A DNA stretch of 64,000 nt from NCBI RefSeq assembly GCF_016918035.1, contig NZ_JAERWK010000003.1, positions 231,109 through 295,108 of the forward strand. Reading direction: 5' to 3'. This DNA is from Nakamurella leprariae (lineage in GTDB: Bacteria; Actinomycetota; Actinomycetes; Mycobacteriales; Nakamurellaceae). Of this stretch, positions 1 through 64,000 are shown one piece after another. The notes under the pieces are model-generated. The model was not told the DNA's origin and searched no databases. It worked only from the letters and a program-made list of their open reading frames with translations. The translations under genes and the position numbers were made by a program. Numbering within the stretch: the stretch's first letter is position 1; every line of letters starts with the position of its first letter.

Positions 1-2
1 CG

Positions 3-1097
3 TTGCAGCGACCGGACTCCCCGGCCGTCGCCGCCTACGCCGACCAGCACGCAACCCTCGTCGATCTACACCGCTGGCTGCAGTGGCAGCTCGACGAACA
101 GCTCGACGACACCCAGAGCGCCGCGCGGCGGGCCGGGATGAGTCTCGGCGTGCTGCACGACCTGGCCGTGGGCGTCGACCCGGGCGGAGCGGACGCGTGG
201 GCGTTGCAGGACGCCTTCGCCGGCGGGGTCACGGTCGGCGCTCCCCCGGACAGCTACAACCAGGCCGGGCAGGACTGGGGGCAGCCGCCGTGGCGGCCCG
301 ACGCCCTGGCCGAGCTGGCCTACGCACCGCTGCGCGACATGGTGGCCACCATGCTGCGGCACGCCGGCGGCCTGCGCGTCGACCACATCCTCGGGCTGTT
401 CCGGTTGTGGTGGATCCCGGAGGGCCGTCCGCCCACCGAGGGCACCTACGTGCGCTACGACGCCGAGGCGATGCTCGGTGTGCTCGCGCTGGAGGCCTCC
501 CGGGCCGGGGCGCTGGTGGTCGGCGAGGACCTCGGCACAGTGGAGCCGCGGGTGCAGCGGATGCTGGCCGAACTCGGGCTGCTGGGCACATCGATCCTGT
601 TCTTCGAGCGCGACTACGCGGGGGACGGCGCACCGCTGCCCGCGGAGACCTGGCGGGAGTACTGCCTGGCCACGGTGACCACCCACGACCTGCCGCCCAC
701 GGCCGGCTACCTGGCCGGGGAGCACATCCGGTTGCGCGACGAACTGGGCCTGCTGACCCGGCCGGTCGAGGACGAACGCGCCGAGGGCGAGGCGGAGCGG
801 GCGTCCTGGGTGGCGGTGCTGCGTGAGCGCGGGCTGTTGCCCGACGACCGGGAACCCGACTCCGAGGAGCTCGTCGTCGCGCTGCACCGCTTCCTGCTGG
901 CCACGCCGTCCCGGCTGCTCGGGGTGGCGCTACCCGACCTGGTCGGCGATGTCCGCACGCAGAACCAGCCGGGCACCAGCGACGAGTACCCGAACTGGCG
1001 GGTGCCGCTCGCCGGCCCCGACGGCCGGCCGATCTGGTTGGAGGAGATCTTCACCGACCCGCGGGCGGCCCGGCTGGCCGGGCTCTTCGCCGGCTGA
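3..1097 (+). CDS. malQ: 4-alpha-glucanotransferase (amylomaltase), 3' part
   Basis: GH77 amylomaltase, which transfers alpha-1,4-glucan segments between maltodextrins in the cytoplasm. The 5' end lies outside the window, so the 364 visible residues are only the C-terminal half to two thirds of the enzyme (full-length MalQ is usually 500 to 720 aa). Counting from the first visible codon, the nucleophile is D127 (in GLRVDHILGLFRLWWIPEG), the acid/base is E175 (VVGEDLG) and the stabilising Asp is D229 (TTHDLPP). The C-terminal family signature NQPGTSDEYPNW follows. It converges on the rpf-like gene across a strong hairpin. There is no internal stop and the call is secure; only the true start is unknown. 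Confidence 0.95.
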   Translation: MQRPDSPAVAAYADQHATLVDLHRWLQWQLDEQLDDTQSAARRAGMSLGVLHDLAVGVDPGGADAWALQDAFAGGVTVGAPPDSYNQAGQDWGQPPWRPDALAELAYAPLRDMVATMLRHAGGLRVDHILGLFRLWWIPEGRPPTEGTYVRYDAEAMLGVLALEASRAGALVVGEDLGTVEPRVQRMLAELGLLGTSILFFERDYAGDGAPLPAETWREYCLATVTTHDLPPTAGYLAGEHIRLRDELGLLTRPVEDERAEGEAERASWVAVLRERGLLPDDREPDSEELVVALHRFLLATPSRLLGVALPDLVGDVRTQNQPGTSDEYPNWRVPLAGPDGRPIWLEEIFTDPRAARLAGLFAG

Positions 1098-1123
1098 CTC
1101 GGGCTGAGCACTGGGCCGGGACG

Positions 1124-1160
1124 CCGCAACGGCGGGCACCGAGGGTGCCCGCCGTTGCGG
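1124..1160. terminator. Bidirectional terminator hairpin between malQ and rpf-like gene
   Basis: A perfect 17-bp inverted repeat (1124-1140 against 1144-1160) with a 3-nt loop lies 27 bp after the malQ stop and about 100 bp from the stop of the convergent rpf-like gene. There is no T-tract, as is usual in high-GC actinomycetes. The position fits termination from both sides. Confidence 0.75.
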
Positions 1161-1265
1161 GGTGCACTGCTGCGCGACGTCGCAGGCGCCGCTGCCTCCG
1201 GTCCCCCGACCACGGATCAGCAGCGGGGCGCCTCGTCGCGGCCGGGCCTGGGCCCGGCGCCGGCG

Positions 1266-2540
<1,275 letters not shown>

Positions 2541-2647
2541 TCATCCCCGCGGCGATCCTCGACGGGCCGCGCCGAGCAGGATGACCACAGCGACCAGCCC
2601 CAGGACGCCCCGACCCGCCCTGCGCGGCCGAAGGAAGGCCCTCACCG

Positions 2648-3190
2648 ATGAGTCAGACCACCCACTCGTTCGCCGCGACCACCGCCGACGGCCGACCGCA
2701 GCAACTCGCCGACTACGCCGGCCAGGTGCTGCTGATCGTCAACGTGGCCAGCAAGTGCGGCCTGACGCCGCAGTACCAGGGACTGGAGGCACTGCACCGG
2801 GAGTTCGCCGACCAGGGCCTGCAGATCCTCGGGTTCCCGTGCAACCAGTTCGGCGGCCAGGAGCCCGGCACCGACGACGAGATCCAGGAGTTCTGCACCC
2901 GGACCTTCGACGTCACGTTCCCGATCTTCGCCAAGATCGACGTCAACGGCGCGGACGCCGACCCGCTGTACCAGTACCTCCGCTCGGAGGCTCCCGGCGA
3001 CTTCGGCCCGGACGACCCGCTCTATCCGCACATCCAGAACACCCGGCCCGAGGCGATCGGCACCGACGAGATCAAGTGGAACTTCACCAAGTTCCTGATC
3101 GGGCGGGACGGTCGCGTCATCACCCGGTTCGAGCCGACGGTGACGCCCGAGGCGATCAAGGGCGCCGTGCAGGACGCGCTGGCCGGCTGA
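2648..3190 (+). CDS. Glutathione peroxidase-family (thioredoxin-dependent) peroxidase
   Basis: 180-aa thioredoxin-fold peroxidase that reduces hydroperoxides. The peroxidatic Cys is C37 in NVASKCGLTPQY. The other catalytic residues are Q71 (NQFGGQEPG), W144 and N145 (KWNFTKFL). C83 (EFCTRTF) sits where atypical 2-Cys bacterial and plant GPx proteins carry the resolving Cys, so thioredoxin is a more likely electron donor than glutathione, which most actinomycetes lack. The ATG is preceded by AAGGAAGG. The gene stands alone, with its own upstream region shared back-to-back with the rpf promoter. Between 2430 and 2647 I see only two small inverted repeats (2475-2488 and 2506-2520) and no gene. 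Confidence 0.95.
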   Translation: MSQTTHSFAATTADGRPQQLADYAGQVLLIVNVASKCGLTPQYQGLEALHREFADQGLQILGFPCNQFGGQEPGTDDEIQEFCTRTFDVTFPIFAKIDVNGADADPLYQYLRSEAPGDFGPDDPLYPHIQNTRPEAIGTDEIKWNFTKFLIGRDGRVITRFEPTVTPEAIKGAVQDALAG

Positions 3191-3213
3191 ACCGGGCGAC
3201 GTCAGCAGCGCGG

Positions 3214-3250
3214 ACGGCGGGTCGCACCGATCACCGGTGCGGCCCGCCGT
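3214..3250. terminator. Bidirectional terminator between GPx gene and pgi
   Basis: A 16-bp inverted repeat (3214-3229 against 3235-3250) with one G-T mismatch and a 5-nt loop lies between two convergent genes, 23 bp from each stop codon. It would fold in both transcripts. Confidence 0.75.
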
Positions 3251-3273
3251 GCTGTGTCCGGGTGCGTCCCGGC

Positions 3274-4989
3274 TCAGGCCTGGGTGCGGCCGCGACCCTG
3301 CAGGTACCGCGACACCAGGGTGGCCGTGCTGCTGTCCTGGCCGCTGGTGCTCTCCTCGCCGGTGAGCATCGGCGCCAGCTGCTTGGCCATGGCCTTGCCC
3401 AGCTCGACGCCCCACTGGTCGAAGCTGTTGATGCCCCAGATGACGCCCTGCACGAAGGTGATGTGCTCGTAGAGCGCCACCAGCTGGCCGAGCACCGACG
3501 GGGTCAACCGTTGGGCCAGCATCGAGGTGGACGGCCGGTTCCCCGGCATCACCTTGTGCGGCACCACCGCCGCGGCCACGCCCTCGGCCGCGATCTCGTC
3601 GGCCGTCTTGCCGAAGGCCAGCGCCGCGCTCTGCGCGAAGTAGTTCGACATGAACAGGTCGTGCACGTCGACCGGCGTGGTCGCACCGGGCGCATCGGCA
3701 TCGGTCAGCTCGTGGTTGGGCTCGATGAACCCGATGAAGTCGGCCGGGATGATCCGGGTGCCCTGGTGGATCAGCTGGTAGAAGGCGTGCTGTCCGTTGG
3801 TGCCGGGCTCCCCCCAGAACACCTCACCGGTGGGCACCTGCACCGGTGAGCCGTCCAACCGCACCGACTTCCCGTTGCTCTCCATGGTCAGCTGCTGCAG
3901 GTAGGCCGGGAAGCGCAGCAGGTACTGCGAGTACGGCAGCACCGCATGGCTCTGCGCCCCGAAGAAGTCGACGTACCAGACGTTGAGCAGCCCGAGCAGC
4001 ACCGGCGCGTTCCCGGCGAACGGCTCGGTGCGGAAGTGCTCGTCCATGGCGCGGAAGCCGGCCAGCATCTCGCCGTACTGGTCCGGTCCGATGGCCAGCA
4101 TCAGCGACAGGCCCACCGCGGAGTCGAACGAGTACCGCCCCCCGACCCAGTCCCAGAACCCGAACATGTTGTCGGTGTCGATGCCGAACTCGGACACCAG
4201 GTCGGCGTTGGTGGACACGGCCACGAAGTGCTTGGCCACCGCATCGGCGGCGGCCGGATCGTCGAGACCAGCACCGGTGCGCAGCCCTTCGGTCAGCCAG
4301 GTCCGGGCCAGGCGCGCATTGGTCAGCGTCTCCAGGGTGGAGAACGTCTTGGACGCAACGATGAAGAGCGTCGACGCGGGGTCGAGATCGCGCGTTTTCT
4401 CGAAGATGTCGGTCGGGTCGATGTTGGAGACGAAGCGGCACTCCAGCTCTCTCATGGCGTACTGCTTGAGGGCCTCGTGAGCCATGACCGGACCGAGGTC
4501 CGAGCCACCGATGCCGATGTTGACGACAGCACGGATGCGCTTGCCGGTGGCACCGGTCCAGCGGCCGGTGCGGACCGCGTCGGCGAAGGCACCCATGCGG
4601 TCGAGCACCTCGTGCACCTCGGCCACCACGTCCTGGCCGTCGACGGTCAACTCGGCGGTGCGCGGCAATCGCAGCGCGGTGTGCAGCACGGCCCGGTCCT
4701 CGGTGACGTTGATGTGCGCACCGGCGAACATGGCGTCGATCCGCTCCCGCAGGCCGGCCGCCTCGGCCAGGTCCAGCAGCAGCGACACGGTCTGCCGGGT
4801 GATGCGGTGCTTGGCGTAGTCGACGGTCAGGTCGGCCGCCTGGACGACCAGTTCGGATCCGCGGTCCGGGTCCTGGGCGAACAACTCACGCAGGTGCAGT
4901 CCCTCGACCTCGGCGAAGTGCTGCTGCAGCGCCGACCACTGCGGCGAACCGGCGGTGTCGAACACCGCCGGCACGGGACTGGGGTTCAC
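3274..4989 (-). CDS. pgi: Glucose-6-phosphate isomerase
   Basis: 571-aa cytoplasmic enzyme interconverting glucose-6-phosphate and fructose-6-phosphate. Typical signatures are [13 protein letters not shown], the phosphate-binding SIS loop [38 protein letters not shown] with the catalytic Glu, [12 protein letters not shown] with the catalytic His, and [12 protein letters not shown] with the C-terminal Lys. The length is normal for the long bacterial form. The GTG at 4989 was chosen because a perfect AGGAGG lies 7 to 8 nt upstream; the frame continues further up without homology. It is divergent from the enoyl-CoA hydratase gene, sharing about 200 bp of upstream DNA. Confidence 0.97.
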
Positions 4990-5189
4990 GGCTGGCCTCC
5001 TGGCTGGCTCGGTGGGTCCGATCGGTCGGTCCGGTGCGACGGGAGTCGCACCGCGGACGCGCCGGTGCATCCTCCGACACGCTCGGTGACGCCCCAGTGT
5101 GGGCGCCCTCCCCGGCGCGGCGCACGCCGGGGCCGCTCCGGGCCGTCGCTCACCGAGCGCGCACCAGGCCCGCACTAGGCTGCTTCCCC

Positions 5190-5969
5190 GTGTCGGACGA
5201 GTTGCTGGTGACCCACACCGACGGGATCGTGCAGGTGGTCCTGAACCGGCCCCACCGGCACAACGCCCTCACCCACGCCATGGTCGCCGAGCTGCACGAG
5301 CTGATCACCGACCTCGCCGCGGACCGCACCGCCCGGGTGCTGGTGCTGCGCGGGGCCGGCGGTCGGGCGTTCGCGGCCGGCAACGACATCGCCGACTTCC
5401 TGGAGCACGAACCGGTCGCCCACCAGGACCGGACCGGCGCCCTGGTGCAGGCCCTGTTCGCGCTGCCCCAGGTGACGGTGGCCGCGGTGGACGGGGTGTG
5501 CGCCGGGGGTGGCCTGGCCCTGGCCTCCCACTGCGACCTGCGACTGGCCACCCGCCGCTCGCGGTTCGGCTACCCGGTGGCCCGGACCCTGGGCAACGCG
5601 CTGCCCACCGCCCTGCTGGCCCGCTGCGCCGCCGTGTTCGGCGAGCCACTGACCCGGGAGATGCTGCTCACCGCCCGGCTGGTCCCGGCCGACCGCGCGC
5701 ACGGGGTCGGCGCGCTCACCGACCTGGTGGACGACGCGACGGCACTGGAGGAGGCCCTGGCCTCGCTGCTGGCCGACCTGGAGCCGCTGTCCGGCGCCAC
5801 CATCCGGGCGACCAAGGCGCAACTGCTCACCCAGGCCCAGCGGCTGACCGCGCTCACCGTTGATGCCGAGCAGGACCACGAGCTGGTGCGCCAGGCCTAC
5901 GCCGGGGCCGACTTCACCGAGGGCGTGCGCGCGTTCCTGGCCAAGGAACGCCCGGCCTTCGAGCGCTGA
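5190..5969 (+). CDS. Enoyl-CoA hydratase/isomerase family protein
   Basis: 259-aa crotonase-fold protein. The first oxyanion-hole segment is [14 protein letters not shown] and the second is [19 protein letters not shown]. The residue aligned with the first catalytic Glu of true hydratases is in the [13 protein letters not shown] region and is not a clear Glu, so hydration of enoyl-CoA is uncertain and another crotonase activity is possible. The GTG at 5190 is 8 nt after TAGGCT (5176-5181), a -10 box placed for a leaderless transcript. Neighbours (pgi, glpX) are sugar genes and give no pathway hint. Confidence 0.85.
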
Positions 5970-6149
5970 ACCGACTGGACCCCAGCCGGGTGCGGCGCAC
6001 ACCCGGCCGATATCCTGGCCAGGCGCCGACGTCGTCCTGTCGGCCCCCGATCGCCGGCCGGTCCCGCCGTCCGGCCGCGGATGGGCACGGAGTTCGGCGC
6101 CCGAGGGTCGTCGATCCGGACCCGCCCGCCTCGTCCAGGGAGTTCGATC

Positions 6150-7148
6150 ATGCAGTCCGCCGTGAATCTCGATCCGGAGCGGAACCTGGCCCTGGACCTC
6201 GTCCGGGCGACCGAGGCCGCCGCCATCGCCGCCGTGCGGCACCTGGGCCGCGGGGACAAGAACCTGGTCGACGGCGCGGCGGTGGACGCGATGCGCCCCA
6301 TCCTGGGCGGCGTCTCCATGCGTGGCACCGTCGTCATCGGCGAGGGCGAGAAGGACGACGCCCCCATGCTCTTCAACGGCGAGCAGGTCGGCAACGGCAC
6401 CGGCCCGGAGGTCGACATCGCGGTCGACCCGGTCGACGGCACCACGCTGACGGCCAAGGCGATGCCGAACGCGCTGGCCGTGGTCGCCCTGGCCGAGCGC
6501 GGCTCGATGCTGGACCCGGGCCCGGTCTTCTACATGGAGAAGCTGGCCGTCAGCGGTGATTTCGCCGACGCGGTCGACTTCGAGGCGCCGATCGAGCGCA
6601 ACCTCAAGTGGATCGCCAAGGCCAAGGGCGTGGCCGTCGAGGACCTCGCCGTGTGCATCCTGGACCGCCCGCGGCACGCCGACCTGGTCGACCGGATCCG
6701 CAAGGCCGGCTCGCGCATCAAGTTCATCCTGGACGGCGACGTGGCCGGCGCCATCCTGGCCGCCGACCCGGACCACGACGTCGACCTGCTCGTCGGCGTC
6801 GGCGGCACGCCGGAGGGCGTCATCGCCGCCTGCGCGCTCAAGTGCATGGGCGGGGCCATCTTCGGCCGGCTCAAGCCCGACGACGACGACATGCGCCAGC
6901 GCGCCGTCGACGCGGGCTACGACGTCGACAAAGTGCTCACCATCGACGATCTCGTCGCCGGCGACAACGTCTTCTTCGCCGCCACCGGCGTCACCGACGG
7001 TGAGCTGCTCAAGGGCGTGCAGTACCGCAAGGGCGAGGTGTGGACGCAGTCGCTGTCCATGCGGTCCCGATCCCGGGCCCGCCGGCTGGTCGACACCCGG
7101 CACAACCTCGAGCGGTCCAACCTGATCGTGCGGCCGTCCGGCAACTGA
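6150..7148 (+). CDS. glpX: Class II fructose-1,6-bisphosphatase
   Basis: 332-aa gluconeogenic phosphatase of the GlpX type, the usual FBPase of actinomycetes. Metal- and substrate-binding signatures are VIGEGEKDDAPMLFNGE, DIAVDPVDGTTLTAK and, further on, FILDGDVAGAI and GVGGTPEGVIAACALK. Length matches the family. The ATG at 6150 follows CCAGGGAG; an in-frame ATG at 6081 has no ribosome binding site and adds no conserved sequence. Its occurrence near pgi fits central sugar metabolism. The 17-bp tandem repeats begin right after its stop codon. Confidence 0.96.
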   Translation: MQSAVNLDPERNLALDLVRATEAAAIAAVRHLGRGDKNLVDGAAVDAMRPILGGVSMRGTVVIGEGEKDDAPMLFNGEQVGNGTGPEVDIAVDPVDGTTLTAKAMPNALAVVALAERGSMLDPGPVFYMEKLAVSGDFADAVDFEAPIERNLKWIAKAKGVAVEDLAVCILDRPRHADLVDRIRKAGSRIKFILDGDVAGAILAADPDHDVDLLVGVGGTPEGVIAACALKCMGGAIFGRLKPDDDDMRQRAVDAGYDVDKVLTIDDLVAGDNVFFAATGVTDGELLKGVQYRKGEVWTQSLSMRSRSRARRLVDTRHNLERSNLIVRPSGN

Positions 7149-7149
7149 T

Positions 7150-7217
7150 CGTCCGGTGCACGGTGTCGTCCGGTGCACGGTGTCGTCCGGTACGCGGTGT
7201 CGTCCGGTGCACGGTGG
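7150..7217. repeat. Four 17-bp tandem repeats between glpX and the glgC-like pseudogene
   Basis: Four head-to-tail 17-bp units (7150-7166, 7167-7183, 7184-7200, 7201-7217). Units 1 and 2 are identical, CGTCCGGTGCACGGTGT; unit 3 differs at a few central bases and unit 4 only at the last base. The core GTGCAC is palindromic. The array starts two bases after the glpX stop. Confidence 0.9.
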
Positions 7218-7236
7218 GAGCGGGCAGGATGGACCG

Positions 7237-8243
7237 ATGCCCCCTCCCACCGTGTTGTGCATCGTCCTGGCCGGTGGATCCGGCGCCGGCTCGGCCCGCT
7301 GACCGACGGCCGGGCCAAGCCGTCCCTGCCGGTGGGCGGGCACCACCGGCTGATCGACATCGCCCTGTCCAACGCGGCCCACAGCGGGCTGTCGGACGTC
7401 TGGGTGCTGGTGTGCAGCGCCGACCACCTGGTGCTGATCGACCATCGGCCGGTCATCGCCGAACACCTGGACACCGGGGCCGATGCCACCGTGGTGACCA
7501 CCGAGGTGACGACGGACGCCGACGCCGCGCGGGCCATGGTGGTGCAGGACACCGACGGGCGGGGCACCGCGGTGGACGACAAGCCGGAGCACCCGGCCGG
7601 GCACGTCGTCGGCACCGAGATCTTCCTGTACCGGCCCGACCGGCTCGGCGCGGTCCTGCACGAGCTGGTCGGTCAGGACGAAGATCTCGGCGACCACGGC
7701 GACCGGCTCATCCCGGCGCTGGTCGCCGACGCCTCCGTCCGCGCCGTCCGGCACGACGGTCACTGGCGGGATCTGGGCACGCCGGAGGCCTATCTGGACG
7801 GTCAGCTGGCGCTGCTCGCCGATCCCCCGCCGCTGCGGCTGGACGACCCGCGGTGGCCGGTGCTCACCTCGATGCCGGTGCGCGCTCCGGCCCGGATCGA
7901 GCGCACCGCCGAGCTGGACAGGACCTGGGTGTCACCGGGCGCTGCGGTCGCCGGCACCGTGATCAACTCGATCGTCGGACCGGGCGCCCGGGTGGCGGCC
8001 GGGGCGGAGGTCCGGGACAGCGTGCTGATGGCCGACGCGGTCGTCGAGCCCGGGGCGCGGGTGGTGCGGTCGGTGCTGGCCGAGCAGGTGGTCGTCGGGC
8101 GGGATGCCCGGCTGGCGGGTACCACCGCGGATCCGGTCCTGGTCGGCACCGGCCACCGGGTGGACGCGCAGGCCCGGGTCGACGCCGGCGCCCAGCTGGA
8201 TCCGGCCGAGCGGCCCCGGCGGCCGACCCGGGATCACGACTGA
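7237..8243 (+). pseudogene. Decayed glucose-1-phosphate adenylyltransferase-family (GlgC-like) gene
   Basis: The ATG at 7237 opens a frame reading VLCIVLAGGSGA that stops at 7300. A frame shifted by one base from about 7286 continues as RLGPLTDGRAKPSLPVGGHHRLIDIALSN and runs open to 8243. Joined, they rebuild the GlgC motif GGxGxRLxPLTxxRAKP, so one base is missing near 7285-7287. Downstream, VWVLV is followed at once by SADHLVLIDHRPVIAEH, whereas relatives carry roughly 60 more residues there, including the glucose-phosphate region, so there is also an internal deletion. The C-terminal left-handed beta-helix and the YWRDLG-like motif (HWRDLGTPEAYL) are intact. A sequencing error could explain the frameshift but not the deletion. 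Likely a dying paralogue of glgC; activity is not expected. Confidence 0.75.
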
Positions 8244-8249
8244 CCGGCG

Positions 8250-8930
8250 TCAGCCCTCCCGGTCGACGGTGGTCCCGGGGTCCGGGGGTGTGACACCGCG
8301 CAGCCGGCCGACCAGCGCGCGGATCTCGTCCATGATCACGTCGGTGAGCTCCCGGGCCGCGGCGGTGTCCGTCCGCCCGGCCCACCGCGTCCGGTCGATG
8401 GGCGCCCCGACCACCAGCTTGACGGTGTGCCGGTGCCACAGGTGCCGGGCGCCGGGTCGGGCACCCCACTGCCCGACCGGGATCAACGGCGCAGCCGGGA
8501 ACCGCAGCGCCAGCCGCGCGGCACCACTGCGGCCGGGGCCCGGCCACAGGTCCGGGTCGCGGGTGATCCGGCCCTCCGGGTACAGCACGACCAGGTGACC
8601 GCGACCCAGCTCGGCGGCCGCCGCCTCCACCGCCGCCGCCGCCGCGGCGCTCCCCCGCTGCACCGGGATCTGCCGGGCGATCCGCAGCAACCGACCCACC
8701 ACGGGCCAGGCGAACGCCCGATCCATGATCAGGAAGTGCGGGAACCGGCGGTGGGTCACCACCATCCGCGCCACGGCCAGCGTCTCGGTGGTGGCCAGGT
8801 GGTTCACCACCAGCACGGCCGGGCCGCGGCGCGGGACGACCGGGCTGCGCGCGTACCGCAACCGGTGCACCACGGTGCCTGCCACCACCACGACGGCGGC
8901 GCCGACGACGGTCCGGACCGGACGTTCCAC
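8250..8930 (-). CDS. 1-acyl-sn-glycerol-3-phosphate acyltransferase-like protein (PlsC family)
   Basis: 226-aa membrane-associated acyltransferase that would transfer an acyl chain to a lysophospholipid or similar acceptor. One N-terminal hydrophobic segment (residues 8-22) is followed by the LPLAT motifs: block I VNHLATTE, block II around FAWPVVGRLLR, and block III LYPEGRIT. In block I the usual H-x4-D reads H44-x4-E49, a conservative but unusual change at a catalytic position. The GTG at 8930 was chosen because GGGAGG lies 7 nt upstream. Its stop is 6 bp from the end of the convergent glgC-like pseudogene. Confidence 0.85.
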   Translation of the reverse strand: MERPVRTVVGAAVVVVAGTVVHRLRYARSPVVPRRGPAVLVVNHLATTETLAVARMVVTHRRFPHFLIMDRAFAWPVVGRLLRIARQIPVQRGSAAAAAAVEAAAAELGRGHLVVLYPEGRITRDPDLWPGPGRSGAARLALRFPAAPLIPVGQWGARPGARHLWHRHTVKLVVGAPIDRTRWAGRTDTAAARELTDVIMDEIRALVGRLRGVTPPDPGTTVDREG

Positions 8931-9059
8931 TGACGTGCCTCCCAGCCGCTGCCTCACACCGGACCAGCGCGCCCGGCTGCGCCGACCGGGGGCGGACGGC
9001 GGGTAGCGTGGCCCGGTGATCGGGCTCGTCCGTTCCGTCCCCGGGCAGGCAGGACGATC

Positions 9060-10040
9060 ATGACAAGCCGCCCGTCCCGACCGCTGGAGCGCCCCGCGTT
9101 GAGCACGTCCCCCGCCGCCCGTCAACCCGGCTCCCCGACCCCGGCGGCCGGTCGGTTGCCGGGCCAGCAGCGTGACCTGGGTGCACCCGGCCACTCCTTC
9201 GTGCTCACACTGTCCTGCGCCGACCGGCGCGGCATCGTCTGGTCAGTGTCCGGTTTGCTGGCCGAGGCGGGCTGCAGCATCGTGGATTCCCAGCAGTTCG
9301 GGGACGCCTCGACCGGGCAGTTCTTCATGCGGGTGCACGTCCGCCGGGAGATCGGCCCCATCCCCCTCGGTGAGTTGGAGGCCGTCGTCGAGCCGCTGGC
9401 CCGCGAGTTCGGGATGACCTGGCAACTGCACGACACGGCGGTGCCCGACCGGCTGGTGGTGATGGTGTCCCAGCAGGGCCACTGCCTCAACGACCTGCTG
9501 TTCCGGGCCCGGTCCGGGACGCTGCCGGCCACCATCGCCGCGGTGGTGTCCAACCATCCCGACTTCCGCGACCTGGCCGAGTGGCACGGTGTGCCGTTCC
9601 ACCACATCCCGGTCACCGCCGACACCAAGCCGCAGGCCGAGGACGCGCTGCGGGAGGTGCTCACCGAGTACCGCGCCGACACCATCGTGCTGGCCCGGTA
9701 CATGCAGGTGCTCTCCGACCGGCTGTGCCGCGAGCACGAGGGCCGCATCATCAACATCCACCACAGCCTGCTGCCCAGCTTCAAGGGTGCCCGGCCCTAC
9801 GCGCAGGCCTACGACCGTGGCGTCAAGGTCATCGGCGCGACGGCGCACTACGTGACGGCCGAGCTGGACGAGGGCCCGATCATCGAGCAGGACTTCGTCC
9901 GGGTCGACCACTCCCACGACCCGGCTGACCTGGCCGCCCGCGGCCGCGACCTGGAGGCCCTCGCCCTGGCCCGCGCCGTCACCTGGCACAGCGAGCACCG
10001 GGTGCTGCGGTACGGGGTCAAGACGGTCGTGTTCACCTGA
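9060..10040 (+). CDS. purU: Formyltetrahydrofolate deformylase
   Basis: 326-aa enzyme hydrolysing 10-formyl-THF to THF and formate, which feeds PurT-type purine synthesis and balances one-carbon pools. Residues 46-115 form an N-terminal ACT domain, and residues 130-320 the formyltransferase fold, with catalytic N232 and H234 in IINIHHSLLPSFKG and D270 in ELDEGPIIEQ. It carries an N-terminal extension of about 40 residues rich in Pro and Arg that PurU proteins do not need, so the true start may be further in. The ATG is preceded by GGCAGGA, and TAGCGT at 9004 is a likely -10 box. Confidence 0.95.
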   Translation: MTSRPSRPLERPALSTSPAARQPGSPTPAAGRLPGQQRDLGAPGHSFVLTLSCADRRGIVWSVSGLLAEAGCSIVDSQQFGDASTGQFFMRVHVRREIGPIPLGELEAVVEPLAREFGMTWQLHDTAVPDRLVVMVSQQGHCLNDLLFRARSGTLPATIAAVVSNHPDFRDLAEWHGVPFHHIPVTADTKPQAEDALREVLTEYRADTIVLARYMQVLSDRLCREHEGRIINIHHSLLPSFKGARPYAQAYDRGVKVIGATAHYVTAELDEGPIIEQDFVRVDHSHDPADLAARGRDLEALALARAVTWHSEHRVLRYGVKTVVFT

Positions 10041-10102
10041 ACGGAGTCCCCGGATGTCCGGCGAGCGCGCTCGTGCTCGACCTCTGGACGGGCGCCGAGC
10101 CC

Positions 10103-12850
10103 TCATCGGTCCAGCAGCTGCCGGCCGACCAGGTCGGCGAACAGGCCCGGCTCGGCGATCAGCTCGTCGTAGCTGCCCTGCTGCACCACCCGGCCCGCGT
10201 CCAGCACCACGATGCGGTCCGCGTGCCGGATGGTCGAGAGCCGGTGCGCCACCACGATCCTGGTCACCCGAAGCCGGTCGAGCGAGGCCGCCACCTGAGC
10301 CTGGGACACGTTGTCCAGGGCGGAGGTGGCTTCGTCGAGCAGCAGGACGGCCGGCTCCGCGGCCAGCGCCCGGGCCAGCACGATCCGTTGCCGCTGCCCG
10401 CCGGAGAGCGTGCTGGCCCCCTCCACCACCACGGTCTGCAGTCCCATCGGCATGCGCCGGATGTCGTCGGCCACCGCGGCCGCCTCGGCCGCCCGCCAGA
10501 CCTGCTGCTGGGTCATCGGGCGGGAGCCGCGGATGTTGTCGGCCAGGTTGCCCGGGAACAGCGGTGACGACTGCAGCACGGTGCCGATCCGGCGGCGCAC
10601 CTCCCGCACGTCCAACCGGTCGAGGCTGACCCCGTCGTAGGCGACGACGCCCTGCTGTGGCCGCTCGAACCCCAGCAGCAGTCGCACCAGCGTCGACTTG
10701 CCCGACCCGGACGGCCCGACCACCGCGACGAACTCACCGGGACGAACGGTCAGCGAGACACCGCGCAGCACGTCGGGGCCGTCCGGCGTGTACCGGAAGG
10801 TGACCGAGGACAGGTCGACCGCGCCCCGGAGCCGCAGCCCTGCCCCCGACGCGCCGCCCGCCCCCGGTCGTCCACCCGCCCGGTCGTGCACGCTCTCCGG
10901 GACCGCCTCCAGGATCGGCGTCAGCTGCCGCAGCTGCGGACCGACGCCGACCAGCTGGGCCGCCGTGGTGACCAGCGACGACGTCCCGCCCAGCACCTGG
11001 CCCAGGGCCGTGGTGAGCAGGACGTACTGTGCGGCGGTGCCGGGGCCGGTCCCGGACAGGGTGTCCCCACCGGCCAGCACCACACCGGCCGTGATGGCCA
11101 GCGTGCCCAGGGTCTGCCAGGCGGCCAACCCGGTGCTCAGCACCGACGACCAGGTCGCCGACCGGAACGAAGTGTCGGTCAACGGCGCGAACCGGGCCGT
11201 GAGCTGCCGCATGGCCCGCTCCTCCGCCCCGAAGGCGCGGATCCGGGCGATGCCCTGCATCGTCTGCAGCGTCAGGTCGGCCAGCTGCTGCTGCTCGGTG
11301 ACCTGCTGCTGCACCAGCGGCCGCCACCGGCGCACCACCCACCAGAACGCCGCGGCCTGCACCGCCACCACCAGCAGGGTGAGCAGGCCGGCCTGCCAGC
11401 TCTGCAGCAGGATGAGCACCAGGCTGACCAGCACGCTCACCCCGGCCACCGTGGCCGAGACCAGCGAGTCGGCCACCACCTGCCGGAGCGTGTCGACGAC
11501 CGAGGCCCGCATGAGCAGCTCGCCGCTGCCGTGCCGGTTGAAGAACGCGGCGGGCAGGCGCAGCAGCCGGGCCCACACGGCGTCGCCGACCGCGGCGTCG
11601 AGCCGGGTGCGCACCCGGGCCGCGATCCGTCCCTGCAGCAGGGTCAGCACCGCGGTGGCCGCGATGACACCGGTCAGGGCCGCGACGAGAGCGGCCAGCC
11701 GGTCCGGCTGGTTGCCCGGCACGATCGAGCCGAAGATCGCCTCCCCGGCCAACGGCAGCAGCAGCGACGCCAGGCCCGCGACCAGGGCGATCAGCCCGAG
11801 CAGGCCCAGGTCCGGCCGGACCCCGCGGACCGCCAGCCGCCCCAGCGCGCGCCAGCCGGCGCGCTCCGGCAGTTCCGCGATCACGCCGACCGCGGTGGGC
11901 GCCAGCCCGGCCAGATCCTCGTGGGTGAGTCGCCGCTCGACCGCGGCGGTGGGATCGATCAACAGCGTGCCGCGCAGGCGCGGGACCAGCGCGACCGGGC
12001 GGCCGGCCAGCTCGGCCGCGACCGGACCGAGCAGGTTCCGCCGGCAATCCGGGCCGAGGTCGACCGTGCGCACCAGGTGACCGGCGGCCCGGGCCCGGGC
12101 AGTCAGGTCGGTGTGCGCCGGGACCGCGCCCGCCGTCGGCGGATCGGTCCCGACCGGAGCCGGGCCGACCGGCGCCGGGTCCAGCGCGGGCACGGGTGCA
12201 CCGATCCGGGCCAGCACGGCCCGCACCGGGTCCACGACCGCCGCGCCGGTCCGGGCACGCAACCGGGGCACCGCCGCGGCCAGTTCGTCGATGGCCTCGG
12301 CGTCCACCACCGCGGTGCCCCCCGGGGGGAGCGCAGGGGGCCGGCGCCGCAGCTCGGCCCGCCCGGCCTGTCGCTCGACCACGGCCTCGATGAGTTCGTC
12401 GGTGTGCCGGCGGACCCGTTCGACGGACCCCGTCGTCCCGCCCGACGCCGCTGGCTCGGTCGGCTCGGTCGGGTCGGTCGGCTCGGTCGGGTCGATCACC
12501 AGGTCGGCCGCCTCGGCCAGGGCGGCGAACCAGCGCTCCAGGGCGGCCGCGGTGGCCGGATCCCCTGGGTCCGGGTCCGGCAACGGGGTCAGTCGCACAG
12601 TCCCGACCGGGTCCACGACCAGTGCCCGGCCGGTCGGCGGCACCAGCAGGTCCCCGGCGTCCAGCACGGCCACCGCGGGCCGGTCGGCCGGTCGGTCCAG
12701 CGCTGCTTCAGGCGGTGCGCCGACCGGGACCTCCGGAGGCGCCAACCGGACCAACGCCTGGCCGCCGGTGACCAGCAGCCACGCCGAGCCGGCGGCCACC
12801 GTCCTGGTGCCACGGCCTCCGGCGTGGCCGGCGGGCAACACGGCGGTCAC
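10103..12850 (-). CDS. NHLM-type bacteriocin ABC exporter, second subunit (permease-ATPase, no peptidase)
   Basis: 915-aa half-transporter of the kind paired with NHLP-leader peptides. The first 400 or so residues form a divergent, Pro/Ala-rich N-terminal region with no C39 peptidase motif. Then come about six membrane segments (residues 420-650) and an ATPase domain with Walker A VVGPSGSGKST (about residue 710), signature LSGGQRQRI (about 814), Walker B AVLLLDEATSALD and the H-loop VVAHRLST. The GTG at 12850 overlaps the stop of the upstream exporter gene by 4 nt (GTGA), so the two are translationally coupled. It probably forms a heterodimer with that protein to export the NHLP-derived peptides. 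Confidence 0.92.
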   Translation of the reverse strand: MTAVLPAGHAGGRGTRTVAAGSAWLLVTGGQALVRLAPPEVPVGAPPEAALDRPADRPAVAVLDAGDLLVPPTGRALVVDPVGTVRLTPLPDPDPGDPATAAALERWFAALAEAADLVIDPTEPTDPTEPTEPAASGGTTGSVERVRRHTDELIEAVVERQAGRAELRRRPPALPPGGTAVVDAEAIDELAAAVPRLRARTGAAVVDPVRAVLARIGAPVPALDPAPVGPAPVGTDPPTAGAVPAHTDLTARARAAGHLVRTVDLGPDCRRNLLGPVAAELAGRPVALVPRLRGTLLIDPTAAVERRLTHEDLAGLAPTAVGVIAELPERAGWRALGRLAVRGVRPDLGLLGLIALVAGLASLLLPLAGEAIFGSIVPGNQPDRLAALVAALTGVIAATAVLTLLQGRIAARVRTRLDAAVGDAVWARLLRLPAAFFNRHGSGELLMRASVVDTLRQVVADSLVSATVAGVSVLVSLVLILLQSWQAGLLTLLVVAVQAAAFWWVVRRWRPLVQQQVTEQQQLADLTLQTMQGIARIRAFGAEERAMRQLTARFAPLTDTSFRSATWSSVLSTGLAAWQTLGTLAITAGVVLAGGDTLSGTGPGTAAQYVLLTTALGQVLGGTSSLVTTAAQLVGVGPQLRQLTPILEAVPESVHDRAGGRPGAGGASGAGLRLRGAVDLSSVTFRYTPDGPDVLRGVSLTVRPGEFVAVVGPSGSGKSTLVRLLLGFERPQQGVVAYDGVSLDRLDVREVRRRIGTVLQSSPLFPGNLADNIRGSRPMTQQQVWRAAEAAAVADDIRRMPMGLQTVVVEGASTLSGGQRQRIVLARALAAEPAVLLLDEATSALDNVSQAQVAASLDRLRVTRIVVAHRLSTIRHADRIVVLDAGRVVQQGSYDELIAEPGLFADLVGRQLLDR

Positions 12851-15120
12851 GAGCGCACCAGCCGGGCGTAGGCGCCGTCGAGCGCCAGCAGCTCGCCGTG
12901 GGCGCCGCGTTCCACCACGACACCCGCGTCCAGCACCACGATCTCGTCGGCGTCGCGCACCGTGCTGAGCCGGTGGGCCACGATCAGACAGGTGCAGTTG
13001 CGCCGGCGCAGGGCCAGGTCGATGCGCTGCTCGGTCACGGTGTCCAGCGCGCTGGTCGCCTCGTCGAGCACCATCACCGCCGGATCCCGGACCAGCGCCC
13101 GGGCGATCTCCACCCGCTGCCGCTGACCGCCGGACAGCCCCAGACCGCTCGGGCCCAGCAGGCTGTCGTACCCACCGGGTCGGGCGGTGACGACCTCGGT
13201 GAGACCGGCGTCGGCCACGGCCCGGACCACGGCCTCGTCCGGCACGGTCGGATCCCACAGCGTGATGTTGTCGCGGATGCTCGCCTCGAACAGGCACACG
13301 TCCTGGTCCACGAACCCGATGCCGTCGGTGAGCAGCCGACGGTCCCAGTCCGACCGCGGGCGGCCGTCCACCAGCACCCGACCCGCGGTCGGCTGCTGCA
13401 GTCCGGCGACCAGCCGGGCGACGGTGGACTTGCCGCTGCCGCTGGCCCCGACCACGGCGACCCGCGACCCCGGGGCCAGGTCGAGGTCCAGGTCCCGGAT
13501 GAGCGGCGGTTCCAACGGGGCGTACCCGAAATCGACTTGCTGAAGCGTGATCCGGCCACGCACCGGCTCGACCCGGTCCGGCTCGGAACTGTTCCGCTCG
13601 CACCGGTCCCGGACGGTGGCCCCACCGGCGGAGCGGGCCAGCGACGCTGCGATCTCCGGGTCGACCGCGGCCCGGTCGACGTCCTGCAACCGCACCGCGG
13701 TGGCCGACAGCGCCTCCAGTTGACCACCGAGCGCGGCCAGCAGGCTGAGCGGGGCCAGCACACTGCCCATCAGCACCTGGACGGCCAGCAGCCCGCCCAG
13801 CGACAGGTCGGTCTGCATGACCAGTACCGCACCGACGGACAACAGGGCCAGCGTGCCGAGACTGGTGAGCGCGGTGGGGATGACGGTGAGCGGCAGCAGC
13901 GCGAGGTCCTGCCGCTGCCGGACGGCCAGCAGCCGGCTCCGGGCCGCGCTGATGGTCAGCACCGCCTGTTCCTCGCCACCCTGGGCCTTGATCGACTCGA
14001 TCAGGTTGAGCGATCCGGACTGCACCACCGCGGCGTCGATCTGGTCGCGCATCTGCCGGGTGCTCAGGTCCCGCTGCCGTCGCCCCGTCCAGCGCAGCAG
14101 CAGCAGCACGGCCGCGGCGGCCAGCAGCACGATGCCGCCCAGGACCGGGCTGATGACGACGATGACCACCAGGTAGACCACCGCCACGGTGGTGCTCAGC
14201 AGCGCCGAGACCAGGGGCCCCGACAGCAGTCCGGCCACCGCCGTGCCCAGGCCCGCACGGTAGGCGACGTCGCTGGCGGCGCGCTGCCCGAAGAACCGCA
14301 TCGACAGCCTCAGGATGCGCTGGGTCTGGGCGGCGAAGATGCCGCTGGTCAGCGCGGTCCGGAGCCCGTTGATGACCCGTTGCTGCCACCACGTCATGGT
14401 CAGCTGGACGACCGCCGCGGCGGCCATGCCCCCGAGGATGACCGGGAGGTAGCCGGTGCGCCCCCCGACCAGGAAGCCGTCGACGAAGGCCCGCGACAGG
14501 GCCGGCACCGCGAGTCCCGGCACCAGCAGGACCAGGCTGGCCAGCACCACGTGCAGCAGGGCCCACCGGAACGGCTGCAACCGACTCAGCAGGGCCCGGC
14601 GCAGCCCGGGACGTCGGCCGCCCGGCTCGAACTCCGGGCCCGGCGTGCACTCCAGGACGATGCCGGAGAACGACCGGTCGAACTCGGCGTCGTCGACCTC
14701 CCGCGGACCGGACGCCGGGTCGTTGAGGTACCAGGTGCCGCGCTTCCAGCCCTCGACGACCAGGAAGTGGTCCATCCGCCAGAACACGATGAACGGCACC
14801 GTGGTGCGTCGCACCGTGCGCGGCGTGCGCCGGAACGCCTTGACCTGCAGCCCGTACGCCCGTCCGGCCCGCAGCACCGAGCGGGCGTTGCTGCCGTCGC
14901 GCGAGACGCCCACGGCGTCCCGCAGTTCCTCCAGGCCCACCCAGCGCCCGAAGTGGGCCAGCACGATGCCCAGGGCAGCGGCGCCGCACTCGACGGCCTC
15001 CATCTGCAGCACGGTGGGACACCGGACGCGGATCCGCTCCGGCACCGCCGGCTCGGCCGGTGTCGACGCCGGTGCGTCGCCGACGGGCGTCCCGCGGGGC
15101 ACGGTCGCGGCTCGCGTCAT
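12847..15120 (-). CDS. NHLM-type ABC exporter with C39 leader peptidase (peptidase-permease-ATPase)
   Basis: 757-aa bifunctional exporter. Residues 30-160 are a C39 cysteine peptidase that cuts double-glycine leaders: Q39, catalytic C45 (QMEAVECGAAALGIV), H118 (RMDHFLVVEG) and D134 (LNDPASG) are all present. Membrane segments (about 170-450) and an ATPase domain follow, with Walker A VVGASGSGKST near 555, signature LSGGQRQRVEIARAL near 660 and Walker B VMVLDEATSALD. The ATG at 15120 starts 4 nt after the stop of the adaptor gene. It would cleave after ASGG in the four precursors at 19336-20836 and export the cores. Confidence 0.95.
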   Translation of the reverse strand: MTRAATVPRGTPVGDAPASTPAEPAVPERIRVRCPTVLQMEAVECGAAALGIVLAHFGRWVGLEELRDAVGVSRDGSNARSVLRAGRAYGLQVKAFRRTPRTVRRTTVPFIVFWRMDHFLVVEGWKRGTWYLNDPASGPREVDDAEFDRSFSGIVLECTPGPEFEPGGRRPGLRRALLSRLQPFRWALLHVVLASLVLLVPGLAVPALSRAFVDGFLVGGRTGYLPVILGGMAAAAVVQLTMTWWQQRVINGLRTALTSGIFAAQTQRILRLSMRFFGQRAASDVAYRAGLGTAVAGLLSGPLVSALLSTTVAVVYLVVIVVISPVLGGIVLLAAAAVLLLLRWTGRRQRDLSTRQMRDQIDAAVVQSGSLNLIESIKAQGGEEQAVLTISAARSRLLAVRQRQDLALLPLTVIPTALTSLGTLALLSVGAVLVMQTDLSLGGLLAVQVLMGSVLAPLSLLAALGGQLEALSATAVRLQDVDRAAVDPEIAASLARSAGGATVRDRCERNSSEPDRVEPVRGRITLQQVDFGYAPLEPPLIRDLDLDLAPGSRVAVVGASGSGKSTVARLVAGLQQPTAGRVLVDGRPRSDWDRRLLTDGIGFVDQDVCLFEASIRDNITLWDPTVPDEAVVRAVADAGLTEVVTARPGGYDSLLGPSGLGLSGGQRQRVEIARALVRDPAVMVLDEATSALDTVTEQRIDLALRRRNCTCLIVAHRLSTVRDADEIVVLDAGVVVERGAHGELLALDGAYARLVRS

Positions 15121-15124
15121 CGCC

Positions 15125-15997
15125 TCAGCCGCCCAGCAGGTAGCTGAGCGGTTCGCGCGTGCCGAGTTCGATCGATCCGGTCAGCGAGGTCGTCGGCGCG
15201 ACGGCGAACGGCGGCCCGTCGTCCGAGGTCCAGGCGTAGCCGGACGCTGTGTCGGCGCGGATCAGGTCCACCACCACCCGGACGGACCCGACACCGCCCA
15301 ACGAGGCGGCCAGCTGGGTGTTGCCCCCGGCCAGCTGGACGAAGTCGGCCCGGTCGTACGGCAACGGGTCGACCGAGCGCACCGTGCCGCGCAGCTCCCC
15401 CCAGGCGCTGGCGGACACGGTCGACGGGGTGAGCCGCACCGGCATGCCAGGGAGCACCCTGGACCCGGCGGATGGATCGATGAACAGCAACGCCACCGAC
15501 CGCTCGGCCGAGGACAGCAGCTGTCCGACGACGGCACCGGCGGTCAGCGGGGTGCCGACGGCGAGCGGGGTCCGGGCGACCAGGACGCCATCGACCTGGG
15601 CGGTGACGTCGCTGGTGCCCCCGTCGGGGGTCCGGACGGTCAGCAGCCGCTGACCGGCCTGCACGGTCACGCCGGGCATGGTCGGGTCGGCGTCGTCGAT
15701 GGCGGGGACGTCGGCCACCACGCCGCCCGCGGCAGCGGTCACGGCGACCAGACCCTCCGGTGGGAGCAGGATCCCGGCCCCGGCGACCGTGACGGGGGCC
15801 CGGCCGAACACTGCCCAGACCACCGCGGCCACCGCGACCAGACCGACCACGATCAGGGCGAGCCAGGACCGCGGCGGCGCCACGGTCAGACTGCTGTCCA
15901 GCCGTCGTTGCGCGTCCAGTTGCGCGACGGCCTCCGGCCGGAAGAGCCCGCCGGGGGCCGGACCGGTCGGTCCGGGCGACGTGGTGGGGGTCGACAT
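15125..15997 (-). CDS. HlyD-like secretion adaptor of NHLM bacteriocin system
   Basis: 290-aa membrane-fusion-type protein. It has a short cytoplasmic N-terminus rich in Pro and Thr, one membrane segment (residues 44-64), then extracytoplasmic biotinyl-lipoyl-like and beta-barrel segments (GVVADVPAIDDADPTMPGVTVQAGQRLL ... VDGVLVARTPLAVGTPL shows the split hairpin layout, broken by a short insertion). It is first in the export operon and would couple the two ABC subunits to release across the envelope. The ATG at 15997 follows GAGGAAC; the frame is open further upstream, but that part crosses the intergenic promoter region. It is divergent from the LanM-like gene. Confidence 0.85.
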   Translation of the reverse strand: MSTPTTSPGPTGPAPGGLFRPEAVAQLDAQRRLDSSLTVAPPRSWLALIVVGLVAVAAVVWAVFGRAPVTVAGAGILLPPEGLVAVTAAAGGVVADVPAIDDADPTMPGVTVQAGQRLLTVRTPDGGTSDVTAQVDGVLVARTPLAVGTPLTAGAVVGQLLSSAERSVALLFIDPSAGSRVLPGMPVRLTPSTVSASAWGELRGTVRSVDPLPYDRADFVQLAGGNTQLAASLGGVGSVRVVVDLIRADTASGYAWTSDDGPPFAVAPTTSLTGSIELGTREPLSYLLGG

Positions 15998-16085
15998 GGG
16001 TTCCTCTTCGGTGGCCGGGCACGGGGAGGTCGGAACGGCACACTCCCTCAGCGCGACGAGCGCGGCGGGAGGGCCTCGGCAAGAT

Positions 16086-16113
16086 CGTGACACAGCGTTT
16101 AGTCTTCGTCACG
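16086..16113. promoter_or_regulatory. Leaderless lanM-like promoter with inverted-repeat operator candidate
   Basis: TAGTCT (16100-16105) is a -10 box exactly 8 nt before the GTG at 16114, so the transcript is probably leaderless. No good -35 box is visible. CGTGAC (16086-16091) and GTCACG (16108-16113) form an inverted repeat with centres 22 bp apart (two helical turns) that brackets the -10 box and is a candidate repressor or activator site for the divergent cluster promoters. Confidence 0.5.
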
Positions 16114-19077
16114 GTGAGTACGCAAGTGATCGTATCCGAGCCCTCCGGCGAGCGCGCTGATCCCGCCACCGCACCTCCGGCCGACCCGACGATGCCGCCG
16201 TTCGCACCGGTCCTGGCCGCCCTGGTCGAGCCGACCGCGCGACGGCTGGCGCCGCGGTTGCACGACCTGGACCCGGCCGGGGCGGACGCCGCCGTCCGCG
16301 GGTGGGCCGATCTGCTGGCCGGCCGTGTCCACGACCTGCTCCAGGAGGTGCTGGCCGGTGAGTTCACCGCCTGGTGCGCCGTCCGGGGCCCGTTCGCCGG
16401 GACCGGCCCGGCCGCCGAGACCCGCCTGCTGGCGGGGTTCACCGCGCACGTGCTCACCGACGACCCGGCGTGGCTGACTCGCCGGTACCCCGAGGCGGCC
16501 CGACTGGTCGGCGTCCTGGCCGGGCACGCGGCGGCCGCGGCCGTCGAGCTGCACGAGCGCCTGGCTTCGGCGCGGCCGCAGCTGGCGGCCGGCTTCGGCA
16601 TCGCCGCCGACGACCCCCTGGTGGACCTGCGGGCCGGCGCGGGCGACAGCCACCGCGGCGGCCGCACCGTGGTGCTGCTGACCTTCGGCTCGGGCCGCCG
16701 GGTGGTGGCCAAGCCCCGCTCCGTCCGGCCGGAACGAGTGCTCGAGGCGCTGCTGCACGCGGTCGCCCTGGCCGCCGGCGATCCGGGCTGGGACCCGGTC
16801 GTCGCGCTGGACACCGGCAACCTCGCCGACGCCGGCTGGATGGAGTTCGTCGAGGCCCTGCCGGCGACCGCACCGGCCGACGTCGACCGCTTCTTCCGCC
16901 GCGCCGGCATGCTGCTGGCCACGGCGCACGCGATCGGGATGGACGACCTGCACTCCGAGAACGTGATCGCGCGGCGCGACCGGCCCGTGGTCATCGACGC
17001 CGAGACCCTCCTGCCGGCGGTCTGTCTCGGCCGGCCCGGGGCCGGGCTCGATCCGGCGGCCGAGGCCTACCCGGCCACCGTGCTGGGCACCGGGCTGCTC
17101 CCCCGCTGGATCCCGGTGCACCGCCAACGGCTCGAGCGGTCCGGTCACGTCGTCCAGCTCGGCGGGCTAGGCCCGATCGACCTCGGGACCCAGCCCGGAC
17201 TGGCCTGGACCGGCAGCGGCGCCACGCTGCGGCGGGAGGTGGTCGCCGTCCGACGAGCCCGGGGTGGCAACCTGCCGGTACTCGACGATCGGGTGCACAC
17301 CGCCGACGAAGCCCGCGAGCAGGTCGAGGACGGATTCCGGGCGGCGGCGGCCGCCCTGCTGCGGCACCGGAACGCCTGGGAGTCCGCCGGTGGGGTGCTG
17401 GCGGAGCTGCGGGCCACCCGGGTGCGGGTGGTGCCCCGCAACACCGCCACCTACGCCGCGGCGCTCCGGCGGACCACCGGCCGCCGGTTCCTGCGCTCCG
17501 GCGCGGTCCGCACCGCCGGTCTGCAGGACCGTCTCGGCCTGGATGCGGCACCGGCGTCCGCAGCGCTGCGGACGGCCGAGCTGGACGCGCTGCAGCAGCT
17601 GGACGTTCCACTGTTCACGGCGGACCCCGAACGGACGGCGGTGGACACGGCGCACGGGACCGGGGCTGCGGACCCCGGCCACGAGCCCGCCGCGGTGCAG
17701 CTGACCGCAGCGCCCGCGGCCGTGTCCAGGAACCGGCTGGAGGACTGGGACGACCGACACCTGATCCGGCAGACCGAGCTGCTGCGCGCGACCCTGACAG
17801 CCCCGTGGACCGGCGCCCTCCCGGTGGTCGCGGCGCGGCCCGGTCATCGCACGGCCGCGGAGATCGACGGTCGGGTCGCCGATCTCGCCGACGTCATCGA
17901 CGGCGCCGGCGTGACCGCGGCCGGCCGCACGGCGTGGCTGGCCGTGCGCCGGGACCCGCTGACCTCCACCACCGCGGCCGGTCCCGCCGGCTGCGGACTG
18001 CTCGACGGTGGCGCCGGGATCGCCCTGTTCCTGACCGAGGCCGGGCACGCACTGCGCACCGAACGATGGCACGACCGCCGCGACGGCGCGATCACCGCCG
18101 TGCTCGACGGGACGCGGTTCCTGCTCGGTCCGTCCGCACCGGACACCGGGGCGCCGATCGACCTCGGCCTGGACGACGGCATCGGCGGCGTGGTGTGGAC
18201 CCTGGCCCGCATCGCCCGACGCCTGGACACCGCCGACGGACACCGGCTCGTCGGAGCCGCCGCCGACCTGGCGGCCGCCGCGGTGGTCCGGACCGACCTG
18301 AGCCGGGTCCGCGCCGACGCGGCCGGCGGCATCGCCGGCCTGATCACCGGCTTGACCGAGCTCGCCCGCACCACCGCCCTCGCCGTCGCCGCGGACGGGC
18401 CGACCCCCGCGACCGGCTCTGCCGCCGACTCCGGGATCGCCGCGCTGGTCGACACGCTGACCCGGGCGCTGCTGAGCCGCGGCGCCGACGGCGATGACCG
18501 CACGTCCCGGCCCGGGTCGCTCGTCGACGAGGCCGGCATCCTCCGGGCGCTCGCCGGAGCCGCGGAGGTCACACCCGGCCTGCGGGACGAGATCACCGCT
18601 GTCGTGGCGGGTTCCGCGACACGGTGGGGATCGACACCCGCGCGGTCGGCCGGAGCAGTCCCGGACCTGGACACCGCCCGGGCGCTGGTCACCGTCGGCC
18701 ACGCGGCCCGGGCCCTGCACACCGCCCCACCCGGAGCTGTCGCGTCCGGGCAGCCGGCCGCCCCCGCCGAGCACGGCCTGCGGCGGGGTGTGGCCGGCTG
18801 GCTCGACCTGGCCCGCACCACGGCGACCCATCACCCGTCCGGAACCGGGAGCGGATCGGCCCCGGCACCGGTCCACGACCTGACCGCGATGCTGCTCACC
18901 CCGGTCGACCGGCTGCGGTTGATCGGTCCGCAGGTGGCGCCGTGGCTGGTCTGCGGCCTGGGCGACGGGCTGGCCGGCGTCGGGCTCGTCCTGCTGGGTG
19001 ACTCCCTACCGGACGTGGTGGGTCCGCTGCTGGACCCGGCGCAGCCACCGCGGCCGCGTCCTGCGGGTGATCACTGA
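16114..19077 (+). CDS. LanM-like lanthipeptide synthetase with intact dehydratase and degenerate cyclase half
   Basis: 987-aa class II lanthipeptide synthetase-like protein. Residues 1-560 are the kinase-like dehydratase (DUF4135) domain, with K200 (VVAKPRS), the catalytic loop D278-L-H280-x-x-N283 (GMDDLHSENVIARRD) and metal-binding D295-x-E297 (VVIDAETL), so phosphorylation and elimination of Ser/Thr looks possible. Residues 600-980 resemble LanC (LLDGGAGIALF, LDDGIGGVVWTL, GLGDGLAGVGLVLL), but the Trp-Cys-x-Gly and Cys-His-Gly zinc ligands are not there. The only Cys residues in that half are C627 and C947, next to glycine turns. The GTG at 16114 is preferred over 16087 because of the promoter position and because 16087 would add a rare TTA codon. 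Its substrates are probably the four NHLP precursors downstream. Confidence 0.88.
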   Translation: MSTQVIVSEPSGERADPATAPPADPTMPPFAPVLAALVEPTARRLAPRLHDLDPAGADAAVRGWADLLAGRVHDLLQEVLAGEFTAWCAVRGPFAGTGPAAETRLLAGFTAHVLTDDPAWLTRRYPEAARLVGVLAGHAAAAAVELHERLASARPQLAAGFGIAADDPLVDLRAGAGDSHRGGRTVVLLTFGSGRRVVAKPRSVRPERVLEALLHAVALAAGDPGWDPVVALDTGNLADAGWMEFVEALPATAPADVDRFFRRAGMLLATAHAIGMDDLHSENVIARRDRPVVIDAETLLPAVCLGRPGAGLDPAAEAYPATVLGTGLLPRWIPVHRQRLERSGHVVQLGGLGPIDLGTQPGLAWTGSGATLRREVVAVRRARGGNLPVLDDRVHTADEAREQVEDGFRAAAAALLRHRNAWESAGGVLAELRATRVRVVPRNTATYAAALRRTTGRRFLRSGAVRTAGLQDRLGLDAAPASAALRTAELDALQQLDVPLFTADPERTAVDTAHGTGAADPGHEPAAVQLTAAPAAVSRNRLEDWDDRHLIRQTELLRATLTAPWTGALPVVAARPGHRTAAEIDGRVADLADVIDGAGVTAAGRTAWLAVRRDPLTSTTAAGPAGCGLLDGGAGIALFLTEAGHALRTERWHDRRDGAITAVLDGTRFLLGPSAPDTGAPIDLGLDDGIGGVVWTLARIARRLDTADGHRLVGAAADLAAAAVVRTDLSRVRADAAGGIAGLITGLTELARTTALAVAADGPTPATGSAADSGIAALVDTLTRALLSRGADGDDRTSRPGSLVDEAGILRALAGAAEVTPGLRDEITAVVAGSATRWGSTPARSAGAVPDLDTARALVTVGHAARALHTAPPGAVASGQPAAPAEHGLRRGVAGWLDLARTTATHHPSGTGSGSAPAPVHDLTAMLLTPVDRLRLIGPQVAPWLVCGLGDGLAGVGLVLLGDSLPDVVGPLLDPAQPPRPRPAGDH

Positions 19078-19110
19078 GCGACGGAGGGCGACCGCCGACC
19101 GGTGCACTTG

Positions 19111-19157
19111 ATCACTCTTCGTAGTGATTGCGCACGCAGAGTATTGAGTCCTACCGT
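19111..19157 (+). promoter_or_regulatory. Probable promoter of the precursor operon with overlapping inverted repeat
   Basis: TTGCGC (19128-19133) and TACCGT (19152-19157) with 18-bp spacing make a plausible sigma-A promoter, giving an untranslated leader of about 170 nt. ATCACT (19111-19116) and AGTGAT (19123-19128) form a perfect inverted repeat with a 6-nt centre that touches the -35 box, a position suited to a regulator. Apart from this, 19078-19335 has no gene that I can support. Confidence 0.45.
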
Positions 19158-19335
19158 TGCCGATGGGGGGTCGCCCGCAGTCTCCGGCGCCGCATCCCGA
19201 TCGCCACCGGCCAGCATCCGCGTCCGCGACAACCACGGTCCGGCACCACCGTTGACCGACCCGGCGGTCCGGCTCCGATCCGGTCCACCGGAGCCGGCCC
19301 GTCCCAGTCCGTCCCCGTCCGAAGGGCACCCGCAC

Positions 19336-19674
19336 GTGAACGTCACCGATCTGCAGGTCAAGGCCGCCACCGACCCGGAGTTCCGGGCCGCTCTCTTCGC
19401 CGATCCGCGGGCCGCCCTGGCCGCGGAGGGCATCCAGCTGCCCGACGACCTCACCGTCCGCGTGGTCGAGAGCACCCCCCAGCAGGTCGTGCTGTCCATC
19501 CCGGCCCCGGTGTCCGAGGACGTCGAGCTCGGGGAGGACGCACTGGCCGGAGCTTCCGGCGGCACCACCCCGGCGTTCCCCGTCGCCCTCGGGCTGCAGT
19601 GGCTCGGCATCGCCGGCGGCCTGGGCATCCTCGGCGGCGCCGGCTACGGCGCCTACGACCGCTGGGCCAAGTGA
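19336..19674 (+). CDS. NHLP-leader RiPP precursor 1
   Basis: 112-aa precursor with a nitrile-hydratase-alpha-like leader (TDPEFRAALFADPRAALAAEG ... LPDDLTVRVVEST, shown with a break) of 76 residues ending in GASGG. The 36-residue core starts TTPAFP and ends YDRWAK. It has no Cys and no Ser; its only Thr residues are the first two. It holds three GxxxG motifs (core G15-G19, G21-G25, G25-G29) and an aromatic, charged tail. GTG start with GAAGGG 9 nt upstream. Substrate of the LanM-like enzyme and of the C39 exporter by context. Confidence 0.9.
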   Translation: MNVTDLQVKAATDPEFRAALFADPRAALAAEGIQLPDDLTVRVVESTPQQVVLSIPAPVSEDVELGEDALAGASGGTTPAFPVALGLQWLGIAGGLGILGGAGYGAYDRWAK

Positions 19675-19735
19675 CTCCCGCGCTGCGCCTCCGCCCGACC
19701 GACCCACCGATCCGCCCGCTGCCCGGAGGTACCCG

Positions 19736-20083
19736 ATGACCGACCACACACCGGCCGCCACCCCGCCCGTCGCGACGCTGGAGGACCTCAACCTGCGGGC
19801 TGCGACCGACCCGGAGTTCAGAGCCGCGCTGCTCGCCGACCCCAGGAGGGTGCTGGCCGAGCTCGGCCTCGAGCTGCCCGCCGAGGTCTCCGTCCGGGTC
19901 GTCGAGTCGACCGTCACCGACCTGCGGATCGCGCTGCCGCCGGCGCTCCCCGATGACGTCGAGCTGAGCGAGGACGCCCTGGCCGACGCCTCCGGGGGGA
20001 CCACCCCGGTGCTGCCGATCATCTTCTACGGCTCCTGCGTCGGCCTCGGCTTCGGCGCAGCCAAGCTGACCAACATCCTCTGA
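19736..20083 (+). CDS. NHLP-leader RiPP precursor 2
   Basis: 115-aa precursor. The leader is 88 residues because of a 12-residue N-terminal extension, and it ends in ADASGG. The 27-residue core starts TTPVLP and has GxxxG motifs at core G11-G15 and G15-G19. It contains the only Cys of the whole set (core C13), one Ser and three Thr. ATG with GGAGG upstream; 61 bp after precursor 1. A single Cys could make at most one thioether ring, or a disulfide between two peptide copies. Confidence 0.9.
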   Translation: MTDHTPAATPPVATLEDLNLRAATDPEFRAALLADPRRVLAELGLELPAEVSVRVVESTVTDLRIALPPALPDDVELSEDALADASGGTTPVLPIIFYGSCVGLGFGAAKLTNIL

Positions 20084-20102
20084 GTCCGGGAACGAGCCCG
20101 CC

Positions 20103-20417
20103 ATGAACCTGAGCGACATCCAGATCCGGTCCGCCACGGACCCGGCCTTCCGCGCTGCCCTGCTCGACGATCCGCGCGCGGTGTTCGCCGGGCTCGGTGT
20201 CGAGGTCCCCGACGGGATCACCATCACCGTCGAGGAGTCCACCCCCACCGAATTCGTGCTGGCGATCCCACCCGTCGTTCCCGACGACGTGCCGCTGGAC
20301 GACGACGCGCTGGCCGCCGCCTCCGGCGGCACCACGCCGGTGACGTTCACCAGCATCGTCCCGCTCGGGGCGTCGGCCGCGGTGGGCGTCGGCTTCGTCC
20401 TCGGCAAGATCTTCTGA
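20103..20417 (+). CDS. NHLP-leader RiPP precursor 3
   Basis: 104-aa precursor with a 76-residue leader ending AAASGG and a 28-residue core starting TTPVTFTS and ending VLGKIF. The core has four Thr, two Ser and no Cys, so it is the richest dehydration target of the four. It has GxxxG at core G21-G25 and SxxxG at S15-G19. The start is 19 bp after precursor 2 with only a weak ribosome binding site, suggesting translational coupling in one operon. Confidence 0.9.
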   Translation: MNLSDIQIRSATDPAFRAALLDDPRAVFAGLGVEVPDGITITVEESTPTEFVLAIPPVVPDDVPLDDDALAAASGGTTPVTFTSIVPLGASAAVGVGFVLGKIF

Positions 20418-20506
20418 TCCGAGCGGCCCCCGGTCCGCCCACGCCCGTTCCGAGTCCATCCCCACCCGCCGGCCCGTCCGGGTCGGCCCCAGCCGAGAGG
20501 CCCCTC

Positions 20507-20836
20507 GTGGACACCAACGAGATCATCATCCGCAGCGCGACCGATCCCGCCTTCCGCGCCGCGCTGCTGGCCGACCCCAAGGCCGTCCTGACCGAACACG
20601 GGATCACGCTGCCCGACGACGTCGAGGTGCGCATCGAGGAGTCCACTCCCACCGAGTTCGTGCTGGCCGTCCCGCCGGCCCTGCCCGAGGACCTGGAACT
20701 GGACGACGACGCGCTGGCCCAGGCGTCGGCCGGCACCGGCCCGCTGCTCATTCCCACCCTGCTGTGGGGTCTGGGTTCCGGGGTGGCCGCCGCCGGTGGC
20801 ATCGTCGGCGGTTTCGAGCTGGTCAAGCACATCTGA
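20507..20836 (+). CDS. NHLP-leader RiPP precursor 4
   Basis: 109-aa precursor. Its leader is close to that of precursor 3 (both contain EESTPTEFVLA) but ends QASAG instead of ASGG, so the P2 residue for the C39 peptidase is Ala. The 33-residue core begins TGPLLIPT and ends FELVKHI, with GxxxG motifs at core G12-G16, G21-G25 and G22-G26, two Thr, one Ser and no Cys. GTG start after GAGAGG. Either a slower-processed member or one with a different function. Confidence 0.88.
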   Translation: MDTNEIIIRSATDPAFRAALLADPKAVLTEHGITLPDDVEVRIEESTPTEFVLAVPPALPEDLELDDDALAQASAGTGPLLIPTLLWGLGSGVAAAGGIVGGFELVKHI

Positions 20837-20885
20837 GTCGCCCGGACAGGTGCCCGGCCCGCGGCACGTCGGGCAGAATCGGGCC

Positions 20886-21221
20886 ATGAGCATCGTCAAG
20901 ATCAACGCCATCACCGTGCCCTCGGACAGCGGCGACGAGCTGGCCAAGCGGTTCGCCGCGCGGGCCGGCGCGGTCGACGACCAGGACGGTTTCGAGGGAT
21001 TCGAGTTGCTGCAGCCCACCGACGAGCGCACCACCTGGCTGGTGGTCACCCGCTGGCGGGACGAGGAGTCGTTCCAGGCCTGGGTCAGCTCGCCGGCGTT
21101 CTCCCACGGACACCGGTCCGAGAGCGAGCGGTCCGGTGGTGCCCCGCAGGCCCACGTCGGGGTGTCCAGCGAGCTGTGGTCCTACGTGCCGGCCGGTGGT
21201 TCGGCCGGCAACCGGGTCTGA
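20886..21221 (+). CDS. mhuD: MhuD-like heme-degrading monooxygenase (ABM domain)
   Basis: 111-aa ferredoxin-like (ABM/IsdG-family) protein, close over its length to mycobacterial MhuD, which opens heme to mycobilin and releases iron. It keeps N7 (VVKINAI context reads SIVKINAIT), W66 (SFQAW) and a His near position 75 (SHGH, H74 and H76; the gap placement is unsure) as heme ligand. The C-terminus is longer than in IsdG, as in MhuD. The ATG lies 50 bp after precursor 4, and a possible -10 CAGAAT 6 nt before it hints at its own promoter. Membership in the RiPP cluster is therefore doubtful. Confidence 0.82.
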   Translation: MSIVKINAITVPSDSGDELAKRFAARAGAVDDQDGFEGFELLQPTDERTTWLVVTRWRDEESFQAWVSSPAFSHGHRSESERSGGAPQAHVGVSSELWSYVPAGGSAGNRV

Positions 21222-21251
21222 GACCGCCCGATCCGACATCGTTCCACCCCC

Positions 21252-21287
21252 GACGCCCCGTCGGTCCGACCGGACCGGCGGGGCGTC
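21252..21287. terminator. Bidirectional terminator between mhuD-like gene and TSUP permease gene
   Basis: 17-bp arms (21252-21268 and 21271-21287) match at 16 positions with one G-T pair and a 2-nt centre. The hairpin lies between two convergent genes and can act for both. Confidence 0.75.
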
Positions 21288-21332
21288 CGGCGTCGGCGCC
21301 GCCCCGCTGCACGCCGCTCCGCCGAAGCCCGC

Positions 21333-22094
21333 TCAGCCGAAGGCCTGGACGCCCAGCCGCACGGCCAGCAACATGCCGAGCACGCCGATGACGGCACGCA
21401 GCGGCTTCGCCGGCACCCGCCGGACCACCTTGGGGCCGATCCACGACCCCGTCATCGCACCGATGGCCAGCGGGAGCACCGCGCTCCACTGCACGTCGCC
21501 CGCGACCATGAACCACACCGCGGCGATCCCGTTGGCGCACAACAGGATCGCGTTCTTGGCCGCGTTGGCCCGGGGCAGCGTGTCGCCGTCGATGAACAGC
21601 AGCATGGCCAGCATCAGCACGCCCGCGGCGGCGCCGAAGTACCCGCCGTACACGGCGACCGCGAACACGCCCACCGACACCAGCACGGTGGTCCGGCGGG
21701 GGCGAGCCGCCAGCGCCTCGTCCCCCACCGGCCGGCGGCGCGGGATCAGGATGGTCAGCGAGGCCGACGCGATCAGGAACGGCACCAGCCGCTCGAACCC
21801 CTGCGCCGGGGTGAGCAGCAGCAGCACGGCGCCGACCACACCGCCGAGGAGCCCGAGGGCGCACCAGCGCCGCAACCGGGGTCCCTGGCCGGCAAGCTCG
21901 GGCCGGGAACTCGCGGTCGCGCTGATCCCACCGAACAGCAGTGCCACGGTGTTGGCCATGTTGGCGGTGACCGGCGGCAGGCCGACCGCCAGCAGCGCCG
22001 GGTAGGTGCACAACGACGCCAACCCGGCGATGCTGCCGGTCAGACCGCCACCGACGCCGGCCACGACCAGCAGGACGAAGTCCCAGCCACTCAC
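21333..22094 (-). CDS. TSUP (TauE/SafE) family membrane permease
   Basis: 253-aa integral membrane protein with about eight hydrophobic segments in two repeated halves. The first half carries GGLTGSIAGLASLCTYPALLA and the second GGYFGAAAGVLMLAML, the paired glycine motifs of the TSUP family, which move sulfite, sulfonates or organic acids. GTG start at 22094. Substrate unknown; no sulfur gene is near. It is followed on the same strand, upstream, by an unrelated DUF5709 gene. Confidence 0.88.
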   Translation of the reverse strand: MSGWDFVLLVVAGVGGGLTGSIAGLASLCTYPALLAVGLPPVTANMANTVALLFGGISATASSRPELAGQGPRLRRWCALGLLGGVVGAVLLLLTPAQGFERLVPFLIASASLTILIPRRRPVGDEALAARPRRTTVLVSVGVFAVAVYGGYFGAAAGVLMLAMLLFIDGDTLPRANAAKNAILLCANGIAAVWFMVAGDVQWSAVLPLAIGAMTGSWIGPKVVRRVPAKPLRAVIGVLGMLLAVRLGVQAFG

Positions 22095-22137
22095 CGACGG
22101 CGCCGATCAGCGACCGGCCGACCGACGGTGCTCCGCG

Positions 22138-22596
22138 TCAGACGTCCTCCTCGTCCACGATGTGGACGGCGGCCTCCTCCGCGCTGGCGCCGGCGCCGTC
22201 GATGCCGACGTCCTCGGCCAGGAGCTCGCTCTCGGTGTCCTCGCCGTCGCCGTAGTCCGGATCGACCAGCCGACCGGACCGCCGGCCGCCGACCTCGTTG
22301 CCGGTCTCGTCGAACAACGACTGCCGCTCGTCCTCGTCCCACACCTCGGGGGTCTCGGCCGCCAGCAGCGTCTCGATGCTCGCCCCGCGGGCCTCCTCGG
22401 CCTCGGTGGGCACGTCGATCCGCGGCTCACGGTCGGGCGGGTTGTAGCCCTCGTCCAGCTGGTCGTCCAGACCGCTCGGGTTGAGGGTGTCGCCCTCGGT
22501 GAGCTGTTCGGCGACCCCGTCCGCGCCGTGGTACTCGGTGCCGGGCACGGTCTCGTCGATCTGCTCCGGCTGCTCCAACGGATTGCTGCTGCTCAC
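22138..22596 (-). CDS. DUF5709 family acidic protein
   Basis: 152-aa acidic, soluble, probably partly disordered protein with the actinobacterial DUF5709 layout (ETLLAAETPEVW, RSGRLVDPDYG, EELLAEDVGIDG-like SELLAEDVGIDGAGASAEEAAVHIVDE, shown in parts). Function unknown. The GTG at 22596 follows CGAGAGGA; an upstream GTG/ATG frame extension has no support. It stands between two membrane-protein genes. Confidence 0.75.
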   Translation of the reverse strand: MSSSNPLEQPEQIDETVPGTEYHGADGVAEQLTEGDTLNPSGLDDQLDEGYNPPDREPRIDVPTEAEEARGASIETLLAAETPEVWDEDERQSLFDETGNEVGGRRSGRLVDPDYGDGEDTESELLAEDVGIDGAGASAEEAAVHIVDEEDV

Positions 22597-22663
22597 GTCA
22601 GTCCTCTCGGTTCCGAACACCTGGCAGGGGCTCACCGACCACCCTAGGACCCGGTCGAGCCGG

Positions 22664-23422
22664 TCAGAGCACGGCCGAGGACAGCACGGCCAGCAGTCCG
22701 AGCACGTCGGCGACCAGCAGCACCCCGGCCACGATCGCGGTGACGACGACGGTGAGCCCGAGCAACCGCAACCGGCCGGGCAGCAGCGGGGCCAGCGCGG
22801 GGCGCTCCGCGAACGCCTCCAGCAGGGCCGTGCCGGCCCCGACGCCGGTCCACAGCCCGCGCAGCAGCCGCCAGGCCCGGACGGCGCCCACCCGGCCGCC
22901 GCCCGACGGCTCGGGCGTCACGGTCGAGGGGACGTCCGTGGTGGCGTCGGAGGTCGCCGCGGTCGCCGCGAGCTGCAGGTTGCCGCGCAGTTCCCGCCAC
23001 AGCCGCGCCCCGCTGGTCAGGGCGATCAGGTCGGCGCGCAGCGCTGCGGCGTCACCGGACCGGCGCACCAACTGACGGCGTTGCCCGACCAGGGCCAGCA
23101 CCGGCACCAGCGCGGGCCCGGCCAGCAGCAGCGCGAACCAGCCGAAGCCACCGGGCAGCGCGGCCACCACCAGCAGGCCGATCAGCAGCACAAGGTGCAC
23201 GAGGACCAGCCCGGCCAGGGCCCTGCCGGCCAGTCGCACCGTGGGGGCCAGCACCCGGGCCAGCGCCTCGGCCGACCGGTCGCGTCCGGCGGCCACCGCG
23301 TCGACCGCGCGGCCGATGCGCGACCGCGGCGGCGCGCCGGGGATCTCGAGCCCTGCCTCCGGGGTGTGATCGCCGCTCAGCCCCCCGGCGGCGGGCCGCG
23401 ACGGATCCGGTCGGTCGGTCAC
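22664..23422 (-). CDS. Hypothetical membrane protein following marR
   Basis: 252-aa protein I do not recognise. It has a hydrophilic N-terminal 60 residues, two hydrophobic segments (about 70-105: RALAGLVLVHLVLLIGLLVV and FGWFALLLAGPALVPVLAL), a basic cytoplasmic loop with a Thr/Ser-rich stretch, then a C-terminal hydrophobic hairpin (LGLTVVVTAIVAGVLLVADVL in two parts). The GTG at 23422 begins 5 bp after the marR stop, so it is probably co-transcribed and may be the gene that MarR controls. Confidence 0.65.
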   Translation of the reverse strand: MTDRPDPSRPAAGGLSGDHTPEAGLEIPGAPPRSRIGRAVDAVAAGRDRSAEALARVLAPTVRLAGRALAGLVLVHLVLLIGLLVVAALPGGFGWFALLLAGPALVPVLALVGQRRQLVRRSGDAAALRADLIALTSGARLWRELRGNLQLAATAATSDATTDVPSTVTPEPSGGGRVGAVRAWRLLRGLWTGVGAGTALLEAFAERPALAPLLPGRLRLLGLTVVVTAIVAGVLLVADVLGLLAVLSSAVL

Positions 23423-23427
23423 GGCGG

Positions 23428-23964
23428 TCAGCCGGCAGTCGGCACGGGGACGCGTCGATCGGTGACCTCGTCTGCGTCCATCTCCTGGCACGCGGCCGTG
23501 CACTCGGACTCCAGCCCGGCAGCCACCTTCTCGCCGATGTCGCCGAGCACCCGCAGCTCCTCAGGGGTGAGCCGGTCGATGACGTGCCGACGGACAGCCC
23601 GGACGTGCCCGGGGGCCGCCGCCTCGATCGTCTCCCGGCCCTGCGGGGTCAGCTCGACGAAGGCGCCGCGGCCGTCGGTCGGACACTCGCGGCGCCTGAC
23701 CAGGCCGCGCGTCTGCATCCGTTTGATGTGGTGGGACAGCCGACTCTTCTCCCAGCCGGTCAACCGGCCCAGCTCACCGGCCCGGAGCATGCCCTCGTCG
23801 GACTCCGAGAGCACCACCAGCACTTCGTAATCGGCCGTGGACAGGCCGCTGTCCTGGGTCAGCTGTCGGTTCAGCACGGCGGCCAACGGCCCCCGCAGGT
23901 ACTGCAGGTTCCGCCAGGCACGCAACTGCTCGGGGGTCAGCCAGGGAGTCTGCGCGTCGGTCAC
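23428..23964 (-). CDS. MarR-family transcriptional regulator
   Basis: 178-aa winged-helix regulator. The recognition region is GELGRLTGWEKSRLSHHIKRMQTRGLVRRRECPTDGRG (in parts), with the wing Arg-Asp-type residues and the C-terminal dimer helix AAAPGHVRAVRRHVIDRLTP. MarR proteins normally bind small phenolic ligands and repress their own operon. GTG start; TAGGAT about 6 nt before it on the minus strand is a -10 box for a leaderless message. A TGACGTGTCA palindrome lies just upstream (23989-23998) and is a candidate operator. Confidence 0.9.
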   Translation of the reverse strand: MTDAQTPWLTPEQLRAWRNLQYLRGPLAAVLNRQLTQDSGLSTADYEVLVVLSESDEGMLRAGELGRLTGWEKSRLSHHIKRMQTRGLVRRRECPTDGRGAFVELTPQGRETIEAAAPGHVRAVRRHVIDRLTPEELRVLGDIGEKVAAGLESECTAACQEMDADEVTDRRVPVPTAG

Positions 23965-24034
23965 GCGTCCATCCTACCCAGGGAATGGTTGACGTGTCAG
24001 GCGCTTCGGTGTGGCCACCGGCGGCGCCCGACAC

Positions 24035-24110
24035 GTCGGGCCTCAGCTCTGTCGGACGTCAGCTCTGTCGGGCCTGAGCTCTGTCGGACGTCAGCTTTGT
24101 CGGACGTCAG
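24035..24110. repeat. 16-bp tandem repeats between ndh and marR
   Basis: Four full 16-bp units (24044-24059, 24060-24075, 24076-24091, 24092-24107) of the type CAGCTCTGTCGGACGT, flanked by partial units at 24035-24043 and 24108-24110. Units differ by one to three bases. The array runs from the marR upstream region to the ndh stop codon. Confidence 0.85.
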
Positions 24111-25438
24111 CGGTCCAGCGGCCGCTGGTCCACCCGCTGGTGTTCGAACACCGGCACGTCGCCCACGATCGGGTTGGTCCGGCGCGACGGCGCCAGGTAC
24201 TTGGTCAGCAGGTTCACGAAGGTGGCCAGCCGGTTCCGGTTGCCCAGCAACATGATGATGTGGATGAACAGCCACACCAGCCAGGCCAGCGTGCCGGTCA
24301 GCTTCAGCGACCGGCCCTTGGGCAGGGCGATGTCACACACCGCGGAGCGCCGGCCGATGGTGGCCATCGTGCCCTTGTCCTTGTAGTGGAACGGCGTGGT
24401 GCCGCGCCCAGTGACCAGGGCCGCGATCTGCAGGGCGGCGTGCTTGCCCTCCTGGAGCGCGGGCTGGGCCAGCTGCGGCAACGGCTCCGGGGTCAGCGCC
24501 ACGTCGCCGACGGCGAAGATGTTCTGGAAGCCGGTGACCCGCAGATCGGCGTCGACCGTGATCCGGCCGCCCCGGCCCTGCGGCAGGCCCCAGTCGCCGA
24601 CGATCTTCGGCACGGCCACACCGGTGGCCCAGATGACCACGCCGGCCTTGAGGAAGTTGCCGTCGCCGAACAGCACGCCGTCCTCGCGGACCTCGGCCAC
24701 CGAGGTGTTCAGCCGCAGCTCGACCCCGCGCTCGCGCAGCGCCTTGGCCGCGTACTCGCGCAGCGGCGGCGCGAACGGGCCCAGCACCTTGTCGGTCATC
24801 TCGACCAGCACGATGTGGGTGCGCCGCGGATCCAGCTCGGGATAGATCGCGGCCATGGCGTCGTTGCGCAGCTCGGCCAGCGCCCCGGCCATCTCGACGC
24901 CGGTCGGGCCGGCCCCGACCACGACCACGGCGACGTCCTCGCCGGTGTTCGAGGCGGCGGCGTGCTCGAGGTTGGTGAAGATCTTGTCGCGCAGGGTCAG
25001 CGCCTGGGCCCGGGTGTAGATGGCCAGCGAGTTGGCCTCCGCGCCCTTGGTACCGAAGTAGTTCGTGGTGGCACCGGCGGCGATGATCAGGTAGTCGAAG
25101 CGCATGCGCTCGCCGTCCTGGAACGAGACGACCTGCTCGTTCGGGTCGACGTCCACGACCAGGCCCTGGCGGAAGCTGACGTTCCGCTGGTGCATCCGGG
25201 CGGCCCGCAGGAAGTAGGTGACGTCGCCGGGGTTCAGGCCGGCCGTCGCCACCTGGTAGAGCAGCGGCTGGAAGGCGTTGTAGGTGTGCCGGTCGACCAA
25301 GGTGATGTCCACGTCCGACTTCTGCAGCGCGCGCAGGGCGGACAGACCCGCGAATCCTCCACCCAGGATGACCACGTGCGGCCGTCGACGGGCGGTGGCC
25401 GGCGAGGTGCTCGGCACGGCGGGGCTGGTTTGGCTCAT
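24107..25438 (-). CDS. ndh: Type II NADH:quinone dehydrogenase
   Basis: 443-aa single-subunit, non-proton-pumping NADH dehydrogenase that feeds electrons to menaquinone. The FAD site is VVILGGGFAGLSALRAL, the NADH site VVVVGAGPTGVEMAGALAEL, and IFAVGDVA is the second FAD motif. The quinone and membrane-anchor part is at the C-terminus (amphipathic LAWLVWLFIHIIMLLGNRNR). The second ATG (25438) is preferred because AAGGA sits 7 nt before it; the first ATG at 25444 directly abuts that site. The 270 bp upstream hold no recognisable gene. Confidence 0.95.
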   Translation of the reverse strand: MSQTSPAVPSTSPATARRRPHVVILGGGFAGLSALRALQKSDVDITLVDRHTYNAFQPLLYQVATAGLNPGDVTYFLRAARMHQRNVSFRQGLVVDVDPNEQVVSFQDGERMRFDYLIIAAGATTNYFGTKGAEANSLAIYTRAQALTLRDKIFTNLEHAAASNTGEDVAVVVVGAGPTGVEMAGALAELRNDAMAAIYPELDPRRTHIVLVEMTDKVLGPFAPPLREYAAKALRERGVELRLNTSVAEVREDGVLFGDGNFLKAGVVIWATGVAVPKIVGDWGLPQGRGGRITVDADLRVTGFQNIFAVGDVALTPEPLPQLAQPALQEGKHAALQIAALVTGRGTTPFHYKDKGTMATIGRRSAVCDIALPKGRSLKLTGTLAWLVWLFIHIIMLLGNRNRLATFVNLLTKYLAPSRRTNPIVGDVPVFEHQRVDQRPLDR

Positions 25439-25713
25439 CGTCATCCTTCACTCACATCGGACTGCTGCCAGAGGATGGGGTACCCACATCGATCGGACCG
25501 GGACGACGGAACCGGTTCCGGATCTGACGCGGCACTCGAACACGAACGGTAGTCGCATCCCGACGGCCCCGTGCAACCGGCCGGAAACATGCGCAGCCCA
25601 TGCTCAGCGTGGGTCTGCCGGGTTCGCGACCGCAGGCGCAGGACGCCGGCGCTCCGGAATCGGTACCGGCTCGCGGCCGGTCCGGTCGGACGGCGTCGTC
25701 CGGCCCGCGAAGC

Positions 25714-26066
25714 CTACTCCCGGGTGGAGGCCGTCCCGGCCGCGATCGCGACGTCGCACGCGCCCGGAGCCGGAACCGGCCGGCGGAACGAGATCACCGC
25801 GATCACCAGTCCCATCGCGGCCAGCACCCCGCCGACCACGCCGGTCCCGGAACAGCCAAGCCCGGTGGTGATGACCAGGCCACCCACGTCCAGCAGCGGG
25901 CCTGCAGCGCCGGGACGATCGCCGCCGACACCGCCCCGATGCACAGCACCGCCAGCGCCGCGGTCACCGGGGTCCGCACGGCCAGCGGGAACAGCGCCAT
26001 GAGGACGGTGACCACGACCAGGCCGAGCACCACGGTGCGGCTGGTCGAACGGTCGGGGCGGGTCAC
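25714..26066 (-). pseudogene. C-terminal remnant of an MFS drug-efflux-type transporter, frameshifted
   Basis: The GTG at 26066 opens TVVLGLVVVTVLMALF and TPVTAALAVLCIGAVSAAIVPALQAR, matching the penultimate helices and the VPALQARLLD motif of AraJ/Cml-type MFS exporters. The sequence then needs a one-base shift near 25896-25903 to continue as LLDVGGLVITTGLG and TGVVGGVLAAMGLVIAVISF, the last helix of the same family. The 25 to 30 residues normally between LLDV and GGLVI are missing, as are the first eight helices. So this is a decayed fragment of about 117 codons, not a working transporter. Confidence 0.65.
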
Positions 26067-26193
26067 GGCTGGTCCTCGGGCGCTGGCGGGTCGCTGGTGG
26101 CCGGACGCCCCGCGCCGTGCGGCGCAGGCCGCGGACGTCGCCGCATCGTCCGGTGGACGAGTTCACCGTGCGAGCAGCGGGACCCGGCCGCGG

Positions 26194-26919
26194 TCAGGAG
26201 GGCAGCGCGGTGTGATCTCGCTCCGGCGGACCGGTGCGACCCAACCGGTCCGCCCGGCCGGCGCGCGACGTCGCGAACGTCCGCCACCGGTCGGGCCGGC
26301 CGACCGCGGTCGCCCAGATCACCATCAGCACGAGGTCGACGATCACCGAGACGCCCTGCCAGAACGCCCAGGCTGCGTGCGAGTCCTGGCCGAACAGGTC
26401 GACGCCGAACGCGGTCACCCCGACGAAGGCGACCGCCGCCAGCGAGACGAGTCCCAGGGTCCAGCCGGCCGCGCGCCACGGCTGTCGCGTCCGGTCCAGC
26501 GACAGCACACAGGCGACGAGCAGCGCGACCAACGCCACGGTGGCACCGACCGCGTGCACCTTGGCCTGCAGCGAGTCCTGGGCGCCGCCGGGATCGGTGC
26601 GCACCACGGCCATCACCAGGGCTCCGGCGAGCCCCAGCCACGCCACGACCCGGGTCATCCGGGAGACGCCCGGACTGGCGCGCACCAGGACGATCACGGT
26701 GATGCCGAGGGCGGCCGACCACACCGAGAAGATCCAGCCCGCCGACCCGACGCCGTACTGCGACATGGAGATCTCCGGGGTCAGCCAGTCCCCCGAGACC
26801 AGCTGCATGATCAGCCAGCCGACCCAGATCGCCGCGGTGCACACCCGCGACGCGACCACCCAGCGGCGGCGGGCACCGGACCGGACGGTCGCTCCTGGCG
26901 AGTCGTTGATCGGCAGCAC
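26194..26919 (-). CDS. DUF998 family membrane protein
   Basis: 241-aa protein with six predicted membrane segments and the DUF998 pattern: ISMSQYGVGSAGWIF near the first loop, and KVHAVGATVALVALL in the middle with a conserved His. The hydrophilic C-terminal tail is rich in Arg and Asp. Function unknown. GTG start at 26919. Transcribed towards the MFS remnant, 127 bp away. Confidence 0.75.
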   Translation of the reverse strand: MLPINDSPGATVRSGARRRWVVASRVCTAAIWVGWLIMQLVSGDWLTPEISMSQYGVGSAGWIFSVWSAALGITVIVLVRASPGVSRMTRVVAWLGLAGALVMAVVRTDPGGAQDSLQAKVHAVGATVALVALLVACVLSLDRTRQPWRAAGWTLGLVSLAAVAFVGVTAFGVDLFGQDSHAAWAFWQGVSVIVDLVLMVIWATAVGRPDRWRTFATSRAGRADRLGRTGPPERDHTALPS

Positions 26920-26979
26920 CCGCTCATTCTCCCCGGCGGCGTCACCCCGTCGGCTCCGGGCCGCCGATCCGGCGGTGGG

Positions 26980-27627
26980 TCACAGTCCGGTCGGCAGGGC
27001 CAGCCCGAAGCGCGTCGCGAGCAGGGCGATGTCGGAGCGCGACGCGGCCGAGACGGCCTCGGCCCGCTCGGATCGATCGACCGCGCCGGTCGGGTCGACC
27101 CGGGCCAGCCGGCCGAGATCGACGCGGGCGGCATCGGTCCGGGCGCGGATCTGGAATTCGGGCGTGGTGCAGGGCACGGTGACGCCGAGGACGGTGCCGG
27201 TGCCGGCCAGCGAGCCCTCCTCGTAGGCCAGGCCGTTGCCGCCGTACACCCGGGTGCCGTCCGGCTCCTGCAGCACGGGCACCTCCAGGTCGACGAGGGC
27301 GACCACCACCCGTCGGCCGGTGCCGTCGCACAGCCGGTGGGTGAAGGCGTCGTCGTCGCCGACCCGGCGGAAGCCGTGCTCGACCATCACCTGCGCGAAC
27401 GCGGCCAGGTCCTGGTGCTCGACCACCACATCGATGTCGGTGTGCGGTCGGCTCTGCCGGCCGAGCAGGGCGTCGACGCCCCAGCCGCCGTCCAGCCAGA
27501 AACGGACGTCGGCCCGTTGCCACCAGCCGACCAGCTCGACCACGTCCTCGGCGGTGAGCCGGTGGTCCTGGTCGGCCGCCGGTCCCGCATGGTCCGCCCG
27601 GCGCTGGGCAGTGCCGTCGCTGCTCAT
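26980..27627 (-). CDS. Lincosamide/aminoglycoside-type nucleotidyltransferase family protein
   Basis: 215-aa nucleotidyltransferase-fold protein like LnuA and ANT(2''). The active-site block is FWLDGGWGVDALLGRQSRPH (residues 43-62) followed by TDIDVVVE with the metal-binding Asp pair D64 and D66. GLAYEEGSLAGTGTVLG and CTTPEFQIRARTD resemble the C-terminal part of the ANT(2'') group. It could adenylylate a drug hydroxyl, but chromosomal actinomycete copies often have no proven substrate. The ATG overlaps the DUF2277 stop (ATGA), so the two are translated together. Confidence 0.75.
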   Translation of the reverse strand: MSSDGTAQRRADHAGPAADQDHRLTAEDVVELVGWWQRADVRFWLDGGWGVDALLGRQSRPHTDIDVVVEHQDLAAFAQVMVEHGFRRVGDDDAFTHRLCDGTGRRVVVALVDLEVPVLQEPDGTRVYGGNGLAYEEGSLAGTGTVLGVTVPCTTPEFQIRARTDAARVDLGRLARVDPTGAVDRSERAEAVSAASRSDIALLATRFGLALPTGL

Positions 27628-27899
27628 CGGATGCCGGCGTACCGGGCCGCGCTGCGGGCGCGGGCCTTGGCCGCCTCCACCTCCCGGTCCTTGGGCGGCG
27701 CCGCGGTCACCAGATCCTCGAGCAGATGTCTCGTGATGTGGGCGATCTCGTGCACGGCGGCGTCGAACGCCTGCTGGTTGGCTGCGGACGGCCTGGCCGT
27801 CCCGGCCACCTTGCGGACGTACTGGAGAGCAGCCGCGTGGACCTCGTCGTCCGTGGCGGGCGGGTCGAAGTTGTGCAGCACACGAATGTTCCGACACAT
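27624..27899 (-). CDS. DUF2277 family protein
   Basis: 91-aa small cytoplasmic protein with the full DUF2277 pattern: MCRNIRVLHNFDPPATDDEV at the start, QYVRKVAGTARPSAANQQAF, and a C-terminal APPKDREVEAAKARAR. Function unknown. The ATG at 27899 was chosen because the family always begins MCRNI; the frame is open for another 36 codons upstream. It overlaps the downstream Lnu-like gene by 4 nt. Confidence 0.88.
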   Translation of the reverse strand: MCRNIRVLHNFDPPATDDEVHAAALQYVRKVAGTARPSAANQQAFDAAVHEIAHITRHLLEDLVTAAPPKDREVEAAKARARSAARYAGIR

Positions 27900-27940
27900 G
27901 AGGCCAGCCTGGCACAGTTCCGTGACCAACGCGGGCGGAT

Positions 27941-27971
27941 CCGGACCATCACTGCCAGTGATCGCGTCCGG
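27941..27971. promoter_or_regulatory. Nested inverted repeat upstream of terC-like gene
   Basis: CCGGAC (27941-27946) pairs with GTCCGG (27966-27971), and inside it ATCACT (27948-27953) pairs with AGTGAT (27957-27962) around GCC. It lies in the divergent region between DUF2277 and the terC-like gene. It could be an operator or, in RNA, a stable hairpin in the terC leader. No yybP-ykoY motif was recognised. Confidence 0.45.
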
Positions 27972-28083
27972 ACCGGCCGGAACCATCCGGTGGCATCGTT
28001 CGTACACCTCACGGGGTGGCGACCGGTGTCACTCGTCGACCGACCCCGTCGTCCGAGTCCGCGCCGAGTCGCAAGGAGCACTG

Positions 28084-29280
28084 GTGAACGTCTCCACCTG
28101 GGTGTGGCTGGTCACCGTGGCCGGGATCGTACTGCTGTTGATCTTCGATTTCGTCTTCCACGTCCGCAAGGCCCACGTTCCGACGTTGCGTGAGGCGGCC
28201 GTCTGGTCCGCCGTCTACGTCGGGATCGCGATCCTGTTCGGGCTGGGCGTGCTGGTCTTCGCGGGCCCGACCTTCGGCGGCGAGTACTTCGCCGGCTATG
28301 TCACCGAGAAAGCGCTCAGCGTCGACAACCTGTTCGTCTTCCTGATCATCATGAGCAGCTTCGCGGTGCCCCGGGAGGACCAGCAGAAGGTGCTGCTGTT
28401 CGGCATCGTGTTCTCGCTGTTCGCCCGGACCGCGTTCATCTTCGTCGGCGCGACCCTGATCAACTCCTTCGCCTGGGTGTTCTACCTGTTCGGGCTGATC
28501 CTGATCCTGACCGCGGCGAACCTGGTCAAGGGCCAACTCTCCGGCGGCGGGCACGACGACGGCGAGAACTTCGTGGTCCGACTGGCCCGCCGGTGGTTCA
28601 ACACCTCCGAGCACTACGACGGCGACAAGCTGTTCACCATCGAGAACGGCACGCGGGTGCTCACCCCGATGCTGCTGGTCATGGTGGCCATCGCAGGCAC
28701 CGACATCCTCTTCGCCCTGGACTCGATCCCGGCCATCTTCGGGCTGACCCAGGAGACGTTCATCGTCTTCACCGCCACGGCGTTCTCGCTCATGGGCCTG
28801 CGGCAGCTGTACTTCCTGATCGACGGGCTCCTGGAGCGGCTGATCTACCTGTCGTGGGGGCTGGCGGTCATCCTCGGGTTCATCGGGGTCAAGCTGGTCC
28901 TGCACGCGCTGCACGAGAACACGCTGCCGTTCATCAACGGCGGGGAGCACGTCACGGTCCCCGAGATCAGCACCGGACTCTCGCTGGGCGTCATCATGGG
29001 CGTGCTGCTGGTGACCGTGGTCGCGTCGCTGATCAGCCCCAAGGGCAAGGCCAGGACCACCATCGCCAACCTGCGCCGGCACACCCACGAGTACCTGGAC
29101 CTGGAGTACACCGCCGACCTGGCCGAGCGGGAGCGGGTCTTCCGCCGCATGCAGATCGAGACCGATCAGCTGCACTCCATGGACGCCAAGTACCACGTCC
29201 TGGTCAAGGACGAGCCCGGCCTGGAGCAGCAGATCGCCGAGGCCCGGCGCCGGCACGACGAGGCCGTCGCCGCCGGCTGA
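28084..29280 (+). CDS. TerC/Alx-family integral membrane protein
   Basis: 398-aa membrane protein of the TerC family with about eight membrane segments. It carries the acidic membrane motifs EKALSVDNLFVFLII and GTDILFALDSIPAIFG. Family members export manganese or other metals, support tellurite resistance, or help metallation of secreted proteins. A hydrophilic C-terminal tail (last 75 residues) is charged and helical. GTG start with AAGGAG 6 nt upstream. The very long open frame running in from 25600 is an artefact of composition. Confidence 0.93.
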   Translation: MNVSTWVWLVTVAGIVLLLIFDFVFHVRKAHVPTLREAAVWSAVYVGIAILFGLGVLVFAGPTFGGEYFAGYVTEKALSVDNLFVFLIIMSSFAVPREDQQKVLLFGIVFSLFARTAFIFVGATLINSFAWVFYLFGLILILTAANLVKGQLSGGGHDDGENFVVRLARRWFNTSEHYDGDKLFTIENGTRVLTPMLLVMVAIAGTDILFALDSIPAIFGLTQETFIVFTATAFSLMGLRQLYFLIDGLLERLIYLSWGLAVILGFIGVKLVLHALHENTLPFINGGEHVTVPEISTGLSLGVIMGVLLVTVVASLISPKGKARTTIANLRRHTHEYLDLEYTADLAERERVFRRMQIETDQLHSMDAKYHVLVKDEPGLEQQIAEARRRHDEAVAAG

Positions 29281-29302
29281 CGCCCGACCGCCCCAGCCTG
29301 AT

Positions 29303-29337
29303 CCGGCCCGCTCGACCCGCTCCGTGGGTCGGCCGGG
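29303..29337. terminator. Possible terminator between terC-like and P1 peptidase genes
   Basis: CCGGCC and CGACCC (29303-29318) pair with GGGTCG and GCCGG (29326-29336), with a 4-nt bulge. It lies between convergent genes, 22 bp from each stop. Confidence 0.4.
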
Positions 29338-29358
29338 TCGGACCGCGTGGGTGCCGGG

Positions 29359-30678
29359 TCAGTCAGCGCGGAACGCGCTGGGCGCGGCCTGCCGGTAGGA
29401 CCACCAGCGTCCCGCCGCGGTGGTGACGCCCTCGGTCTCGGTCACCCCGCGCACGGTGGCCCGGGTGACCGTGTCGCCCGCCGCGGTGAGCAGCCGGTGC
29501 CAGCTCATCGGGTCGGCCGGGTGCGTCTCGGCCGGGTCACCGGCCCGGCTGCCGGGCAGCGCCCGGGCCCGCCCGGACAGCGTCCTCGTTCCGGTGGCCG
29601 CGGCGAAGACCACGTCGCCGTCGAACAGGGTGTGCACCGGGTTCACCGCCCGGGCCATCCCGTCGTGGCCGAGCGTGGCCAGACGGTGGCACTGGGCCTT
29701 GGTCAGCGCGGCGTCGGTCACCAGCACCGCCAGCGTGGTGTGCCGGGGTGCGTTCGGATCCGGACCGGCTGGGATCCCCGGACCACGGTCCTGCGGACCC
29801 ACCCGGGGCAGCGGCCGCGCCGAGTGGCCGAGATCGGCCCCGGCCGGGTGCACCGGATCGGGATCGGCGGGGTCGTCGGTCGGCTCCATGGCCCCGGAGG
29901 CCAGGCGCAGCAACCGGTCCCGGTCCGCCGTGGACGGGGGGCCGACCAGGCCCGGCACGTCACCGGGCTGCAGCAGCGGCGCCCCCCACAGTGCCCCGGT
30001 CTCCGACGCGACGAGCGAGCCGGCTGCGTTGACGACGACCAGCGCGGCCACGGTGACCGGACCGTCCGGCAGTTCCACCACGGTCGACGCCTGTCCGACG
30101 CCACCCTTGAGCCCGCCGGCCACTGCGCCGGTGCCGGCGCCGACCGCACCCAGGACGGGATCGGTGTCCCGCAGGGCGGCGGCCACGGCCTCGGCGCCGG
30201 CGGCGGCCACCGGCCGGGCGGTGAACCGGCCGCCGCGACCCAGGTCGAACAGCACGGCGCCGGGGGCGATGGGCACCACCTCGTCCGGCGCGGTCCCCAC
30301 CGACAGCCCGCAGCCCCGCTCGGCCAGCGCCCCGACCACCCCGGCCGCGGCGGCCAGTCCGTAGGCGCTGCCACCGGTCAGGGTGATGGCCTGCACCTGC
30401 TCGACCAAGGCGCTCGGGTCGAGCAGATCCGTCTCGACGGTGCCGGGAGCGCCACCCCGGACGTCGACGCCGGCGACCATGCCGCCGACCGGTCGCGGAT
30501 CGGCCGGGTCGGCCGGCGGTGGGGCGAGCACGACGGTGGTGCCGGTGAGGTGGCCGTCGCCGACGAGCGTGGCGTGCCCGACCCGGATGCCGGCCACGTC
30601 GGCCAGCGAGTTGGTCGGCCCGGGTCGCGACGCCCGATCTGCCACCTGCCGTTCGGCTCCGGTGCTGGTCTCGCTCAC
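29359..30678 (-). CDS. P1 (DmpA/BapA) family aminopeptidase
   Basis: 439-aa N-terminal-nucleophile peptidase that self-cleaves into two chains and removes amino-terminal, sometimes beta- or D-amino acids. Family blocks are IRVGHATL, ITLTGGSAYGLAAAAGVV, GTGAVAGGLKGGVGQAS, the cleavage/nucleophile region RHTTLAVLVTDAALTKAQ (T314 or T315) and MARAVNPVHTLFDGDVVFA. Residues 240-310 form a Pro/Asp-rich insertion just before the cleavage site. The GTG overlaps the stop of the oppF-like gene (GTGA), so it is the last gene of the peptide-import operon and may digest imported peptides. Confidence 0.9.
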   Translation of the reverse strand: MSETSTGAERQVADRASRPGPTNSLADVAGIRVGHATLVGDGHLTGTTVVLAPPPADPADPRPVGGMVAGVDVRGGAPGTVETDLLDPSALVEQVQAITLTGGSAYGLAAAAGVVGALAERGCGLSVGTAPDEVVPIAPGAVLFDLGRGGRFTARPVAAAGAEAVAAALRDTDPVLGAVGAGTGAVAGGLKGGVGQASTVVELPDGPVTVAALVVVNAAGSLVASETGALWGAPLLQPGDVPGLVGPPSTADRDRLLRLASGAMEPTDDPADPDPVHPAGADLGHSARPLPRVGPQDRGPGIPAGPDPNAPRHTTLAVLVTDAALTKAQCHRLATLGHDGMARAVNPVHTLFDGDVVFAAATGTRTLSGRARALPGSRAGDPAETHPADPMSWHRLLTAAGDTVTRATVRGVTETEGVTTAAGRWWSYRQAAPSAFRAD

Positions 30679-31586
30679 TCGCGTTCCTCCTGCTGGTGAT
30701 CAATATCGGCGCGGGTATCGACGCGGGTATCGGCGCGGCTGCCGGCCCGGGCCTGCCGGTCGGCGCGGTCTCGGGCCAGCTCCAGGGACCGGGCCAGAGT
30801 GGGCACCGCGGCGAGCAGTTCCCGGGTGTACGGGTGCTGGGGATCGGCCCAGACGCGGTCGGTGGGACCGTGTTCGACGACCTCGCCGGACCGCAGCACC
30901 ATCACCTCCTGACACACCCGCCGGACCACCGACAGGTCGTGCGAGACGAACACGAGGGTCAGTCCGCGCTCGGTCACCAGCCGGTCGAGCAGCGCCAGCA
31001 CCGACGCGCGGACGGTGACGTCCAGGGCCGAGACGGCCTCGTCGGCCAGCAGCACGGCAGGGTCGCCGACGATAGCCCGGGCCAGCGAGATCCGTTGCCG
31101 CTGACCGCCGGAGAACTGGTGCGGGTACCGGCGGCCGGCGTCGGCGTCCAGGCCGACCGCCGCCAGCGCGGCCGCGACCGGCTCGGCCACGTCGCGGCGC
31201 CCCTGGGCCAGCAACGGCTCGGCCACCACCGCGTCGATCCGCATCCGGGGGTCCAGCGAGCCCATGGGGTCCTGGAAGACCATCTGCACCCGGCCGACCG
31301 GGCCGCGCGCTGCGTCACCGGTCGGGGAGCCGGTCGGGGAGCCGTCGAACAGCACCGTCCCGGACGTCGGCCGGTCCAGCCCGGCCAGGATGCGCAGCAG
31401 CGTGCTCTTGCCGGAGCCAGACTCGCCGACGATGCCGAACCGGCCGCCGCGGGGCACGGTGAGACTCACCCCGGCCAGCGCGTCGACCGGGGCCGGACGC
31501 CCGCCCCGCAGCGACGTCCGGCGTTGCGGGAACCGCCGCCAGACGTCCCGCACCTCGATGGCCGGTACCGGCTCGGGCACGCTCAT
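30675..31586 (-). CDS. Oligopeptide ABC importer ATPase (OppF/DppF type)
   Basis: 303-aa ATPase with Walker A GIVGESGSGKST, Q-loop MVFQDPMGSLDPRM, signature FSGGQRQRISLARAI, Walker B VLLADEAVSALDV and H-loop VFVSHDLSV. The C-terminal DPQHPYTRELLAAVP is the mark of OppD/F ATPases. The last 35 residues are rich in Arg-Ala-Asp repeats. It overlaps OppD-like upstream (ATGA) and the peptidase downstream (GTGA). Confidence 0.95.
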   Translation of the reverse strand: MSVPEPVPAIEVRDVWRRFPQRRTSLRGGRPAPVDALAGVSLTVPRGGRFGIVGESGSGKSTLLRILAGLDRPTSGTVLFDGSPTGSPTGDAARGPVGRVQMVFQDPMGSLDPRMRIDAVVAEPLLAQGRRDVAEPVAAALAAVGLDADAGRRYPHQFSGGQRQRISLARAIVGDPAVLLADEAVSALDVTVRASVLALLDRLVTERGLTLVFVSHDLSVVRRVCQEVMVLRSGEVVEHGPTDRVWADPQHPYTRELLAAVPTLARSLELARDRADRQARAGSRADTRVDTRADIDHQQEERE

Positions 31587-32440
31587 CGAACCGGCCCGCC
31601 GTCCAGCATCGGGCCGGTGAGGTCGGAATCGGCCAGCAGCCGCCGGGTGTGGTCGTGCTGGGGATCGGTGAGCACCTGCACGGTCGGTCCCTGCTCGACC
31701 AGCTCCCCGCGGTACAGCACCAGCACCCGGTCGCACAACGAAGCGACCACGGCCAGGTCGTGGGAGATGAACAGCACCGCGGCGCCCACCTCCCTCGCCC
31801 GCCGGTCGATGAGATCGAGCACCCGGGCCTGCACGGTGACGTCCAAGGCGGTGGTCGGCTCGTCGCACACCAGCAGACCGGGACGGCCGGCCAGCGCCAT
31901 GGCCAGCACCACCCGTTGCCGCTGCCCGCCGGACAGCTGGTGCGGGTGGGCGCGGGCCACCCGGTCCGGATCGTCCAGGCCGGTCTCGGCCAACAGTGCC
32001 AGCACCCGCGGATCGGCGCCCCGGACCCGACGTGTCCCGCCGGCAGCCGAGGTGCGGCGGGCGTGCAACCGGATCGCTTCGGCCACCTGCCGGCCCACCC
32101 GCATGGTCGGGTCGAGCGCGGTCATCGGCTCCTGGAACACCATGCCGACCAGCTCGCCGCGCAGCCGGGCCAGCTCCCGCTCGCCGGCGCTGACCAGATC
32201 GCGGTCGGACCCCCGCACGGCGATCGAGCCGGTCATGGTCAGGCCGTCCGGCAGCAACCCGGCCGCGGCCAGGCAGGTCAGCGTCTTGCCCGACCCTGAT
32301 TCGCCGATGATCCCGACCCGCTCCCCCGTCCCGACGGCGAAGCTGACGCCCCGGACCAGGTCCCGCTCGCCGGCGCGGTCCCCCGTCCGGATCGTCAGGT
32401 CCTCGACCCGCAGCACCGGGTGCTGTTCCGGGTCGCTCAC
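31583..32440 (-). CDS. Oligopeptide ABC importer ATPase (OppD/DppD type)
   Basis: 285-aa partner ATPase with Walker A GIIGESGSGKT, Q-loop MVFQEPMTALDPTM, signature LSGGQRQRVVLAMAL, Walker B LLVCDEPTTALDV and H-loop FISHDLAV. The tail DPQHDHTRRLLAD is a variant of the OppD C-terminal motif. The GTG at 32440 overlaps the DppC-like stop by 4 nt. Confidence 0.95.
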   Translation of the reverse strand: MSDPEQHPVLRVEDLTIRTGDRAGERDLVRGVSFAVGTGERVGIIGESGSGKTLTCLAAAGLLPDGLTMTGSIAVRGSDRDLVSAGERELARLRGELVGMVFQEPMTALDPTMRVGRQVAEAIRLHARRTSAAGGTRRVRGADPRVLALLAETGLDDPDRVARAHPHQLSGGQRQRVVLAMALAGRPGLLVCDEPTTALDVTVQARVLDLIDRRAREVGAAVLFISHDLAVVASLCDRVLVLYRGELVEQGPTVQVLTDPQHDHTRRLLADSDLTGPMLDGGPVR

Positions 32441-33297
32441 CGGCCGGCCAACCGGGGATCGAGGCGGTCGCGCAGCCCGTCGCCGAGCAGGTTGAACGCG
32501 AGCACGGCGGCCAGCACGGCCAGGCCCGGCCACAGCATCATCCACGGTTGGAAGCTCAGCGCCGGCTGGGCCTCGTAGAGCATGCGGCCCCAGGACGGAG
32601 TGGTCGGGCCGGCGCCGAGCCCGAGGAAGGACAGGGACGCCTCGGCCAGGATGGCGATCGCATACGCCACCGACGCCTGGACGATGACCAGCGGCGCCAC
32701 GTTCGGCAGCACGTGCCGCACCGCGATGGCCGGGCCGGACCGGCCGGCCACCCGCGCCGCGGCGACGAACTCGCTCGTCATCACCTGGCGCGTCCCGGCC
32801 CGCACCACCCGGACGAAGGCCGGCACCGTGGCCACGCCGATCGCCACCATGGAGGTGGTCACCGAGCCGCCGAACACGGCGGCCAGGATCAGCGCCATCA
32901 GCAACGCCGGGAAGGCCAGCCACAGGTCGGTGACCCGCATCAGGAACTCGGCCGGCCCACGGCGGGCCATCCCGGCCAGGATGCCCAGCGGCGTCCCGAC
33001 GACCGCGGCGATACCGACGGCGACGACGCCGACCCACAGGGTGGTCCGGGCGCCGACCATGAGCAGGGTCAGGACGTCCCGTCCGCGCAGATCGGTGCCC
33101 AGCACGTGGCCGGCGGTGAACAGCCCGACGGAGCGGTGCGCGACGTCGGTGTAGAGCGGCGACCACGGCGTCCAGACGAACGAGCCCAGTGCCGCGGCCA
33201 CGATGACGGCGACCACCGCGCCGCCGATCCACACCGTCGCGGGCACGCGCCGCGGCTGCACCGCCGGCAACGCGGTCAGGGCTCCCGGGCCGGTCAT
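32437..33297 (-). CDS. Peptide ABC importer permease (DppC type)
   Basis: 286-aa permease with an N-terminal membrane segment, an extracytoplasmic loop (GHVLGTDLRGRDVLT, the DppC signature), and five further segments. The coupling loop is EFVAAARVAGRSGPAIAVRHVLPNV, and the C-terminal LLGDGLRDRLDPRL is typical. The ATG overlaps the DppB-like stop (ATGA). Confidence 0.95.
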   Translation of the reverse strand: MTGPGALTALPAVQPRRVPATVWIGGAVVAVIVAAALGSFVWTPWSPLYTDVAHRSVGLFTAGHVLGTDLRGRDVLTLLMVGARTTLWVGVVAVGIAAVVGTPLGILAGMARRGPAEFLMRVTDLWLAFPALLMALILAAVFGGSVTTSMVAIGVATVPAFVRVVRAGTRQVMTSEFVAAARVAGRSGPAIAVRHVLPNVAPLVIVQASVAYAIAILAEASLSFLGLGAGPTTPSWGRMLYEAQPALSFQPWMMLWPGLAVLAAVLAFNLLGDGLRDRLDPRLAGR

Positions 33298-34262
33298 GCC
33301 GTCCGGTCCGTCCGCAGCCGCGGGTCGACGACGCTGGCCAGCACGTCGACGACGAACGAGACCAGCAGCGCCAGCACCACCACGGTCAGCACGATGGCCT
33401 GCACGGCCAGCAGGTCCCGGCGGCTCACCGAGTCGGCCAGCCAGGAGCCGACGCCCGGGATGACGAACACCCACTCGACCACGACCGCACCGATCAGGAT
33501 GGTCACCAGTTGCACGCCCAGGACGGTCAGCACCGGCACCGCCGCGTTGCGGAGCCCGTGCCGGAGCACGGCCTGCGTCCGGGTCAGCCCCTTGGCCCGG
33601 ACGGTGCGCAGGTAGTCCTTGCCGAGCTCGTCGAGCACAGCGCTGCGCACGTACCGGGTCAGCACTGCGCCCTGGATGGCGCCGAGGGAGACCCAGGGCA
33701 GCAGCATGTGGGCCAGGAAGCCGCCCGGGTCGTCCGCGGGCACCACGTAGCCGTTCGCGGGCAGCCAGCCCAGCCCGACCGCGAACACGCTGACCAGCAG
33801 CAGGCCGGCCAGGAAGGCCGGGACCGCCACACCCAGCTGGCTGACCGCGGACAGCACGTTCCCGGCCGGCCGGCCGGCCTTCACCGCGGCCAGCACGCCG
33901 AGCGGCACCGCGATGAGCACAGCCAGCACCATCGCCCCGACGACCAGCCACAGCGTCACCGACAGCCGGTCGGCCAGTTGCGGGCCGATGGGGGCGCGGG
34001 TGACGTACGAGGTCCCGAAATCGCCGTGCAGCGCGCCGCCGATCCAGTCCAGGTACTGCACGAGCAGCGACCGATCCAGGCCCATCTGCACCCGCAGCGC
34101 CGCGACCGCTTCGTCGGTGGCCCCGGTGCCCAGGGCGGTCCGGGCCGGGTCGCCGAGCACCGACAGCAGGAGGAACACGACGACCGATGCGGCCAGCGCG
34201 CTGAGCAGGAAGATGCCGCAGCGACGCAGCACCTGCCAGGCCATCGCGCCTCCCGCCGTCAT
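33294..34262 (-). CDS. Peptide ABC importer permease (DppB type)
   Basis: 322-aa permease with six membrane segments, the large extracytoplasmic loop after helix 1 (ATDEAVAALRVQMGLDRSLLVQYLDWI, in parts) and the coupling loop KDYLRTVRAKGLTRTQAVLRHG. It starts 40 bp after the binding-protein stop. A second in-frame ATG at 34244 has GGGAGG 4 nt before it and could be the true start, giving 316 aa. Confidence 0.93.
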   Translation of the reverse strand: MTAGGAMAWQVLRRCGIFLLSALAASVVVFLLLSVLGDPARTALGTGATDEAVAALRVQMGLDRSLLVQYLDWIGGALHGDFGTSYVTRAPIGPQLADRLSVTLWLVVGAMVLAVLIAVPLGVLAAVKAGRPAGNVLSAVSQLGVAVPAFLAGLLLVSVFAVGLGWLPANGYVVPADDPGGFLAHMLLPWVSLGAIQGAVLTRYVRSAVLDELGKDYLRTVRAKGLTRTQAVLRHGLRNAAVPVLTVLGVQLVTILIGAVVVEWVFVIPGVGSWLADSVSRRDLLAVQAIVLTVVVLALLVSFVVDVLASVVDPRLRTDRTA

Positions 34263-34302
34263 GCCGAGCCGTCACCACCGGGGACGGACGTTCCGTCGGA
34301 GG

Positions 34303-35901
34303 TCACTCCACCGACAGGTCGGCCAGGTCGAAGGACTCACCCAGGTAGTTCTGCGGCAGCCCGTGCACGTCGGCGTCGGCCACCAGCAGGTTCGGCAGCG
34401 ACCACAACCAGACCGCCGCGGCGTCCTGGGCCAGCAGCTCGACGACCTCGCGGTAGTCGGCCACGAACTCCTCGGGGGTGCCGGCATCGCCCTCGGCCAG
34501 CAACTGCTGCACTTGTGGGTTGTCGTAGCGGGTGTAGTAGCCGGGATTGCCCCAGATGGTGGCCAGGTCCCGCGGCTCGACGTGGGCGATGATCGTCATG
34601 TCGTAGTCGGCGTTGCCGAAGACCTGGTCCAGCCACACATCGAACGTCACCGTGGTGGCGTTCACCGTGATGCCGGCCTCGGCCAGTTGGGAGACGATGA
34701 TCGGCGCCGCGGCCTGCGCGTACGGCACGGGCGGCAGGGTCAGGGTCAGCGTGGGGTTCGGCTGTCCGGCCTCGGCCAGCAACGCCTTCGCCCGATCCAC
34801 GTCGTGCGGGTACTCGCCGGACAGGTCGACGAACCAGGGATCGGTGGGCGCCTCGTGCGAGCCGATGACGGTGCCGTACCCGTCCCAGGCGCCGTCCAGG
34901 ATGGCCTGCTTGTCCAGGGCGGAGTTGATCGCCTGCCGGACCCGGACATCGTCCAACGGCGCCCGGCTGTTGTTCAGCGCCATCATCACCTCGGCGTTGG
35001 TCGTCCCCTCCACGATCTGGTACTTCGCGGAATCGGAGAACTGGCCCAACGTCTCGGGGGTCTGCACGGTGGAGATCACCTGGATACCGCCGGTGAGCAG
35101 CGCGTTGTTCATCGCCGTCGGGTCCTGGAAGTACCGGTAGGTCACCGAGGCCAACGCCGGTGCCTCACCCCAGTACTCGGGATTGCGCTCAAGGGTGATC
35201 GAGTTCCCGCGGGTCCAGTCGGCGAACGTGTACGGGCCGGTCCCGATCGGCGTGTTGGCCAGGTCGTCGACGCCCGTCCGCGAGAACATCGCGCCGATCC
35301 GGCCGGTCATCGCGTACAGCCACGAGTTGCTCGGCCGGTTCAGCGTCACGGTCAGCGTGGTCGGATCGGTGGCGGTCGCGGACCCGACCACGTCCATGCC
35401 GGCCTTGATCGACGGCTTCCAGGCGGTCTTCACCCGGTCGATCGAGAAGGCGGCATCCTCGGCGGTGAACGGCGCACCGTCGGAGAAGGTCACCCCGTCC
35501 CGCAGCGTGAACGTGTAGGTGAGCCCGTCCGCGCTGACCTCCCAGGACGAGGCCAGCGCGGGCACCAGCGCGCCGTCGTCGTCCAGTGTCACCAGCGTCT
35601 CGTAGACGTTGTCCAGCAGCACCTGCGGGATGGCGGCCCCGTCGGCCTGGGTGAAGTCGAGACTGACCGGCTCCAGCACGAACCCGATGGCCAGTGAGTC
35701 GGTGCCGCTGCCGGTCCCCGCGCCGGTGCTGGTGGTGGCGCCCGACGTCGCGGTGGTGGAGCTCTGCGTCGAGGCCCCGGCCGAGCAGCCGGCCAGCAGC
35801 ACGCCCGCGGTGATCGCGGCGATCCCGGTCAGCATCCGTCCGCTCCGCCGGGAGCCGGCCCGGACGACCCGTCGGTGCGTCGTCGTGCCCTGCGCAGTCA
35901 T
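34303..35901 (-). CDS. Peptide-binding lipoprotein of ABC importer (SBP family 5)
   Basis: 532-aa extracytoplasmic receptor. It has a signal peptide with lipobox LLAGC (Cys39), a Ser/Thr/Gly linker, then the family 5 fold: ETLVTLDDDGALVPALASSW, TFTLRDGVTFSDGAPFTAED, GTGPYTFADWTRG and VRQAINSALDKQAI. It is the first gene of the operon binding protein - DppB - DppC - OppD - OppF - P1 peptidase. The ATG at 35901 follows GAGAGGA at a rather long 12 nt. Confidence 0.95.
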   Translation of the reverse strand: MTAQGTTTHRRVVRAGSRRSGRMLTGIAAITAGVLLAGCSAGASTQSSTTATSGATTSTGAGTGSGTDSLAIGFVLEPVSLDFTQADGAAIPQVLLDNVYETLVTLDDDGALVPALASSWEVSADGLTYTFTLRDGVTFSDGAPFTAEDAAFSIDRVKTAWKPSIKAGMDVVGSATATDPTTLTVTLNRPSNSWLYAMTGRIGAMFSRTGVDDLANTPIGTGPYTFADWTRGNSITLERNPEYWGEAPALASVTYRYFQDPTAMNNALLTGGIQVISTVQTPETLGQFSDSAKYQIVEGTTNAEVMMALNNSRAPLDDVRVRQAINSALDKQAILDGAWDGYGTVIGSHEAPTDPWFVDLSGEYPHDVDRAKALLAEAGQPNPTLTLTLPPVPYAQAAAPIIVSQLAEAGITVNATTVTFDVWLDQVFGNADYDMTIIAHVEPRDLATIWGNPGYYTRYDNPQVQQLLAEGDAGTPEEFVADYREVVELLAQDAAAVWLWSLPNLLVADADVHGLPQNYLGESFDLADLSVE

Positions 35902-36203
35902 CTCGAGCGTCGGTCCTCTCGTACCCGGGCCGCGCCGACCCGGTCGGTGATCTTCGCCGGACGGTCCGGGCACGCCTGGACGGCGCACGCGGCCTCATCC
36001 TGCGGCCCGCTGGTCAGGCCGCTGCACAGCCTGCCCGACCGGAGCCCGTCGACCGGCCTTCCGGGCGCCGGGGGCGATCGAACTCACACCGGCGCGTCGA
36101 CTGCTGTTCACCTCGATGTCGCCGGATGTCCGGCGGTGTTCCGGATCGTGCGGGTCGCCGTGCCCCCGGTCTGCCGCTGCCCCGGGGTGCCGCTCGGCCG
36201 GGC
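35902..36203. other. Intergenic region upstream of peptide-import operon
   Basis: About 300 bp without a supportable gene. It must hold the promoter of the minus-strand import operon, but I see no convincing -10/-35 pair. CGCCGG-ATGT-CCGGCG (36120-36135) is a small hairpin 70 bp downstream of the SPFH gene stop and may be its terminator. Confidence 0.5.
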
Positions 36204-37493
36204 TCAGGGCCCGGCCGGCGGCGGCGGGCCCGGGTCGAGCCGGGCCGGATCCAGCACCGCCGGGTCGTCGACCGCAGCCTGCACGCCGGGCGGCAGGGCG
36301 CCGATGCCGGGCTGCGGCGGGAACTGCATCCGCGCCTCCACCTCGGCCCGCACCTGGGCCGCGCGCTCGGCGTCCTGGTCGGCCACCGTCAGCGCGGCCT
36401 CCTGCTCCGCGGCTCGCACCGCCTGGGCGACCTCCTCGGCGGAGGTGCCGCCGAACCAGTCGGCCACGTCCTCATCGTCGGCGCCCGGCCGCACCGCGGC
36501 GTCGGCCGGGTCCGGCTTCGGCGGCTCGTACCGGAAGACGCCGTCCTCGCCCTTGGCGCCGAGCATCTTGGCGAAGCCCTCCAGCGAGTTCGAGAACTCG
36601 CTCGGGATCATCCAGACCTTGTTCGCGTCACCCTGGGCGAGCTGCGGCAGGGTCTGCAGGTACTGGTAGGCCAGCAGCTCCGGGGTGGGCTTGCCCGCCT
36701 TCACCGCGGCGAAGATCTTCTCGATGGCCTTGGCCTGGCCCTGGGCCTGCAGGTACCGGGCGGCCCGGTCGCCCTGAGCGCGCAGGATGCGGGACTGGCG
36801 CTCGCCCTCGGCGGCCAGGATGGACGCCTGCTTGGCGCCTTCGGCGGTGAGCACCGCGGCCTGCTTGTTGCCCTCGGCCGTCTTGATGGCGGACTCCCGG
36901 GTGCCCTCGGCGGTCAGGATCATGGCGCGCTTGTCCCGGTCGGCGCGCATCTGCTTCTCCATCGAGTCCTGGATGGACGGCGGCGGGTCGATGGCCTTGA
37001 GCTCCACCCGGGCCACCCGGATCCCCCACTTGCCGGTGGCCTCGTCGAGCACGCCGCGCAGCTGGCCGTTGATGGCGTCGCGGCTGGTCAGCGTCTGTTC
37101 CAGGTTCATCCCGCCGACCACGTTGCGCAGCGTGGTGGTGGTCAGCTGCTCGACGGCCACGATGTAGTTGGCGATCTCGTAGACCGCCGCCCGCGGGTCG
37201 GTGACCTGGAAGTACACGACGGTGTCGATGGACACGGTCAGGTTGTCCTCGGTGATCACCGGCTGCGGCGGGAAGGACACCACCTGCTCGCGCAGGTCGA
37301 CGCGGGCCCGGATGCGGTCGATGAACGGCACCAGCCAGAGCAGGCCGGCGTTGCTGGTCTTGCTGAACCGGCCCAGCCGCTCCACCACGGCGGCCTGCGC
37401 CTGCGGGATGACCTTGACCGAGCGGACGATCAGCGTCACCACCAGCACCACGACCAGGACCGCCACGATCAGTAACGCGTAGTCGAACTCCAT
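36204..37493 (-). CDS. SPFH/band-7 (stomatin-like) membrane protein
   Basis: 429-aa protein with one N-terminal membrane segment (residues 6-24) and a stomatin/prohibitin domain: VVERLGRFSKTSNAGLLWLVPFID, VYFQVTDPRAAVYEIANY, LRNVVGGMNLEQTLTSRD (each in parts). A coiled-coil of repeated AEG(T/N/A)(R/K)(E/Q) units follows (residues 190-245). The C-terminal 100 residues are Pro/Asp/Ala-rich and not conserved. Stomatin-like proteins organise membrane domains and partner with NfeD proteins, and an nfeD-like gene lies 34 bp upstream. Confidence 0.93.
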   Translation of the reverse strand: MEFDYALLIVAVLVVVLVVTLIVRSVKVIPQAQAAVVERLGRFSKTSNAGLLWLVPFIDRIRARVDLREQVVSFPPQPVITEDNLTVSIDTVVYFQVTDPRAAVYEIANYIVAVEQLTTTTLRNVVGGMNLEQTLTSRDAINGQLRGVLDEATGKWGIRVARVELKAIDPPPSIQDSMEKQMRADRDKRAMILTAEGTRESAIKTAEGNKQAAVLTAEGAKQASILAAEGERQSRILRAQGDRAARYLQAQGQAKAIEKIFAAVKAGKPTPELLAYQYLQTLPQLAQGDANKVWMIPSEFSNSLEGFAKMLGAKGEDGVFRYEPPKPDPADAAVRPGADDEDVADWFGGTSAEEVAQAVRAAEQEAALTVADQDAERAAQVRAEVEARMQFPPQPGIGALPPGVQAAVDDPAVLDPARLDPGPPPPAGP

Positions 37494-37527
37494 ACCCCGT
37501 CCTGTCCTGTCCCGGCCGTTGCGGCCG

Positions 37528-37956
37528 TCACGGTCCCCAGATCACCACGGCAGTGGCGCCGCGGACCTCCACCACGGTCACCGACGTGCCCGGCGGCATC
37601 GGGCGGTGCCCGTCCACGCCGACCGCCGACCACACCTCGCCACCGATCTTCACCTGACCCCCGGTCGCGTCCACGGTGGAGATCACCGTGGCCCGGCTGC
37701 CGATCAGAGCGTCGATGCCGGTGGCGATGGACGGCCGCTGGTTGAACCGGCGCAGCAGGTGCGGCCGCAGCCCGACCACCAGCGCGACCGAGGTCAGCGC
37801 GAAGACCACCAGCTGGATGATCAGCGAGTCGGTGAAGACGGCACTGAGCGCCGCGGCCAGCGCGCCGCCCCCGAGCATCAGCAACACGAACTCGGCGCCC
37901 AGAGCCTCGGCGACGGAGAGCAGGACCGCTCCGCTCAGCCAGATCCAGGCAGCCAT
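37528..37956 (-). CDS. NfeD-like membrane protein
   Basis: 142-aa NfeD short form: two to three N-terminal membrane segments (AAWIWLSGAVLLSVAEALGA, LGGGALAAALSAVF, IIQLVVFALTSVALVVGL) and a C-terminal OB-fold (LIGSRATVISTVDATGGQVKIGGEVWSAVG, in parts). It is a usual partner of stomatin-like proteins. The second ATG (37956) is chosen because AGGA is 8 nt upstream; the ATG at 37965 directly abuts that site. Confidence 0.9.
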   Translation of the reverse strand: MAAWIWLSGAVLLSVAEALGAEFVLLMLGGGALAAALSAVFTDSLIIQLVVFALTSVALVVGLRPHLLRRFNQRPSIATGIDALIGSRATVISTVDATGGQVKIGGEVWSAVGVDGHRPMPPGTSVTVVEVRGATAVVIWGP

Positions 37957-38075
37957 GACTGCCATCCTGCCAGAGGGATTTCGTCACGGTGCGTGGTCGA
38001 CGGCATCCGCGCGGCCTCGTGACCGAGTCGTGACACGCATACGGAGGGATGCTCGGCGCCGCGCCGACCCGGAAG

Positions 38076-38933
38076 TCAGGAACTCTCGGTGACGAAATCG
38101 ATGAGCCGTTCCACCGCGGTGATGAGCGGTGTGTCCAGGTCGCGGTAGCTGCTCACCGCTCCGTTGATCCGTCCCCACATGGTCCGGGGATCGCTCACTC
38201 CGAGCGCGCGGCACACGCCGGTCTTCCAGTCCTGACCGCGCGGCACCACCGGCCAGGCCCGGATCCCGACCGCGGCCGGTCGCACCGCCTGCCAGATGTC
38301 GATGTACGGGTGCCCGGTGACGAGCACGTGTGCGCCCCACGGTCCGGCGGCGACGGCGTCGGCGATCCGCTGTTCCTTGGACCCGGGCACCAGGTGGTCG
38401 GCCAGCACGCCGACCCGCTGCCCCGGCCCGGGGCCGAACTCGGCCAGCGCGTCGGGCAGCAGGTCCAGCCCGTCCAGCGGCTCCACCACCACGCCCTCGA
38501 CGCGCAGGTCGTGCCCCCACACCCGTTCCACCAGGGCAGCGTCGTGGATGCCCTCGACCCAGATCCGCGAGGCACGGGCGGTGCGGGCCTTCAGGCCGGT
38601 CACGTGCACGGAGCCGGACGCGGACCGCTGTGGGCCGGCCGGCGCGGCGGTCGGGCGCACCAGCGTGGCCGGCTGCCCGTCCACCAGGAACGCGCCGTCG
38701 TCCAGCGGGAACACCCGGCGCCGGCCGTGCCGGTCCTCCAGGGTGACCGCGCTGGAGGTGCAGGCGACGACCGCGCCGACGAACCCGGACAACGGGTCCT
38801 CGGCGACCACCTCGGCCGTGGCTGCCACCCGCTGCGGGGCCGGGCGGGCGCGCCGCCCGTCCGATCCGCGCCCGGCCAGCACGTCCCGGCCGTACGGGTC
38901 GGCGGGACGGGACGATCCGGGTCGCGTGCTCAC
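38076..38933 (-). CDS. DUF3097 family protein
   Basis: 285-aa conserved actinobacterial protein of unknown function. Recognisable blocks are YGRDVLAGRG, VVEDRHGRRRVFPL-like TLEDRHGRRRVFPLDDGAFL, ASRIWVEGIHDAALVERVWG, GVLADHLVPGSKEQRIAD and VLVTGHPYIDIWQAVRP. The HD and GKE-type residues in the middle recall Toprim-like folds, but I do not assign an activity. GTG start; TAGCGT lies 7 nt before it on the minus strand, so it is probably leaderless. It is divergent from the gene at 39022. Confidence 0.88.
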   Translation of the reverse strand: MSTRPGSSRPADPYGRDVLAGRGSDGRRARPAPQRVAATAEVVAEDPLSGFVGAVVACTSSAVTLEDRHGRRRVFPLDDGAFLVDGQPATLVRPTAAPAGPQRSASGSVHVTGLKARTARASRIWVEGIHDAALVERVWGHDLRVEGVVVEPLDGLDLLPDALAEFGPGPGQRVGVLADHLVPGSKEQRIADAVAAGPWGAHVLVTGHPYIDIWQAVRPAAVGIRAWPVVPRGQDWKTGVCRALGVSDPRTMWGRINGAVSSYRDLDTPLITAVERLIDFVTESS

Positions 38934-39021
38934 CGGCCGGACGCTACGGGTGCCGCCCGCCCCGGCGAAGCCGCCACGCGGGGCCCGGGCGTGGCCCCCG
39001 GGGTCACGTACGGTGGCGGCC

Positions 39022-39789
39022 ATGTCGAGCGTCCGGGCCGCCACCACGTTGGCGTTGTGGGGTGCCGCCTTCCAGGGTGGCTGCAACGCCGACGACGTGT
39101 TGACCGCGCTGGACGGGACCGGCTACCGGGCCGGCGTGCGGGCCGCCTCCGAGGAGGTTGCCGAGGCGACCGGTCTGCCCGGACCGGGCTCCTCCAGCGC
39201 CGGGTCGGCCGCCCTGTTGCCGCTGTTGCGGCCAGGCCCGGTCGAACTGCTGATGCCCACCCCCGGTGACCTGCGCGGGCTGCCGGTGCGCGGCGCGGTG
39301 GTGCTGCCCGCGCTGGACGCCGGTGCCGTGGTCGTGCTGCCCGGCCGCGGGATCGGTCTGGTCCCGGTGGACGGGCAGTGGCGGGCGCACTTCTGTCCGG
39401 GTGGCAACCCGGTGCCGTCGCTGCGGCAGGCGCAGTGGGAACTCACCGAGGCGATGGAACTGGCCACCGCGGAACTGACCCGCCTGGACGTGGCCCGGTC
39501 CGCGCCCGAGGTCCGGGAGCAGATCCGGCAGCTGATGCTGGCCGAGGCGGTGGACTGTCCGCCCGGCACGCCCGCGGCCGCGTCGGCGCTGCTGGCCAAG
39601 GCCATCTCGTTGCAGGCCGTGCTGGCGGTGGCCGACGGCCACGAGACGTCCGCGGTGAACAACTTCGAACTGGCCGCCGTCGACGACGCGCTGCGGCCGC
39701 TGGGTTCCGCCGTCCGACACGGCCGGCGGGCCGCGGTGGGTGCCGCGGTGGCGCAGTTGACCGGCTCAGGGGTCGGTTCCCGCTCCTGA
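39022..39789 (+). CDS. Conserved hypothetical actinobacterial protein
   Basis: 255-aa Ala-rich soluble protein I do not recognise. Notable segments are TLALWGAAFQGGCNADDVLTAL, a middle part VLPALDAGAVVVLPGRGIGLVPV, and a helical part with LTEAMELATAELTRLDVARSAPEVREQIRQL (in parts). There is no signal peptide or membrane segment. TACGGT lies 7 nt before the ATG, suggesting a leaderless message from a promoter region shared with DUF3097. Codon use is like its neighbours. Confidence 0.65.
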   Translation: MSSVRAATTLALWGAAFQGGCNADDVLTALDGTGYRAGVRAASEEVAEATGLPGPGSSSAGSAALLPLLRPGPVELLMPTPGDLRGLPVRGAVVLPALDAGAVVVLPGRGIGLVPVDGQWRAHFCPGGNPVPSLRQAQWELTEAMELATAELTRLDVARSAPEVREQIRQLMLAEAVDCPPGTPAAASALLAKAISLQAVLAVADGHETSAVNNFELAAVDDALRPLGSAVRHGRRAAVGAAVAQLTGSGVGSRS

Positions 39790-39793
39790 CCCG

Positions 39794-39808
39794 GGCCTGG
39801 CTCAGGCC
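39794..39808. terminator. Small hairpin between convergent genes
   Basis: GGCCTG-GCT-CAGGCC overlaps the end of the chelatase gene and lies 4 bp after the stop of the gene at 39022. A short stem, so only a possible terminator. Confidence 0.35.
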
Positions 39809-40485
39809 GCCGGATCGAGCAGCGCGGTGGCACGCCGGACGACCAGCTCGACCACGTCCGGATGCGGACCGAGCACGTCGGCCACCACCGTCGCCCCGGC
39901 GTCCCGGGCCAGACCGGCCGCCCGGTCCGCGAAGAAGCCCGGCGCCAGCAGGTACGGCGACACCGCGTCGCCGGGCCGGACGACGAGCTCCGGTCGCTCC
40001 CCCAGCCCGGTCAGCGTGGCCCATCGGACCGGGCCCGACCATGCCTGCACCAGCAGCCCGCTCGCGTCCTCCAGGTCGGCGGTCGCCGCCGGGTCGTTGG
40101 AGCCGGCCGCGATCATCACCAGCGGCTGCCCGGGCTGGGCGCCCGCCTCGACGAGGCGCGCCACCTGGGCGGCGGCCAGCAGCGCGTCCGGCCCGAGCGC
40201 CTGGCCCAATGCCACAGCGCGGTCGCCGATCATCGCGGGCAGGTCGTGCCGCACGTGGAAGCCGGTGGACAGCAGCAACGGCACGGCCACGACCGGGCCG
40301 CCGGCACGTCCGTCCAGCGACGCCACCACGTCGGCGAACAGCGGCTGGGCGAGCTCGACGTACGAGCAGCGGGTCTCGAGCCCGAGCCGGTGTCCGGCCA
40401 GCTCGGTGACCCGGGCGGCGACCCGGTTGTCGTCCGCCCGGCGGGTGCCGTGCGCGACGGTCAGCACCAGCGGGTCGCGGCTCAC
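39802..40485 (-). CDS. CbiX/SirB-family sirohydrochlorin/cobalt chelatase-like protein
   Basis: 227-aa class II chelatase-fold protein. The N-terminal metal-binding His is in TVAHGTRRADDN and the second half carries STGFHVRHDLPAMI, the classical paired motifs. The C-terminal half repeats the fold more loosely. It would insert Fe or Co into sirohydrochlorin. It begins 7 bp after inhA; in mycobacteria the gene after fabG1-inhA is also a chelatase (hemZ, ferrochelatase), so the synteny may reflect the same operon logic. Confidence 0.88.
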   Translation of the reverse strand: MSRDPLVLTVAHGTRRADDNRVAARVTELAGHRLGLETRCSYVELAQPLFADVVASLDGRAGGPVVAVPLLLSTGFHVRHDLPAMIGDRAVALGQALGPDALLAAAQVARLVEAGAQPGQPLVMIAAGSNDPAATADLEDASGLLVQAWSGPVRWATLTGLGERPELVVRPGDAVSPYLLAPGFFADRAAGLARDAGATVVADVLGPHPDVVELVVRRATALLDPAA

Positions 40486-40492
40486 GCCCGGG

Positions 40493-41308
40493 TCACTGCC
40501 CCGGCTGGGCGATCTCGCCGGTGCCGAACCCGACCGCGGAGAACCCGCCGTCGACCATCACCATCGATCCCGACGTGGCCGGGAACAGATCGGACAGCAG
40601 CGCGACGCAGCCGCGGGCGACCGGGGTCGGGTCGGAGGTGTCCCAGCCCAGGGGCGCGCGGGTCGACCAGGCGTCCTCCAGCGCGCCGAAGCCGGGGATC
40701 GACTTGGCCGCCATGGTCCGGATCGGGCCGGCCGAGACGAGATTGACCCGGATGCCCTTGGGGCCGAGGTCGCGGGCGAGGTAGCGGGAGGTGGACTCCA
40801 GGGCCGCCTTGGCCACCCCCATCCAGTCGTAGGCGGGCCATGCCTGGCGGGCGTCGAAGTCCAGGCCGACGATGCTGCCGCCGTCGGTCATCAGCGGCAG
40901 CGCCGCCATGGCCAGGGACTTCAGCGAGTACGCCGAGGTGTGCACCGTGGTGGCCACGTCCTCCCACGGCGTGTCCAGGAAGACGCCGCCGAGGGCGGTG
41001 GCCGGAGCGAATCCGATGGAATGCAGCACCCCGTCCAGCTTCGGTAGGCCCAGCGCACTCACCCGGTCGGCCAGCGAGTTCAGCTGGGCCTGGTCGGTGA
41101 CGTCCAGCTCGACCACCGGCGCCTCCTGCGGCAGCCGCTTGGCGATCCGTTCCACCAGCGACAGCCGCCCGTAGCCGGTGAGCACGAGCTGCGCGCCCTG
41201 CTCCTGGGCCAGCCGCGCGGTGTGGAAGGCCATCGAGGCCTCGGTGATCACGCCGGTGACGAGGATGTGCTTGCCGGCGAGCAGGTCGCGGCCGAGTTGT
41301 CCGGACAT
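40493..41308 (-). CDS. inhA: Enoyl-ACP reductase (InhA/FabI)
   Basis: 271-aa NADH-dependent reductase catalysing the last step of the FAS-II cycle. The cofactor site begins KHILVTGVITEASMAFHTA, close to InhA. HSIGFAP is the nicotinamide loop, and YDWMGVAKAALES holds the catalytic Tyr and Lys (Tyr158 and Lys165 of InhA). SAGPIRTMAAKSIPGF is the substrate-binding loop. ATG after GGAGG (10 nt). It forms an operon with fabG upstream, as in mycobacteria. Confidence 0.96.
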   Translation of the reverse strand: MSGQLGRDLLAGKHILVTGVITEASMAFHTARLAQEQGAQLVLTGYGRLSLVERIAKRLPQEAPVVELDVTDQAQLNSLADRVSALGLPKLDGVLHSIGFAPATALGGVFLDTPWEDVATTVHTSAYSLKSLAMAALPLMTDGGSIVGLDFDARQAWPAYDWMGVAKAALESTSRYLARDLGPKGIRVNLVSAGPIRTMAAKSIPGFGALEDAWSTRAPLGWDTSDPTPVARGCVALLSDLFPATSGSMVMVDGGFSAVGFGTGEIAQPGQ

Positions 41309-41388
41309 GGACGGATGCCTCCGAGGGGACGAGATGGACTGCGGGAACGAGCGGACCGGATCGCCGGGGACCGGGTGTGGACTGATCA

Positions 41389-41432
41389 GGGACGGATCAC
41401 GGACTGGGCAGGGACGGATGACGGACGGGGCA
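41389..41432. repeat. Two 22-bp tandem repeats between fabG and inhA
   Basis: Units 41389-41410 and 41411-41432 match at 20 of 22 bases (beginning GGGACGGAT). The pair ends 5 bp before the fabG stop codon on the minus strand, inside the fabG-inhA spacer. Confidence 0.8.
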
Positions 41433-41437
41433 GGGGT

Positions 41438-42259
<822 letters not shown>

Positions 42260-43327
42260 TCACGGGATACGACCGCCGAACGCGAGCGCGCCCGCCGCGC
42301 CGACCAGCAGCAGCACGGTCCCGGCGATGACCCACGGCCGGGACACGTCCTCGTCCTTGGTCTCGTACCCGATCTGCTCGCCGAGCTGCGAGTAGACCGC
42401 GCGCAGCTCCTCGGCCGAGGCCGCGGTGTGGAAGTCGCCGCCGGAGATCTCGGCGATGTCCTGCATGGCCGCGGTGTCCAGCGGCACCGGGATCGGCGAC
42501 CCGTCGAAGTTGATCGAGCCGTGGTCGGTGCCGAAGGCGATGACCGAGACCGGCACCTCGGCCTGGGCCGCCCGCTCGGCCGCCTCCACCTCGGTGCGAC
42601 CGACGGTGCGTTTGCCGTCCGTCATCAGCACGATGCGGGCCGGCACCCGCGACCGGGCCTGCTGCTCATCGGCGTTCTGGCTGCCGTCCTGCCCGCCGTC
42701 CTGGCTGCCGGGCTCGGGGACGTCCCCGCCGGCGCTGCCGGTGCCGGTGTCGGACCCGGCGGTCGCCGCGGCGGGGTCGAGCGTCCGGGAGAACACCTCG
42801 ATGGCCTGCAGTGCGGAGATGACCGCCTCCCCGGTCGCGGTCCGTTCGTCGAGTTGCAGGCTGCTGATGGCCTGCTTGGCCGCCTCCCGGTCGGTGGTCG
42901 GCGCGACCAGCACCGAGGCGATGCCGGCGAACGAGACGATGCCCAGGTTGACCCCGGGAGTCAGGTCGTCGACGAACTGGGTGGCCGCCTGCTGGGCCGC
43001 GACCAGCCGGTTCGGCGAGACATCGGCGGCCTGCATGGACAGCGAGGTGTCGATGGCCAGCATCACGGTGGCCTCGTTGCGCGGCACCCGCACCTGCGCG
43101 GTCGGCCCGGCCAGCGCCACCGTGAGCACCATCAGGGCCAGCAGCATCACGGCGAACGGGGCGTGCCGCCACCGGCTGGGCCGCTTGGGCGCCACCGACC
43201 GCAGCAGCGCCAGGTTGGCGAACCGCACCGTGTGCCGGACCCGCCGCCGGTGCGCGAACCAGTAGCCCACGGCCAGGGCCAACACCGCGGCGCCGCCGGC
43301 GAACCACCAGGGATGGGTGAAGGTCAC
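42260..43327 (-). CDS. VWA-domain membrane protein (BatA-like)
   Basis: 355-aa protein with two N-terminal membrane segments, a von Willebrand A domain with the MIDAS motif DTSLSMQ (about residue 94), a later TDGKRTVGRTE with the second metal site, and a C-terminal membrane segment. An Asp/Gly/Gln-rich insertion (about 190-225) interrupts the VWA domain. Together with DUF58 and MoxR it forms a Bat-like module thought to act in chaperoning or metal-dependent assembly at the membrane. The GTG overlaps the DUF58 stop (GTGA). Confidence 0.92.
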   Translation of the reverse strand: MTFTHPWWFAGGAAVLALAVGYWFAHRRRVRHTVRFANLALLRSVAPKRPSRWRHAPFAVMLLALMVLTVALAGPTAQVRVPRNEATVMLAIDTSLSMQAADVSPNRLVAAQQAATQFVDDLTPGVNLGIVSFAGIASVLVAPTTDREAAKQAISSLQLDERTATGEAVISALQAIEVFSRTLDPAAATAGSDTGTGSAGGDVPEPGSQDGGQDGSQNADEQQARSRVPARIVLMTDGKRTVGRTEVEAAERAAQAEVPVSVIAFGTDHGSINFDGSPIPVPLDTAAMQDIAEISGGDFHTAASAEELRAVYSQLGEQIGYETKDEDVSRPWVIAGTVLLLVGAAGALAFGGRIP

Positions 43328-44403
43328 GACGCACCCGCCACGGCCGCACCGGGACCGGCGCTGCGGGGAGCGTCGGCGCGAGCGCCGGTCCAGCCGCGCT
43401 TGCGGGCCACGACGAAGCGGACCACATCGGCGATCCAGTCCCGGTCGGTGCGCAGGGTGAGCTGGGCGGCCCCGGAACGGCGCAGCGCGGCCGCGACCTG
43501 GGTGCGGTGGGCGGCCGCGGCGTCGGCGAAAGCGGCTCGCAGGCCGCGGGTGGTCTGCACCTCGGCGCTCGCCCCGGTCTCCGGGTCCACCAGGGTGACG
43601 GCGCCGACGGCGGGCAGCTCGAGGTCGCGCGGGTCGAGCACCTCCACGGCCAGCACCTCGTGCCGACCGGCGAGCGCCCGCAGGGACCGCTCCCAGTCCA
43701 GCGGGCCGATGAAGTCCGACAGCACCACGACCAGACCGCGGCGGCGGGCCGGGCGCCGCAACTGGTCCAACGCGGCCGCGACGTCCCCCCGGACGGTGTC
43801 GGGGAGGTCGCCGCCATCCGTCGCCTCCGCCGGTGACCGTCGTGGGCTGGACGCCAGCGTGCGGAGCAGGTGGCGCAGGTGGGCTCGGCCGCTGCGGGCC
43901 GGCACCCGGGTGGTGCCGGCGCCGTCCGCGACGACCGCGCCGATCCGGTTGCCGCCGCCGGAGGTGAGATGACCGACGGCGGCGGCCGCGGCCACGACCA
44001 GGTCGCGCTTCTCCCCGTGCACCGTGCCGAAGTCCAGTGAGGCGGACAGGTCGACGGCGAGCCAGGTCTCCAGCTCCCGGTCGGCCACGGTCTGCCGGAT
44101 GTGCGCCTCGGTGGTGCGGGCGGTCACCGACCAGTCCATCCGGCGCACGTCGTCACCCGGGAAGTAGGTCCGCGCGTCCCCCGGCTCACTCCCCGGGCCG
44201 GGCAGCAGGCCCAGGTGGTTGCCCTGCAGCACGCCGTCCAGCCGGCGTCGCACCACCAGCTCCAGCGTGGTCAGCGCCGCGTCCAGCGCCGCCGGGTCCG
44301 CGGTCGACGGCAGGTCGTGCCCGGGCACCAGATGCGCGGTGCCCGGTCCCACGGTCCGATCCGGCGTCCCCGGATCCGGCGTCCCCGGATCGGGTGTGGT
44401 CAC
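43324..44403 (-). CDS. DUF58 domain protein
   Basis: 359-aa protein with the DUF58 core GDDVRRMDWSVTARTTEAHIRQ and ELETWLAVDLSASLDFG, the latter a degenerate VWA MIDAS. It normally works with MoxR ATPases. The N-terminus has three PDPGTP-like repeats. The GTG overlaps the MoxR stop by 4 nt. Confidence 0.92.
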   Translation of the reverse strand: MTTPDPGTPDPGTPDRTVGPGTAHLVPGHDLPSTADPAALDAALTTLELVVRRRLDGVLQGNHLGLLPGPGSEPGDARTYFPGDDVRRMDWSVTARTTEAHIRQTVADRELETWLAVDLSASLDFGTVHGEKRDLVVAAAAAVGHLTSGGGNRIGAVVADGAGTTRVPARSGRAHLRHLLRTLASSPRRSPAEATDGGDLPDTVRGDVAAALDQLRRPARRRGLVVVLSDFIGPLDWERSLRALAGRHEVLAVEVLDPRDLELPAVGAVTLVDPETGASAEVQTTRGLRAAFADAAAAHRTQVAAALRRSGAAQLTLRTDRDWIADVVRFVVARKRGWTGARADAPRSAGPGAAVAGAS

Positions 44404-45479
44404 CGACTGCCCGCCCCACCCGGTCCAGGCGCGCCCGCCCCGGCGAACGGGCTGACCTGCGGCAGCGGCACGGCCTGCAGCAGCCGGCCCAGGATGGCCT
44501 CGACCGGCACGGCGTCGGCCAGCGCGTCGTAGGACAGCACGAGCCGGTGGCGGAGCACGTCCGGCGCCACGTCCAGCACGTCCTGCGGCACCACGAAGTC
44601 ACGACCGCGGACCAGGGCCAGCGCCCGGGAGGCGGCGATGAGCCCGAGCGACGCGCGGGGTGACGCGCCGTAGGCCAGCCAGGCGGCGACGTCGGTCAGC
44701 CCGTGCTCGGCCGGGGTCCGCGTCGCGTAGACCAGCCGCACCACGTAGTCGACCAGCGAGTGGTGCACGAACACCCCGGACGCGACCCGCTGCAGCCGGA
44801 CCAGCTCGGCCAACGGCAGCACCTGGCTGGCCACCGGCGGGCTACCGCCCATCCGGTAGACGATCTCCCGTTCCTCGTCCGGGGACGGATAGCCGACCTG
44901 GAGCTTGAACAGGAACCGGTCGCGCTGCGCCTCGGGCAGCGGGTACACGCCCTCGTTCTCGATCGGGTTCTGGGTGGCCAGCACCAGGAACGGATCGGGC
45001 ATCGGAAAAGTCGTACCGCCGATGGAGACGTGCCGCTCGGCCATCACCTCGAGCAGCGCCGACTGGACCTTGGCCGGAGCTCGGTTGATCTCGTCGGTGA
45101 GGACGAAGTTGGCCACGACCGGACCCAGCTCGGTGTCGAACTGCTCGCGGCCGGCCCGGTAGATGCGGGTACCGAGCAGGTCGGCCGGCACGAGGTCGGG
45201 GGTGAACTGGATCCGCGAGAAGCTGCCCCCCACCACCCGGGCGAAGGTCTCGACGGCCAGCGTCTTGGCCACCCCCGGCACACCCTCGATGAGCAGGTGC
45301 CCGCGAGCCAGCAGACCGACCAGCATCCGTTCGACCAGTCGGTCCTGCCCGACGATCACCCGCTTGACCTCGAACAGCGTGCGCTCCAGCAGGGCTCCGT
45401 CGGTCGCCGGAGGAACCGGTCGCTCCGGCGCTCCCTGCTGGTGCGGTGCCGGGTACGGGCCGTGGTTCGGGTCGGGCAC
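44400..45479 (-). CDS. MoxR-family AAA+ ATPase
   Basis: 359-aa AAA+ protein: Walker A IEGVPGVAKT, Walker B FVLTDEINRAP, sensor 1 VLATQNPIENEGVYPLPEAQRDRF (in parts) and the C-terminal lid GASPRASLGLIAASRALAL. Thought to act as a chaperone for VWA proteins. First gene of the moxR-DUF58-VWA operon; GTG with AGGAGG 6 nt upstream. Confidence 0.95.
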   Translation of the reverse strand: MPDPNHGPYPAPHQQGAPERPVPPATDGALLERTLFEVKRVIVGQDRLVERMLVGLLARGHLLIEGVPGVAKTLAVETFARVVGGSFSRIQFTPDLVPADLLGTRIYRAGREQFDTELGPVVANFVLTDEINRAPAKVQSALLEVMAERHVSIGGTTFPMPDPFLVLATQNPIENEGVYPLPEAQRDRFLFKLQVGYPSPDEEREIVYRMGGSPPVASQVLPLAELVRLQRVASGVFVHHSLVDYVVRLVYATRTPAEHGLTDVAAWLAYGASPRASLGLIAASRALALVRGRDFVVPQDVLDVAPDVLRHRLVLSYDALADAVPVEAILGRLLQAVPLPQVSPFAGAGAPGPGGAGSR

Positions 45480-45606
45480 CCGTTCCTCCTGGTGGATTGG
45501 GTCGTCGGACGCCGGCCGCCCGTCGCCGGTCGGTGGTCGGTGGACGGCGCAACGCGCTTGCCATCATGCCGGAGGCACCGGGGGCGGATCCTCTGCAGCA
45601 CCGGAA

Positions 45607-45661
45607 CCCTCGACCTCTGGTTGAGAGTCACCCTGGCAAAGCCTCAACCTCAGATCGAGGG
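45607..45661. terminator. Long hairpin across the mobA-like stop codon
   Basis: 19-nt arms (45607-45625 and 45643-45661) pair at 16 positions, with a 17-nt loop. The stop codon of the mobA-like gene lies inside one arm. It may terminate that message ahead of the moxR promoter, or be a protein site. Confidence 0.5.
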
Positions 45662-46264
45662 TTCGTCGGGCAGCCGGACGGGCCACCGGTGCAGGTCGTC
45701 CGGCAGGTCGATGTCCGCGACGTCGGGACCGGAACCCGGGACCAGGACCACCGCGTCCGGGAGGACGGCGCGGACCGGCATCCCGGCCCAGTCCGCGCGC
45801 CGGAGCACGGCCGAGTGCAGCGTCGTCCGCTGCCACACCCCGATGAGCCACTGCGGGCGGCCGTCCGGATCGACCAGCACCGCTCCGTCCGCCCGGCTCG
45901 GATCGTCGAGCACGGCGGCGGCCAGTCGGCGCAGGGTGTCAGCGGCCGGTGCGACCAGATCCGCGGCGAGCACGGCGACCAGCTCGTCGGGGTGTTCGCC
46001 GGCACCCAGGGCTGCCAGCCCGGTGGCCAGCCCGGCGGCCGGCCCCGCGCCGGCGGGACGCTCCTGCACCTGACGCACGTCCGCAGCGATCGGGCGCGCC
46101 GGGCCCACCACGACCAGGTCGGTGGCGCCGGCGGCCCGGGCGGCGGCCAGCACCCGCTCGAGCAATGTGCTGCCGCCGACGATCAGGCCCGGCTTGTCCA
46201 CCCCACCCAACCGGCGGCCTGCGCCACCGGCCAGCACCACGGCCGCGCCGACCCGTGGGTCCAT
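45650..46264 (-). CDS. MobA-like molybdenum-cofactor guanylyltransferase family protein
   Basis: 204-aa nucleotidyltransferase with the GTP-binding start VVLAGGAGRRLGGVDKP, ADLVAPAADTLRRL (metal-binding Asp) and a C-terminal DIDLPDDL. It would attach GMP to molybdopterin; related MobA-like proteins act in other cofactor pathways. The ATG at 46264 has GGGGGAG 5 nt upstream. A GTG at 46315 overlapping the NlpC/P60 stop (GTGA) is an alternative start that would add 17 non-conserved residues. Confidence 0.82.
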   Translation of the reverse strand: MDPRVGAAVVLAGGAGRRLGGVDKPGLIVGGSTLLERVLAAARAAGATDLVVVGPARPIAADVRQVQERPAGAGPAAGLATGLAALGAGEHPDELVAVLAADLVAPAADTLRRLAAAVLDDPSRADGAVLVDPDGRPQWLIGVWQRTTLHSAVLRRADWAGMPVRAVLPDAVVLVPGSGPDVADIDLPDDLHRWPVRLPDEPSI

Positions 46265-46311
46265 GCGCTCCCCCGATCCGCGGGGTGTCCTGGCCGGAGG
46301 AGGGCCGGCGG

Positions 46312-48120
46312 TCACGAGCCCGGGCGGGTCGCTCCGATGTAGCCGCTGGTCCGCAGGGGCACCACCCGGACGTACGAGCCGGAGTTCGGCGCCTCGACCA
46401 TCTGGTTGTTCCCCATGTAGATGGCCACATGGTGGATCGTGGTCGGGTCCGATGTGTTGTAGGCGAAGAAGACGAGGTCGCCGGGCTGCAGGTTGCTCTT
46501 GGAGACCTTCGGCTGGCCGCTGTACTGGTACGCGGAGTAGTGCGGCAGCGACACCCCGACCTGTGCCCAGGCGTACAGGGCCAGGCCGGAGCAGTCGAAT
46601 CCCACCTTGGCGTAGTCGCCGTACTGGTCGGCCACCCCGCCGTCCCGGATGCCCAGGGTCGGCCCCTTGGCGTTGCCGCCGCCCCAGGCGTACTGGGTGC
46701 CGACCCAGCGCAGGGCCGCGTCGACGACACGCTGCCCCCGGCTCTGCGAGCCGGCGCTGCTCGGCGGGGACGATCCGGCGCCCGTCTCGTTCGAGGTCAG
46801 CGCCGGAGCGGCGGCCTGCGCCTGACCCTCGCAGGCGACGCCGTTGCTGTTCGGGTCCAGCGCGGCGCGGTAACCGTCCTCGCCCCGGGCGATCGGACCG
46901 CGGCCGGCGGCCCGGGCGTCGTCACAGCTGGCGTAGTACGTCTCGGACCGGGTGCGGGCCGCCGCGGACGCGGCCTGCTCGGCCTGCGCCGCCCGGGCGG
47001 CGCTCACCCGGGCCTGCTCGGCCGCAGCGTCGGCCGCTGCCTGTGCGGCCGCCCGCGCGGCTGCCTGCTCAGCGGCCACCCGCGCGGCCTCGGCGGCGGC
47101 GGCCTGCTCGGCGGCGATGCGGGCCGCCTCCGCGGCCTGCCGGGCCGCTTCCTCTTCGGCCGCCTTGCGCGCGGCCTCCTCGGCCGCCTTGCGGGCTGCC
47201 TCCTCCTCGGCCTGCTTGGCCGCGAGCCACTGGTTGTACTCCTCGCGTTGACCCTGCAGGGTCGCGGCGTGGTCCAGGGCGGCGCGGTAGTCGTCCTGCT
47301 GCTGGGCGAGCTGCGCCTGCAGCGACGCCAGCTGCGCCTGACCGTCGTCGAAGGCGGCCGACGCCTCCGCCCGGGCCTGGTCGGCCGCCACCCGCGCCTC
47401 GTCCGCGCGCAGCCGCGCCTCGGTCGCGGCGTCCAGGGACGCCCGGGCCACGGAATCCAGGTTCGACTTCTGGGTCCGGGTGCGCTCGAGCTGGTCGAGC
47501 ACGTTCAGCTGCTTGGACGACACCTGCTGCAGGAGCTGGTCGCGTTGCAGCAGGTCGGTGGCACTCTGCGCATCCAGGAACGCGGAGACCGATCCGAGCA
47601 CCGAGCCCTGCCGGAAGGACGCCGCGGCGAACCTCTGGGCCGCGGCTCGCGCGTCGTCGATGTCACTGCCGGCCTGCTGGGCGTCGCGCTGGGCCTGGTC
47701 GGCGGCCGACTGGGCGGCCTGCGCATCGGCCTCGGCGACGTCCAGGTCGACCCGTGCCTTGTTGGCCAGCTCGGCCTTGATCTCCAGGTTCTGCTGGAGC
47801 CGTTCGATGTCCCCCTCGGTCCGGGTGACCAGACCGTCGATCCGGCCGACCTCGGCGGCCGCCGACTGGGCCTCGCTCTGACTGTCAGCGATCTCCTGGT
47901 CGGACGGGTTGTCCGGCGGCGGCGGGACCGCTGCGGCCGGGACACCGACCAGGGCGACGCCGGCGGCGAGCACGGCGATCAGCAGTGTGCCCAGCGGCCG
48001 CACGGAGGCCCGCCGGACGGCGCGACCCGACCGCGTCCACCGCCGCGGACGCGGTCCGCCGTGGACGACCGGCCGTCGGGCCGTCGCCCCGGACCCGCGC
48101 GTGTGCTCGTCCCCCGTCAC
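46312..48120 (-). CDS. Secreted NlpC/P60 peptidoglycan endopeptidase with coiled coil and Excalibur domain
   Basis: 602-aa cell-wall hydrolase. A long basic N-terminus leads to a signal segment (TLLIAVLAAGVALVG). A coiled-coil of about 270 residues rich in Ala, Glu and Gln follows, with an uninterrupted AEEEAARKAAEE-type stretch. Residues 394-430 form an Excalibur calcium-binding motif (YYASCDDARAAGRGP ... DPNSNGVACE). The C-terminal NlpC/P60 domain has the catalytic Cys near 510 (VGFDCSGLALYAW) and His near 562 (IHHVAIYMGNN). The layout is like RipA/RipC and PcsB-type division hydrolases, where the coiled coil blocks the active site until FtsEX engages it. The GTG at 48120 follows GAGGGGAC. 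Confidence 0.92.
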   Translation of the reverse strand: MTGDEHTRGSGATARRPVVHGGPRPRRWTRSGRAVRRASVRPLGTLLIAVLAAGVALVGVPAAAVPPPPDNPSDQEIADSQSEAQSAAAEVGRIDGLVTRTEGDIERLQQNLEIKAELANKARVDLDVAEADAQAAQSAADQAQRDAQQAGSDIDDARAAAQRFAAASFRQGSVLGSVSAFLDAQSATDLLQRDQLLQQVSSKQLNVLDQLERTRTQKSNLDSVARASLDAATEARLRADEARVAADQARAEASAAFDDGQAQLASLQAQLAQQQDDYRAALDHAATLQGQREEYNQWLAAKQAEEEAARKAAEEAARKAAEEEAARQAAEAARIAAEQAAAAEAARVAAEQAAARAAAQAAADAAAEQARVSAARAAQAEQAASAAARTRSETYYASCDDARAAGRGPIARGEDGYRAALDPNSNGVACEGQAQAAAPALTSNETGAGSSPPSSAGSQSRGQRVVDAALRWVGTQYAWGGGNAKGPTLGIRDGGVADQYGDYAKVGFDCSGLALYAWAQVGVSLPHYSAYQYSGQPKVSKSNLQPGDLVFFAYNTSDPTTIHHVAIYMGNNQMVEAPNSGSYVRVVPLRTSGYIGATRPGS

Positions 48121-48476
48121 CGCATCCGTCCCCTCGCTCGCCGGCCGGCCTGGCCGGCCCCCGATCACGTTTGCGTCCCCAGCTGCGCCGACGCCCGACG
48201 GCGTCACCACCGCGAGCACCATGCCACCGCCGTCACAGATTGACCAGACGCCTCTGCCGTCACACAGACACCAAATCGGGCATACCGGACGTGATCGTCC
48301 GATTTCGCTCCGTAGTACCGGTCACATCACTCGATCGAACGACCGCGATCACAGCCGGCTCCGCCGCGCAACCAGGCGTCCTCCTGGCGCGCCGCTGCGG
48401 GTCGGCGTGAACGAACGCCGGTCCTCCTGCACGGCTGGCCGCCGGGGCGCCCGGGCCGCGCGGGACACTGGTCGGC
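48121..48476. other. Divergent upstream region of NlpC/P60 gene and gene at 48477
   Basis: No gene I can support. GTCACA occurs three times on the plus strand (48232, 48259, 48321), the hexamer bound by MtrA-like regulators of cell-wall hydrolases, but without the 11-bp period seen upstream of the rpf-like gene. GACACT (48464-48469) lies 7 nt before the GTG at 48477. No ydaO riboswitch blocks were found here. Confidence 0.45.
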
Positions 48477-49010
48477 GTGACCGGCCCCGATCCCGTGACC
48501 GAACCGCTGCGCCTGTCCGCCGACCGGTCCTGCACCGCCCGGCTCGCCCTCGGCATGACCACCACGGCGACCGCGGCCCTGGTCGTGCTGGCGTCCTTCC
48601 TGCCCTGGCTGTCGTCGGGTGAGGTCGACCGCAACAGCTACCGAGCCATCCGTGGCATCGTCCGGCTCCGGCCGCTGCAGGCGTGGCCCGAGGTCGTCGC
48701 CACCGCGTGGCCGGTCCTGGTCGCGGCGTCGGTGGTGCCGGTGCTGCTGGTCGTACTGGGCCGGGTGAGCAGCGCGGCGGTCGCCGCCGTCGCGCTCGGC
48801 GTCCTGCATCTCGGGACGTCCGTCGGCGTGCTCGCCCTGGCGGGACGGTCGGTGTTCGGTGTACGGGTCGCACTGCCGGGACCCGTGCTGCTGGCCGTCG
48901 TCGGGACGATCATGGTCACGGCCGGTGTCCTCACCCTCCGCCGGCGGGGCGCCATCCGGTCGAACCGGACAGCCGAAGTTCACCCGGATCGGGCAACCGG
49001 GCACCGCTGA
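48477..49010 (+). CDS. Hypothetical four-helix membrane protein
   Basis: 177-aa protein with four membrane segments. The first extracytoplasmic loop reads FLPWLSSGEVDRNSY, a pattern (PWxxSGxxxRNS) found in many uncharacterised small actinobacterial membrane proteins. Function unknown. GTG start, probably leaderless. Basic C-terminal tail. Confidence 0.7.
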   Translation: MTGPDPVTEPLRLSADRSCTARLALGMTTTATAALVVLASFLPWLSSGEVDRNSYRAIRGIVRLRPLQAWPEVVATAWPVLVAASVVPVLLVVLGRVSSAAVAAVALGVLHLGTSVGVLALAGRSVFGVRVALPGPVLLAVVGTIMVTAGVLTLRRRGAIRSNRTAEVHPDRATGHR

Positions 49011-49046
49011 AGATCCGTCTGCTGTGGCAGGCTCGGTGCTGACAGC

Positions 49047-49080
49047 TTCCCCACAGCAGCCATTTCCCCACAGCAGCCAT
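49047..49080. repeat. Perfect 17-bp tandem duplication
   Basis: TTCCCCACAGCAGCCAT occurs twice head to tail (49047-49063, 49064-49080) in the spacer between two plus-strand genes. A third partial match may be at 49021 (GCTGTGG on the other strand). Confidence 0.9.
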
Positions 49081-49162
49081 CGCCGGCCGCCGACCAGCGC
49101 CGCCGACCTGCCGGGCTCACGCGACAGCCCGGACGACAGCCCTGACCACGATGGAGGAGTCG

Positions 49163-50878
49163 ATGACCGAGCACGGGGGCGACCCGAACCAGCCGGGCGC
49201 CCGCCCCGGACCCACACCGCCGACCGGAGCGCACCGGTCCGGGGGGACCCCGGGTGGGTCCGACGCCCCGACCGGCCCGCAGCAGGTGGTCGGCGGTCAG
49301 TGGTACGCCGCGCCCGGCCAGCCGCAGGGCCAGCCCCAGTACGGCCAGCCCCAGCCGTGGAACCAGCAGCTACCGCACGGTCAGCCACCGCACGGTCAGC
49401 CGGAGTACGGCCCGCCCCAGCAGTACGGCCAGCCCCAGCAGTGGGGCCAGCAACAGCCGCAGCAGTGGGGGCAGCCGCCGCAGCAGCAGTGGGGGCAGCC
49501 GCCGGGCCAGCCGCAGCCGTGGGGGCACCCCCAGGGCGCTCCCCAGCAGTTCAGCCCGTCCGGCACCGCCCAGTTCGCGGTTCCCGGTGGTCCGCCGCCG
49601 GGCGACACCCCGGCGCGCAAGCGCTCGGCTCCCCTGCTGATCACCGCGGCCGCCGTGGTCGTCCTGCTGGTGGCCGGTGGCCTGGTGTGGTTCCTGGCCG
49701 ATCGCGAGACGAGCACCGCCTCGGGGCAGGCGAGCCCACAGGAGGCCGTGGTCTCGCTGGTGTCGGCGCTGAACGACTCCGATCCGGTCGGCGCGGCCAG
49801 CACCCTGGATCCGGCCGAGGCGGCGCTGTACCAGGACTTCAGCGACGACCTGCTCAGCGAGCTGGAGCGGCTGGAGATCATCAAGCCGGACGTCGACCCG
49901 AACGCCGTCACCGGCAGCCGGATCACCATGTCCGACATCACCTACGGCTCGGTCACCGAGACCATGCCGGGCCACCTGGCCTTCGTGCAGCTGACCGGCG
50001 GCACCATCACGATCACCAGCGACCCGTCGAGCGTGCCGTACACGGACAAGATCAATGACGCGCTGAACGCCACGATGGGCGGACTGACCACCCAGGAGCC
50101 GGTCACCCAGACCGTGCAGGTCGCGGAGATCACCCAGCAGCTCGGTCAGCCGCTCCGCGTCGGCGTGGTGAACCGGGACGGCGAGTGGTACGCGAGCATG
50201 TTCTACACGCTGGCCGGTCTGGCCACCCAGGCCGCACGCCTGCCGGATCCGACCGCGGCGGACATCATCCCGGCGCGCGGTGCGGGCTCGGAGACCGAGG
50301 CGGTCGATGCGCTCCTGATCGCACTGGAGAAGGGCGACTGGGAGGGCGCGATCTCGATCCTGCCGCCGGACGAGATGGGCGTGCTGCACGACTACGGCCG
50401 ACTCATCTTGCGTGAGGCCCAGCGGGCCGGTGCCGAGGAGGACCTGGACGAGCTCGAGGGCTTCGCCATCACCAACACCGAATGGGACGTGGTCGACGTG
50501 ACCGGTGGCCGCAAGGTGACCCTGGTCTCCGCCGACATCAGCCGGGCCGGCGACACGCTGAGCCTGCGCCGCGACGTCGAGGCGGAGACGCTGCAGATCA
50601 GCGGCATCCCCGGCCAGCCGACCATCACCCTGGACGACGCGTCGATCGACACCTTCATCGCGGAGCTGGCCGAGGGCGAGGAGCTGCCGGCGCAGCTGCA
50701 GGATCTGATCAAGCGGGAGTTCAAGCAGCTGCTGGGCATCGGGTTCGTCACTGTCGAGGTCGACGGTGAGTGGTACGTGTCGCCGCTGCGCTCCGGCGGC
50801 GACGTGCTGCTGCAGCTGATGCGCGGCATGGAGCCGGCCGACATCGACTTCTTCCTGGAGATGCTGCAGGGCAACTGA
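49163..50878 (+). CDS. Hypothetical membrane-anchored protein with Pro/Gln/Gly-rich cytoplasmic region
   Basis: 571-aa protein of unknown function. Residues 1-150 are disordered and rich in Pro, Gln, Gly and Trp, with repeated QQWGQPP/QYGQPQ units. One membrane segment follows (LLITAAAVVVLLVAGGLVWF, about 157-178). The outer part has two similar repeats of about 180 residues, each with an EAV.ALL.AL..GD..GA...L motif and a GEWY strand pattern (NRDGEWYASMF; DGEWYVSPL), suggesting a duplicated NTF2/DUF4878-like lipoprotein fold. ATG after GGAGG (5 nt). Confidence 0.7.
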   Translation: MTEHGGDPNQPGARPGPTPPTGAHRSGGTPGGSDAPTGPQQVVGGQWYAAPGQPQGQPQYGQPQPWNQQLPHGQPPHGQPEYGPPQQYGQPQQWGQQQPQQWGQPPQQQWGQPPGQPQPWGHPQGAPQQFSPSGTAQFAVPGGPPPGDTPARKRSAPLLITAAAVVVLLVAGGLVWFLADRETSTASGQASPQEAVVSLVSALNDSDPVGAASTLDPAEAALYQDFSDDLLSELERLEIIKPDVDPNAVTGSRITMSDITYGSVTETMPGHLAFVQLTGGTITITSDPSSVPYTDKINDALNATMGGLTTQEPVTQTVQVAEITQQLGQPLRVGVVNRDGEWYASMFYTLAGLATQAARLPDPTAADIIPARGAGSETEAVDALLIALEKGDWEGAISILPPDEMGVLHDYGRLILREAQRAGAEEDLDELEGFAITNTEWDVVDVTGGRKVTLVSADISRAGDTLSLRRDVEAETLQISGIPGQPTITLDDASIDTFIAELAEGEELPAQLQDLIKREFKQLLGIGFVTVEVDGEWYVSPLRSGGDVLLQLMRGMEPADIDFFLEMLQGN

Positions 50879-50976
50879 CGCATTCCGGAGCGACCCCCAC
50901 ACCGCCCCGGTCCGGCTTCGTCCGGACCGGGGCGGTGCGCGTCCGGGACCGCTCGCGCGCCGCGCCGACCCTTGGA

Positions 50977-51007
50977 TTGCCCGCCTAACAGGACACGCGT
51001 ACTGTTA
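50977..51007 (+). promoter_or_regulatory. acn promoter with AcnR operator
   Basis: CAGGACACGCGTACTG (50989-51004) fits, in every fixed position, the AcnR motif CAGNACnnncGTACTG described for corynebacterial and mycobacterial acn genes. It sits inside a wider inverted repeat TAACAG ... CTGTTA (50986-51007). TTGCCC (50977-50982) and TACTGT (51000-51005) with 17-bp spacing form the promoter, so AcnR binding would block the -10 box. The acnR gene lies just downstream of acn. Confidence 0.82.
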
Positions 51008-51087
51008 TTTCTGAGCACCGGTCCACCCCGCCGGCCGCCCCGCCGACTGCACCACCCACCGCCGCGCCGCCAACGAAGGAGAGTGCC

Positions 51088-53961
<2,874 letters not shown>

Positions 53962-54064
53962 TCGAGCCCGATGACGCGACGTCCGCCCGGCCGGGAGTGT
54001 GCGCACTCCCGCGCCGGGCGGCGTCCGCGTCGGGGCGGCCCGCGGTGAGGTTCGAGGTGTCCTC

Positions 54065-54628
54065 GTGCCCAAGGTGAGCCCCGACCGCCTGCTGGCGCGC
54101 CGACGGCAGATCCTGGACGGCGCACGGGCCGCCTTCGCGCGGTTCGGGTACGAGGGTGCCACCGTGCGTGTCCTCGAGGAGGAGATCGGCCTGTCCCGCG
54201 GGGCGATCTTCCACCACTTCCCCGACAAGGAGGCGCTGTTCATCGCGCTCGCTGTCGAGGACGCCGAGCGGATGGCCGACACCGTGGCGGAACAGGGCCT
54301 GGTGCAGGTGATGCGGGACCTCATCGCGGACCCGGATCCGGGCTGGCTGGGCACCCAGTTGGAGATCTCCCGCCGGGTACGCACCGACCCGACCTTCCGG
54401 GCCGGGTGGCAGTCCCGGACCGAGGCGGTCTCCGCCGCGGTCCGCCGGCGGCTGCGCCGACAGCTCGACAGTGGCGCGCTGCGCACCGACGTGGACCTCG
54501 AGGTGCTGGCCGCGTTCCTGGAACTCGTGCTGGAAGGCCTGATGTCGCACCTGGCCGCCGGCCTGCCCGCCGACCGGATCACCCCGGTACTGGATGTGGT
54601 GGAGGGCGCCGTCCGGGCGCACGGCTGA
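54065..54628 (+). CDS. acnR: TetR-family repressor of aconitase (AcnR)
   Basis: 187-aa TetR regulator. The N-terminal HTH contains VPKVSPDRLLARRRQILDGA, then FARFGYEGATVRVLEEEIGLSRGAIFHHFPDKEALF, very close to corynebacterial AcnR. AcnR represses acn, and its ligand in C. glutamicum is citrate with Mg. Position directly after acn and the operator match upstream of acn support the call. The GTG at 54065 was chosen because AcnR proteins begin at PKVS; GAGG is 8 nt upstream. Confidence 0.92.
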   Translation: MPKVSPDRLLARRRQILDGARAAFARFGYEGATVRVLEEEIGLSRGAIFHHFPDKEALFIALAVEDAERMADTVAEQGLVQVMRDLIADPDPGWLGTQLEISRRVRTDPTFRAGWQSRTEAVSAAVRRRLRRQLDSGALRTDVDLEVLAAFLELVLEGLMSHLAAGLPADRITPVLDVVEGAVRAHG

Positions 54629-54644
54629 TCCCGGGGATCAGCCG
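54622..54644. terminator. Perfect palindrome spanning both stop codons of acnR and the binding-protein gene
   Basis: CGGCTGATCCC (54622-54632), one central G, then GGGATCAGCCG (54634-54644). The acnR TGA lies in one arm and the TGA of the convergent gene in the other. A compact bidirectional terminator candidate. Confidence 0.65.
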
Positions 54645-55957
54645 CGGACGCGGTCGAGTTCGGCGGTCACCTCGGAGGCCGCGGCGGCCAGTTCGGTCGA
54701 CGCGTCGGCTCCGGCGGTGATGATCCGGCTCGCCGCCGCCCGCAACGCGGTGCCGCACCCGGCCGTCCACCACAACGGCGTCTGCGGATGCCCGTAGAGC
54801 CCGACCAGTTCGACGACCTCCGCCGGCTGCTCGGCGGCCAGCGCGTCGGCGTCGGCGCTGAGGCTGTGCCGGGCCGGGATGTGGAACCCGTAGGACTGCG
54901 CCCAGTCCAACTGCAGGTCGGTCTGGGCGACCCACAACCACCGCACGTACTCACGGGCCAGGTCGACGTCGGCACCGGCCGCGTTCACCACCGCGCCGTA
55001 GGCACCGATCGGCACGGACGGGGCCCCGGTGGTGTCGCTGAACCGGGGCCAGGGCAGCACGCCGAAGTCGTCGCCGAGCGCGGCGGTCAGCGTCGGGAAG
55101 GTCCACAACCCGGTCCACTGCATGGCGCAGCGTCCTTGGACCAGCGCCGACGGCTCCGCCCAGTGGGCGGGCGCGTCGAGCAGCATCGCCCCGCTGAGGT
55201 AGAGCTCGCGCAGCGCACCGAATGCCGCCGCCACCGCAGGATCGGTGAAGCCGACGCCCGGACCGTCCGGCGCGGTGTCCGAGGTGAGGTAGTCACACCC
55301 CACCGACCACAGGGTGGGCCCGATCAGAGTCTCCACCCCACCGTCGCTGCCGACGAAGATCCCGGCCCGATCCTGCGTGGTCAGCGCGATCGCGGCCTGG
55401 ACCAGATCGAGGGTGGTCTTCGGTGGCGCCAGACCGGCGGCGCGCAGCATGCTCGGCCGGTAGACCAGCACTTGGGTGTCGATCACCTGCGGGATCGCGT
55501 AGAGCTTCCCCTCGAAGGTCATCCGGTCGAGGATGGCGGCGTTGAAATCGGTGCGGACATCGGCGATCAGATCGGTCAGCTCCACGACCTGGCCGGACCG
55601 GATCAGCTCGACGGTCGGCCCGTTGGCGTACTCGAAGACGTCCGGTCCGTCGCCGGCGGCGAGCGCGGTGGTCACGGCGTTCTCGTAGTCACCGGTCCGC
55701 CAGTCGACGGTCACGGCGGCGTCCGGGAACTGTTCGGCGTACCAGCGGGCAGCGGCCTCCGTCCCGACCTCGCCGTACTCGTGGTACCACTGCGACAACA
55801 GGGGACGTCCGTCGGAGGCCCGGGTGGTGGGCCTGGTGACGGGGGCGTCCGCGGCGATCCCGGCGTCACACGCAGTCAGCAGCCAAGCGGCTCCGGCGCC
55901 GGTGAGCAGGGTGCGCCGACCGATCGCGGCACGCGAGCGCGCACGACGATCCGTCAT
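54638..55957 (-). CDS. Extracellular solute-binding lipoprotein (SBP family 1, sugar type)
   Basis: 439-aa ABC binding protein. The N-terminus RRTLLTGAGAAWLLTAC combines a twin-arginine-like start with a lipobox (LLTAC). The fold follows the family 1 pattern: DYENAVTTALAAGDGPDVFEY, ELTDLIADVR, YAIPQVIDTQVLVYRPSMLRAAG and GRCAMQWTGLWTF (each in parts). Likely binds a sugar or oligosaccharide. No permease or ATPase gene is adjacent, so it must work with a transporter encoded elsewhere. The ATG at 55957 follows GGGGTG. Confidence 0.88.
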   Translation of the reverse strand: MTDRRARSRAAIGRRTLLTGAGAAWLLTACDAGIAADAPVTRPTTRASDGRPLLSQWYHEYGEVGTEAAARWYAEQFPDAAVTVDWRTGDYENAVTTALAAGDGPDVFEYANGPTVELIRSGQVVELTDLIADVRTDFNAAILDRMTFEGKLYAIPQVIDTQVLVYRPSMLRAAGLAPPKTTLDLVQAAIALTTQDRAGIFVGSDGGVETLIGPTLWSVGCDYLTSDTAPDGPGVGFTDPAVAAAFGALRELYLSGAMLLDAPAHWAEPSALVQGRCAMQWTGLWTFPTLTAALGDDFGVLPWPRFSDTTGAPSVPIGAYGAVVNAAGADVDLAREYVRWLWVAQTDLQLDWAQSYGFHIPARHSLSADADALAAEQPAEVVELVGLYGHPQTPLWWTAGCGTALRAAASRIITAGADASTELAAAASEVTAELDRVRG

Positions 55958-56087
55958 GATCACCCCGAGGCTGCTGTTCGACCGATGGGACCGGAGCGGC
56001 GCCGAGCTGGACCCGGCGTCGCTCCGGTCACCCATCAAAGCATGATCATCGTCAGCGGAGTCGGGTGACGGTGCCGTTCAGCGACTC

Positions 56088-56528
56088 TCATGACTCCGTG
56101 TTGGTGATCGGTGACTCGCTGAGTGCAGCGTCGACCACGAGGGCGGTGCCGATGCCGAGCAGGAAGACGTCCTTGGCCAGCGCGACACCCTGACCGACCG
56201 GGCGGTACTTGTCGTCGTGCGCCTCGGGAGACCGCACGTAGTACGCCACCAGGCTGCCGGCGAACGCGGTCAGCGCCAACCCGGCCAGACCGGCCGGCAC
56301 GAACGGAGCCAGCAACGCGCCGCCCACGGCGATCTCGGCGTACGTCAGTCCCTTGGTGAAGACCGCGGGCTTGACCTTGCTGACCGCGGGGACGGTCTTG
56401 ACGGCCTCGTGGTGCAGGTAGCCGGCGGTCTGCTCGTCGGCCTTCAGCTTGCCGATGCCGGAGTTGAGGATGTACGCCCCGGCGGTCAGGCGCAGCGGCG
56501 CACGGCGGAGCTTGGCGGCGAAGGACAC
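56088..56528 (-). CDS. DoxX-family membrane protein
   Basis: 146-aa protein with about four membrane segments and the DoxX pattern (RLTAGAYILNSGIGKL, YAEIAVGGALLAPFVPA, AKDVFLLGIGTALVVDA). Family members act in redox and thiol-stress complexes at the membrane in mycobacteria; the role here is unknown. GTG at 56528 with GGGAGG upstream. Confidence 0.85.
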   Translation of the reverse strand: MSFAAKLRRAPLRLTAGAYILNSGIGKLKADEQTAGYLHHEAVKTVPAVSKVKPAVFTKGLTYAEIAVGGALLAPFVPAGLAGLALTAFAGSLVAYYVRSPEAHDDKYRPVGQGVALAKDVFLLGIGTALVVDAALSESPITNTES

Positions 56529-56745
56529 GAGGACCTCCCACGGATCGACCCCGGAGACCCGGGGTGCTGACGGACGAGCGACGGACTCCCAGTGAAACAG
56601 ATACCCCGTCGCCGCCCGGTCAAGCCCCCCGGACCCGCGAACTCGGTCCCGTGATCGACCCCCCGGTTCGACCGCCCCCGGTTCGACGCAGTCGCCATCG
56701 ACACACGATGCGTGACAACCGCCGCCGACGTCGGTGTTGATCGAC

Positions 56746-57012
56746 CTACTTCTTCTTCGACCGGGTCGCGCCACCCCGTCCGCGCAGGGTCACGTCGGAG
56801 TCCAGCAGCAGTCGATGCACGAATCCGTAGGAGCGGCCGGTCGCCTCGGCGAGTGACCGGATGCTCTGCCCCTTCTCGTACTTCTTGCTCAGCTCCGCCG
56901 CGAGCTTCTCGCGCGCCACCCCGGTGATCCGAGCGCCCTTCTTCAGCGGCGCCGTCTTCGTGCTGTTCCGTCCGGGCTTGCCTGCCCCGTTGGGTCCGGT
57001 CTCCGCGGCCAT
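56746..57012 (-). CDS. Small helix-turn-helix DNA-binding protein
   Basis: 88-aa basic protein. A Lys-rich N-terminus is followed by AAELSKKYEKGQSIRSLAEATGRSYGFVHRLL (in parts), a resolvase-like HTH, and the tail TLRGRGGATRSKKK. A conserved actinobacterial family of unknown regulatory role; sometimes mistaken for Lsr2, whose dimerisation domain it lacks. ATG after AAGGGCGG. The 198 bp up to the ABC-F gene stop hold nothing I can name. Confidence 0.82.
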   Translation of the reverse strand: MAAETGPNGAGKPGRNSTKTAPLKKGARITGVAREKLAAELSKKYEKGQSIRSLAEATGRSYGFVHRLLLDSDVTLRGRGGATRSKKK

Positions 57013-57210
57013 GTTCCCGCCCTTTCCGAGCCGTCCGTCGGCATCCGGGCGCGGCGGCGAATGGTGTTCACTCGGCGACAGCGCTGACCGACGTCTGCTT
57101 GCAGTTCATGATTGGCCACCGGCGCGCCGGGCGCCACCCGAGACACGACGTGGAGCGCACGGAGTTGATCGGCCGCCGGAGATCGGCGCGATCCACGGTC
57201 CTCGCGCGGA

Positions 57211-58848
57211 TCAGGCCAGTTCGACCAGGTCGAGATAGTCGGCGGACCAGTGGTCCTCCGTCCCGTCCGGCAGCAGGATGACCCGCTCCGGCTGCAGCGC
57301 GGTGACCGCGCCGGGATCGTGCGTCACCAGCACCACGGCGCCCGCGTACCGGCGCAACGCGTCCAGCACCTGCTCGCGGCTGGCGGGGTCCAGGTTGTTG
57401 GTCGGCTCGTCCAGCAACAGCACGTTCGCCGCGGACGACACGAGTCCGGCCAGGGCCAGCCGCGTCTTCTCGCCGCCGGACAGCGTCCCGGCCGGCTGAT
57501 CGAGCTGCTCACCGGTGAACAGGAAGGTGCCCAACAGGTTCCGCAGTTCCTGGGCGCCGGTGTCCGGCGCCGCGTGCCGGATGTTCTCCCACACGGTGGC
57601 GTCCGGATCGATGGTGTCGTGCTCCTGCGCGAAGTACCCGAGCTTGAGCCCGTGCCCGGCCTCGACCCCGCCGGTGTCGGCCCGTTCGATGCCGCCGAGC
57701 AATTTGAGCAAGGTCGTCTTGCCCGCGCCGTTCAGGCCCAGGACGACCACCCGACTGCCCCGGTCGATGGCCAGGTCGACCCCCGTGAAGATCTCCAACG
57801 AGCCGTACGACTTCGACAGGTTGGCCGCGGTCAGCGGCGTGCGCCCACAGGCGGCCGGGGCCGGGAAGCGGATCTTGGCGACCTTGTCGGCCACCCGCAC
57901 CTCGTCCAGCGAGGACAGCATCTGCTCGGCGCGCCGCACCATCTGGTGGGCGGCGGCGGCCTTGGTCGCCTTGGCGCCCAGCTTGGCCGCCTGGCTGATC
58001 AACGCGGACGCCTTCTTCTCGGCGTTCGCCCGCTCCCGCCGGCGACGCTGCTCGTCGGTGGCCCGCGCGTCCAGGTACCGCTTCCAGCCCATGTTGTAGA
58101 CGTCGAGTTCGCCCCGGACGGCGTCCAGGAACCAGACCTTGTTGACCACGGCCTCGAGCAGCTCGACGTCGTGCGAGATGATCACCAGGCCGCCCTGGAA
58201 CGACTTCAGGAAGTCCCGCAGCCAGGTGATCGAGTCGGCGTCCAGGTGGTTGGTCGGCTCGTCCAGCAGCAGCTGGGTGGCGCCCACCCCGGCGGCCCCG
58301 CTGCTGCCGTCGTCGGTCGCGGCCGCGAACAGGATCCGGGCGAGCTCGACCCGGCGGCGCTGACCACCGGACAGCGTCTTCATCGGCTGCACGAGCACCC
58401 GCTCGGGAAGGCCCAGGTTCGAGCAGATCCGCGCCGCCTCGGCCTCCGCGGCGTACCCACCGAGGGCGGAGAACCGCTCCTCGAGTCGGCCGTACTTCGC
58501 GGTGACGTCGTCGAGCGCCTTGCCGGTCAGCTCGGCCATCTGGATGTGCACCTTGGCCAGCTCGGCGTGCAGCACGTCCAGGCCGCGGGCGGACAGCACC
58601 CGGTCGCGCGCCGACATCTCCAGGTCGCCCTCGCGGGGGTCCTGCGGCAGGTAGCCCACCGGTCCGGAGCTGGTCACGGCGCCGGCGTAGGGCGCGCCGT
58701 CTCCGGACAGCACCCGCATGGTGGTGGTCTTGCCGGCGCCGTTGCGGCCGACCAGGCCGATGCGGTCGCCCGCTTGGACGCGCAGCGTGGTGTCGGCGAG
58801 CAGGATCCGGGTCCCGGCCCGCAGTTCCAGGCCGGTTGCGGTGATCAC
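57211..58848 (-). CDS. ABC-F family ATPase
   Basis: 545-aa soluble protein with two ATPase domains: Walker A GLVGRNGAGKT and VLGLNGAGKT, signatures LSGGQRRRVELARIL and LSGGEKTRLALAGL, and Walker B LLLDEPTNHLD and LLLDEPTNNLD. The linker (about 245-325) is rich in Arg, Lys and Ala as in ribosome-associated ABC-F factors. A GSSGAAG-type insertion sits before the first Walker B. It may act as a translation factor or antibiotic-protection protein. GTG 8 nt after TAGACT on the minus strand, so probably leaderless. Confidence 0.95.
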   Translation of the reverse strand: MITATGLELRAGTRILLADTTLRVQAGDRIGLVGRNGAGKTTTMRVLSGDGAPYAGAVTSSGPVGYLPQDPREGDLEMSARDRVLSARGLDVLHAELAKVHIQMAELTGKALDDVTAKYGRLEERFSALGGYAAEAEAARICSNLGLPERVLVQPMKTLSGGQRRRVELARILFAAATDDGSSGAAGVGATQLLLDEPTNHLDADSITWLRDFLKSFQGGLVIISHDVELLEAVVNKVWFLDAVRGELDVYNMGWKRYLDARATDEQRRRRERANAEKKASALISQAAKLGAKATKAAAAHQMVRRAEQMLSSLDEVRVADKVAKIRFPAPAACGRTPLTAANLSKSYGSLEIFTGVDLAIDRGSRVVVLGLNGAGKTTLLKLLGGIERADTGGVEAGHGLKLGYFAQEHDTIDPDATVWENIRHAAPDTGAQELRNLLGTFLFTGEQLDQPAGTLSGGEKTRLALAGLVSSAANVLLLDEPTNNLDPASREQVLDALRRYAGAVVLVTHDPGAVTALQPERVILLPDGTEDHWSADYLDLVELA

Positions 58849-58859
58849 GTGGATCGAGT

Positions 58860-60110
58860 CTACCGGCCGACCGGCGGCTGACCGGCTGCGTCGCCGGGTG
58901 ATTCCGGACTCGCTGGCTGTGCCGCGGTCGTGGACCGGGAGCCTGCGAGCCGCCGGCGCAGCGCCAGTCCCGCCAGCGGGTAGATGAGCACCGACAGCAA
59001 CCCGGCGGCGACGAGGGCCGCCGCCAGGCTCGGCGTCAGCACCTGCTCGTCCAGCCCCATCTGGGTCACCGCGATCACGATCGGCAGGCCGGTCGCACCG
59101 AGCAGCACCAGCGCGCCGCGGTCGCCGGGCGACGACCCGACCGGCGCGCTGAGCAGCGCCGGGAGCCCGCGGACCAACAGCAATGCCACCAGCAGGCCTG
59201 GGACCAGCAGCATGGCGCCGCCGTCGGCGAGCAACGCGCGCAGATCGAAGGTCAGCCCGGTGTTCAGGAAGAACAGCGGTACCAGGAACCCGAACCCGAC
59301 CGCGTCGAGCTTGGACTCGACCCGGTGGACGTGGTCCAGCGGCGCTCCGTTGAAGATGATCTTGACCAGCACGCCGGCGGTGAAGGCGCCGATGAGCAGG
59401 TCGAGCCCGAGCACCATGCTGACCGCCACCAGCACGGCGACCACGAACAGCACGATGCGCACGGCGAACTGGCCGCTGGTGTCCAGGGTGGCGGCGATGA
59501 GCCGGTGCAGCCGCAGGTGGGTCCCCCGGGCGGCAAGCAGGATGGCGGCCGCCGCGAGGACCACGAAGCCGATGAGCACCACGGCGGCGGTGCCCGGGTT
59601 CCGACCGGACAGGAACAGTGCGATCGCCACCAGCGGGCCGAACTCACCGACGGCGCCCACCGCCATCACGGCGGACCCGAACGGTGCCCCCAGCAACCCG
59701 GCGTCCCGCATGATCGGCACCAGCGCGCCGAGCGCGGTGCTGGTCAGCGCGATGCCGACGAAGACGCCGGTCGCCGGGTCCGGGGCCAGCAGCAGCGCGC
59801 CGCCGACGCCCAGCACCAGGGACAGCAGCCAGCCGAGCACCGACCTGCGCAGCGGCCGCCCGCGGATCCGACCGAAGTCGATCTCGTACCCAGCCAGGAA
59901 GAACAGCATCACCACGCCGAACTCGGCCAGGAAGTCGAGCAGTTGGCTGGGATCGACCCAGCCCAGCACCGCCGGGCCGATCAGCACGCCCAGCAGCAGT
60001 TCGACGACGATGAGCGGGAGTTCGATGACCCGTCCCACCAGCCGGGCCAGGACGGGCGCGACCGCGACCGCGCCGACCACCAGCACGAGGTCGACCCCGG
60101 TCACGTCCAT
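58860..60110 (-). CDS. CPA2-family cation:proton antiporter
   Basis: 416-aa membrane protein with about 12 to 13 segments: ELPLIVVELLLGVLIGPAVLG, FLAEFGVVMLFFLAGYEID, TSTALGALVPIMRDAG, LDLLIGAFTAGVLV and FFLNTGLTFDL mark the KefB/NapA group. No C-terminal TrkA-N domain, only a short hydrophilic tail. It would exchange Na or K for protons. Its stop lies 11 bp before the ABC-F start, within that gene's promoter. Confidence 0.92.
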   Translation of the reverse strand: MDVTGVDLVLVVGAVAVAPVLARLVGRVIELPLIVVELLLGVLIGPAVLGWVDPSQLLDFLAEFGVVMLFFLAGYEIDFGRIRGRPLRRSVLGWLLSLVLGVGGALLLAPDPATGVFVGIALTSTALGALVPIMRDAGLLGAPFGSAVMAVGAVGEFGPLVAIALFLSGRNPGTAAVVLIGFVVLAAAAILLAARGTHLRLHRLIAATLDTSGQFAVRIVLFVVAVLVAVSMVLGLDLLIGAFTAGVLVKIIFNGAPLDHVHRVESKLDAVGFGFLVPLFFLNTGLTFDLRALLADGGAMLLVPGLLVALLLVRGLPALLSAPVGSSPGDRGALVLLGATGLPIVIAVTQMGLDEQVLTPSLAAALVAAGLLSVLIYPLAGLALRRRLAGSRSTTAAQPASPESPGDAAGQPPVGR

Positions 60111-60188
60111 GACAGTCCCCCGCGTTCCCCCGTCGGCCGACGCCCCGGACCCCTCCGGCCGGCCGAGCGGATCATCGCATCCGGACGA

Positions 60189-62762
<2,574 letters not shown>

Positions 62763-62833
62763 GCCCCGGCGGGGTGCTCGATCGGCGGAACCGGGGGGCC
62801 CGAGCGGGGAGCCGGCCCGGCGATACTGGACCG

Positions 62834-63085
62834 GTGAAGCTTCCGCGCGGGTGGTCGGTGTTCCTGGTGCTGGCCGGGGTGTTCAATGTGGCCATCTGGC
62901 CGCGGTTCGGCGTGGCGATCTGGAACGACGAGCGGGCCTGGTCCGGACCGATCGGGTCGTCCAGCCCGACCGGTTTCCTCTGGGTGCATGCCGTGCTCAT
63001 CGTGTCGGCGATGGCCATCGGCCTCGGGGTGGGCGTGCTCGGCGGACTCACCCTGGTGCGGTCCCGCCGGACCGCCGGCGTCTGA
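62834..63085 (+). CDS. SCO4848-like small membrane protein
   Basis: 83-aa protein with two membrane segments and the SCO4848-family pattern (MKLPRGWSVFLVLAGVFN, IWPRFGVAIWNDERAW, SPTGFLWVHAVL). Function unknown. The GTG lies 6 nt after GATACT, so it is probably leaderless. Its stop TGA directly abuts the stop of the convergent dedA-like gene. Confidence 0.85.
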   Translation: MKLPRGWSVFLVLAGVFNVAIWPRFGVAIWNDERAWSGPIGSSSPTGFLWVHAVLIVSAMAIGLGVGVLGGLTLVRSRRTAGV

Positions 63086-63829
63086 TCAGGCCGGGCCGCG
63101 GTCGGGTCCGGCGACGTTCTCGGTGAGGTCCGCGGTGACCTCGTCGATCTCCCGGGCGCGGGCCTGGTTGCGGCGGACCCGCCTGATCACGAACACGGTC
63201 AGCGCGACGGCGACGAGCCCGATGACGACCCACTGCAGCACGCCCGACCAGCCCTCGACGAAGTGCCAGTTCTGGCCGAGGAGGTAGCCCGCGAGCACGA
63301 AGACGGTGTTCCAGATGAGGCTGCCGGCCGTGGTGAGCAGGGTGAACTTGACCACGTGCATCCGCTCCACCCCGGCCGGGATGGAGATGAGACTGCGGAA
63401 CAGCGGGATGAACCGTCCGAAGAACACCGCAGCGCTGCCGTGCCGGTGGAACCAGGCGACCGTCTTGTCGACGTCGTCGCCGTCCATCAGCGGCAGGCGC
63501 TCGGCGATGGCCCGTAGCCGCGCCTGACCGACGGTGCGGCCGAGGGTGTAGAGGGCGAGCGCGCCCACCAGCGATCCGAGCGTGGTGGCGACGATGACCC
63601 AGACCAGCGAGAAGGTGCCCAGGCTGGCGGTGAACCCGGCCAGCGGCAGGATGACCTCGCTGGGCAGCGGCGGGAACAGGTTCTCCAGGGCGATGGCCAG
63701 CCCGGCGCCGAGGACCCCGAGCTGTTCCATCAGGTCGACGGCCCACCCGGCGATGCCGCCGACGTCCGCCGAGCCCGTCGCGGGTGCGGCGAGGGGCCGG
63801 GCGGTCGACAGCAACGCGATGGCAGACAT
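63086..63829 (-). CDS. DedA-family membrane protein
   Basis: 247-aa membrane protein with the DedA signature ENLFPPLPSEVILPLAGF, GSLVGALALYTLGRTVG, FFGRFIPLFRSLISIPAGVERM and a later GSLIWNTVFVLAGYLLG. DedA proteins move lipid carriers such as undecaprenyl phosphate or support proton balance. The hydrophilic tail has basic repeats. The ATG at 63829 is used; an upstream in-frame GTG would add eight residues. Confidence 0.93.
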   Translation of the reverse strand: MSAIALLSTARPLAAPATGSADVGGIAGWAVDLMEQLGVLGAGLAIALENLFPPLPSEVILPLAGFTASLGTFSLVWVIVATTLGSLVGALALYTLGRTVGQARLRAIAERLPLMDGDDVDKTVAWFHRHGSAAVFFGRFIPLFRSLISIPAGVERMHVVKFTLLTTAGSLIWNTVFVLAGYLLGQNWHFVEGWSGVLQWVVIGLVAVALTVFVIRRVRRNQARAREIDEVTADLTENVAGPDRGPA

Positions 63830-63920
63830 TGCCGTCCACGGTACGGGCCGCAATGTCCAGCACGAGTGATGTCCGTACGACGTCCAGGGTGATCTCGGGG
63901 GTTCGTCAGGGATGACCCGG

Positions 63921-64000
63921 GACGGGGGCGCCCCCCCCCCCCCCCGGGGGGGGCCCCCGGGGGGGGCGCGGGGGGGGGGGGGGGGCGGGGGGCGGGGGGG
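63921..64000. other. Low-complexity C/G runs at window end
   Basis: From 63921 the sequence is almost only runs of C and G of 5 to 15 bases. It is most likely a low-quality contig end. Between 63830 and 63920 I see only the upstream region of the dedA-like gene. Confidence 0.8.

What the first reader, a model, noticed from the sequence alone, without database searches (positions are those of the whole stretch)
10103..20836. NHLP/LanM cluster predicted to make a four-component set of Cys-poor, GxxxG-rich peptides
The sequence shows a LanM-like enzyme, a C39 exporter, a second NHLM exporter, an adaptor and four tandem precursors. The four cores (36, 27, 28 and 33 residues) hold one Cys in total, so ordinary lanthionine networks cannot form. 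Every core is hydrophobic and has one to three GxxxG motifs, which are known helix-packing motifs of class IIb two-peptide bacteriocins. I infer membrane-active, possibly multi-component helical peptides that are dehydrated by LanM but not cyclised. I know of no described system with this exact combination.
Basis: partly seen in the sequence, partly recalled or inferred. Interest (0 to 1): 0.9.

Follow-up and report, generated by a model that had tools for sequence, protein, structure and literature searches.

The report
Ring-less lanthipeptide cluster with helical peptides
A bacterial gene cluster encodes four small, almost cysteine-free peptides beside a lantibiotic-type enzyme that keeps its dehydration residues but has lost the metal-binding residues of its ring-closing half, so it likely makes ring-less, dehydrated, membrane-active peptides, a variant that would link lantibiotics to unmodified two-peptide bacteriocins.

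Summary
The window carries a divergent NHLM exporter set (ABC2, C39-ABC1, HlyD), a LanM-like enzyme and four tandem NHLP-leader precursors whose cores (36, 27, 28, 33 aa) hold one Cys. The new evidence is in the enzyme: it keeps all nine residues needed for phosphorylation and phosphate elimination, and its predicted model keeps the LanC toroid, but none of the three zinc ligands remains. It belongs to a supported clade of seven (this enzyme, five database proteins, one genome contig) without those ligands. The two further clade clusters that could be read, in a same-genus genome and an Actinomycetota MAG, each carry 7 precursors of the same kind. Cores tend to start x-[ST]-P and are enriched in GxxxG beyond composition. 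In core 1 the only Ser/Thr are T1 and T2. Best reading: an N-terminal dehydratase without ring closure, feeding a multi-peptide set of hydrophobic helices. Against it: six of 27 cores lack any Ser/Thr at +1/+2, and MAG cores carry T-P-x-C, where one small ring is possible. Cys-less NHLPs beside LanM and dehydratase-only LanMs are already in print, so this is a new variant of a known kind. Product chemistry and activity are untested.

The parts
10103..12850 (-). NHLM export ABC transporter 2 (no peptidase domain), 915 aa, GTG start overlapping the stop of ABC1
   Evidence: TIGR03797 617 bits (below its equivalog cut-off 709); coordinates
12847..15120 (-). NHLM exporter 1 with N-terminal C39 peptidase, 757 aa; predicted to cut after the GG/AG motif and export
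   Evidence: TIGR03796 842 bits (cut-off 853), Peptidase_C39 104.9 bits; Cys/His/Asp motifs ECG, DHF, NDP present (their catalytic role is recalled)
15125..15997 (-). NHLM HlyD-type adaptor, 290 aa
   Evidence: TIGR03794 123 bits (cut-off 156) on the longer frame 15128-16093; ATG at 15997
16126..19077 (+). LanM-like enzyme, 983 aa (start codon uncertain: 16087, 16114 or 16126): intact DUF4135 dehydratase, LanC-type domain without zinc ligands
19336..19674 (+). NHLP precursor 1; leader 76 aa, core TTPAFPVALGLQWLGIAGGLGILGGAGYGAYDRWAK (only Ser/Thr are T1, T2)
   Evidence: TIGR03793 55.8 bits
19736..20083 (+). NHLP precursor 2; core TTPVLPIIFYGSCVGLGFGAAKLTNIL (the only core Cys, C13)
   Evidence: TIGR03793 54.7 bits; GGAGG six bases upstream of the ATG
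20103..20417 (+). NHLP precursor 3; core TTPVTFTSIVPLGASAAVGVGFVLGKIF
   Evidence: TIGR03793 49.5 bits, just under the cut-off
20507..20836 (+). NHLP precursor 4 (leader ends AG); core TGPLLIPTLLWGLGSGVAAAGGIVGGFELVKHI
   Evidence: TIGR03793 53.9 bits

Best explanation
The locus encodes four NHLP-leader precursor peptides, their NHLM-type exporter and a LanM-like enzyme that keeps all nine residues known to be needed for dehydration but none of the three zinc ligands of the cyclase, so it likely dehydrates threonines at the start of the cores without closing thioether rings, and the exported peptides would act as a multi-component set of hydrophobic helices. Steps shown from sequence: gene content, leader family, Cys-poor cores, residue pattern of the enzyme, zinc-ligand loss across the clade, x-[ST]-P as the commonest core start, GxxxG enrichment. 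Steps inferred: leader-guided phosphorylation and elimination at T1/T2 to dehydrobutyrine; C39 cleavage after GG; opening of an exposed N-terminal dehydrobutyrine to a 2-oxobutyryl cap, as in lichenicidin; membrane insertion and helix-helix packing of several peptides, as in class IIb bacteriocins. The cyclase-derived domain would serve as a scaffold or substrate-holding domain.
For: Zinc ligands: CylM uses Cys875, Cys911, His912 (PMC4550811, passages). Of 161 aligned LanMs, 135 have all three ligands (third His or Cys), 16 lack both Cys, 1 is partial, 9 are gapped there; the window has G, R, R. In the clade P0001-P0006 plus L008, 5 of 7 are among the 16, and the other two (P0002, P0003) are gapped at the first column with R-S and R-D at the Cys-His pair. 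The pair reads RR, RS, RD, AR, SR, RR in P0001-P0006 and TR in L008. The window's cyclase region has two Cys, 623 and 943, neither at a ligand site. Dehydration: D252, H254, K274, D347, H349, N352, D364, R506, T512 (CylM numbers) are all kept. Fold kept. Clade: 7 of 7 rows on one branch, SH-aLRT 100; among the 161, no other sequence has a clade member as best hit. Genome: no other LanC-like domain. Cores (27): S/T at +2 in 17, P at +3 in 22, S/T at +1 or +2 in 21; background S/T 10%, P 4%. Cys 8 in 981 residues; 5 of the 8 lie in T-P-x-C at the core start, which suggests that this Thr is a dehydration site. GxxxG enrichment. One same-genus precursor scores over the class IIb cerein 7B cut-off (23.7 against 21.5 bits).
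Against: No mass or activity data. Six of 27 cores have no Ser/Thr at +1 or +2, three of them in the same-genus LanM cluster, so N-terminal dehydration cannot be the rule for all. [ST]-P is also a plain helix N-cap (recalled). Four of 7 cores of the MAG cluster carry Cys, so small rings may form in relatives. None of the four window precursors matches the class IIb model at E 0.1. The precursor model is low-confidence in the core (pLDDT about 47-57). No immunity gene was recognised among the neighbours scanned. R506 and T512 are mapped by motif and spacing, not by the printed CylM alignment, which stops earlier.
Confidence: 0.5

Rival explanations
1. The cores are unmodified class IIb-like bacteriocins that use NHLP leaders for export; [ST]-P is only a helix N-cap, and the LanM acts weakly, on other precursors, or not at all.
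For: GxxxG enrichment; TIGR03949 hits in 6 of 24 precursors at E 0.1: all four of L133, one of L108, one of L008, one of them over the cut-off, the same protein that NCBI names a class IIb bacteriocin (P0076); the four L133 precursors have no LanM or exporter seen nearby; 6 of 27 cores lack Ser/Thr at +1/+2.
Against: All nine dehydration residues are kept in a diverged clade, which argues for use; the LanM lies beside precursors in all three clusters read (window, L008, L108). None of the four window precursors hits the class IIb model, and that model also covers the end of the leader, so part of the scores is leader.
Confidence: 0.25
2. The cyclase domain closes small thioether rings without zinc, as class III enzymes do; the clade makes one-ring T-P-x-C peptides and the window cores are the Cys-less extreme.
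For: STPTC, STPAC, STPLC and IVSTPAC in 4 of 7 L008 cores, STPGC in P0069; a weak match of L008's enzyme to the class III LanKC model (whole-protein E 2.1e-13, 49.6 bits against a cut-off of 575, best stretch 815-923, no stretch passing alone); a metal-independent class III synthetase is described (PMC10604976, search listing only).
Against: Three of four window cores have no Cys, and core 2 has C13 only; the 11 cores of the other same-genus genome hold 1 Cys. LanC domains are shared by all classes, so the LanKC match says little.
Confidence: 0.12
3. The enzyme only phosphorylates Thr, as EmbM does in phospeptin.
For: LanM-like, Cys-less core, Thr near the core start, as in phospeptin (PMC9505594, passages).
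Against: EmbM is described as missing the elimination residues; D252, H254, R506, T512 are all kept here.
Confidence: 0.05
4. A decaying lantibiotic cluster that has lost Cys and zinc ligands.
For: Zinc ligands and Cys are both gone; clade sporadic (2 of 17 genomes of the genus).
Against: Intact frames for all eight genes; the same state in the other six clade members at 34-46% identity to it; conserved leader and core start; 4, 7 and 7 precursors in the three clusters read.
Confidence: 0.06

Closest known systems
Class II lanthipeptides (LanM; e.g. lichenicidin/LicM2, roseocin)
   Same: LanM architecture; LicM2 is the top structure match; roseocin-family clusters use NHLP leaders (PMC10027976, passages); two-component sets; lichenicidin peptides carry N-terminal 2-oxobutyryl (PMC5487065, passages)
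   Different: Here no zinc ligands and almost no Cys, so no ring network; four cores of another type
LanMbC / dehydrazoles (CcaM)
   Same: DUF4135 fused to a LanC domain without zinc ligands, NHLP leader, dehydration without rings (PMC10676384, abstract and passages)
   Different: CcaM needs azoles made by YcaO; no YcaO found in this genome. The same-genus LanM with YcaO and TfuA (L116) falls outside the clade, on a long branch whose place is unsure
PoyF (polytheonamides)
   Same: LanM-type dehydration of an N-terminal core Thr behind an NHLP leader, then an alpha-keto cap (PMC9505594, passages)
   Different: PoyF is a dehydratase domain without cyclase domain; many other modifications there
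Phospeptin EmbM
   Same: LanM-like enzyme, Cys-less core, Thr near the core start (PMC9505594, passages)
   Different: Elimination residues missing there, present here; Nif11 leader there
Cys-less NHLPs beside LanM (Haft et al. 2010)
   Same: Noted there; presumed to stay dehydrated (PMC2887384, passages)
   Different: No link in the passages read to zinc-ligand loss, xTP core start or GxxxG helices
Class IIb two-peptide bacteriocins
   Same: Hydrophobic cores with GxxxG, double-glycine export; all characterised class IIb have GxxxG-type motifs (PMC6382864, passages)
   Different: Long NHLP leader, LanM next door, four peptides, no recognised immunity gene, no match of the window's precursors to the class IIb model

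Membership tests
Class II lanthipeptide | LanM dehydratase domain with catalytic residues | tested here: met
   DUF4135 264 bits; nine residues kept; TIGR03897 303.3 against a cut-off of 304
Class II lanthipeptide | zinc-binding cyclase domain | tested here: not met
   Fold kept but no ligand Cys/Cys/His
Class II lanthipeptide | Cys in cores to form (methyl)lanthionine | tested here: not met
   One Cys in four cores
Class II lanthipeptide | thioether rings in the product | not testable with these tools
   needs mass spectrometry
NHLP-leader peptides (proteusin leader family) | NHLP leader with GG/AG cleavage motif | tested here: met
   3 of 4 over the TIGR03793 cut-off, the other at 49.5 against 50.9
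NHLP-leader peptides (proteusin leader family) | NHLM three-gene exporter nearby | tested here: met
   Best NCBIfam matches are TIGR03794, 03796, 03797, each below its equivalog cut-off
LanMbC / dehydrazole | LanM with zinc-free cyclase domain | tested here: met
LanMbC / dehydrazole | YcaO partner making azoles | tested here: not met
   0 matches at E 0.001 in the genome, 99% complete
Class IIb bacteriocin | GxxxG-type motifs in hydrophobic cores | tested here: met
Class IIb bacteriocin | match to class IIb profile (TIGR03949) | tested here: not met
   no match at E 0.1 for precursor 1, 2, 3 and 4; 6 of the 20 related precursors match
Class IIb bacteriocin | synergy of two peptides and an immunity protein | not testable with these tools
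   needs bioassay; no immunity gene recognised among the neighbours scanned
PoyF-type dehydratase | dehydratase domain alone, no cyclase domain | tested here: not met
   LanC toroid retained in the model

The most novel reading that the evidence does not exclude
A new ring-less RiPP class: a LanM clade that gave up thioether chemistry and became an N-terminal Thr dehydratase, producing sets of 4-7 helical membrane peptides with dehydrobutyrine or 2-oxobutyryl caps that assemble through GxxxG contacts, a hybrid of lantibiotic machinery and class IIb bacteriocin action, with further precursors elsewhere in the genome modified in trans.
Probability: 0.3. Interest if true: 0.75.

Novelty: new variant of a known kind. 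Interest (0 to 1): 0.5.

Why it matters
It gives a natural test of what a LanM does once cyclisation is removed: the enzyme, the cores and the clade all changed together. Core 1 offers exactly two modifiable residues, so one co-expression experiment would settle the chemistry. If the peptides prove active in combination, the line between lantibiotics and unmodified multi-peptide bacteriocins becomes a gradient that can be followed from T-P-x-C (one possible ring) to TTP (none).

Tried and rejected
YcaO-dependent dehydrazole: rejected, no YcaO found in the genome. A separate LanC acting in trans: the PF05147 search found only the weak match inside this LanM. Phosphorylation only: unlikely, elimination residues kept. 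Linking zinc-less LanMs in general to Cys-less cores: tried on four other zinc-less loci (L055, L058, L067, L073) by a crude ORF pattern scan; no precursors could be assigned, dropped. Core-only Pfam scan of the four cores: one sub-threshold PsbJ match to core 2 (13.2 against a cut-off of 30 bits), otherwise empty. Precursor structure: leader start confident, core not. A profile search with A1 (E up to 1e-60) listed 21 proteins; the only clade members among them were already known (P0001, P0002, P0004).

Rows dropped before counts: the 27 cores are the 24 precursors of A3 plus P0069, P0077, P0079; P0080-P0086 were left out as not core-type, and the other rows were not added because they come from the window's genome or from the same-genus genome already in A3. 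Four of 165 LanM hits were too short for the 161; loci L078 and L083 gave no row. L108 and P0006 are the same protein, so the 16 zinc-less rows contain one duplicate. Genes between about 7.2 and 24.0 kb were scanned for families; the rest of the 64 kb window was not.
Full report
What is there. The window lies in a 4.47 Mb genome (G000, contig C16). A same-genus genome, G013, has a contig of 338456 bases, the contig length given for a Nakamurella sp. YIM 132087 protein (P0006), so the genus is probably Nakamurella (inference). On the minus strand lie ABC2 (10103-12850), the C39 exporter ABC1 (12847-15120) and the HlyD adaptor (15125-15997); the LanM-like gene (start 16087-16126, end 19077) runs the other way, followed by four precursors (19336-20836). 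All three exporter genes have an NHLM model as best NCBIfam match but fall below its equivalog cut-off, so they are divergent. Neighbours scanned on both sides are a nucleotidyl transferase, an acyltransferase, a formyltransferase-domain protein, an ABM-domain monooxygenase, TauE, DUF5709, one protein without a family and MarR; no extra modifying enzyme was seen among them. The rest of the window was not scanned.

The enzyme. DUF4135 is complete (264 bits) while LANC_like matches only residues 634-763 at 19 bits, under its cut-off. CylM studies name Lys274, Asp347, His349, Asn352, Asp364 for phosphorylation and Asp252, His254, Arg506, Thr512 for elimination, and Cys875, Cys911, His912 as zinc ligands (PMC4550811, passages). 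Counting along the printed phmmer alignment to CylM (5dzt) places the first seven; it stops before 506, so R506 and T512 are assigned to the invariant R434 and nearly invariant T440 by motif and by the same spacing of six. In an alignment of 161 LanMs the window enzyme keeps all nine and has G, R, R where the ligands should be. The motif is LRRG where canonical enzymes have LCHG; the NisC motifs WCYG and CHG are 95% and 98% conserved among 66 class I cyclases (PMC3091789, passages). The cyclase region has two Cys, 623 (CGLLDGG) and 943 (VCGLGDG), neither at a ligand site. Of the 161, 135 carry all three ligands, 16 lack both Cys (one duplicate row), 1 is partial, 9 are gapped.

The clade. Protein searches gave five database relatives at 35-46% identity (P0002-P0006), and one scan of genome contigs added L008, an Actinomycetota MAG at 34%. 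With the window's own enzyme these seven rows sit on one branch with SH-aLRT 100 in a 56-row tree. In a comparison of all 161 LanMs, only these (and the duplicate L108) have a clade member as best hit; loci L078 and L083 were too short to be included, and the L078 fragment is nearer to other LanMs. The LanM of the same-genus YcaO/TfuA cluster (L116), which resembles the LanMbC type in print, falls outside, on a long branch whose place is unsure. All seven lack the ligand motifs by eye; five are classed so by the column test and two are gapped at the first column. In the genus, 2 of 17 genomes carry the clade (G000, G013).

The relatives' clusters. L108 (G013): 7 precursors, LanM, HlyD, ABC1, ABC2. 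L008: 7 precursors, LanM, HlyD, then the contig ends. G013 has 4 more precursors at another place without LanM or exporter recognised nearby (L133), and the window's genome has 2 more singles (L110, L111). So one enzyme may serve precursors in several places, as prochlorosin synthetases do (recalled).

The cores. For 27 cores: Ser/Thr at +2 in 17, Pro at +3 in 22, both in 16, Ser/Thr at +1 in 12, at +1 or +2 in 21; after +5 the background is 10% S/T and 4% P. Cys: 8 in 981 residues, in 7 of 27 cores; 5 of the 8 lie in T-P-x-C at the core start (4 of 7 L008 cores and P0069), the spacing of nisin ring B (recalled). I read this as a sign that this Thr is the dehydrated residue. In the window's core 1 the only Ser/Thr are T1 and T2, so any dehydration there must be N-terminal. 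GxxxG: 46 against 28.8 +- 4.4 in shuffles, with spacing 4 the peak. Against the reading: 6 of 27 cores have no Ser/Thr at +1/+2, and [ST]-P can be a helix N-cap. The class IIb model TIGR03949 matches 6 of 24 precursors at E 0.1, one over its cut-off, but none of the window's four; Pfam Bacteriocin_IIc matches 3 of 24 (best 0.0012). The cores are related, so the statistics are nominal.

Mechanism. I commit to leader-guided dehydration of T1/T2 (shown: residues and substrate positions; inferred: the reaction), cleavage and export by C39-ABC1 (inferred from domain and GG/AG), and membrane insertion of several hydrophobic helices (inferred from hydropathy and GxxxG). An N-terminal dehydrobutyrine would open to 2-oxobutyryl, a group that both lichenicidin peptides carry (PMC5487065, passages), and as in the PoyF route to an alpha-keto end (PMC9505594, passages).

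What is in print. Haft et al. [quoted passage not shown] A 2020 survey left out LanM precursors lacking Cys in LanM/LanKC clusters (PMC7268733, passages). Full-text searches for proteusin/LanM terms, zinc-lacking LanM, NHLP with class IIb, Nakamurella with lanthipeptide, NHLP with bacteriocin terms, LanM with GxxxG and LanM with Cys-free terms showed no title or abstract start describing this combination; lists were cut at 20 of 30, 35, 33 and 107 papers, only the papers cited as passages were opened, and the library lacks most subscription journals.

Verdict. A real, coherent variant: new variant of a known kind. Interest 0.5, because the parts are individually known and the product is untested; it would rise if N-terminal dehydration and multi-peptide activity were shown.

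Noticed in passing
L133:8778-10323 (G013): Four NHLP precursors of the same core type with no LanM or exporter recognised nearby; all four match the class IIb (cerein 7B) model at E 0.1, one over its cut-off, 23.7 against 21.5 bits.
   Followed up: partly
L110:9014-9343 and L111:10430-10807 (window's own genome): Two single orphan NHLP precursors (cores TGFVG..., ATPFF...) far from the LanM, possible in-trans substrates.
   Followed up: partly
L008:7038-9834: 4 of 7 cores carry T-P-x-C at the core start beside a zinc-less LanM: a possible one-ring intermediate state.
   Followed up: partly
L023:1041-3983 (Ardenticatenia MAG): LanM-like protein with no zinc ligands and with the D252, H254 and T512 equivalents replaced: a possible phosphorylation-only enzyme like EmbM.
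   Followed up: no
P0013, P0034, L055:8846-12643 (Streptomyces): A separate supported group of three LanMs with intact dehydration residues and no zinc Cys, probably an independent loss.
   Followed up: no
L116:4146-11511 (G006, same genus): Nif11-type peptide, YcaO, TfuA and a LanM with complete DUF4135 followed by two large ORFs that look like ABC transporters by eye: a dehydrazole-like cluster.
   Followed up: partly
L135:8878-9447 (G005, same genus): NHLP-like precursor whose core begins DINCCCCPCCCCT, the opposite Cys extreme in the same genus.
   Followed up: no
window 20883-21221: Antibiotic biosynthesis monooxygenase (ABM) domain gene directly behind precursor 4; the best NCBIfam matches are haem oxygenases below cut-off; not thought part of the cluster.
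   Followed up: no
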